A stretch of DNA of 34,493 nt, from contig JAOACQ010000026.1 of assembly GCA_026417755.1 (NCBI GenBank), positions 1 to 34,493 on the forward strand, given 5' to 3'. The DNA is from Brevinematales bacterium. Lineage in GTDB: Bacteria > Spirochaetota > Brevinematia > Brevinematales > JAOACQ01. A model generated the notes under the pieces. The model was not told the DNA's origin. It ran no database searches and worked only from the letters and a program-made list of their open reading frames with translations. Positions 1 to 34,493 of the stretch are shown piece after piece. The position numbers and the translations under genes were made by a program. Every line of letters starts with the position of its first letter. Within the stretch, counting starts at the first letter, position 1.

Positions 1-277
1 TTCATCTTCGAGTTCTACTGGGGTTACATATGTTACAATAACACTTCCGTTCAGTTATGATGGAGCTGGAGAATTTTACTGGAAGACGGATAAATTCTCT
101 ACAGTAGTTAACTGGAGTAGATTTGTTAACTCATGGAATGTAGATATACTTGAGATTAATGGAGTAAACTGTGCCAACAAGTGGGTAGCAGAGCATACCA
201 TACCAGCAGCTTCTGATGGCTTCTGGTATATAAGGTATAAGGGTTTATATGCTTGGAGCCATGTAGAGATTAAATAA
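1..277 (+). CDS. C-terminal fragment of a secreted polysaccharide-degrading enzyme, CBM64-like cellulose-binding domain
   Basis: The window opens inside this gene. The frame beginning at base 2 reads 91 residues to TAA at 275-277, and it is missing from the ORF track because it has no start here. The visible part is a short serine/threonine linker (SSSST) followed by a single domain of about 85 residues with six tryptophans (FYWKTD, NWSRF, NSWNV, NKWVA, FWYI, AWSHVEIK). Wording and tryptophan spacing closely match what I recall of CBM64, the C-terminal crystalline-cellulose-binding module of Spirochaeta thermophila glycosidases, where tryptophans form a flat binding strip. The catalytic part lies upstream of the window, so the enzyme activity is unknown. 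A strong terminator follows. Reading frame is certain; the family call is from memory of the motif pattern. Confidence 0.78.
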   Translation, partial: SSSSSTGVTYVTITLPFSYDGAGEFYWKTDKFSTVVNWSRFVNSWNVDILEINGVNCANKWVAEHTIPAASDGFWYIRYKGLYAWSHVEIK

Positions 278-285
278 ATTTTTTG

Positions 286-322
286 GAGGCTGCCCTTAAA
301 GGTTTTGGGCAGTCTCTTTTTT
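286..322 (+). terminator. Intrinsic terminator after the CBM64-bearing gene
   Basis: A 10-bp stem, 286-295 with 307-316 (GAGGCTGCCC against GGGCAGTCTC, one G-T wobble), has an 11-base loop and is followed by six T (317-322). It lies 9 bases past the stop codon and separates this gene from the promoter at 332. Confidence 0.9.
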
Positions 323-331
323 AAAATAAAA

Positions 332-360
332 TTGATTTAAATATTTTTGTTTCTTAAAAT
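332..360 (+). promoter_or_regulatory. Sigma-70-type promoter for the PrsA/SurA-like lipoprotein gene
   Basis: TTGATT (332-337), a 17-base spacer, then TAAAAT (355-360). It sits just after the upstream terminator and just before the Shine-Dalgarno of the gene at 379. A start site near 367 would give a very short leader of about 12 bases containing GGGAGG. Confidence 0.5.
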
Positions 361-378
361 ATTTAATTGGGAGGAATT

Positions 379-1638
379 ATGAGACTTAAGATATTTTGTT
401 TGGTTGCTATTCTTTTTTTATTATTGTCTGGATGTGAAAAAAGTAAACGATTTGGAGAAAGGACATTAAAGGTCAATGGGAATTATGTATCAAAAGAACT
501 TATTCAAAGGGAATGGGAAGTTTTTTTTAAAAAGAATAAATACAATCCAGCCGTTGTTCGTATGCCAGTAGAAGAAAAATATTACTATCTAGTTAAAAAT
601 GTGCTTGAAAAGGTTTTACTAGAAGATTATTTGAATAAAAATGCAAAAATATCAGAGATTGAAGTTTCAAATTATGTAGAAAAATATGTAAAACCTTCAT
701 ATTATCTTAATTACGAAATAGAGCTTGATATGTTACCTGAAAATTATAAAGATGTAGTTGTAGAAAAAAGTATTTATGATAGAGTAAAAAATTATTTACT
801 TATGAGTAAACTTATTCCTGAAATGGCGAAAAAAAATGGAGTTGAGATTTTTGATGAAGAGATAAATAATGAATTTGAAAACCAGAGGACAAATCAGATT
901 TTGTTAATGAGTAGAATAATTGTGTTACCTTTTGCCCAGCGAAATTTGATATCAAAAATTACTGATAAAGAGAGTTTTATAGAATTTTGTAAAAATTATT
1001 CTATTGATTTTGATACAAAGTATCGAGGTGGTTTTATAGGTGATTTAAGAAGAATGGGATTTATAAAAAGGATAAATAAAAAAATTACGGATATTAAAGA
1101 AAATGATATTTACGAGATAAAAGAAGGAACAAATGTGATTTTTGTATATATTGAAAAAGTTATTCCGTTCTATATGGAAAAAGAAGATATTGCAAATATG
1201 TTGATAATGAAAAAATTTGCAGCCTCAGAAAAATATACCAATTGGATAAACAAACTTGAAGATGAAAGTAAAATAGAATTTTTTGATCCTTATTTTGAAG
1301 TATATTATGCTTATAATAAAGGAGATTTTCAAAGGGCTGCTTATTTATATGAAAAAATTTTTAAAAAAATGCAATTTTCTTTTGATTATTTTATGAAGAT
1401 AGTTGATTGTTATTATAAAGGCAAAAACTGGAAAAAGTTGATTAAATTAATAAATAAGTATGAGAAAATTTATAAAGAAAATAAGATTCAATTTGAAATT
1501 TTAAAAGCCGAAAGTTACTTGAATCTTGGAAACAAAAAGAAAGCACTTTTTATTCTTAATGAATTGAAGAAAAAAGCTATAAATGATCCTGCAATTTTTT
1601 CAAGAATTGAAAAGATGGAATTAAATTTGACAAATTAA
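379..1638 (+). CDS. Lipoprotein with SurA/PrsA-like peptidyl-prolyl isomerase region and C-terminal TPR-like repeats
   Basis: Probable envelope folding factor. The ORF track starts at TTG 367, but that codon overlaps the Shine-Dalgarno GGGAGG; ATG 379 is the better start, giving 419 residues. The N-terminus is a lipoprotein signal with lipobox LLSGC, so the mature protein should be anchored to a membrane facing the periplasm. A SurA_N-like helical region follows ('VNGNYVSKELIQREWEVFF', about residues 30-110). Residues roughly 170-265 look like a divergent parvulin domain (SRIIVLPF, RGGFIGDL, a closing VFVYIEKVIPF-like strand). The last 100 residues resemble TPR helices (LKAESYLNLGNKKKAL). Whether the parvulin is catalytically active cannot be judged. 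Upstream is a terminator and downstream aconitase has its own promoter, so it is probably monocistronic. Confidence 0.65.
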   Translation: MRLKIFCLVAILFLLLSGCEKSKRFGERTLKVNGNYVSKELIQREWEVFFKKNKYNPAVVRMPVEEKYYYLVKNVLEKVLLEDYLNKNAKISEIEVSNYVEKYVKPSYYLNYEIELDMLPENYKDVVVEKSIYDRVKNYLLMSKLIPEMAKKNGVEIFDEEINNEFENQRTNQILLMSRIIVLPFAQRNLISKITDKESFIEFCKNYSIDFDTKYRGGFIGDLRRMGFIKRINKKITDIKENDIYEIKEGTNVIFVYIEKVIPFYMEKEDIANMLIMKKFAASEKYTNWINKLEDESKIEFFDPYFEVYYAYNKGDFQRAAYLYEKIFKKMQFSFDYFMKIVDCYYKGKNWKKLIKLINKYEKIYKENKIQFEILKAESYLNLGNKKKALFILNELKKKAINDPAIFSRIEKMELNLTN

Positions 1639-1643
1639 ATCAA

Positions 1644-1672
1644 TTGATATTTTTCTCATTTTGTTTTATAAT
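1644..1672 (+). promoter_or_regulatory. Sigma-70-type promoter for aconitase
   Basis: TTGATA (1644-1649), 17-base spacer, perfect TATAAT (1667-1672). The expected start near 1679 gives a leader of about 24 bases containing the AGGGGA ribosome binding site of the aconitase gene. Confidence 0.75.
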
Positions 1673-1703
1673 CATAGCTTATTTATTTTTATAGGGGACT
1701 TAA

Positions 1704-3947
1704 ATGATAGAGTTGGTAAAAAAGAGATATGAGCTTATTAAAGAAAGAGTAAATAAAGCAAGGAAATTATTAAATAGGCCTCTTTCTCTTGCTGAAAAAG
1801 TTATATTTTCCCACCTCTTTAATGGAGTAAATGATGAAATAAAGGCTTTTAAGAGAGGTGTTTCATATATAGAACTTATGCCTGATAGAGTGGCGATGCA
1901 GGATGCAACAGCTCAGATGGCTTTACTACAGTTTATGCTTGCCAATAGAGAAACAACTTTTGTACCAACTTCTGTTCATTGTGATCACCTTATTGAAGCA
2001 AAGGAAGGGGTTGATAAAGATTTGCCGGTGGCACTGAAAGAAAATAAAGAGGTTTATGATTTTCTTCTTGATGTGTCAAGAAAGTATGGAATTGAATTCT
2101 GGAAACCTGGTTATGGAATCATTCATCAGGTTATCCTTGAAAATTATGCTTTTCCTGGTGGACTTATTATAGGAACTGACTCACATACACCAAACTCTGG
2201 TGGTGTAACTATGATGGGAGTTGGAGTAGGGGGGGCTGATGCAGTTGATGTAATGGTTGGTATGGCATGGGAGGTGAAACTTCCAAAAATTATAGGCGTA
2301 AAGTTAACAGGTAAACTCTCTGACTGGGCATCACCAAAGGATGTTATACTTAAACTTCTTGGTATCCTTACCGTAAAAGGTGGTACTGGTTGTGTAATTG
2401 AATATTTTGGAGAAGGTTGCAGTTCTATTTCAGCCACTGGTAAAGCAACTATCTGTAATATGGGGGCAGAACTTGGTGCGACGTCTTCGATTTTTCCTTA
2501 TGATGATAAAATAGCTGATTATCTTATAAAAACGGGTAGATCAGAGATTGTAAAACTTTCTGAAGAAATAAGGGATGAACTTAGGGCTGATGACGGTTTG
2601 ATAAGTAACCCTGAGAGTTATTATGATAAAGTTATAGAAATAAATCTTTCGGAATTAAAACCTCATATAAATGGGCCTTTTACACCTGATATTTCACATA
2701 CGGTTGATAATATAGATCCGTTCTTAAAAGAAAATGGTTACCCTATCGAGATTTCGGCTGCTTTAATTGGTAGCTGTACTAATTCAAGCTATGAAGATCT
2801 TGACAAGGCTGCCAATATAGCTATAGATGCCCTGAATAAGGGGTTAAAACTGAAAGCAAAATTATATATCAGCCCTGGTTCTGAAAAGGTTAAGAAAACA
2901 ATAGAAAAAAATGGTCAGCTTGATGTTTTTAAAAGGATTGGAGCAGTAATACTTGCAAATGCTTGTGGTCCTTGTATAGGAATGTGGAATAGACAGGATA
3001 TAAAAAAAGGCACAAAGAATAGCATAATTCATTCTTTCAACAGAAACTTTGCTAAAAGAGCTGACGGAAATCCAGAAACGCATGCTTTTATAGCTAGTCC
3101 TGAAATGGTGATGGCACTGGCTTTTTCAGGAACATTTGCATTTAATCCCGAGAAAGATTTTCTTGTTAATGAAAATGGAGAAAAAGTGAAGCTAAATATT
3201 CCTTTTGGTAATGAGTTGCCAGCAGAGTTTTTTGATGTTAATGATGGTAGAATTATTGAAAAAAAGAATATAGAGATAAAAATAGATCCTTCAAGCGATA
3301 GACTTGCTTTTCTTACTCCGTTTGAAAGATGGAATGGGGAAGATTTTATTGAGCTTCCTATTCTTCTTAAAGTAAAAGGTAAGTGTACAACCGATCATAT
3401 TTCTATGGCTGGGGAGTGGCTAAGGTATAGAGGGCACCTTGATAAAATTTCCGACAATTTGTTTCTTGGTGCGACAAATGCTTATAATGGAGAAACCGGT
3501 AAAGCGAAAAATATTTTTACAGGAGAATATGATATAGTTTCTAAAGTTGCCAGGGATTATAAAAAAAGAGGAGTGGGTTGGGTAGTTATTGGTGACGAGA
3601 ACTATGGTGAAGGTTCAAGTAGAGAACATGCTGCAATGGAACCGAGATATCTTGGATGTAAAGCAATTATAGTTAAAAGTTTTGCAAGAATCCATGAAAC
3701 TAATCTAAAAAAACAGGGTATTTTAGCCCTTACTTTTTCTAATCCTATTGATTACGATAAAATAAGAGAAGATGATCTGGTTACTATAAGCCTTAAAGAT
3801 TTTAAGGAAGGTAAACCACTTAAAATGCTTATTAAACATAGAGATGGAACAACTGAAGAAATACAGATTGCCCATACCTACAATCAAAAACAGATAGAAT
3901 GGTTTAAGGCTGGTAGTGCTCTAAATCTTATAGCAAACAAAAAATAG
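1704..3947 (+). CDS. acn: Aconitate hydratase, mitochondrial-type
   Basis: Interconverts citrate and isocitrate through cis-aconitate in the cytoplasm, using a [4Fe-4S] cluster. The 747-residue protein has the expected length for the mitochondrial-type subfamily (the AcnA/IRP type is near 890). The three cluster cysteines fall at C358 (GSCTNSSYED), C421 and C424 (NACGPCIG), the same numbers as in mature pig-heart aconitase as I recall. Other hallmarks are TDSHTPNSGG, the KCTTDHIS swivelling-domain start and EGSSREHAAMEPRYLG with its substrate arginines. ATG 1704 follows AGGGGA. No citrate synthase or isocitrate dehydrogenase gene is adjacent, so the rest of the oxidative branch must lie elsewhere or be absent. 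The stop lies one base from the convergent TPR gene's stop. Confidence 0.96.
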   Translation: MIELVKKRYELIKERVNKARKLLNRPLSLAEKVIFSHLFNGVNDEIKAFKRGVSYIELMPDRVAMQDATAQMALLQFMLANRETTFVPTSVHCDHLIEAKEGVDKDLPVALKENKEVYDFLLDVSRKYGIEFWKPGYGIIHQVILENYAFPGGLIIGTDSHTPNSGGVTMMGVGVGGADAVDVMVGMAWEVKLPKIIGVKLTGKLSDWASPKDVILKLLGILTVKGGTGCVIEYFGEGCSSISATGKATICNMGAELGATSSIFPYDDKIADYLIKTGRSEIVKLSEEIRDELRADDGLISNPESYYDKVIEINLSELKPHINGPFTPDISHTVDNIDPFLKENGYPIEISAALIGSCTNSSYEDLDKAANIAIDALNKGLKLKAKLYISPGSEKVKKTIEKNGQLDVFKRIGAVILANACGPCIGMWNRQDIKKGTKNSIIHSFNRNFAKRADGNPETHAFIASPEMVMALAFSGTFAFNPEKDFLVNENGEKVKLNIPFGNELPAEFFDVNDGRIIEKKNIEIKIDPSSDRLAFLTPFERWNGEDFIELPILLKVKGKCTTDHISMAGEWLRYRGHLDKISDNLFLGATNAYNGETGKAKNIFTGEYDIVSKVARDYKKRGVGWVVIGDENYGEGSSREHAAMEPRYLGCKAIIVKSFARIHETNLKKQGILALTFSNPIDYDKIREDDLVTISLKDFKEGKPLKMLIKHRDGTTEEIQIAHTYNQKQIEWFKAGSALNLIANKK

Positions 3948-3948
3948 C

Positions 3949-5850
3949 TTATTTGCCTTTTTTCTTTGTTGTTTTCGGGTTATTAGTTTTAGGTGCCCAT
4001 TTGCTTTCTGGAAAATTTTTCTTTATCTTTTCTATATATTTTTGGGATTCTTTTTTGTTCCCCATTTTTTCGTAAATCTTTGAAAGGTGATAATATATTT
4101 CATCAAATCCAGCAGAATCTTCATTTGTTGTAGTTACAAGAGTTTCAACCTTATTAAATATTTCAAATGACTTTTGAAAATTTCCCTCATTATAATAAAT
4201 CCATCCCTTTGTATCTAAATAAGGAAGATAATCTGGCTTAATTATTAAAGCCTTATCTACCAAATTGTGCGCTTTGTCTAGATTTATTTTTTCGATTGAG
4301 TATACATAAGCAAGAAGATTATTTATTTCAGGATCGTTTTCTTTGAGTTTTAAAGCTCTTTCAAGATATTCGATAGATTTCTTGTTGTCATTTTTTTCGT
4401 AGTATGAAACACCAATGAAGAATAAACTTTTAGTATCGAGAGGCATAAATTCAAGGGCGTCTTCAAAATTTTTGATTGCCATATCATATTTTTTGTTGTC
4501 ATAGTTTATAAGACCACTGTGAAAAAGAACAAGGTATTTTTCATTTGCTTTACGTGCTATACCATTTGCTTTTGATATATATTCCTGAGATTTTTCTTTT
4601 TCTTTTTTTAAATGATAAATATATGATAGTTTTATATATGAATCAACAAGATAATCAGTAGCTTCTTCGGAAGAAGTATAGAGTTCAAAATATTTTTTTG
4701 CTTCATCATAATTTTTTATTTCATAACAAAGTGTACCTATTACCCAGTATATTGTTGGTTTACCAGCATTATTTTTTTCTATTACTTTGTAAAATTTAAT
4801 TGCAAGCTCAAGTTTTTCTGAGATTTCAGCCTTGTTTCCAAGTAAAAAGGCTTCTTTATTTTGCATTTCTGTGTTGGTAATCTTCTCATAATTTAAATAA
4901 AATAGGTAATGAATATAAAAATGTGGGGAAGGATTTTTCTTTGTTATTTCTTCGAGTGTTTTCAACGAATCTTTATATTTTCCTTCGCTATATTGTGATA
5001 AGGCTTTTAAATATATTGATTCACTTTGATATTTTTTTGCAAAACTTTTGTATTCTTCATCTCCTGAAACAAGCAACAGGCCACCATATAATTCATATAA
5101 ACCTTCAGCCCATAAAACCTCTGGAATTTTATTAATGACTTTTATTGCTTTTTCAAATTCAAGAACCTCCGAATAAACAATAGCTAGATTGATTAATAGT
5201 CTATTATCGTAAGGATTAATATTGATAGCTTTTTCATAATAATAAATTGCATCAAAATAGTTATTATTTTCTACAGCTAACTGACCTAGATTAAAATATG
5301 ATTTGTAGAGAATCAAATACTCAAGTTCGTTGTTAAAATTTTGAGAATTGATAACTTTTAAAAAATATGCTTCTGCATCATCATATTTTCTCTTCAAAAA
5401 CTCAATAACTCCGAGGTAAAAGTTTGCTACAATATCGTCTTTATTGTTTTTGATAAGCATATTGAGGGGTTTTTTCATCTCTTCAATGTTTCCACTTTCC
5501 TCAAGAAGAAAAACATATTTTTTTGCTATCTCAGTATTATCCGGGTATAGACTGAAAGCCTCTCTGGCAAGATTAACAGTTTCTTTAAGAAAAGATTTGT
5601 AATTTTTTTCATCATTTTGAACTATATATTTTCTTGTTTTTGCTATATATGATTCAAGCATAGAGTTGTAAATGTATTCATTTATTACACCTTTCTTTTT
5701 TATTTCATTGAATAACTTGATGGCTTCATCAAATTGTCCCGCATTATGTCTTTCAAGTGCTTCTGCGTATATAGTTTCTATTTCAAAATCATTTTGTTCA
5801 CCATATATAATCGTTGTTATGATTAAGAGTGAAAAAAGTATTTTTTTCAT
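3949..5850 (-). CDS. Periplasmic or secreted TPR-repeat protein
   Basis: A 633-residue protein with an N-terminal signal sequence (basic MKK, then LFSLLIITTIIYG) and no lipobox. The rest is almost entirely tetratricopeptide repeats: recurring A-x4-F/Y/L patterns such as YYYEKAININPYD, AIKNFEDALEFMPLD, SIEYLERALKLKENDPEINNLLAYVYS, about ten or more repeats. The C-terminus is a lysine-rich tail (TTKKKGK). TPR arrays are protein-protein scaffolds; the partner is unknown. The start codon overlaps the stop of the upstream M50 protease gene by 4 bases (ATGA), and its Shine-Dalgarno (AGGGGG) lies inside that gene, so the two should be translationally coupled and functionally linked. An outer-membrane or cell-envelope assembly role is inference only. 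Confidence 0.8.
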   Translation of the reverse strand: MKKILFSLLIITTIIYGEQNDFEIETIYAEALERHNAGQFDEAIKLFNEIKKKGVINEYIYNSMLESYIAKTRKYIVQNDEKNYKSFLKETVNLAREAFSLYPDNTEIAKKYVFLLEESGNIEEMKKPLNMLIKNNKDDIVANFYLGVIEFLKRKYDDAEAYFLKVINSQNFNNELEYLILYKSYFNLGQLAVENNNYFDAIYYYEKAININPYDNRLLINLAIVYSEVLEFEKAIKVINKIPEVLWAEGLYELYGGLLLVSGDEEYKSFAKKYQSESIYLKALSQYSEGKYKDSLKTLEEITKKNPSPHFYIHYLFYLNYEKITNTEMQNKEAFLLGNKAEISEKLELAIKFYKVIEKNNAGKPTIYWVIGTLCYEIKNYDEAKKYFELYTSSEEATDYLVDSYIKLSYIYHLKKEKEKSQEYISKANGIARKANEKYLVLFHSGLINYDNKKYDMAIKNFEDALEFMPLDTKSLFFIGVSYYEKNDNKKSIEYLERALKLKENDPEINNLLAYVYSIEKINLDKAHNLVDKALIIKPDYLPYLDTKGWIYYNEGNFQKSFEIFNKVETLVTTTNEDSAGFDEIYYHLSKIYEKMGNKKESQKYIEKIKKNFPESKWAPKTNNPKTTKKKGK

Positions 5851-6467
5851 TGTTTTCCCCCTAAAAATAAGTTTATAAGAAAATTTCCGATCAAATTAAA
5901 CAAAGGCACATAAATGTATCTTATTCCTCCAGTTACCATCAATACAAGAAAAGCAACTAAAAAAAAGTCTTTAAGTTTATAGACAACATATCTGATCTTT
6001 TCAGGCAAAAGCATTGAGAAAAAATTATACCCGTCAAGTGGTGGAAAAGGTAATAGATTGAATACGAATAACATAAGATTCATAGAAGCAACAACTAAAA
6101 AACCTTCAATCCTGAAAAGCACAAAAAACCAAAACATAAGTATCATAATTATAAAATTTATGACTACACCAGCTATTGAGACAACCAATATACCTATCCT
6201 CTGGTGTTTAAAATTAATTGGATTTATCGGGACAGGTTTTGCCCATCCAAATACTGGCATATTAAATATAAATAGTATCAAAGGAAGAATAACTGTACCT
6301 ACGGGATCAATATGTTTTAGTGGGTTTAAGGACAATCTTCCTGCTAATTTTGCTGTATCATCACCATAGATTAAAGCTGCAAAACCATGAGCTACCTCAT
6401 GAAGAATTATACTATAAGCTATCCCAATTATTATTATTAATCCATTTAAAATCAAAAAAATATCCAT
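5847..6467 (-). CDS. Membrane-embedded site-2-type metalloprotease (peptidase M50 family, YwhC-like)
   Basis: A small intramembrane zinc protease of 206 residues with no PDZ domain. The zinc site is visible: HEVAH at residues 23-27 (two His ligands and catalytic Glu) in the first membrane helix, and N137-LLPFPPLD145-G, carrying the third metal ligand Asp, in a later helix. About five or six hydrophobic helices are seen (residues 3-22, 55-75, 93-117, 122-140, 165-180, 185-202). This minimal form, found in many bacteria and archaea, has mostly unknown substrates. It is the first gene of a two-gene unit with the TPR protein, which could present or recognise substrates (inference). It is read from a promoter with a perfect TTGACA element at 6510-6515. 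The Shine-Dalgarno before ATG 6467 is weak. Confidence 0.9.
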   Translation of the reverse strand: MDIFLILNGLIIIIGIAYSIILHEVAHGFAALIYGDDTAKLAGRLSLNPLKHIDPVGTVILPLILFIFNMPVFGWAKPVPINPINFKHQRIGILVVSIAGVVINFIIMILMFWFFVLFRIEGFLVVASMNLMLFVFNLLPFPPLDGYNFFSMLLPEKIRYVVYKLKDFFLVAFLVLMVTGGIRYIYVPLFNLIGNFLINLFLGGKQ

Positions 6468-6486
6468 TAATTTTGCCTGTCTATAA

Positions 6487-6515
6487 AATTTAAGGAATTA
6501 ATAAAAATTTGTCAA
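6487..6515 (-). promoter_or_regulatory. Sigma-70-type promoter for the M50 protease/TPR operon
   Basis: On the minus strand, a perfect TTGACA (6515-6510), 17-base spacer, then TAAATT (6492-6487). The start site would be near 6480, leaving a leader of only about 13 bases before the ATG at 6467. Confidence 0.65.
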
Positions 6516-6689
6516 CTTTTCATATTGAGATTCAAACTTATCATAGTTTGTAATTCGATTTTAAATTTTTTTCTGTTTCTTAGGTATTTCCTTTTAAAGA
6601 GTTAACTTCTTCTGTAATGATAAGACCCTTTGAGGGAAAGCAGAGGAGAAAAATCGGAATGGCAGAGTATAGGGAATTAATAATTAAGA

Positions 6690-6718
6690 TTGAAAAAAAC
6701 AAATAATTAAGATAAAAT
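6690..6718 (+). promoter_or_regulatory. Sigma-70-type promoter for the ECF sigma/FecR operon
   Basis: TTGAAA (6690-6695), 17-base spacer, TAAAAT (6713-6718), leaving a leader of about 30 bases to the TTG start at 6757. Divergent from the M50 promoter. The rest of the 289-base gap 6468-6756 holds no convincing gene; a 29-codon ORF at 6617-6706 is described in the findings. Confidence 0.6.
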
Positions 6719-6756
6719 ATAAGTAATGAAAAAAAGATTTTGTTTAAGAGGGCAGA

Positions 6757-7326
6757 TTGGATATTAAAAAACTTACAGATGAGGAATTGGTATTAAATCT
6801 TCAGACTTTAAAAGAGAGCTCACGAGTTGTCTTTGAACAGTATATAGAAGAGTTGTTTGAAAGGTATAAGATTCAGATTTATAGTTTGTCAATGTATTAT
6901 GGTTTACAAAGTGAAGATGCAATGGATGTTGTTCAGGAGACTTTTATAAAGTTTCTCAACTTTCATCGCTCTTTTAAAACTGATCTTACATTTAAACCCT
7001 GGTTTTTTAAAATAGTTTTAAATGTTGTGAGAAATAAATACAACGAATTAAAAAAACATAGTTATGTAGAAATAAGTAAACTTTCATCGGAAATGTTTTT
7101 TGATGAAAATTTTGAAAAACTTCAAAAAAGAGAAATATTAAGAGGTATTTTATATAGGTTGCCAGTGAAAGAGAGAGAAGTAATACTCCTTGAAATTTAT
7201 GGGGGACTTAACCTGAAAGAAATATCAGAGACGCTAGGTATTTCTTTAAGGCAGGTTTATAACAGGCTTGATAAGGCATATGAGCTTTTGAAGGAATATA
7301 TAGGAGATAATATAGATGATTTCTGA
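6757..7326 (+). CDS. ECF-type RNA polymerase sigma factor
   Basis: A 189-residue sigma-70-family factor with only regions 2 and 4. Region 2 is at about residues 28-75 (YGLQSEDAMDVVQETFIKFLNF, then a KPWFFKIVLNVVRNK segment). Region 4 is at about 128-180 (LPVKEREVILLEIYGGLNLKEISETL, helix-turn-helix GISLRQVYNRLDKA). The start is TTG at 6757, 4 bases after GAGGG; no upstream ATG is in frame. ECF sigmas direct RNA polymerase to stress or envelope regulons and are usually held by a co-encoded anti-sigma factor. The next gene overlaps it by 11 bases and encodes a membrane FecR protein, which fits that role. Target promoters are not identifiable; the promoter in front looks like ordinary sigma-70 rather than an autoregulated AAC-type element. 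Confidence 0.9.
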   Translation: MDIKKLTDEELVLNLQTLKESSRVVFEQYIEELFERYKIQIYSLSMYYGLQSEDAMDVVQETFIKFLNFHRSFKTDLTFKPWFFKIVLNVVRNKYNELKKHSYVEISKLSSEMFFDENFEKLQKREILRGILYRLPVKEREVILLEIYGGLNLKEISETLGISLRQVYNRLDKAYELLKEYIGDNIDDF

Positions 7327-8962
7327 TTTGGATAAGAAGAGACTAAGAGAGATATTGTCAAAATATTCCTATACTAAGGAAGAAGTAAATTTAGAAGAAA
7401 TAATAAAAAATATTAACTCATTCAGAAAATATGATTATAAAAAGTCTTATTCTGGATTTTTAAAACTTGCTTTTTCATTCTCTGCTATATTGCTTATAGC
7501 TATAATATTGTTTTTAAATAAACCTGATACTATATCTATAAACAATGGAAAAACAATATTAAAGGCCGGCGAGTATGTAAAGACAGAAAGAGAAAAGTAT
7601 GAAGTAGAGTTGAAAGATAAAAGTAAGTTTATTATTTTTGAGAATTCTACATTTAATATAATTTCTGCTAAAGATAATAGAACAATTATTGAATTGAAAG
7701 AAGGAAGAGGACATTTCAAAATAACAAAAAGAGAAAAATCTCATTTCTTTGTTAAAACACCTTCCCTGGAAATAACTGTAAAAGGGACAGAATTTTTTGT
7801 ATGGGTAAATAACAAAACCGAAGAGGTTCATGTTATTGAGGGGGAAATTTTTATAACAAATATTGTTAACAAAGGGAGTTCAGAAATAGAAGCAAATGAG
7901 GCTATATTATTCGATAGAGATAAAAATATAATAAGAAAAGAAAATACAGATCTTACAAGAATTGAAAATATTATTATGCCAAAGTTGAGTGTAAAGAAAG
8001 AGATAAAATCAGAAAAACTCAAAAAGCCTAGATATTCTGAGACAAAAGAAAATCTTATATATCTTGATGATAAGACTGTTATTTTTAATAAAAAAGATTT
8101 ATATATTTATCAAAGCGGGGATTATTCAAGTGCTAAAAGAAAGATTAGTTTAACTGATAATATTGCAAAGATTACTCCATATGGGACTATTATACTTATT
8201 AATGGAGAAAATGGGGGTCTTTATGCATACGACCTGGAGGGAGAATACTTGTGGGCGAATATGGAAGCTGGCATAGTTAGGTTTTTTTCCAAGCCAATTA
8301 TAAAGAATGACCAGATTTATCTGGCTACAGTGGATAAAGGTATACAGATTTTTGGTCTTGATGGTAGACTTATTGATACAATTAAGAAGGGGGATAAGAA
8401 GGCAATTTATAATTCTCCTGTAATACTCGAAGATAAAAGCATAATATATCTCAATGAGAATGGAGATTTAACAAGATATGATACTATGACAAAGAAGAAT
8501 ATCTGGCAGATAAATATAGAAGATAGAGTTTTGTTTCCATTTTTTGAAAGGGGTGGGGTTTTATATCTTGTGTCAAAGAGTAGGAGTGAGGTATTGGCCA
8601 TAAATGTAGAAAATGGAGAAAAAATATGGGCTAGTAAGATAAAAGAAAATCTTTATATAAATAATTTTTATATATTTGGAGATCATCTGATTCTTGGTAG
8701 TGATGATGGCATTACGGTTTTTAATATAAATAATGGTGAGGTAGAAAGAGTCTTTAATTATGATTTTTCTATTAAGCAGGCTATAACAGAAACAAATAGA
8801 CTTTATCTACTTGACACAAACAACCGCCTTACCATCTGGACAATTCCAGATTTTATAAAAGTTTATGAGAAAAAGTTTACCAAAGAGGTTAAGAGAATTT
8901 CATACTATAATGGCAAAATCCTTGTTTATGGTAACAACTTCTATCATGAGGTTAGGGATTAG
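7316..8962 (+). CDS. Membrane FecR-domain protein fused to a PQQ-like beta-propeller; probable anti-sigma factor/sensor
   Basis: A 548-residue single-pass membrane protein. Residues 1-47 are charged and cytoplasmic, able to bind the sigma factor. Residues 48-67 form one membrane helix (LKLAFSFSAILLIAIILFL). Residues about 78-200 are a FecR domain (AGEYVKTE, FNI..., HFFVKTPSLEITVKGTEFFV, HVIEGEIFI). Residues about 240-548 are repeated beta-propeller blades of PQQ/BamB type (GGLYAYDLEGEYLWA, GDLTRYDTMTKKNIWQI, SEVLAINVENGEKIWA, GITVFNINNGEVERVF). ATG 7316 follows AGGAG and lies inside the end of the sigma gene, so the two are translationally coupled. FecR proteins act as transmembrane sigma regulators; a propeller as the sensing end is unusual, and a ligand is not predictable. 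The stop overlaps the convergent TPR gene by 4 bases. Confidence 0.82.
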   Translation: MISDLDKKRLREILSKYSYTKEEVNLEEIIKNINSFRKYDYKKSYSGFLKLAFSFSAILLIAIILFLNKPDTISINNGKTILKAGEYVKTEREKYEVELKDKSKFIIFENSTFNIISAKDNRTIIELKEGRGHFKITKREKSHFFVKTPSLEITVKGTEFFVWVNNKTEEVHVIEGEIFITNIVNKGSSEIEANEAILFDRDKNIIRKENTDLTRIENIIMPKLSVKKEIKSEKLKKPRYSETKENLIYLDDKTVIFNKKDLYIYQSGDYSSAKRKISLTDNIAKITPYGTIILINGENGGLYAYDLEGEYLWANMEAGIVRFFSKPIIKNDQIYLATVDKGIQIFGLDGRLIDTIKKGDKKAIYNSPVILEDKSIIYLNENGDLTRYDTMTKKNIWQINIEDRVLFPFFERGGVLYLVSKSRSEVLAINVENGEKIWASKIKENLYINNFYIFGDHLILGSDDGITVFNINNGEVERVFNYDFSIKQAITETNRLYLLDTNNRLTIWTIPDFIKVYEKKFTKEVKRISYYNGKILVYGNNFYHEVRD

Positions 8963-9528
8963 TTTTTAGAGATTATAAAAGTAGTTCCATAGATAAATTT
9001 AAATAGGGATTCGAGTTCTGGGATTATTTCCGGGAATTTTTCAGATATTTCTGAATAGTTTTGATTAATTTGGGCAAGGACATTTTGAGCTTTTTTGTGA
9101 TTATCATCATAATCTTTTAGTTTTTCTAATGAATATGCATATCTCATAAGAGAAAGATAGTAGTTTTTTTGGGTCTTGCCATGATTTTCTGGTAGTATAT
9201 ATTTTTCTGAGGCTATTTTATAGTATTTGACAGATATGTTATAAACTTTGTGAGAAGCATAGATGTTGCCTAAGTTAAAGTAAAGATCTGCTTCGTTTGG
9301 TATATATTTTATAGCCTTTTCATAGTATGGGATAGCTTTTGTATAATTTTTAGCTTTGTAATACATATCACCAATGGCTTTTGATCTTAAACCAAGTCCC
9401 ACATCTTTATTGTAATTAAGAATCGTATATCCATTCACTGTAATTTTATCAATATTTTGTGAAAAGAGATTTATGTTAATCAATAAACTAAAGGTTACCA
9501 GCAAGTTTTTCAGATATTTTCCATACAT
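8959..9528 (-). CDS. Small exported TPR protein
   Basis: A 189-residue protein with a signal-like N-terminus (KYLKNLLVTFSLLININLFSQ) followed by about three TPR units (GDMYYKAKNYTKAIPYYEKAIKYIPNE, LYFNLGNIYASHKVYNISVKYYKIA) and a C-terminal helical region. ATG 9528 lies 41 bases inside the 3' end of murC in another frame, behind GGAGCTGGAG, so translation is probably coupled to murC. It overlaps the convergent FecR gene by 4 bases at its stop. The function is unknown. The FecR gene ends convergently beside it and it shares a transcript with murC; neither proves a role, though an envelope function is plausible. Confidence 0.75.
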   Translation of the reverse strand: MYGKYLKNLLVTFSLLININLFSQNIDKITVNGYTILNYNKDVGLGLRSKAIGDMYYKAKNYTKAIPYYEKAIKYIPNEADLYFNLGNIYASHKVYNISVKYYKIASEKYILPENHGKTQKNYYLSLMRYAYSLEKLKDYDDNHKKAQNVLAQINQNYSEISEKFPEIIPELESLFKFIYGTTFIISKN

Positions 9529-10885
9529 CTCCAGCTCCCAGTGTTACAACTACATTTTTCTTATTTAATAACAAAGGTTTAAGAGTATCAGGAATATTGT
9601 CAAGGCTTTCTGTATAAAAGACATTTTCCTGCCCTTTTATTTTAACGATTTCATCATACACTATTTTTGTTGTGATGTTATGCTCATTTTTTTCTCTTGC
9701 TGCATATATTTCTGTTAAGACAATTTTGTCTGCAATGGCAAGGGAACGGGCAAATTCTTTATATAAAAATTCTGTTCTTGAATATAAGTGTGGTTGAAAT
9801 ATTGCTATGAGCATTGCATTTTTCTTTATAGAAAGATTTTTGGCTGCACTTAGTGTGGCAAGTATTTCCGATGGGTGATGAGCATAGTCATCTATGATAG
9901 TGAGTTCTTCTGTCTTTGACTTAATCTGAAATCTTCTATCAGCATTTTTAAAATTTGCTAAGGTTCTATATACGTCTTCATATTCTATACCGTTTGCATT
10001 TGCGGTTGCTATGGCAAGTAAGGCATTATAAACATTGTGTATCCCGGGCACATTAAGAAAAAATCTACCTACAATTTTACCTTTTCTTATTACTGTAAAA
10101 TTTGAACTGAATTCATTTAATTCTATATCTTTTGCTACGAAATCAGCTTTTTTGTTTTTTATTCCTACAGCAATCTTTCTTTTGTTATTTATCTTTTTTA
10201 CTACCGAATTCAGAGGCTTATCATCTGAATTGTAAATTATCATTCCATGGGGTGGAATATTTTCATTTAAATATTGATAAAAGGCTTTTTTAATATTGGC
10301 AAAATTCTTGTAGTAGTCGAGATGATCATCATCAATATTGGTAACTACAGCTATTTCAGGGAATAGTTTGAGAAAGGATCCAAAAGCCTCACATGCTTCA
10401 TATATAAAGTATTTTCCACTTCCTTCATACCCCGAACCGTTTATTTCATTGAGATGGCCTCCAACAGCCAGGGTTGGGTCTTTTGAAGCGTTGAGGAAAA
10501 TTTTTGCTATCATTGAGGTTGTTGTTGTTTTTCCGTGTGTTCCTGATATGCCAATAGCAAATTTGTTAGAAGAAAGCATGTTAAGCATTTTTGCTCTCTC
10601 TATCGCAGGAATATTAAGCTCTTTAGCCTTTATATATTCTGGATTATCATCACTTATAGCATTTGTATATACTACAAGATCTATATCTTTTGAAATATTG
10701 TCTTTGCTGTGTCCTATAAAGGTTTTGATGCCCATTTCGTTTAATATCTCGACGGTTTTTGATTTTGACTTATCAGAACCAATAACTTCATATCCTCTTT
10801 TAGTTAGGATTACAGCTAAAGCAGACATTCCTATGCCGCCAATACCTATGAGAAATATTTTTTTCTTACCGTTTAAATCGATCAT
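9488..10885 (-). CDS. murC: UDP-N-acetylmuramate--L-alanine ligase
   Basis: Adds L-alanine to UDP-N-acetylmuramic acid, with ATP, as the first amino-acid step of peptidoglycan precursor synthesis in the cytoplasm. The protein shows the N-terminal nucleotide-sugar fold (FLIGIGGIGMSALA), the Mur-ligase P-loop (GTHGKTTTTSM), the central TNIDDDHLDYY metal/ATP region and the C-terminal IIDDYAHHPSEI motif diagnostic of MurC/Mpl. About 465 residues is the usual length. The ORF track starts at ATG 10891, but the Shine-Dalgarno AAAGGA abuts that codon; ATG 10885 sits at a normal spacing and is preferred. No other mur genes or division genes are adjacent, so it is separated from the usual dcw cluster. 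Confidence 0.97.
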   Translation of the reverse strand: MIDLNGKKKIFLIGIGGIGMSALAVILTKRGYEVIGSDKSKSKTVEILNEMGIKTFIGHSKDNISKDIDLVVYTNAISDDNPEYIKAKELNIPAIERAKMLNMLSSNKFAIGISGTHGKTTTTSMIAKIFLNASKDPTLAVGGHLNEINGSGYEGSGKYFIYEACEAFGSFLKLFPEIAVVTNIDDDHLDYYKNFANIKKAFYQYLNENIPPHGMIIYNSDDKPLNSVVKKINNKRKIAVGIKNKKADFVAKDIELNEFSSNFTVIRKGKIVGRFFLNVPGIHNVYNALLAIATANANGIEYEDVYRTLANFKNADRRFQIKSKTEELTIIDDYAHHPSEILATLSAAKNLSIKKNAMLIAIFQPHLYSRTEFLYKEFARSLAIADKIVLTEIYAAREKNEHNITTKIVYDEIVKIKGQENVFYTESLDNIPDTLKPLLLNKKNVVVTLGAGDVWKISEKLAGNL

Positions 10886-10916
10886 ATCCATTCCTTTTGT
10901 TATTTTTTAACTTTTA

Positions 10917-10922
10917 ATTATA
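10917..10922 (-). promoter_or_regulatory. Extended -10 promoter candidate for murC
   Basis: On the minus strand TGATATAAT gives a perfect TATAAT with a TGn extension. No good -35 is visible. The start would be near 10910, about 25 bases before the murC start. It would allow murC to be transcribed apart from flgG upstream. Confidence 0.45.
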
Positions 10923-10984
10923 TCATATTTTTAAATTTTATTCACTTTAATGTTAGATTATTTTTTTATTTTTTACAAATAAAA

Positions 10985-11779
10985 TTATCTCTTCAAACTA
11001 TTAGCTGTAGCGAGCATCGAATCACTTGTCTGTATGGATCTTGAATTAAATTCATAAGCTCGTTGTGCTACAATCATATCAACCATTTCCTGGACAGCAT
11101 TGACATTTGACATCTCAAGAAAACCCTGATGAAGTTTACCATAGCCGGCGAGTGATGGAGTACCCTCCCTTGCTGGGCCTGAAGCAGGGCTTTCTTTATA
11201 AAAATTTTCTCCTATGCTTGTTAAGCCAGCAGGGTTTATAAATCTATAGAGTAAAATTCTTCCTACTTCGATATCTTCATCACTTCCATCAAGTTTTACA
11301 GTTACAAGCCCATCTTTTGAGATAGTAAGGGAACCAATATCAAAGTTTTCAGGTAAAACTATTGGTGGTTTTAGCCTATATCCCTGAGATGTTACTATTT
11401 CCATATTACTGTCTATTTTAAAAGAACCATCTCTTGTATAAGCATCTGTTCCATCAGGGAGAGTGATACCTATAAATCCTTCTCCTTCTATAGCTATATC
11501 AAGTTTGTTTCCTGTATTTTGTAAACTTCCCTGATTGAAAAATTTCTGTGTCGCCGCTGGGCGGACCCCGAGACCAACCTGAATGCCAGTGGGATATTGG
11601 CTAATTTCAGATGAAGGTGTACCGGCGAGTCTCAAAGTTTGATAGAGTAAATCCTCAAACTCAGCTCTTGTTTTCTTAAAACCTGTGGTGTTAACGTTTG
11701 CAAGGTTGTTTGCGATTGTGTCAATGTGAAATTGTTCTCCTATCATACCGGATGCTGCAGTCCATAGAGATCTCATCAT
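10985..11779 (-). CDS. flgG: Flagellar distal-rod protein FlgG
   Basis: Structural protein of the distal flagellar rod, exported by the flagellar type III system. The 264 residues match FlgG length. The N-terminal rod motif (MRSLWTAASGM, then IANNLANVNTTGFKK) and the C-terminal coiled-coil motif (VNAVQEMVDMIVAQRAYEFNSRSIQTSD) are both canonical, and the central D1-like region (IEGEGFIGITLPDGTDAYTRDGSF) fits. The start is the first of two ATGs, 6 bases after GGGAGGT. Unusually it stands alone, with no flgF-type partner next to it and the other flagellar genes 7 kb away. A CCGATTAA element upstream is a possible sigma-28-like -10. Confidence 0.95.
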   Translation of the reverse strand: MMRSLWTAASGMIGEQFHIDTIANNLANVNTTGFKKTRAEFEDLLYQTLRLAGTPSSEISQYPTGIQVGLGVRPAATQKFFNQGSLQNTGNKLDIAIEGEGFIGITLPDGTDAYTRDGSFKIDSNMEIVTSQGYRLKPPIVLPENFDIGSLTISKDGLVTVKLDGSDEDIEVGRILLYRFINPAGLTSIGENFYKESPASGPAREGTPSLAGYGKLHQGFLEMSNVNAVQEMVDMIVAQRAYEFNSRSIQTSDSMLATANSLKR

Positions 11780-11842
11780 AATAAACCTCCCTCATATATT
11801 AATCGGATAAAAAAAATTTTTTTAAAATTAATCTTTAATTAT

Positions 11843-11870
11843 TTGCAAAAATTAATTAAATAGTTATAAT
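11843..11870 (+). promoter_or_regulatory. Sigma-70-type promoter for the membrane TPR gene
   Basis: TTGCAA (11843-11848), 16-base spacer, perfect TATAAT (11865-11870). The start would be near 11877, giving a long leader of about 95 bases that includes a GAGGCTGAA/TTCAGCTTT hairpin at 11893-11913. Confidence 0.65.
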
Positions 11871-11971
11871 AATTATGACAAATTAAAGGTTTGAGGCTGA
11901 ATTATTCAGCTTTTGAAAGTGGGGTATTTGGAAAGCAATAGGATATTTAAAAAATTCTTCAAAGGAATATT

Positions 11972-13315
11972 ATGAAGGAATTGAATGTCGTTTTTTTAAT
12001 ATGGATTGCGGCTATTCTTTTTGCCATTGGTATAATCATTCTTATAATACTTAAATTTATTAAAAAAGATACAGCACTTGTTACTATAGAAAAAAGCCTG
12101 AAAGAAGAAAATTATAAAAAGGCTTTATCTATTGGGCTTAAGATTCTCAAAGATGACCCAAAAGATTTTCTTGTAAAGTATTATATCGCACAGGCTTATG
12201 AGGGACTCAAAGATTATAGACAGGCAGCAGCTTATTATGAGAAGGCTTCCATTGCAGCAAGTTTATCAGCTCAGGAGGAAATAAAGAGTCAAATATTTTT
12301 AAGGGTTGCAGAGTCATACAGAAAGATAAAAAAATATAATGAAGCCCTTGGTTACTATGTTTTGGTTCTTGATAAACAACCTAAAAATCTCAAGGCACTT
12401 GCTGGAGTAAGTGAATTATATTTTGAACAGGAAAACTATAGAAAGGCAAGAGAATACTTAGAAGAATATGTAAAATTAAAACCAGACAATCTAAGAATAA
12501 GATTTATGCTTGGCAAATCCTGTTATAAAACAAATAATTATTCAGATGCAATGAATCATCTTGAATTTATTTTGCAAAACATGAAGATAAATGATGAAGT
12601 TTTGATTACAAACACTTCTATGTTGCTTGCAGATGTATATATTGCTACTAAAAATTATGCAAAAGCTATAAATGTTTTAAAATCTTTGCTTGAAAAAAAT
12701 ATCGAAAGTGAGATTGTTATAGTTAAAATTGCAGATGCATACCTCAAAAATAATCAGATCAAGGAGGCAATAACATTTTCCACTCAAAATTTGAATAGGG
12801 TTTCAAAAGACAAACAATGTGAACTTTATTACATAATTGGGAATGCTTTTATGAAAGATGATGAGATATTCAAGGCAGCAAAAAACTGGCAACAGGCTTA
12901 TAAAATAAACCCATCTTATCGCGATCTGAAAAGTATTATAAGCAGATATAACTACCTTATAGAATATCCGGAACTTGAACCACTATTTTCAAAGAATGAA
13001 GGTGTGTTTGAGGAGTTTGCAATTAAACTTTTAGGTTCTCCATATATAAAACAAATTATTAAGAAGGATAATTTTTGGGCATTTGAGTCGGGAGATATGA
13101 GTTATGTGGTTTTTAGAAAACCATATCCTGCAACTATTGCAGAATTAAACGAAATGGAAAGGATTATAAAACAGAATTTTAAAGCAAATACAAAATACAT
13201 TTTATATTCACTTTATGGAATTACAAACGAAAATAATACATCAAATGTTTATAACGCTGATAAAATGGATTTAGTATCCGATCTTGATTTTATTAAAAAG
13301 GTAAAAGGTGAATAA
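11972..13315 (+). CDS. Membrane-anchored TPR protein with an unassigned C-terminal domain
   Basis: A 447-residue protein with one N-terminal membrane helix (residues about 6-30, VVFLIWIAAILFAIGIIILIILKF). A cytoplasmic or periplasmic TPR array follows at about residues 40-330 (AQAYEGLKDYRQAAAYYEKA, AESYRKIKKYNEALGYYVLV, GNAFMKDDEIFKAAKNWQQAY). The last 110 residues are a separate compact alpha/beta region (FWAFESGDMSYVVFRKP, KYILYSLYGIT, KMDLVSDLDFIKKV). Its shape, with a closing short helix after 'DLVSD', loosely recalls degenerate Mrr-like nuclease folds, but I see no complete catalytic motif. ATG 11972 follows AAAGGA. It has its own promoter and a structured leader; HU downstream has another promoter. 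Confidence 0.72.
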   Translation: MKELNVVFLIWIAAILFAIGIIILIILKFIKKDTALVTIEKSLKEENYKKALSIGLKILKDDPKDFLVKYYIAQAYEGLKDYRQAAAYYEKASIAASLSAQEEIKSQIFLRVAESYRKIKKYNEALGYYVLVLDKQPKNLKALAGVSELYFEQENYRKAREYLEEYVKLKPDNLRIRFMLGKSCYKTNNYSDAMNHLEFILQNMKINDEVLITNTSMLLADVYIATKNYAKAINVLKSLLEKNIESEIVIVKIADAYLKNNQIKEAITFSTQNLNRVSKDKQCELYYIIGNAFMKDDEIFKAAKNWQQAYKINPSYRDLKSIISRYNYLIEYPELEPLFSKNEGVFEEFAIKLLGSPYIKQIIKKDNFWAFESGDMSYVVFRKPYPATIAELNEMERIIKQNFKANTKYILYSLYGITNENNTSNVYNADKMDLVSDLDFIKKVKGE

Positions 13316-13372
13316 AATTAAATGTTAGTTAAAATTTTTTTAAAAAAATTAATAAAAAAAACGAATAAAAAA

Positions 13373-13401
13373 TAGATATTTAATGAGTTCTGATATATAA
13401 T
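13373..13401 (+). promoter_or_regulatory. Promoter for the HU gene
   Basis: A perfect TATAAT at 13396-13401, with a TAGATA element (13373-13378) 17 bases upstream matching four of six -35 bases. The start near 13408 gives a leader of about 25 bases ending in AAGGAG. Confidence 0.5.
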
Positions 13402-13432
13402 ATAAACAAAATTTTATAAAAAGGAGTTGTCT

Positions 13433-13708
13433 ATGACAAAAACAGATTTTATTGATCTTCTTGCTGCAAAGACTGGCGAAACAAAAAAAAGAGCCGGTGA
13501 ACTTGTTGATACTTTTCTTTCTATTATTGAATCTTCTTTAGCAAAGGGTGAAACTGTTCAGTTTGTTGGTTGGGGCACATTTGAAGTTCAGAAAAAAGCA
13601 GAGAAAATGGGTAGAAACCCAAAGACTGGAGCTCCAATTAAAATTCCAGCAAAGAAGGTTGTAAAGTTTAAAGTTGGAAAGAAACTTGCAGAAAAGGTTA
13701 AGAAATAG
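13433..13708 (+). CDS. hup: HU-family histone-like DNA-binding protein
   Basis: Small dimeric nucleoid protein that bends DNA. The 91 residues fit HU length. Visible hallmarks are the N-terminal helices (TKTDFIDLLAAKTGETKKRAGELVDTF), the GWGTFEV strand turn, the DNA-binding arm signature GRNPKTGAPIKIPAKKVVKFKVGKKL and the basic C-terminus. The ORF track begins at TTG 13427, but ATG 13433 lies 6 bases after a perfect AAGGAG and is the real start. It is monocistronic, with a promoter at 13373-13401 and a strong terminator at 13744. HU and IHF subunits cannot be told apart with certainty, but a single HU-like protein is the simpler reading. Confidence 0.95.
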   Translation: MTKTDFIDLLAAKTGETKKRAGELVDTFLSIIESSLAKGETVQFVGWGTFEVQKKAEKMGRNPKTGAPIKIPAKKVVKFKVGKKLAEKVKK

Positions 13709-13743
13709 CCTTAGAAAACTTTGTTTAATTAAATAATTAAATG

Positions 13744-13794
13744 GGATGTCGAGGCGATGGATTTTTTATTCTTAGCCTCGATATCCTTTTTTTT
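13744..13794 (+). terminator. Intrinsic terminator after HU, at the convergent junction with cvpA
   Basis: A 12-bp stem, GGATGTCGAGGC (13744-13755) against GCCTCGATATCC (13775-13786) with one G-T wobble, is followed by eight T (13787-13794). It ends inside the stop region of the minus-strand cvpA, so it could also pause transcription from that side, though the minus-strand T-tract is poor. Confidence 0.92.
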
Positions 13795-14266
13795 AGTTCT
13801 TTTTTAAATTTAAAACTATTCCGATTAAAGTGTTAGTAATATTTTTAATAAGAAGAGGCAAAGTTGACTTTTCAATATCGGGAAATATTGAAAGAAGTTT
13901 TAAATTTTCAAGTATCGTAAAAGTAAGACCGATTATGAGAGATATTTGAAGTACCCCAAGAATTCCACCTAAGAGAGAGTCTATCCAGCCTAAGTCGAGA
14001 TTTTCAAGTGTTTCAGAAATATATGACCCAAGGTTTGCAAAAATGAGGTAACTTAATGTAAAGAGAATTATAAAAGCAAAACTTTGATATATTAAGACTG
14101 GTTTGATTTTGAGTAAAGTGAATATTAATGGAGGAATTTTTAGACCGGCAATTATTCCTACCGCTATTCCAATAAAGCTGAAAATCATATAGAAAAATCC
14201 TTTGAAAAATCCCCAGATGAATCCCATTATAAGTAGAAATAAGATAATCAGATCAAGAAATTGCAT
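13793..14266 (-). CDS. CvpA-family membrane protein
   Basis: A 157-residue integral membrane protein with four hydrophobic segments (about residues 3-22, 25-45, 62-82, 105-130). The diagnostic N-terminal pattern is FLDLIILFLLIMGFIWGFFKGFFYMIFSFIG, as in CvpA/colicin V production proteins, and the LGWIDSLLGGILGVLQ motif in the third quarter is also family-typical. The biochemical role of the family is unsettled; it is linked to envelope homeostasis. The ORF track begins 15 codons upstream without a Shine-Dalgarno; ATG 14266 sits behind TTTGGAG and matches the family start. It is divergent from the lipoprotein gene and convergent with HU. Confidence 0.85.
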   Translation of the reverse strand: MQFLDLIILFLLIMGFIWGFFKGFFYMIFSFIGIAVGIIAGLKIPPLIFTLLKIKPVLIYQSFAFIILFTLSYLIFANLGSYISETLENLDLGWIDSLLGGILGVLQISLIIGLTFTILENLKLLSIFPDIEKSTLPLLIKNITNTLIGIVLNLKKN

Positions 14267-14305
14267 ATTATCTCCAAAAATCTTATCGGCATAAATCAAA
14301 AAACC

Positions 14306-14334
14306 TTGCATTTTTTTTCTGAATGCATTAAAAT
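14306..14334 (+). promoter_or_regulatory. Sigma-70-type promoter for the small lipoprotein gene
   Basis: TTGCAT (14306-14311), 17-base spacer, TAAAAT (14329-14334), with a start near 14341 and GAAGG before ATG 14367. Confidence 0.55.
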
Positions 14335-14366
14335 TTTAAAAAAAGTATTTTTAGAAGGTAGTTTAT

Positions 14367-14795
14367 ATGAAAAGAGTTAGTTTATTTTTGTTTATTTTAT
14401 TTGTTATTAGCGGGCTTTCGTGTAATAAGAAGGGGAATAATGTTTCTACAAGTTCTAGTAGCTCTTCTGGATTTGAACAGCTTATAACCATCAAAAAAGG
14501 AGAGAAGCTTGTTCTTGATAGTCCTAAAAAATTTGTTGAACTCTGGATCTTATATAACCTTGAACAGAAAAAATGGTTTCAGGAAATAGCAAATAATACC
14601 AATATTTCTACAAATGAAGAAGGTGAGGCTAAGATGGCTGAATTTCTTGAAGAAAAGAAGAAAGAATTTTATCAAAGTTTTGGGATAACTGAGAAAGACT
14701 TTGTAAACTATAGTATGAACAATATTAAAAAGATACAGGCTTTTCTTGAAGAAAATCCTGAGTACAAGAAAGCCTACGAAAAGTCAATGGAGTAG
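14367..14795 (+). CDS. Small serine-rich lipoprotein of unknown function
   Basis: A 142-residue lipoprotein: signal MKRVSLFLFILFVISGLSC with the lipidated cysteine at position 19, then a flexible stretch containing six consecutive serines (tether-like), and about 100 residues of mostly helical, charged sequence (AEFLEEKKKEFYQSFGITEKDF). I do not recognise a family. It has its own promoter. Its last 22 bases overlap the 3' end of the convergent kinase gene, so the two 3' ends are shared on opposite strands. Confidence 0.72.
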   Translation: MKRVSLFLFILFVISGLSCNKKGNNVSTSSSSSSGFEQLITIKKGEKLVLDSPKKFVELWILYNLEQKKWFQEIANNTNISTNEEGEAKMAEFLEEKKKEFYQSFGITEKDFVNYSMNNIKKIQAFLEENPEYKKAYEKSME

Positions 14796-15688
14796 TCTAT
14801 AGCAAGTTTATAAGCCCCATATACTGGAGGTGTCTCAGGTATAATTAATTCAGAGCCTGCTGGTAAAGATTTTTTTATTATAGATAAAAAGAAAGAATTT
14901 TTATTTTTGAATATGCTTCCTGAAAGTACAACTGGTATTTTTCCCTCAATTTTCAACTTTTTGATTAAACCATTAAGATAATCAGCGATAGTTTTTCCGA
15001 GTTCTTCTATGATCTCAAGGCAGACGATGTCATTTTCATTGCTTAGAGAGAATACAAGAGGTGGTATTTTATCAAGTATTTCTTTGTTAATTTCTTTCAT
15101 CCAGATTTTTTCTAAAACTAAAGCCATATTTTTTACACCAAATATCTCTGGAATTTTTTCTTCAAGTCTGGTTTTTTTATAACTACCTTCTTCGGAACGA
15201 AAAGCATAGTGAAGAGCTTTTTCTGCTATTTCTAAACCTCCTCCACGATTGCCTGTTATGTAGTCTAAGTTTCTATAGATATATTCATTGCCTTCTTTTG
15301 TTCTACCCGCATACCCACCACCAGTTCCGCAAACTGCTACAACACCATAGTATTCATAAACTCCATTTTTGAGTGCAACCCAGCAATCGTTAAGAATTTT
15401 AAATTTTCCTCTGAAGGTTTTGTGAAGAATGTTGGTGAGTAATTCAACATCTTCCTTTCTATCCGCTCCGGATAAACCAAGAACGCTGAATCTTATATCT
15501 TTACTGGAGAGAGAGGCCTTTTTTAGTGCCTTATTGAATGCTTCCTCTATAGATTTTTTAGAATTCTTGATACCACTGATGTGATAGTTTGAACCAAAAC
15601 TTATATATTCCGAAATTATTTTTTGTTCATCACCAATTATGCAGTGAGTTTTTGTTCCACCACCATCTATTCCACAATAGTAAGCCAT
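14774..15688 (-). CDS. BadF/BadG/BcrA/BcrD-type ATPase, probable N-acetylglucosamine/glucosamine-type sugar kinase
   Basis: A 304-residue ASKHA-fold kinase. The phosphate-1 motif CGIDGGGTKTHCIIGD is at residues 5-20, the phosphate-2 region is VAVCGTGGGYAGR, the TGNRGGGLEIAEKAL segment is typical of the BadF/N-acetylglucosamine kinase family, and an adenosine-type loop VVLSGSIFKN lies near the end. Its start is 2 bases after the stop of the GH4 6-phospho-glycosidase gene, so it is the last gene of that operon. Phosphorylation of a hexose or amino sugar released by, or destined for, the GH4 enzyme is a reasonable inference; the exact sugar cannot be read. It could also act on peptidoglycan-derived amino sugars. 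The 3' end overlaps the lipoprotein gene by 22 bases. Confidence 0.82.
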   Translation of the reverse strand: MAYYCGIDGGGTKTHCIIGDEQKIISEYISFGSNYHISGIKNSKKSIEEAFNKALKKASLSSKDIRFSVLGLSGADRKEDVELLTNILHKTFRGKFKILNDCWVALKNGVYEYYGVVAVCGTGGGYAGRTKEGNEYIYRNLDYITGNRGGGLEIAEKALHYAFRSEEGSYKKTRLEEKIPEIFGVKNMALVLEKIWMKEINKEILDKIPPLVFSLSNENDIVCLEIIEELGKTIADYLNGLIKKLKIEGKIPVVLSGSIFKNKNSFFLSIIKKSLPAGSELIIPETPPVYGAYKLAIDYSIDFS

Positions 15689-15690
15689 AG

Positions 15691-16965
15691 TTACCTCATT
15701 TCTGGAATAAAATCTTTATTTGCATAAAGAATATCATCAAGTATATTCTTTGCAATTTCTACATCTCCAATAAGAGGGTGTGTTGTTAATGCTTTGAGTG
15801 CCTTGTTATAATTTTTTTCGATTGCAGCTTCTATAGTAAGGATTTCGTAATATTTTACCTGTTGGATTAAGCCTTTAAGAGTTATAGGTAGTTCTCCATA
15901 AGATAGAGGAGTTATTCCATTTCTTCCAACTATGGCATTTGTTTCTACTACAGAATTATCTGGCAAATCTTTTATGGCACCATTGTTTTTTATATTAATT
16001 ACATGAATATCTCTTTTATCGTTATAAATACTATCTATGAGTGAAATTGCTACAAGTGAATACCTACTTCCTCCACGTTGTGAGAGTTCCTGTGGTTTTT
16101 CGTTCAGATTTTCATTACTGTATTTTTCAAATAGTTTTTTTTCTATCTTCATTACTTCTCTTGCTCTTGGAATTTTATTTGATTCTTCTTCTAACATTTT
16201 GTTTCTAAAGAAATAATAGCTTAAATATGGTGAAGGAATGATATTATAGAGCCCCGATATACTTATTTCTTTTTTTATTTTTTTTATGTTTTTTACTATT
16301 TCTCTTTCTTCAGCTTCTATTATTTCGCCGGTAATATCCTTACCTTTTAGTAAGACTTGAGAGATAAAACTCAAATGGTTAAGCCCGGCAAATTTGCAGA
16401 ATAATTCTTCTGGTTTACATCTTGCAATTTCTGATATTTCATAAATCATGTTTATTGGAACATTGCATAATCCAATTGTATTAATATCTGTATAATTGAG
16501 AAGAGTTTCTGTGATTATACCTGCTGGATTTGTAAAGTTAATTAAAGTTGCTTTTTTGGCAGTTTTTTCTATGATCTTTGCTATTTTTAAAACTACAGGA
16601 ATAGTTCTCAAAGCATTTGCAAATCCTCCAGCTCCTGTAGTCTCTTGTCCTATTGTCTTGTATTTTATAGGGATGGTTTCATCTTTTTCTCTTGAAACTA
16701 AACCACCAACTCTTATCTGATTGATAACAAAATCTGCACCATCAATAGCTTCTTGATGGTTTAAAGTTGAAAAAACTTTTATAGGTAAAAAAAATTTGTT
16801 TATCATCCTTTTTGTAAGATTTGCTATAATTTTTAATTTTTCTTCACCTTCTTTAATGTCTACAAGCCATATTTCATTAACCTTTAATCTTTCATATCTT
16901 TCTATTATGCCTTCAATAAGCTCTGGTGTGTAACTTGAACCACCACCAATAATTGCTATTTTCAA
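15691..16965 (-). CDS. GH4 family 6-phospho-beta-glucosidase-like enzyme (NAD- and metal-dependent)
   Basis: A 424-residue cytoplasmic glycosidase of family 4, whose members cleave phosphorylated disaccharides by an NAD+/Mn2+ redox-elimination mechanism. Seen: the Rossmann start MKIAIIGGGSSYTPELIEGI, FVINQIRVGGL, GQETTGAGGFANALRTIPV, INFTNPAGI, the metal cysteine in GLCNVP and metal histidine in GLNHLSF, then SQRGGSRYSLVAISLIDSI and VVETNAIVGRNGITPL. The overall pattern matches the 6-phospho-beta-glucosidase (CelF/LicH/BglT) branch rather than alpha-glucosidase or galactosidase. No PTS genes are adjacent; instead an ABC transporter and a kinase share the transcript, so substrate phosphorylation would come from elsewhere or from the BadF kinase. 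The gap to the upstream ABC ATPase gene is 12 bases. Confidence 0.9.
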   Translation of the reverse strand: MKIAIIGGGSSYTPELIEGIIERYERLKVNEIWLVDIKEGEEKLKIIANLTKRMINKFFLPIKVFSTLNHQEAIDGADFVINQIRVGGLVSREKDETIPIKYKTIGQETTGAGGFANALRTIPVVLKIAKIIEKTAKKATLINFTNPAGIITETLLNYTDINTIGLCNVPINMIYEISEIARCKPEELFCKFAGLNHLSFISQVLLKGKDITGEIIEAEEREIVKNIKKIKKEISISGLYNIIPSPYLSYYFFRNKMLEEESNKIPRAREVMKIEKKLFEKYSNENLNEKPQELSQRGGSRYSLVAISLIDSIYNDKRDIHVINIKNNGAIKDLPDNSVVETNAIVGRNGITPLSYGELPITLKGLIQQVKYYEILTIEAAIEKNYNKALKALTTHPLIGDVEIAKNILDDILYANKDFIPEMR

Positions 16966-16977
16966 ATTTTTCTCCTT

Positions 16978-17769
16978 TTATTCGAGGAGTATTTTATCAC
17001 TATCCAATTCAGTATGTCTTATTTTATGGAAATTGTCAATCAATTTTTCTACAGTAAGATTTTTTTTCTTTTCGTCTGATATGTCGAAAATAATCTCTCC
17101 CCTATCCATCATTATAAGTCTGTTACCATAATGTATGGCGTGAGACATATTGTGAGTTATCATAAGGGTTGTAAGTTTGTATTCGTGCACAAATTTTTCG
17201 GTTAGATTTAAAACTACACCAGCATTTTTTGGGTCTAAAGCGGCGGTATGCTCATCAAGTAATAATAGGGATGGTTTAGATAGAACGGCCATAAGAAGTG
17301 ATAAAGCCTGACGTTGTCCCCCAGAAAGTAAAGATACTAGGTCACTCATTCTATTTTCAAGACCTAGGTTTAATAATCTCAACTTTTCTTTCAATTCTTT
17401 TCTTAATTTTGTGTTGAGACTTATTTTTATGCCTCTTAATCCTTTCTTGTATGCCAGAGTGAGATTTTCTTCTATAGTCATATTTGCGGCAGTTCCAATT
17501 GTTGGATTTTGAAAAATTCTACCTATGTAGATCGCTCTTTTGTATTCTGGTTCTTTTGTTATTCTTTTTTGATTTAAATATATTTCTCCAGAAGTTGGAA
17601 ATATATTTCCAGAAATTATATTAAAAAGAGTAGTTTTACCTGCTCCATTTGAAACAATTATTGAAATAAAATCACCTTCATTTATGTTTAAGTTTATATT
17701 ACTGAGAGCCACTGTTTCATCAGGCGTATTTTGGTTGAATATTTTTTTTATATTTTCAAGTTTTATCAT
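16978..17769 (-). CDS. ABC transporter ATP-binding protein (COG1101-like) with altered Walker A
   Basis: The 263-residue nucleotide-binding subunit of the importer whose permease precedes it (4-base overlap). Signature LLSGGQRQALSLLMA, Walker B and D-loop LLLLDEHTAALDP, Q-loop IFQNP and H-loop ITHNMSHA are all typical of the ATPases paired with COG4120 permeases and COG2984 binding proteins, a class that in characterised cases includes aromatic-amino-acid and other small-molecule importers. The Walker A reads V39-SNGAGKT where the consensus begins with glycine (G-x4-G-K-S/T): the first glycine is valine. The catalytic lysine and later glycines are intact. Whether it still hydrolyses ATP normally is open. 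No binding-protein gene lies in this operon. Confidence 0.92.
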   Translation of the reverse strand: MIKLENIKKIFNQNTPDETVALSNINLNINEGDFISIIVSNGAGKTTLFNIISGNIFPTSGEIYLNQKRITKEPEYKRAIYIGRIFQNPTIGTAANMTIEENLTLAYKKGLRGIKISLNTKLRKELKEKLRLLNLGLENRMSDLVSLLSGGQRQALSLLMAVLSKPSLLLLDEHTAALDPKNAGVVLNLTEKFVHEYKLTTLMITHNMSHAIHYGNRLIMMDRGEIIFDISDEKKKNLTVEKLIDNFHKIRHTELDSDKILLE

Positions 17770-18644
17770 ATTTCATCTCTCTTTTTAATTTTTGATATTA
17801 TTATTGAGAAAATAATTAGAAGCCCTGTTAACAGTTTTAAGTCATTAGGTGTTATATTAATATAATATCCATAAAATCTTCCAAAATACATAATAGCCCT
17901 ATAGATAAGAGAGCCAATTATCGCAGATAAAGTCATAAGAAAAATATTTTTTCTCGAAAAAATAAAAAATTCTCCAATCATAACAGAAGCAAGCCCCGCG
18001 ATTATTATACCCTGTCCCATACCAACATCGGAAAATCCCTGATACTGAGCCCATATACTTCCTGACAACGCCACGAGACCGTTTGACAATGCTATACCCA
18101 CTATTTTGAGTACTTCAGGGTTTATGCCAAGTTGTATTATGAATTTTTCGTTATTACCCATTGCTCTTAAAGATAAACCAAGATCTGTAATAAAAAATAG
18201 ATCAATTAATAATTTGATTAAAATTATTAAAATAATTAAAAAAATAATGATAAAAATTTCTCTGTTATTATTTGCAAAAAAGTTACTAACTGAAAAGATA
18301 GATTCAGTTTTAAGTAAAGATACATTTGCACGATTGCCCAAGATTCTTATGTTTACAGAGTATAACATAGTCATTGTGAGGATACCTGCAAGTAAACCTG
18401 GCACTTTTAGTTTATTATGAATAGTAGCTGTAATAATTCCAGCTATAGCACCAAAAAGAAATGCAAAAATTAAGGATAAAAATGGATTAAATCCACTTAT
18501 AAGTAGATAAGCAGTTATTGAAGCTCCAAGAGGAAAAGAACCATCAACTGTCAAATCAGGAAAATCAAGGAATCTGAACGTTATATAAACACCAAGCACC
18601 ATTAAACTATAGATGAGACCTTCAAACAAAATACCTTCAAGCAT
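17766..18644 (-). CDS. ABC transporter permease (COG4120-like)
   Basis: A 292-residue integral membrane permease with about eight or nine hydrophobic helices. The N-terminal block (LFEGLIYSLMVLGVYITFRFLDFPDLTVDGSFPLGA) and VPGLLAGILTMTMLYSVNIRILG are characteristic of the permease family paired with COG1101 ATPases. The ORF track extends it 16 codons upstream, but that extension (MSWVQLPSPAFF...) is tRNA-Gly sequence read as protein, so ATG 18644 is the start. Its ribosome site is weak (GGAC). The tRNA 3' end lies only 18 bases away, so the permease message is probably made by processing of, or readthrough past, the tRNA. It overlaps the ATPase gene by 4 bases. Confidence 0.9.
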   Translation of the reverse strand: MLEGILFEGLIYSLMVLGVYITFRFLDFPDLTVDGSFPLGASITAYLLISGFNPFLSLIFAFLFGAIAGIITATIHNKLKVPGLLAGILTMTMLYSVNIRILGNRANVSLLKTESIFSVSNFFANNNREIFIIIFLIILIILIKLLIDLFFITDLGLSLRAMGNNEKFIIQLGINPEVLKIVGIALSNGLVALSGSIWAQYQGFSDVGMGQGIIIAGLASVMIGEFFIFSRKNIFLMTLSAIIGSLIYRAIMYFGRFYGYYINITPNDLKLLTGLLIIFSIIISKIKKRDEI

Positions 18645-18662
18645 TTTACGTCCATAAAAAAA

Positions 18663-18734
18663 AGCGGGCGATGGGAGTTGAACCCACGACATCCAGCTTG
18701 GGAAGCTGACGTTCTACCGCTGAACTACGCCCGC
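18663..18734 (-). tRNA. tRNA-Gly, anticodon CCC
   Basis: A 72-base cloverleaf on the minus strand: perfect 7-bp acceptor GCGGGCG/CGCCCGC, D stem GTTC/GAAC with loop AGCGGTA, anticodon stem TCAGC/GCTGG with loop TTCCCAA (anticodon CCC, reading GGG), 5-base variable region, T stem GTGGG/CCCAT with loop TTCAACT, and discriminator U. CCA is not encoded. Eight T, counting the discriminator, follow immediately on the transcribed strand, then the ABC permease ATG 18 bases later. It is preceded by a good promoter at 18747-18775. Confidence 0.96.
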
Positions 18735-18746
18735 ATTGTTTATTTA

Positions 18747-18775
18747 ATTTTAAAATATTAGTGATAAAAAATCAA
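18747..18775 (-). promoter_or_regulatory. Promoter for tRNA-Gly and probably the ABC/GH4/kinase operon
   Basis: On the minus strand TTGATT (18775-18770), 17-base spacer, TAAAAT (18752-18747). The start near 18740 is only a few bases before the tRNA 5' end. No other promoter is evident before the permease. Confidence 0.65.
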
Positions 18776-18818
18776 GATTTATTTTAATAAAAAAATGAAA
18801 AAAATTTTTGTAAAACTA

Positions 18819-18847
18819 TTGCAATTTTTTTGTAGATAAGTAATAAT
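18819..18847 (+). promoter_or_regulatory. Promoter for the flagellar export operon
   Basis: TTGCAA (18819-18824), 17-base spacer, AATAAT (18842-18847). At the likely start lies TAGTAG-T8-CTACTA (18855-18874), a 6-bp hairpin or operator-like inverted repeat. The leader is about 60 bases and ends in GGAGGGG. No sigma-28-type GCCGATAA or sigma-54-type element is seen. Confidence 0.45.
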
Positions 18848-18915
18848 ATAATAGTAGTAGTTTTTTTTCTACTAAATTAATTTTTTATTGCTGGTATGCA
18901 GAATCTGGAGGGGAA

Positions 18916-19674
18916 ATGAAAAAATGGGGAATTGTCTGTTTGTTTTTACTTGGTTTATTTGCTGTAGAGCCAGTATTTTCTCAGCAAACTAGACTTCCTA
19001 TTCCAACTATTGGTGTAAATGTTGAAGAGGCAAGAACACCAAGACAAGTTGCTTTATCTTTACAAATTTTATTTCTTATAACTATTATTTCACTTGCCCC
19101 AACACTTTTAATAGTCTTAACCTCCTACATAAGACTTTATATAGTTCTTTCGTTTGTGAGCAGAGGACTTGCAACACAGACAATTCCCCCAAACCAGGTT
19201 ATAGTAAGTTTGGCATTGTTTATTACTCTATTTGTAATGTTTCCTACATTTTCAAAATCTTATGAGGAAGGTGTAAGGCCATATCTTGATGGTAAAATAT
19301 CTCTTGAAGAAGGATATAAAAGGGCTATAAAACCAGTAAGAGAATTTATGTTTAAACAAACTTCTGAAAGATATATTTATAGATTTGTAAAGATGTCAAA
19401 AATGGAAAGGCCAAGAACGCCGGATGATGTACCGACTTATGTTCTCATACCTGCTTTCATACTTAATGAGCTTACTATATCTTTTTATATGGGGATGCTT
19501 ATTTTGATTCCTTTTACTATAATAGATATAGTTGTTGCAAGCGTTTTGATGTCGATGGGAATGATGATGTTGCCACCTATTATGATTTCTTTTCCACTTA
19601 AACTACTTTTGTTCTTGCTGGTGGATGGGTGGGATTTACTTATTGAGAAGTTAATTTTAAGTTTCAGGATGTAA
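18916..19674 (+). CDS. fliP: Flagellar type III export gate protein FliP
   Basis: Core export-gate subunit that, with FliQ and FliR, forms the pore for flagellar proteins. A 252-residue protein with a cleavable-looking signal (MKKWGIVCLFLLGLFAVEPVFSQ), typical of FliP, then the family motifs ISLAPTLLIVLTSYIRLYIVLSFVSRGLATQTIPPNQVIVSLALFIT, YVLIPAFILNELTISFYMGMLILIPF and VVASVLMSMGMMMLPPIMISFPLKLLLFLLVDGWDLL. ATG 18916 follows GGAGGGG. First gene of a run of seven tightly packed flagellar genes; fliO, usually before fliP, is not visible here. Confidence 0.97.
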   Translation: MKKWGIVCLFLLGLFAVEPVFSQQTRLPIPTIGVNVEEARTPRQVALSLQILFLITIISLAPTLLIVLTSYIRLYIVLSFVSRGLATQTIPPNQVIVSLALFITLFVMFPTFSKSYEEGVRPYLDGKISLEEGYKRAIKPVREFMFKQTSERYIYRFVKMSKMERPRTPDDVPTYVLIPAFILNELTISFYMGMLILIPFTIIDIVVASVLMSMGMMMLPPIMISFPLKLLLFLLVDGWDLLIEKLILSFRM

Positions 19675-19677
19675 AGT

Positions 19678-19947
19678 ATGAGTCAGGGACTTTTGCTTAC
19701 TATAATGAATATGACTTTTTACGAAATACTTGTTATAAGTCTTCCTCTTCTTGGGACTGCTATGGTGGTTGGGCTCATAGTTAGTATTTTTCAGGCAACA
19801 ACCTCTATTCAAGAACAAACTCTTACGTTTGTTCCAAAGATGATTATAATTCTTGTTTTATTGATAATTATTGGGCCTTTTTTGGTAAATAGTTTGATAG
19901 ATTTTACTAAGAATCTGTTTCAGTTGATAGCTGAAGCAAGGATGTGA
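19678..19947 (+). CDS. fliQ: Flagellar type III export gate protein FliQ
   Basis: An 89-residue protein with two membrane helices (residues about 15-38 and 52-74), the standard FliQ size and shape. Family motifs: PLLGTAMVVGLIVSIFQATTSIQEQTLTFVPKM. Four FliQ copies assemble with FliP and FliR in the export gate. It starts 3 bases after the fliP stop and ends 1 base before fliR, so the three are translated together. Confidence 0.96.
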   Translation: MSQGLLLTIMNMTFYEILVISLPLLGTAMVVGLIVSIFQATTSIQEQTLTFVPKMIIILVLLIIIGPFLVNSLIDFTKNLFQLIAEARM

Positions 19948-19948
19948 T

Positions 19949-20740
19949 ATGAATGTTTATGATATATTTAATAATTATTTTCAGATATTTCTTATAATTC
20001 TTGTAAGGTGTATTGGTATTTTTGTCTCTGCTCCATTTTTTTCAGGAGCTATTATGCCTTTCAGATTTAAACTGGGGTTTGCTTTTTTTCTTGGCCTTAT
20101 TGCTACTCCAATTGTTTTAACTATGGGTGTAAAATTGCCTGAAGATCTTGCTGTTTTTGGGGTTGCTATCGTTTCAAATTTTGTTTTTGGTGTTGCTGTT
20201 GGTTTTTTTGCTTTTTTTATTGTTTCTGTCTTTCAGCAGTCGGCACAGATTTTTTCACTCCAGATGGGACTCGGTATGAATGAAGTTGTTGATCCTGTTT
20301 CTGATGTTCAGGTGCCGGCTATTGGTAATATTCTTGGTATTCTTATACTTTTAATTTTTTTAAGACTGGATGGGCATTTTTATTTTGTTAATCTTATTGT
20401 TGAAAGTTTTAGGAAGGTTGATTTGATAGATAGAAATATTTCTTCAATAATTTTAAAAGGGCTTACTTCAGCTTTAATTGTTATGTTTGAAGTAAGTATA
20501 AAGATAGCTTTACCAATTATTGCGGTTACAATTCTACTTGATATTGCCATGGGGCTTATTTCGAGAGTTGCCCCACAGTTTAATGTAATGATAATGGGCT
20601 TTAATCTCAAAATGCTAGCTGGTTTTGTGGTGGTTTGGTTTCTTATGCCGATTTTACTTGATGTGGGTGAAAGCATTGTAATGGAACTATACAATACTTC
20701 ACTTGATTGGGTAAATGCAATGGGAATAAAAGTAAACTGA
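19949..20740 (+). CDS. fliR: Flagellar type III export gate protein FliR
   Basis: A 263-residue integral membrane protein with about six helices, completing the FliPQR gate. Typical FliR segments: ILVRCIGIFVSAPFFSGAIMPFRFKLGFAF, QMGLGMNEVVDPVSDVQVPAIGN, LDGHFYFVNLIVESFRKV and ISRVAPQFNVMIMGFNLKMLAGF. It begins 1 base after fliQ and its TGA lies within the ribosome site of flhB. A single complete copy, not fused to flhB as in some clostridia. Confidence 0.96.
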   Translation: MNVYDIFNNYFQIFLIILVRCIGIFVSAPFFSGAIMPFRFKLGFAFFLGLIATPIVLTMGVKLPEDLAVFGVAIVSNFVFGVAVGFFAFFIVSVFQQSAQIFSLQMGLGMNEVVDPVSDVQVPAIGNILGILILLIFLRLDGHFYFVNLIVESFRKVDLIDRNISSIILKGLTSALIVMFEVSIKIALPIIAVTILLDIAMGLISRVAPQFNVMIMGFNLKMLAGFVVVWFLMPILLDVGESIVMELYNTSLDWVNAMGIKVN

Positions 20741-20747
20741 GGTGATA

Positions 20748-21884
20748 ATGATAGATATACTTTCCATCGAACTTGAAAAAAAGATTTACTACTTTGATCT
20801 ACAATTATTTGCAGCAGAAGATGAGGGTCGAACCGAAGAGCCAACAGAGTATAAGAAAAGAAAGGCAAGAGAAGAAGGTAATGTTCCTAAATCTCAGGAA
20901 TTAACTGCGATAATAGTTTTTCTTGCAAATTTTTGGGCTCTTGCATTAATTGGGGAGTTTGTGTTCAGAAGTCTTTGGAATATAATGAGATATTATATTG
21001 AGAATATAAATTCTCTTGTTATTACCAGAGATAATATTGTTCCTATTTTTATCGATATGCTATGGATTTCGGCAAGTAGTACTGTTCCCTTTCTGATAAT
21101 AGGAGTTGTTTTTGCAATATTTGGAAATGTTGTTCAGGGTGGATTTGTATTTTCTACTAAAAGAATATCTTTTAATTTTGGTAAAATTTTTGGAAATATT
21201 CCCTCAAATTTTGCAAAAATGTTCTGGTCAAGAGAGGCAGTTTTTAATCTTGCAAAATCGCTTGTAAAAGTTTTGGTCGTATTTTTTATTGCATTTGTTG
21301 TAATCAATGCCGAGATTGGTAAAATGATGGCTTTTTCAAGGATGAGTGCAGCAACAGGTTTTCTACTATTCTGGAGAATAATATTTAATTTTGTAAGTTT
21401 TTCAGGTATTGCTCTTCTACTTATAGCAATAATGGATTATGCTTTTCAAAGATGGGTATATATTGAGTCTTTAAAAATGACAAAACAGGAAATTAAAGAA
21501 GAGTTTAAAGAAATGGAAGGTAACCCTGAGATAAAGGCAAAAATCAGAGAAATGGAGAGGAGACTTCTTTCAAGAAAAATGTATCAAGAAGTCCCAAAGG
21601 CAGATGTTGTTATAACAAACCCTACACATATTGCAGTAGCATTAAAATATGAGCCGGCTTATATGAATGCTCCTGTCGTTGTAGCTAAAGGTGAAGGACC
21701 AGTTGCCCAGAAAATAAAAGAGATAGCGAAAGAGAATAAGGTATATATAATAGAAAACAAGCCTCTGGCAAGAGAACTATATAAAAAGGTTGATATAGGA
21801 CAGGAAATACCTCAAGAATTCTTTGTTGCTGTAGCCAAAATTCTTTCTATTGTTTATGAAATGAAAGGTAGTGTTGCCGCTTAG
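20748..21884 (+). CDS. flhB: Flagellar export switch protein FlhB
   Basis: A 378-residue membrane protein with four helices and a cytoplasmic autocleaving domain that switches export specificity from rod/hook to filament substrates. The NPTH cleavage motif is present (VVITNPTHIAVALKYE) and is followed by the normal C-terminal domain. The N-terminus has an acidic lead-in before the conserved EEPTEYKKRKAREEGNVPKSQE; the DLQLFAAEDEGRTE stretch there resembles, as I recall, spirochaete FlhB. The ORF track start at GTG 20742 is replaced by ATG 20748 behind GAGGTGA, which overlaps the fliR stop. Confidence 0.96.
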   Translation: MIDILSIELEKKIYYFDLQLFAAEDEGRTEEPTEYKKRKAREEGNVPKSQELTAIIVFLANFWALALIGEFVFRSLWNIMRYYIENINSLVITRDNIVPIFIDMLWISASSTVPFLIIGVVFAIFGNVVQGGFVFSTKRISFNFGKIFGNIPSNFAKMFWSREAVFNLAKSLVKVLVVFFIAFVVINAEIGKMMAFSRMSAATGFLLFWRIIFNFVSFSGIALLLIAIMDYAFQRWVYIESLKMTKQEIKEEFKEMEGNPEIKAKIREMERRLLSRKMYQEVPKADVVITNPTHIAVALKYEPAYMNAPVVVAKGEGPVAQKIKEIAKENKVYIIENKPLARELYKKVDIGQEIPQEFFVAVAKILSIVYEMKGSVAA

Positions 21885-21893
21885 GGAGGTTAA

Positions 21894-23963
21894 ATGGCAA
21901 ATAGATTTTCTTCATTAATAAGTCTTGATAGAGTTAAAAACAATCTTGACTTGTTTGTTGCAGTGGCACTCATAGTTGTGATACTTATGCTTGTTATTCC
22001 TTTCCCTACTTTTGTACTGGATTTGCTTTTGGTGTTTAACCTTCTTATAAATCTTATGATAATCTTAAGTACAATTTATGTTAAAAAACCAGCTGAATTT
22101 TCTGCTTTTCCTGGAATTATACTTTTAACAACTATATTTGGGCTTGGTCTTAATGTTACTTCCACGAGACTTATACTTACTCAAGGAGCGGCTTTTGATA
22201 GTAAAGTTATAACTACTTTTGGTAATTTTGTTGTTGGCGGGAATTATCTTGTTGGTATAACTATATTTATAGTAATTATTGCAATACAATTTTTTGTGAT
22301 CACAAAGGGTGCTTCAAGAGTTTCAGAAGTTGCAGCAAGATTTACACTTGATGCTTTACCAGGTAAGCAACTTTCCATTAATGAAGACTTGAATGCCGGG
22401 CTTATTACTGAAGAAGAGGCAAGAAGAAAAAGGGATGAAGTAAGGCTTGAGGCTGATTTTTATGGTGCGATGGATGGTGCTTCAAAGTTTGTTTCAGGGA
22501 ATGTTAAGGTGGCCTTGTTTATAACAGTTGTGGACATCGTTGTTGGGCTTATAACTGGTGTTGTAATGAGGGGTGAAGGAATAAGTGAGGCATTACGCAC
22601 ATATACTCTTTTTACTGTTGGAGATGGACTTGTTTCTCAGATACCGCAACTTCTTATATCTACGGCTTCAGGTATAATAGTTACAAGAACAGCAGCAAGA
22701 GAAAAATTTGGGCATGATGTTGTTAGTCAAATTGCTTATGCTCCTAAAGTTTTATATATTTCCGGTATCGTGGTGTTTTTGATGGGATTTATTCCTGGTT
22801 TTCCGATTCTTATAAACTTTATGGTTGGAGGGCTTTTTATCTGGATTGGTTATATGATGAGTTCAAGAGAAAAGGCAGAAGAAGAGAGGCAGAAAGAAAT
22901 TAAGACAAAAACTCCTACAGAACAAGTTACTACAGTAGAAGATATAGTGAGAATTGACCCCATCAATATAGAGATAGGTTATAATCTTATTCCTCTTGTT
23001 GATAAGGAACAAGGGGGAGATTTGCTTGAAAGAATTAAATTGATAAGAAAAAGGATAGGGCTTGATCTTGGTATTCTTGTTCCTCCTATAAGAATTGTTG
23101 ATAATGTTGCTATAGATGCCTCTGAATATATCATTAAGATAAGGGGAGCAGAAGTAGCAAGGGGCAAGGTTTACTATAATAGATTTCTTGCTATGAATCC
23201 TAAACTTGATCTCAAAGAGATTGAAGGACTTGAAACTAAAGAACCTGTATTTGGGATTGATGCAAAATGGATCAGCGAAGAAGAAAGGGTTAAGGCTGAA
23301 TCTCTTGGGTTTGATATTTTTGACCCCCCGTCTGTTGTTGCAACACATCTTACCGAAGTTATTAAGAAATTTTCAGCAGAGCTTCTTACCAGACAGGACG
23401 TTAAGGCTATGCTTGATGCCATACAAAAAGAATACCCTGTGGTGGTAGAAGAAGTTCTTAAACATTCAAATATTGGTGAGATTCAAAAAATATTGCAGAA
23501 TTTATTAAGAGAGGGTGTGAAAATAAGAAATATGCTTGTTATCCTTGAGACTATAGCAGATTATGCCAGCAGTGTTAAGAATATAGATTTGCTTACAGAG
23601 TATGTGAGACAAGCTCTTGGTAAGGATATTGCCTCTACCCATGCGAATCAGGGCAATAAACTTTATGCGATTTTGATAGATCCAGAACTAGAAGAATTGC
23701 TTAGTGATTCTCTTCAGGAGACTCCACAAGGGCTAATTTCTACACTTGACCCTGAAAATGTTAATAAATTTGTGGTTCAATCTTCAAATGTTATAGAAAA
23801 TCAGCTTAAAGCTGGGATTCAACCGGTTATTGTTTCTTCACAGAAGGTTAGAAGGCTTATAAGGGAGCTTCTGGGAAGAAGTTATCCTTCTATAGGTGTG
23901 TTATCGTATTCAGAGATACCACCTAATTTTTCTATTGAGCAGGTTGGAATTATAAGTATATAA
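21894..23963 (+). CDS. flhA: Flagellar export platform protein FlhA
   Basis: A 689-residue protein: eight membrane helices in the first 320 residues, then a cytoplasmic domain that forms the nonameric ring for chaperone-substrate docking. Hallmarks: PFPTFVLDLLLVFNLLINLMIILSTIYV, GLNVTSTRLILTQG, the FHIPEP-type loop RFTLDALPGKQLSINEDLNAGLITEEEARRKR and EADFYGAMDGASKFVSGN, and the C-terminal IGVLSYSEIPPNFSIEQVGII. It starts 9 bases after flhB behind GGGAGGT. Length and domain order are normal, and nothing is missing. Confidence 0.98.
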   Translation: MANRFSSLISLDRVKNNLDLFVAVALIVVILMLVIPFPTFVLDLLLVFNLLINLMIILSTIYVKKPAEFSAFPGIILLTTIFGLGLNVTSTRLILTQGAAFDSKVITTFGNFVVGGNYLVGITIFIVIIAIQFFVITKGASRVSEVAARFTLDALPGKQLSINEDLNAGLITEEEARRKRDEVRLEADFYGAMDGASKFVSGNVKVALFITVVDIVVGLITGVVMRGEGISEALRTYTLFTVGDGLVSQIPQLLISTASGIIVTRTAAREKFGHDVVSQIAYAPKVLYISGIVVFLMGFIPGFPILINFMVGGLFIWIGYMMSSREKAEEERQKEIKTKTPTEQVTTVEDIVRIDPINIEIGYNLIPLVDKEQGGDLLERIKLIRKRIGLDLGILVPPIRIVDNVAIDASEYIIKIRGAEVARGKVYYNRFLAMNPKLDLKEIEGLETKEPVFGIDAKWISEEERVKAESLGFDIFDPPSVVATHLTEVIKKFSAELLTRQDVKAMLDAIQKEYPVVVEEVLKHSNIGEIQKILQNLLREGVKIRNMLVILETIADYASSVKNIDLLTEYVRQALGKDIASTHANQGNKLYAILIDPELEELLSDSLQETPQGLISTLDPENVNKFVVQSSNVIENQLKAGIQPVIVSSQKVRRLIRELLGRSYPSIGVLSYSEIPPNFSIEQVGIISI

Positions 23964-24034
23964 AATATTATTTTTGTTGCAAGAAATATAATTAAATGTT
24001 AAAATTAACTGTAATTAATATAAAGGAGGGGAAA

Positions 24035-25333
24035 ATGCGTTATGCTGTTTATGAAGGTAGAACAAAACAAGAAGCCATAGACAAGATGTTTATGGCGGCA
24101 AGACTTGAAAACCGTGTTAATGAAACTATGCTTATAAGGACCTATCCAGAAGAAAGGAAAAAATTCTGGGGGCTTAAAAAAGAAACTGTGTGGATAGCAA
24201 CTGCCTGTATAGATGAAGAAAAAATGCTAGAACGGGAAAAACGAACTACTTATACAAAAAAAACAACTGTTCAGCCAAGTCTTTTTGAGAATGTTCAGAC
24301 TGAAGATATTGTTTACACACCACAGAAAAGAGAAGTGAGAAGGCCAGCCCCTTCTTCAAATGAAGCTGATATGTCTATTTTAGTCGAAAAAAACAAAAAA
24401 CTTGAACAGGAAGTAGAGTTTTTGAAGACTTCTATATTTGAAATGAAGACTTTTATAGAAACAGGTTTTGAAGAACTAAAAGAGGGACTTGTCAAAAATA
24501 CGAGAAATTCTTCGCTTGAGAATAAAAAGAAGATAATGCAGGATATGGAGATTACCCAAAAGAATATTGAGTGGGCAGAAGAATATCTGAGAGAAAGAGA
24601 GTTTCATAATGAGGTGATAAAGGATATAGTAGAATTTTTAAAAATTCAAAAAAGCAGTGTTTTACTTGATAGAGATAATATTTTATCGGCAATCAAAAGT
24701 TTTTTAAAAGCCAATATACCTGAGGAAGAGATTCTGTTTGAAAATTATAAAAATCTTAAAGATATTATATTTATAGGACCTACGGGTGTAGGTAAGACAA
24801 TCAGTCTTATAAAACTTGCTGCTCACCTTGCTGCTATAAGACAAAAGACTTTGAGATTTATATCTATAGACAGATATAAGGTTGGAGCAGATTCACAGTT
24901 AAAAACTTATGCTGATATTATGAATGCACCGTTTTATCAGATTCATAAAAAAGAAGATTTTTTTGATCTTTTAGCTAGAGAAGAAACAAACTTTACATTT
25001 ATTGATACAGCGGGAAAAAGTCCTAAGGATACAATTGTTCTTAAAGAGCTTTCTCAGTGGATTGAACAATCAGGAAGGATTATAGATACTTATCTGGTAG
25101 TAAGTGCAACTACTAAGCCAAAAGATCTTGATATGATTGCCACTGGGTATTCAATTGTAAATTTTTCGCATATTATTGCTACAAAACTAGATGAAACTCA
25201 ATATCTTGGGGCGATAATTTCTTTGCTTTATAGAATAAAAAAACCAATAGCTTTTGTTACAAATGGGCAGGAAGTTCCACAGGATTTTGAAATTGCTAAT
25301 GTAGATAAAATAATTTCCGATTCATTAAAGTAG
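24035..25333 (+). CDS. flhF: Flagellar placement GTPase FlhF (SRP-type)
   Basis: An SRP-family GTPase that sets the number and position of flagella, with FlhG as its activator. A 432-residue protein: an N-terminal B domain (YAVYEGRTKQEAIDKMF), an acidic coiled-coil linker (about residues 110-200), then the NG GTPase with P-loop IFIGPTGVGKTISLIKLAAHLA, RFISIDRYKVGADSQLKTYAD, switch FIDTAGKSPKD, and TKLDET base-recognition motif. The ORF track begins 13 codons upstream; ATG 24035 directly follows AAAGGAGGGG and is clearly the start. The 71-base gap after flhA carries no promoter I trust. Confidence 0.96.
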   Translation: MRYAVYEGRTKQEAIDKMFMAARLENRVNETMLIRTYPEERKKFWGLKKETVWIATACIDEEKMLEREKRTTYTKKTTVQPSLFENVQTEDIVYTPQKREVRRPAPSSNEADMSILVEKNKKLEQEVEFLKTSIFEMKTFIETGFEELKEGLVKNTRNSSLENKKKIMQDMEITQKNIEWAEEYLREREFHNEVIKDIVEFLKIQKSSVLLDRDNILSAIKSFLKANIPEEEILFENYKNLKDIIFIGPTGVGKTISLIKLAAHLAAIRQKTLRFISIDRYKVGADSQLKTYADIMNAPFYQIHKKEDFFDLLAREETNFTFIDTAGKSPKDTIVLKELSQWIEQSGRIIDTYLVVSATTKPKDLDMIATGYSIVNFSHIIATKLDETQYLGAIISLLYRIKKPIAFVTNGQEVPQDFEIANVDKIISDSLK

Positions 25334-25357
25334 AATTTAATTTGTGGGAAGGAAATT

Positions 25358-26224
25358 ATGTCAACACTTTTAGGACCTGATCAGGCAGAAGGCTTGAGAA
25401 AATTAATGAGAGAATTGCCAAAGTCAAATACAAAAATCATCGCTGTAACCTCTGGGAAAGGTGGTGTTGGTAAGTCAAGTTTTTCTCTTAATTTGGGCAT
25501 CAGTCTTGCAAATATGAAAGATAATCCCAGGAAGGTAATGGTATTTGATGCTGATTTAGGGCTTGCTAATATTCATATCCTTCTTGGGTTTATCCCAAAA
25601 TTTAATCTTTTTCATGTTATAAAAGGACAAAAAAAGATGTCCGAGATTATTTACAAGTCAGATTATGGTATAGATTTTATTGCCGGGGCATCTGGACTTT
25701 CTCAACTTGCTAATCTTAGTGATGAAGAAAAAGAGAATCTCATTGAGGCATTGAAGGAAATAAGTTATGCAGATTTTATAATTATTGATACTGCTGCTGG
25801 TATAACCTCAAATGTTATTTCATTTGTAGCATCTGCACATGAGGTTATAGTTATTACTACACCTGAACCGACAGCAATAACGGATGCTTATGGTGTTATT
25901 AAATCTATTGTTACTGAGGTCGAAAATCCTGATATAAAACTTGTAGTTAATAGAGTTAAAAATACAACAGAAGCCACAAAAGTGGCAAAAAAGGTTATAG
26001 ATGTTTGTTCACAATTTCTCAATGTAAAGATAGAGAATCTTGGATTTATTTATGATGACCAGATAGTTCAAGAATCTGTCAGAAAACAAATTCCCTATGT
26101 AGAACTTTATCCTTCTCATAATGTGTCTGTGTGTGTAAACCATATAGCAAGAAGAATTATGAATCTAGAGGTTTCAGAAGAAGAAAGTGGATGGAAAAAG
26201 TTTTTTAAGAATGTATTTAAGTAA
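25358..26224 (+). CDS. flhG: MinD-like ATPase FlhG (YlxH/FleN)
   Basis: A ParA/MinD-family ATPase of 288 residues that regulates flagellar number with FlhF. The deviant Walker A is VTSGKGGVGKSSFSLNLGI; other ParA motifs are VFDADLGLANIHILLG, DFIIIDTAAGITSNVISFV and TTPEPTAITDAYGVIK. The N-terminus carries DQAEGLR (residues 8-14), matching the DQAxxLR motif known to stimulate the FlhF GTPase, so the pair should be functional. The C-terminus ends in an amphipathic-looking WKKFFKNVFK, likely a membrane-targeting helix. Last gene of the flagellar operon; no clear terminator follows. Confidence 0.95.
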   Translation: MSTLLGPDQAEGLRKLMRELPKSNTKIIAVTSGKGGVGKSSFSLNLGISLANMKDNPRKVMVFDADLGLANIHILLGFIPKFNLFHVIKGQKKMSEIIYKSDYGIDFIAGASGLSQLANLSDEEKENLIEALKEISYADFIIIDTAAGITSNVISFVASAHEVIVITTPEPTAITDAYGVIKSIVTEVENPDIKLVVNRVKNTTEATKVAKKVIDVCSQFLNVKIENLGFIYDDQIVQESVRKQIPYVELYPSHNVSVCVNHIARRIMNLEVSEEESGWKKFFKNVFK

Positions 26225-26334
26225 GATTTTTGTTTTTTAAAATATTTTTCAAAAAGATCTTTTAAGTCATATTTGATTTACCAAGTCTCTTTAAATTCGC
26301 AACAGCTAAATTTAAAATTAATTTTATTTTTTAC

Positions 26335-26362
26335 TTGACTTCTTGAAAAAGAACTATATAAT
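26335..26362 (+). promoter_or_regulatory. Strong sigma-70-type promoter for the xylanase operon
   Basis: TTGACT (26335-26340), 16-base spacer, perfect TATAAT (26357-26362). The start near 26369 gives a leader of about 95 bases that contains a 12-base tandem repeat (26379-26402) and a palindrome (26426-26441). This sits in the 240-base gap between flhG and the xylanase gene; the first 100 bases of the gap show nothing else. Confidence 0.78.
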
Positions 26363-26378
26363 ATATAGTGTATTTAAG

Positions 26379-26402
26379 AACTTTTAAAAAAACTTTTAAA
26401 AA
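26379..26402 (+). repeat. 12-base tandem repeat in the xylanase leader
   Basis: Two perfect back-to-back copies of AACTTTTAAAAA, followed by GTT so that the second copy also forms a short inverted repeat. It begins about 10 bases after the predicted transcription start. Confidence 0.7.
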
Positions 26403-26425
26403 GTTAAGTGTTAGTGTTTTATCTC

Positions 26426-26441
26426 GGGTTATTGATAACCC
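26426..26441 (+). promoter_or_regulatory. Palindrome in the xylanase leader, operator or RNA hairpin
   Basis: GGGTTATTGATAACCC: two 7-base arms (GGGTTAT, ATAACCC) separated by TG. It lies about 57 bases after the predicted transcription start and about 10 bases before the AGAGGAG ribosome site, and a T5 run follows after AAA. It could be a repressor operator acting as a roadblock, or an RNA hairpin. Confidence 0.5.
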
Positions 26442-26464
26442 AAATTTTTCAAGAGGAGTTAGTT

Positions 26465-27535
26465 ATGGGTAAAGTAAAAGGTCTATTATTTGTTTTGTTA
26501 ACATTGCTTTTTGTTACTTCTTGTGCTACTGATAAAAAAGCAAATGTTAAAGAAGAATTTGATAGTGCTACCATTGCCAATGAAGGTTTAAAGTTTTTTG
26601 GTGAAAAAAGAGGTATTTACATTGGGACTGCAATTACTGAGGGGCAGCTTAATGATGAAAAATTTGTAGAGATTGTGAAAAAAAATTGTAACTATATAAC
26701 TCCGGAGAATGAATTCAAATGGGAGAACATTCATCCTTCAAGAAAGGTTTATAATTTTAAGAAAACTGATAAACTGGTTGCCTTTGCTAAGGAAAACAAT
26801 ATGAAAATCAGAGGGCATACACTTGTTTGGCATTCACAGAATCCATACTGGATTGCTAAACCAGGGACAACGGCAGAAGAACTCAAAGAAACAATGAAAG
26901 TTCACATTTCAAATGTGATGACTTATTATAAGGGTCAGGTGAATGATTGGGATGTTGTTAATGAAGCAATTGCTGATAATGGTGAGTTGAGGGAAAGCAT
27001 CTGGCAGCTTATAATTGGCGATGAATATATTGAACACGCTTTCAAATGTGCATATGAAGCCGATCCAAATGCTAAACTTTACATTAATGATTACAATATA
27101 GAAGATATAAATCCAAAATCAAACAAACTCTATGAGATAGTCAAAAATTTGGTTGCAAAAAAAGTGCCTATTCATGGTGTTGGATTTCAATTTCATCTTG
27201 ATGGGAGGTGGGAACCTGATTATGTTTCAATAAGAGCAAATTTTGAAAGATTTAAGAAATTAGGTCTCGATATTCAGATAACAGAGCTTGATGTAAGGTT
27301 GCCTAAAAATTATAGTGAGGTTGATTTAAATAGGCAGGCCAAAATATATGGCGAATTAATGAAGATTATGCTGGAAGTTAAGGGTAGTGCTTTTATAATG
27401 TGGGGAATGACTGATAAATACAGTTGGGTTCCTTCATTTTTCTCTGGTTTTGGGGGGGCTTTAATATTTGATGAGCAATATAATCCAAAACCTGCATATA
27501 TGAAGTTAAAAGAAGTATTAGTGAAATCAAAGTAA
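26465..27535 (+). CDS. GH10 endo-beta-1,4-xylanase, lipoprotein
   Basis: Endo-acting xylan hydrolase anchored on the cell envelope. The ORF track adds 19 codons; ATG 26465 behind AGAGGAG is the start, giving 356 residues with lipobox VTSC (lipid on Cys20). A single GH10 barrel follows: ENEFKWENIHPSR, RGHTLVWHSQNPYW, the acid/base WDVVNEA (Glu167), GVGFQFHL, nucleophile ITELDVR (Glu274) and a closing GMTDKYSWVPSFF. No carbohydrate-binding module is attached, unlike the enzyme at the left edge. The next gene starts 11 bases later, so xylanase and the internal glycosidase are one operon. The promoter is strong and the leader has a palindrome, suggesting substrate-dependent control. Confidence 0.95.
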   Translation: MGKVKGLLFVLLTLLFVTSCATDKKANVKEEFDSATIANEGLKFFGEKRGIYIGTAITEGQLNDEKFVEIVKKNCNYITPENEFKWENIHPSRKVYNFKKTDKLVAFAKENNMKIRGHTLVWHSQNPYWIAKPGTTAEELKETMKVHISNVMTYYKGQVNDWDVVNEAIADNGELRESIWQLIIGDEYIEHAFKCAYEADPNAKLYINDYNIEDINPKSNKLYEIVKNLVAKKVPIHGVGFQFHLDGRWEPDYVSIRANFERFKKLGLDIQITELDVRLPKNYSEVDLNRQAKIYGELMKIMLEVKGSAFIMWGMTDKYSWVPSFFSGFGGALIFDEQYNPKPAYMKLKEVLVKSK

Positions 27536-27546
27536 AAGAGGTGTGT

Positions 27547-29679
27547 ATGAATCTTATAGCAGATGCATTGACAGTTTTTGGTAGTAGATTTGGTATCGGG
27601 ATTAATCCGGCTCATAAGGAATGTTATCTTATTAAATCTAACGATATAAAATCCTTTCCTTTTGAAATCGAGGCTGGAATTGAAATAGAGGGTAGAAAAA
27701 TTTATCTCCCACTTTGTAAGGATAAAGAGTATTTTTTCTTTCATGACCAGAAAATTACACCTACGACAATGACAATAAGTGGTATAGATCCTGATAGTGG
27801 GCTTCACTTTAAACTTACTTTCAGAATTCCTTTTAGACCAAAAGATGTTTCATTTTCTACGGTTCCGGTTATTTACTTAGAGGCTCAGGTTGAGAGGCTT
27901 GCTAATCCATTCAGGTGGTTTTATGTTAAAGTAAAGGATGTAGATTTTAAGATTTTTTTAAAAATAAAATCTAACAATTTTGAGTTTGAGTATAATAAAG
28001 ATAAAAAAGAGCTTGATTTATCTTATACACATACAATAAGAAGGCCACCAGAAACAAAAGAAGGGCTTCTTGCTCAGAATACGACTCCAATTATTGAAGA
28101 AAGAAAGACAAAGAATAAGATTGCTATAATTGAGGGTAATTATGAAAAAGATGGTTTTTATGAAAATATTTCTACAAATGATAACAAAAAGATAGTTCTT
28201 TGCTGGGGCGATTTTGAATCTGCTACCCTTCTTGTAAAGGATAAATTGAGAGAATTTAAATATACAGAGTTTTTAAAAAACCTTGATGAAGTTATAAGAT
28301 GGGGGAAAAATAACTATAAGAATGTAGTTGAAAATTCTACAAAAGTTGATAACATATTTTTGTCCCACAAATTGGGCTCTTCTTTAAGTAATTTGCTTTC
28401 TATGACTCTGCATTCCTGGCTTTACGATACATGGTATGTTAGACTTGAGGATAAGGATTGGTATTCTGTATGGGAGGGGTCATGTTTCTTTCATTCAACT
28501 GTTGATGTTGAATATACACAATCTCCATTTTATCTATCTGTTTGGCCTGAGTTGTTGGAAATGGAACTTGATGAGTGGCCTGATTTTGGTAAACCTGGAG
28601 AAACTGTTATAGGTGATAGAGGTAAAGGAACTTTGTTCTTGTCTCATGATATGGGTGTGCTCGCTAATGCTGATAGGCAATACTATCCACACGAAATGGA
28701 GGTCGAAGAGAACGCAAACTATATACTAATGGCATATGCTCACTGGAGAAGGACTGGCAAAGACAGTATAATTGAAAAGCATAAAGATTTTATTAAAAAA
28801 CTAATGGATTTTATCATTGCTTGTGATACAACTGGTAATGGAATTCCTGATTTATGTTGTGCAAATACTATAGATGATGCCTCACCCGCAATTCAGTTTG
28901 GTAAAGAACAGATTTATCTTGGTGTTAAGGCTATGGCTTCAATAAAAGCGGGGATTGAAATTCTTAATTATCTTGGAGAAAAAGAGTTATCAAAATACCA
29001 AAAGTTTGCAAGGAATGCTTTAAATACAGTTGAAAAAGAAGGATGGTTGAATGATCATTATATTGTTACTTTGACAAAAACAAAAGATGGTTTGGTTGAT
29101 CCCTGGACAAAAGAAAAACTATCAGGGGAACTTGAAGGTTGGGATGCATACCATATTTATACAGTTAATGGAATTGCACTTCTTGAGATGGTTGGATTTA
29201 ATGTGGGGTTAAATAAAGAAAGAATTAAGAAGGATATTCTTGAAGCCACATACAAAACACTTACAAAATATGGTTGTAGACATAGTACCTATATTTCAAA
29301 AGCAGTAAGTCATGATGTTAAAGTTGGGCTTGCAAGTAGTTCTAACAAAGTTGGATGGATTTCTATGAATATGTTGAGGGATATTGTAGCATGTTATTAT
29401 GGTATTGATCTTTTGCATCTAACTGAAAATTACTGGGATTGGCAGCTTACTACCAATTCTCAGGATATCTATCTATTTTTTGAAACTTTCTATGGGAATA
29501 ATTTAAATCTTTATCCGAGAGGGCTTGCTGTTTTTGGTTATCTTGAAGCTGTTGCAGGTTTTGTCTATGACAAAGTAGCTGGTAAGAAAAAATTTAATCC
29601 GATAAAGAAGGATGTTGATATTCCAATTTTTACATATGCAGATTGGGAAAAGGGAGAAGTACTTAAGATCAAAAAATAA
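27547..29679 (+). CDS. Cytoplasmic (alpha/alpha)6-barrel glycoside hydrolase, GH52/DUF4965-like; probable beta-xylosidase
   Basis: A 710-residue protein with no signal peptide. The N-terminal 250 residues look like a beta-sandwich; the rest is helical barrel. Segments resemble GH52 beta-xylosidase: DWYSVWEGSCFFHSTVDVEY aligns by eye with the GH52 nucleophile region, GTLFLSHDMGV and NLYPRGLAVFGY with other conserved GH52 blocks, and GIPDLCCANTIDDAS with the acid/base region. However, HEMEVEENANYILMAYAHW also recalls DUF4965/GtaA-type proteins, so the family is uncertain. ATG 27547 follows AGAGGTG (the ORF track starts at GTG 27541). As it follows the GH10 gene by 11 bases and is cytoplasmic, it likely splits imported xylo-oligosaccharides. 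Transcription ends at a bidirectional terminator. Confidence 0.65.
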   Translation: MNLIADALTVFGSRFGIGINPAHKECYLIKSNDIKSFPFEIEAGIEIEGRKIYLPLCKDKEYFFFHDQKITPTTMTISGIDPDSGLHFKLTFRIPFRPKDVSFSTVPVIYLEAQVERLANPFRWFYVKVKDVDFKIFLKIKSNNFEFEYNKDKKELDLSYTHTIRRPPETKEGLLAQNTTPIIEERKTKNKIAIIEGNYEKDGFYENISTNDNKKIVLCWGDFESATLLVKDKLREFKYTEFLKNLDEVIRWGKNNYKNVVENSTKVDNIFLSHKLGSSLSNLLSMTLHSWLYDTWYVRLEDKDWYSVWEGSCFFHSTVDVEYTQSPFYLSVWPELLEMELDEWPDFGKPGETVIGDRGKGTLFLSHDMGVLANADRQYYPHEMEVEENANYILMAYAHWRRTGKDSIIEKHKDFIKKLMDFIIACDTTGNGIPDLCCANTIDDASPAIQFGKEQIYLGVKAMASIKAGIEILNYLGEKELSKYQKFARNALNTVEKEGWLNDHYIVTLTKTKDGLVDPWTKEKLSGELEGWDAYHIYTVNGIALLEMVGFNVGLNKERIKKDILEATYKTLTKYGCRHSTYISKAVSHDVKVGLASSSNKVGWISMNMLRDIVACYYGIDLLHLTENYWDWQLTTNSQDIYLFFETFYGNNLNLYPRGLAVFGYLEAVAGFVYDKVAGKKKFNPIKKDVDIPIFTYADWEKGEVLKIKK

Positions 29680-29680
29680 A

Positions 29681-29712
29681 AAAGAGGGGGAAATTAAACC
29701 CCCTCTTTTTTT
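29681..29712. terminator. Bidirectional intrinsic terminator between the xylan operon and metK
   Basis: The stem GAGGGGG (29684-29690) pairs with CCCCCTC (29699-29705), extended by AAA/TTT, with an 8-base loop. T-runs follow on both strands (29706-29712 on plus; a run of T after the stem on minus), so it can end both convergent transcripts. Confidence 0.93.
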
Positions 29713-29714
29713 GT

Positions 29715-30884
29715 TTAACCCAGATGAGCTAACAAATCTTTAACTTTATCAGTTTTTTCCCAGTTAAATTCTTCTCTTCCAAAATGACCGTATGAAGCTG
29801 TTTTTTTATAGATGGGTTTTTTAAGGTCTAAAGCCTTAATTATTCCAGCCGGAGTAAGATCAAAAACCTTTTTTACTGCTTCTTCTATCTTTATTTCTGG
29901 AACTTTTGATGTTTCAAAAGTATTTACATAAATTGAAATAGGAAAAGGAACACCTATTGCATAGGATACCTGAATTTCACATATATCGCATACCCCTGTA
30001 GCTACAATATTTTTTGCAATATATCGTGCCATATAGGCTGCACTTCTATCTACTTTACTTGGATCTTTGCCGCTGAATGCACCACCTCCATGGTGACCTG
30101 CGCCACCATAGGTATCTACAATAATCTTTCTACCAGTAAGTCCAGTATCACCATGAGGGCCACCTACTGTAAATCTACCAGTAGGATTGATAAAATATTT
30201 TGTGTTTTTATCAAGTAAACCTGTAGGTTCAAGAACTGGTTTTATTATTTTATTTATTATTGTTTCTTTTATTTCTTCATATGAGACGTTTTCATCATGT
30301 TGATGTGAAAGAACAATTGTGTCTATTCGGATTGGTTTTTTATTTTCATATTCAATTGTTACTTGGCTTTTTGAGTCGGGTCTTAGCCATTTGATTTGCT
30401 TTTCTTTTCTTAACTTTGAAGCATATTTAAGAAGATTGTGTGCAAAAATTATAGGTGCAGGCATAAATTCTTTTGTTTCATTTGTTGCATAACCAAACAT
30501 CATTCCCTGATCACCAGCTCCTTGTTGTCCTTTAAATTCCTCAAGCCCTTGTCCTAAAACACCTTGAGCAATATCCGGCGATTGTTTTTGGATTACGTTG
30601 ATTACAGCCATTGAATTACAATCGAGCCCATATGAGGGGTTGTCATAACCGATTTCTCTCACTGTTTCTCTGACTATATCCTGAATATTAAAATTTGCGT
30701 TTGTAGTGATTTCTCCACCGACAAGAACCATTCCTGTTGTGGTAAATGTTTCACAGGCAACTCTTGAATTTGGATCCTGTGATAAAGCGGCGTCTAAAAT
30801 TGCATCTGATACCTGGTCAGCAACTTTATCCGGGTGTCCTTCGCCAACAGATTCCGAAGTGAAAAGGTATCTTCTTGTTTCCAT
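29715..30884 (-). CDS. metK: S-adenosylmethionine synthetase
   Basis: Makes S-adenosylmethionine from methionine and ATP in the cytoplasm. The 389 residues are the normal length. Signatures: [20 protein letters not shown] at the start, [34 protein letters not shown] and the phosphate loop [19 protein letters not shown]. Start 30884 follows AGAGAGGA. It has a strong own promoter with a leader of only about 25 bases, too short for a SAM riboswitch, and convergent neighbours share its terminator. Confidence 0.98.
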
Positions 30885-30917
30885 AATAATTCCTCTCTTT
30901 TAAATTGTGAAATGATT

Positions 30918-30946
30918 ATTTTAGCTAAAAATAGTAAAAATGTCAA
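30918..30946 (-). promoter_or_regulatory. Strong sigma-70-type promoter for metK
   Basis: On the minus strand a perfect TTGACA (30946-30941), 17-base spacer, TAAAAT (30923-30918). The start near 30910 leaves a leader of about 25 bases. Confidence 0.8.
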
Positions 30947-31241
30947 AATTTTTCAGTTGCAAGTATTTTTTTATTCTGATTGTTTTTCTTCTATGCTTTT
31001 AAGTAATAAGTAAAGATTGATTCAGAATGATACAAAGTATCGGAAATTAATACTTTTTTAAAATAAAAACTTCATTTTTAAAAATAATTTTTTAAATATA
31101 TAGTATGTTGGCAAAAAAATAGCTTTTAAGAATATTGTTTTATAACTTCGCTACCCGCAATGACAGAACAAACTGCCATTGCGGAATTTACGAAGTAAGC
31201 AGCACATCTTTCAATTTAGCTTTTTTGATATTTGATTTATC
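30947..31241. other. Gene-free spacer between metK and the SurA-N-like gene
   Basis: About 300 bases with no convincing ORF. It contains a pair of mutually exclusive small hairpins at 31029-31059 and a long repeat-like hairpin at 31145-31196, both described separately. The remainder is A/T-rich and shows nothing I can assign. It may be 3' sequence of the minus-strand gene at 31242. Confidence 0.6.
31145..31196. repeat. Long imperfect palindrome resembling the TCATTGCG-type dispersed repeat
   Basis: Outer arms ACTTCG/CGAAGT and inner arms CCGCAATGACAG (31155-31166) and CTGCCATTGCGG (31173-31184), with one mismatch and a 6-base loop. On the minus strand it contains TGTCATTGCGGGTAGCGAAG, very like the TGTCATTGCGAGGAGCGAAG core of palindromic repeats dispersed in many bacterial genomes. 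It is noticeably richer in G+C than its surroundings and has no T-run, so it is not a terminator. Confidence 0.6.
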
Positions 31242-31937
31242 TTACTTTTGGATACCCTGTAGATTTAATGTCGGCGGGGCAGTAGGAATACCAAGTTTTT
31301 CCATAAGGGCATCATTTTTTTCAATTTTGAATTCCTGTCTTTTGGAATTAACAAAAGTAGCAATCCATTCCTGAAGTTTTCTATTATAGAGATCTTGTTC
31401 TGCATACATTTTAATCTGTTCAGCTTTCAAGCCCATTTTTTCAAATTGAGCTCTATTTCTCATATAGTAATCTTCAATTTCTGCCTTTGTTGGCTTAAAA
31501 ATACTTTCATCTTTGATAGCACTCTTAAGATAAAGTTTGTAAATAGCATCTCTTAAAGCGAGTTTTATAGCGAGTTTTGAATCAGGAGAGTTGTAAATAC
31601 CACTATTGAGAGCTTTAACTGTCAAAACATATTGAGTTATAAAATTTTCAAGTACTTGATATTTAAGTACGCTTTCATTTGGAAGATTTACCCTCTGCTG
31701 TTCTGGAATCTGGGATAAGAAAAATTTATATCCCTCCTCAAATTCACTTTTGCTAATAGCATATCCGTCGATTTTTACAAGCCAATCATTACCAACTTCA
31801 TTTGCTTTTTGTGGATATAGGGAGATATTTGCGTTTGCCTTTTTACCAAAGGTAAAAAATATTATAGCTCCACCAATCACAAGTCCAACAATAAACGATA
31901 ATCCGATAGGAATTAATAACTCTTTCTTTACATTCAT
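31242..31937 (-). CDS. Membrane-anchored SurA N-domain-like protein (chaperone-type, no isomerase domain)
   Basis: A 231-residue protein with one N-terminal membrane helix (LLIPIGLSFIVGLVIGGAIIFFTFG) and a periplasmic region like the SurA/PpiD N-terminal chaperone: VKIDGYAISKSEFEEGYKFFLSQ, VLENFITQYVLTVKAL, KPTKAEIEDYYMRNRAQF, and an amphipathic C-terminal half. No parvulin domain follows. It could be a folding factor related in part to the lipoprotein at 379-1638, which has the isomerase-like region. The ORF track begins 4 codons upstream; ATG 31937 behind GGAGT is preferred. It is divergent from the lactate dehydrogenase gene, with its own promoter. Confidence 0.7.
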   Translation of the reverse strand: MNVKKELLIPIGLSFIVGLVIGGAIIFFTFGKKANANISLYPQKANEVGNDWLVKIDGYAISKSEFEEGYKFFLSQIPEQQRVNLPNESVLKYQVLENFITQYVLTVKALNSGIYNSPDSKLAIKLALRDAIYKLYLKSAIKDESIFKPTKAEIEDYYMRNRAQFEKMGLKAEQIKMYAEQDLYNRKLQEWIATFVNSKRQEFKIEKNDALMEKLGIPTAPPTLNLQGIQK

Positions 31938-31965
31938 ACTCCACTCCATATTTTAAAATCATATT

Positions 31966-31994
31966 AATTTATCTTAAAAAAAACAAAAAATCAA
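31966..31994 (-). promoter_or_regulatory. Promoter for the SurA-N-like gene
   Basis: On the minus strand TTGATT (31994-31989), 17-base spacer, TAAATT (31971-31966). Its -35 lies only 7 bases from the -35 of the divergent dehydrogenase promoter, so the two may affect one another. Confidence 0.6.
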
Positions 31995-32001
31995 GTTTTT
32001 C

Positions 32002-32030
32002 TTGACTTTGATAAAAAAATTTATTATAAT
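32002..32030 (+). promoter_or_regulatory. Strong sigma-70-type promoter for the dehydrogenase gene
   Basis: TTGACT (32002-32007), 17-base spacer, perfect TATAAT (32025-32030), with the start predicted near 32037, inside the inverted repeat at 32032-32053. Confidence 0.8.
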
Positions 32031-32031
32031 A

Positions 32032-32053
32032 AGTTAGTTAGTGTTTACTAACT
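32032..32053 (+). promoter_or_regulatory. Inverted repeat over the transcription start, probable operator
   Basis: AGTTAGT (32032-32038) and ACTAACT (32047-32053) are exact 7-base inverted arms with an 8-base spacer. They begin directly after the -10 element and cover the expected start site, a common position for a repressor. Confidence 0.6.
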
Positions 32054-32068
32054 ATAGGGAGGTCTAAT

Positions 32069-33124
32069 ATGACAAAAAGAATTTTATTTTATGATTCCAA
32101 ACCTTACGATATTGAATTTTTTGAAAGAGCTAATAAGAATTATGGTTATGAACTTAAATTTTTTAAAGAAAAGCTAGATAAAGAGACAGCCATCTTATCT
32201 AAGGGATATAATATAGTTTGTTTATTTGTAAATGATGATGCGAGTGATGAGGCTATAAAAATACTCAAGGAAAATAATGTTGATTTGATTGCTTTACGAT
32301 GTGCTGGATATAACAATGTAGATCTAGCATCTGCGTATAAAAATAGGATTCATGTTGTGAGGGTCCCTGCTTATTCTCCTTATGCCGTTGCTGAACATAC
32401 TGTAGCTCTTATGTTAACACTTAACAGAAAAACTCACAAGGCATATTTGAGAACAAGAGAGCTTAATTTCAGTATTAATGGACTTATGGGGTTTGATATG
32501 TATGGTAAAACTGTTGGGGTTATAGGGACAGGTCAGATTGGTAAAATTGCTATCCAGATACTTAAAGGGTTTGGGGTTAAGATACTTGCTTATGATGTTT
32601 ATCCAGATAAAAATTTTGCAGAAAAAATGGATTTTGAATATACAGATCTTGATAATATTTTCAGTGAGTCTGACATAATAACACTCCATTGCCCATTAAC
32701 TCCACAAACAAAGTATATGATTAATGAAAATTCTATTGCAAAGATGAAAGAGGGTGTTGTTATAATTAACACTAGTAGGGGAAAGCTAATCGATACAAAG
32801 GCGTTAATCAATGGCCTTAAGAGTGGAAAGATTGGTGGGGCTGGTCTTGATGTTTATGAGGAAGAAAGTGAATATTTCTTTGAAGATTATTCGACTCAGG
32901 TTATTGAAGATGATGTTCTTGCTAGATTGCTAACTTTTCCTAATGTTTTAATTACTTCGCATCAGGCTTTTTTCACAAAAGAAGCTCTTACCAATATTGC
33001 TGAAACGACATTAAAAAATATTAAAGATTTTTATGATGGAATTCCTCTTAAGAATGAAATATGTTATAGATGTGGACAGACATTTCCGGGTTGTGATAAG
33101 ATGAAAAAGGGGAGGTGCTTTTAA
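32069..33124 (+). CDS. D-lactate dehydrogenase-like 2-hydroxyacid dehydrogenase with a four-cysteine C-terminal tail
   Basis: Reduces a 2-keto acid, probably pyruvate to D-lactate, with NADH. The 351-residue protein has the family fold: catalytic-domain start RILFYDSKPYD, nucleotide-binding VGVIGTGQIGKIAIQILKGFG, ITLHCPLTPQTKYMIN, catalytic arginine NTSRGKLID, glutamate GLDVYEEE and histidine ITSHQAFFT. The pattern DVYEEESEYFFEDYS, with an insertion before the histidine, fits the LdhA/D-LDH branch. The last 20 residues add cysteines at 332, 335, 342 and 350 (CYRCGQTFPGCDK, GRCF), a possible metal site that is unusual for the family. It has a strong promoter with an operator-like repeat, suggesting regulated fermentation. 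Confidence 0.85.
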   Translation: MTKRILFYDSKPYDIEFFERANKNYGYELKFFKEKLDKETAILSKGYNIVCLFVNDDASDEAIKILKENNVDLIALRCAGYNNVDLASAYKNRIHVVRVPAYSPYAVAEHTVALMLTLNRKTHKAYLRTRELNFSINGLMGFDMYGKTVGVIGTGQIGKIAIQILKGFGVKILAYDVYPDKNFAEKMDFEYTDLDNIFSESDIITLHCPLTPQTKYMINENSIAKMKEGVVIINTSRGKLIDTKALINGLKSGKIGGAGLDVYEEESEYFFEDYSTQVIEDDVLARLLTFPNVLITSHQAFFTKEALTNIAETTLKNIKDFYDGIPLKNEICYRCGQTFPGCDKMKKGRCF

Positions 33125-33175
33125 TTTTCTTTGACAATGTTTATTTTGTGTGCTAAACTTTAATCAAGGTGAATT

Positions 33176-33856
33176 ATGTTGATTGGAACAATAGCAAATG
33201 TTGTTACTGTTATAGTGGGTAGTAGTATAGGAATATTGTTTAAAAAATCAATACCGGAGCGTATTACAAAGATTATTTTTGATGGGCTTGGTTTATGTAC
33301 TATTGCTATTTCAATTGGTATGATATTAAAAGCTGAAAATATGATAGTTATTGTTTTCAGTATTTTGCTCGGGGCTTTGACAGGTGAAATTTTAAAGGTT
33401 CAGGAGTTTTTTGATTCACTTGCTTCTAAGCTGAAAAAATTAATTAAATCAAAAGACGAAAATTTTACAGAAGGATTTGTTGGAGCTTTTTTGATATTTT
33501 GTATTGGTGCTATGACTATAACAGGTTGTTTTGATGAAGGTGTGAGAGGGAATTCTACAATTCTTCTCACAAAGGCTATACTCGATGGTTTCTGTTCTAT
33601 TGCTCTGGCTTCTACTTTAGGGAGTGGTGTTCTTTTTTCTTCTATTCCTCTTTTTATATTTCAGGCAGCTTTGACTTTACTTTCAAAATGGATAGAACCT
33701 ATGTTAAGTAGTGTTATTATAAATCAGATTATTGCCACAGGTGGGATTCTTGTTCTTGCTATAGGTGTTAATTTACTCAATATAAAAAAAATAAAGGTTT
33801 CAACTTTATTACCATCAATTATTTATGTGATTATCCTATCAATATTTGTTAAATGA
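33176..33856 (+). CDS. DUF554 family membrane protein
   Basis: A 226-residue integral membrane protein with about seven helices. The family pattern is clear: MLIGTIANVVTVIVGSSIGILF at the start, GLGLCTIAISIGMIL, GALTGEILKVQEFFDSL, FCIGAMTITGCFDEGVRGN and a TKAILDGFCSIALASTLG block. DUF554 members (YqgA/YdfK) have no established activity; a transport role is only a guess. ATG 33176 follows AAGGTGA. The stop overlaps the next gene's first possible ATG by 4 bases (ATGA), so it is probably in an operon with the DNA glycosylase. The 51-base gap from the dehydrogenase gene holds no convincing promoter, so it may share its transcript. Confidence 0.88.
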   Translation: MLIGTIANVVTVIVGSSIGILFKKSIPERITKIIFDGLGLCTIAISIGMILKAENMIVIVFSILLGALTGEILKVQEFFDSLASKLKKLIKSKDENFTEGFVGAFLIFCIGAMTITGCFDEGVRGNSTILLTKAILDGFCSIALASTLGSGVLFSSIPLFIFQAALTLLSKWIEPMLSSVIINQIIATGGILVLAIGVNLLNIKKIKVSTLLPSIIYVIILSIFVK

Positions 33857-34493
33857 GTAATTTTATGGATAAACTTTTGGAGATTTATCATAATATAAAA
33901 GATAAGGTAGATATTCAGCTTAAATCTTTTGATTATTTAAGAGAAAGAGGAAGTGAGGAAGAAATATTTACTGAGCTTGTTTTTTGCCTTCTTACTCCAC
34001 AAAGCAAGGCAAGAATGGCTGAGAAGACTATTGTAAGGCTTAAAGAAAAAAGCCTTCTATTTTCTGCTGATAAGATATGTCTTGCAAATGAACTCAATCT
34101 TGTAAGGTTTAAAAACCATAAGGCAGAATATATTTGTGAAGCACAGCAAAAATTTATAATTAATGGCAAACCTAAGATTAAATCTATACTTGATGAAATT
34201 ACTCCCATCAATGAAAAAAGATTGTGGCTTATTAAAAACATAAAAGGAATGGGGCTGAAAGAAGCCAGCCATTTTTTAAGAAATACAGGATATTATAAAG
34301 AAATAGCTATTCTTGATAGACATATTCTTAAAAATCTTGTTTTATACAAAAAAATAGATGAAATTCCAATTTTATCACTTAAAAACTATCTTAATATTGA
34401 GAATATCATGAAAAAGTGGGCTTTTGAAATAAAAATACCTCTTGAATATCTTGATTATGTTCTTTGGTATAAGGAAACAAATGATATTTATAA
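33853..34493 (+). CDS. ogg: 8-oxoguanine DNA glycosylase/AP lyase, Ogg2 type (3' end cut by window)
   Basis: Base-excision repair enzyme that removes 8-oxoguanine and nicks the site. It is absent from the ORF track because the frame runs off the window without a stop; 213 residues are visible and probably only a few are missing. Seen: an FCLLTPQSKA segment, the helix-hairpin-helix with catalytic lysine IKGMGLKEASHFLRN (Lys136), and catalytic aspartate ILDRHILKN (Asp155), ending LDYVLWYKETNDIY. This matches Ogg2 (archaeal/thermophile type) rather than OGG1 or MutM. Two starts are possible: ATG 33853, overlapping the DUF554 stop as ATGA, or ATG 33865 four codons later; coupling favours the first. 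Confidence 0.88.
   Translation, partial: MSNFMDKLLEIYHNIKDKVDIQLKSFDYLRERGSEEEIFTELVFCLLTPQSKARMAEKTIVRLKEKSLLFSADKICLANELNLVRFKNHKAEYICEAQQKFIINGKPKIKSILDEITPINEKRLWLIKNIKGMGLKEASHFLRNTGYYKEIAILDRHILKNLVLYKKIDEIPILSLKNYLNIENIMKKWAFEIKIPLEYLDYVLWYKETNDIY

Follow-up and report, generated by a model that had tools for sequence, protein, structure and literature searches.

In a draft genome of a Brevinematales bacterium (1.87 Mb, 86.65% complete), the gene for an ECF sigma factor is overlapped by that for a single-pass membrane regulator, in which a FecR domain is followed by a BamB-like beta-propeller. We consider it likely that the propeller senses the state of the envelope, or a partner within it, and that the sigma factor is then freed, probably by proteolysis. 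The pair lies on contig C22, and the whole stretch of this contig that was analysed (34,493 nucleotides) is called the window here. The features on which the argument draws are listed below.

6757..7326 (+): ECF sigma factor of 189 aa that has only regions 2 and 4, TTG start (Pfam r2/r4, TIGR02937, PDB profile matches)
7316..7326 (+): 11 bases shared by the end of the sigma gene and the start of the regulator gene (ORF coordinates)
7316..8962 (+): membrane regulator, 548 aa, with tail, transmembrane helix, FecR domain and beta-propeller (Pfam, hydropathy, AlphaFold, Foldseek)
7316..7456 (+): cytoplasmic tail, residues 1-47, candidate anti-sigma domain (position and pairing statistics)
7457..7516 (+): single transmembrane helix, residues 48-67 (hydropathy; AlphaFold helix 49-67)
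7580..7849 (+): FecR domain PF04773, residues 89-178 (E 1.2e-14)
7784..7789 (+): Gly157-Thr158 within the FecR domain (invariant columns in the alignment)
8054..8953 (+): BamB-like beta-propeller of about seven blades, residues 247-546 (PQQ_2 E 4.4e-8, TIGR03300, AlphaFold, Foldseek)

The sigma gene and its overlapping regulator

The TTG start of the sigma gene is backed by an alignment with 11 homologues. Its product matched Sigma70_r2 (E 2.2e-9) and Sigma70_r4_2 (E 9.1e-9) in Pfam, the sigma70-ECF model TIGR02937 in NCBIfam (84 bits against a cut-off of 43) and, among PDB profiles, SigW (E 5e-29) as well as SigE. The regulator gene starts with ATG 11 bases inside the sigma gene, which suggests translational coupling of the two; in relatives the interval between them ranged from -17 to +72 bases. 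These coordinates and profiles agree with the first-pass annotation, whose stretch began at 6690 (67 bases 5' of the sigma gene) and which had read the locus as an ECF sigma factor overlapped by a FecR-domain regulator. A promoter scan found 20 promoter-like sites near the genes versus 16.1 expected, i.e., chance level. Elsewhere in the window, the gene at 26408-27535 reads like a GH10 endoxylanase, and the large gene adjoining it may act on sugars too.

The anatomy that had been proposed for the regulator (a short tail, one helix, a FecR domain and a propeller of about 300 residues) was recovered by Pfam, hydropathy and AlphaFold. There is one hydrophobic stretch only, which peaks at residues 49-67 (Kyte-Doolittle 2.6). 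Ahead of it, AlphaFold predicted, at low confidence, two helices in the tail (residues 4-17 and 26-36); the 47 tail residues matched no Pfam family and no recognised anti-sigma family. Behind it, residues 87-201 aligned with positions 107-222 of the 313 in the NCBIfam FecR model.

Profiles and structure prediction both indicate that the C-terminus of the regulator is a propeller, as had been suggested for residues 240-548. Pfam placed PQQ_2/BamB at residues 372-475 (E 4.4e-8), and an ACSF4-type propeller match covered residues 291-464 (E 2.4e-10). The AlphaFold model, built on a seven-row alignment (mean pLDDT 60.7, with most of the FecR and propeller blocks at 60-90), lays four-stranded blades one after another over residues 247-546, and its best PDB match in Foldseek was BamB (E 4.6e-15, target TM-score ~0.6). 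Moreover, the family propeller profile retrieved designed propellers, BamB and RqkA-type propellers from the PDB. BamB (YfgL) shares with this domain the propeller fold and a distant sequence similarity; however, BamB is a lipoprotein, whereas in the window regulator a transmembrane helix anchors the propeller in the inner membrane, with a FecR domain in between. The regulator was rejected as a BamB in its own right: it scored 45.2 bits (E 4.8e-12) with the BamB model TIGR03300 against an equivalog cut-off of 285.2, is anchored by a transmembrane helix and carries a FecR domain.

Comparison with FecR signalling and proposed release of the sigma factor

Like the window pair, FecI-FecR-FecA and its kin (FpvI/FpvR, FoxI/FoxR, PupI/PupR) have an ECF sigma factor beside a regulator that crosses the membrane once and exposes a FecR domain to the periplasm. 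Further points of likeness are a Gly-Thr conserved at about the position of self-cleavage and an RseP-type protease in the source genome. Unlike those regulators, however, that of the window gave no Pfam match to DUF4974, DUF4880 or STN, and the propeller occupies the place held in FecR by the STN-like C-terminal domain. No STN domain, and hence no STN-bearing TonB-dependent transducer, was found in the source genome at its 86.65% completeness, in a search whose control was positive in E. coli; all three of its TonB-receptor-like proteins begin with CarboxypepD_reg, and none carries STN. Therefore, with the STN-like docking domain missing from the regulator and no STN receptor found in the genome, the pair is not a FecI-FecR-FecA system, and a TonB/STN route was rejected for this genome. 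On the absence of this route, the first-pass annotation, which had seen no receptor gene nearby, was supported.

The closest described relative in function is LIC12757/LIC12756 of Leptospira interrogans, likewise a spirochaete ECF sigma factor with a FecR-like single-pass regulator. There the regulator binds and inhibits the sigma factor via its N-terminal domain, and no STN-bearing receptor is known (PMC12155086, PMC13118517). Unlike the window regulator, LIC12756 has 350 residues and no reported propeller, a distinction drawn from published descriptions.

Based on knowledge of the FecR family and on the N-terminal anti-sigma domain of LIC12756, the short cytoplasmic tail of the window regulator is expected to hold the sigma factor, and perhaps also to stabilise or activate it. 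The FecR domain would be a membrane-proximal periplasmic module, and the propeller, in place of the STN-like docking domain, a periplasmic sensory or protein-binding domain. The signal it reads would most likely be an envelope protein or the state of the envelope, possibly conveyed via an outer-membrane partner; its arrival would change the FecR part, and tail and sigma factor would then be released, probably by regulated proteolysis at the putative GT self-cleavage site and by the RseP-type protease of the genome.

For such a release there is precedent. In E. coli, FecR very likely cleaves itself at Gly181-Thr182, and RseP makes a later cut within the membrane (PMC8144685); GT self-cleavage sites are described for both FecR and FoxR (PMC8144685, PMC11637429). 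By its position, judged from the match to the FecR model, Gly157-Thr158 of the window regulator is about the counterpart of these sites (181/182 in FecR, 191/192 in FoxR), and an RseP-like M50 protease with PDZ is encoded elsewhere in the source genome, away from the sigma pair. It is because of the invariant GT, this protease and the propeller standing where FecR has its STN-like domain that we propose a relay from propeller to sigma factor. The GT motif is not proof of cleavage, since it is also kept in exported proteins and FecR-domain lipoproteins away from sigma genes.

Divergent from the sigma gene, the window holds a small gene of M50 type (site-2 protease-like) that lacks PDZ (5847-6467, - strand). 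It was set aside as a dedicated site-2 protease, the match being weak and covering only part of the model; in the other loci read, no M50 gene adjoining the pair was seen.

Distribution of the pair in Spirochaetota

When a profile was run against 296 Spirochaetota genomes and neighbourhoods were read for the best and longest matches, though not exhaustively, this revealed 25 intact sigma-FecR-propeller pairs in 19 genomes from nine spirochaete families. Loci were chosen on FecR-propeller score, not on their sigma neighbours. Of the objections that the first-pass annotation had named, two were put to the test, that residues 240-548 form no propeller and that relatives lack the pair, and both failed. 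The pair is thus conserved in relatives and resembles pairs of ECF sigma and membrane anti-sigma factors in that the adjoining regulator is conserved along with the sigma factor. In the sigma tree, the paired sigma factors fall into several clades (Brevinematales; f30/f12/f23; f19/f31; f26).

The FecR-(PEGA)-propeller proteins of the phylum take two forms: A, with a cytoplasmic tail and a transmembrane helix; and B, exported or lipoprotein. By script, a sigma gene stood directly upstream of 24 of 29 form A genes versus 1 of 22 form B genes (Fisher p 1.3e-8, which overstates the evidence as the sequences are related, yet the 25 pairs span 19 genomes and nine families). Two rows were corrected by eye: L069 counts as form A, its Cys lying inside the transmembrane helix, and the second ORF of L189, with a lipobox that follows a later start, counts as form B. 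The counts then became 25 of 29 and 0 of 22. The form A proteins without an adjoining sigma gene (4/29) came from class-level relatives of family f5 (three) and from G041 (one); thus the ectodomain can serve without a neighbouring sigma factor. At L100, L102, L103, L105 and L114, all from f5, tail-bearing membrane FecR-propeller-like proteins without an adjoining sigma gene were seen, and the nearest sigma genes in these genomes adjoin an ABC ATPase gene (L125-L127, L129). In G051 (L154), the tail ahead of FecR domain and propeller contains Hx3Cx2C, a motif of the zinc-finger anti-sigma type (zf-HC2 E 0.0027, below the Pfam cut-off), and this zinc-finger-like tail supports an anti-sigma role.

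Outside the phylum, no FecR-propeller protein was found among 297 Bacteroidota genomes, which gave two propeller-only matches, nor in nine genomes from the phylum of an Omnitrophota MAG, a search run without a positive control. In the scan of named genomes, such proteins occurred in Spirochaetota only. FecR-propeller regulators of ECF sigma factors were not described in the literature searched, which left the main ECF classification paper outside, and an earlier mention is possible. Pairing of a sigma factor with a propeller-bearing regulator is thus probably a widespread variation on a known signalling scheme, and one not yet described.

Within Brevinematales, the source genome itself has three such pairs (C22, i.e., the window, C84 and C69). 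The C84 regulator carries an extra PEGA domain between FecR domain and propeller, and loci of its type are kept in eight other genomes of this order, with the gene order thrS, infC, rplT, a barrel-like gene of ~270 aa, sigma, FecR-PEGA-propeller. A few ORFs at these loci were hidden behind antisense ORFs in the ORF lists; the barrel-like gene was confirmed by tblastn. Genus g3 has a second pair, without PEGA (L069, L146; frame-broken in L147). The 13 Brevinematales sigma factors of these pairs form one clade in the tree (98/95), and each is encoded directly upstream of a FecR-propeller gene. Within the clade, the window sigma joins C84-type sigmas from its own family (94/86). This grouping suggests that the window pair arose by duplication at the level of the family and lost PEGA. 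Family f4 of the same order, with its four small genomes, lacks the system.

Several further genes were observed around these loci. The broken second FecR-propeller gene of G002 (L147:3169-4930) and a propeller-only ORF of G001 (L071:2414-3532) are decayed or split members. In all three g3 genomes, an exported, propeller-looking gene of ~650 aa is convergent to the second pair (L069:4315-6270, L146:1179-3113, L147:4917-6875). The gene 5' of the C69 pair (L018:5888-7204) is homologous to G001 L071:1236-2600 (E 1e-34), beside which the propeller-only ORF lies. A FlgO-family gene (G083 L163:6692-7750) occupies the same relative place 5' of the G083 pair; kinship between it and the FlgO-like gene 5' of the C69 pair was set aside on a weak match (E 0.015).

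Partners of the ectodomain and other readings

The first-pass annotation had suggested a self-contained transmembrane sensor. Of its reading, the propeller on the regulator itself and the lack of an STN route are supported; self-containment is uncertain, as genes seen in relatives make an envelope partner plausible. The most suggestive is a triplet in seven relatives, composed of the sigma gene, the tail-and-helix FecR-PEGA-propeller gene and a gene for a lipoprotein that shares this FecR-PEGA-propeller ectodomain. It was found in family f30 (G063, G185, G090, G206 and G081) and family f12 (G212), and also in G197, where a stretch is masked. The loci are as follows.

L184, L185, L186, L187, L189, L194: triplet, families f30 and f12
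L188: triplet with masked stretch

The other is the ~270-aa gene between rplT and sigma, directly 5' of the orthologous pair in nine Brevinematales genomes, with a signal peptide, many beta strands and a C-terminal Phe. Its product looks like a small outer-membrane barrel, and copies include:

L017:8385-9200, barrel-like gene
L053:3227-4063, barrel-like gene
L073:5390-6247, barrel-like gene
L076:5546-6334, barrel-like gene
L077:4744-5601, barrel-like gene

It is possible, if on balance doubtful, that the regulator is not self-contained and that its ectodomain pairs with the lipoprotein twin or the small barrel, either of which would then take the role that FecA plays through STN. This concerns the route by which the signal arrives and is compatible with the explanation that we prefer. 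FecR and FecA likewise share a domain, STN with STN (PMC11637429), and the triplet hints at just such a look-alike partner. Against it, no lipoprotein twin is present among the window ORFs near the pair, and tblastn with the barrel gene found nothing in the window; moreover, the barrel candidate matched no Pfam family, and its AlphaFold model was poor (pLDDT 42) and was not used for a fold search.

Two other readings depart further from control of the sigma factor by an envelope-sensing propeller, and we regard both as improbable. According to one, the propeller binds a small molecule, e.g., PQQ, and the regulator senses it, a role that has been proposed for RqkA; yet the nearest folds are those of BamB, which scaffolds proteins and is not known to bind PQQ. 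What speaks for a small-molecule sensor is that the propeller profile matched the RqkA-type structures 7dxn and 7eq5 (E 2e-16 and 3e-17), and that RqkA of Deinococcus (DR2518) is itself a signalling protein with a PQQ-type propeller, whose kinase activity is stimulated by PQQ in vitro (PMC11007091). Unlike the window regulator, RqkA has a Ser/Thr kinase as its output; a propeller kinase of this type was rejected, as the window regulator has no kinase domain and its tail spans just 47 residues.

The other, to which we give similarly little credence, takes FecR-propeller proteins as structural or assembly proteins of the envelope and the sigma-linked one as merely co-transcribed, a product or target of the regulon but not its controller. 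That BamB, the best fold match, is an outer-membrane assembly lipoprotein would fit, as would the finding that the phylum's FecR-propeller proteins outside the pairs are mostly exported proteins or lipoproteins with no sigma gene. However, the forms adjoining a sigma gene are those with tail and membrane helix only, across nine families and several sigma clades, and one of them has the zinc-finger-like tail of L154. Furthermore, anti-sigma factor genes commonly overlap or abut their sigma gene, and this is the order seen here.

We therefore retain, as likely, an ECF sigma factor governed by a membrane regulator whose propeller senses the envelope state or a partner. In this picture the gene pair, the order of domains, the fold of the propeller, the lack of STN partners, the spread over nine families and the tie of tail and helix to a neighbouring sigma gene are observed, whereas binding of the sigma factor, the direction of control, sensing and proteolytic release are inferred. 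The wider generalisation, that spirochaetes across the phylum use FecR signalling without a receptor, a BamB-like propeller in place of STN informing an ECF sigma factor of the envelope state and, in some lineages, pairing with a lipoprotein twin, is offered tentatively, at slightly less than even confidence. If true, control of sigma factors by FecR-type regulators would work without the TonB receptor route, the membrane regulator carrying its own large protein-binding sensor, and the BamB-like fold would hint at a possible tie between outer-membrane assembly and sigma control. What FecR-propeller proteins sense would become directly testable, and the pairs would represent a candidate class of signalling systems in a phylum about whose envelope signalling little is known.
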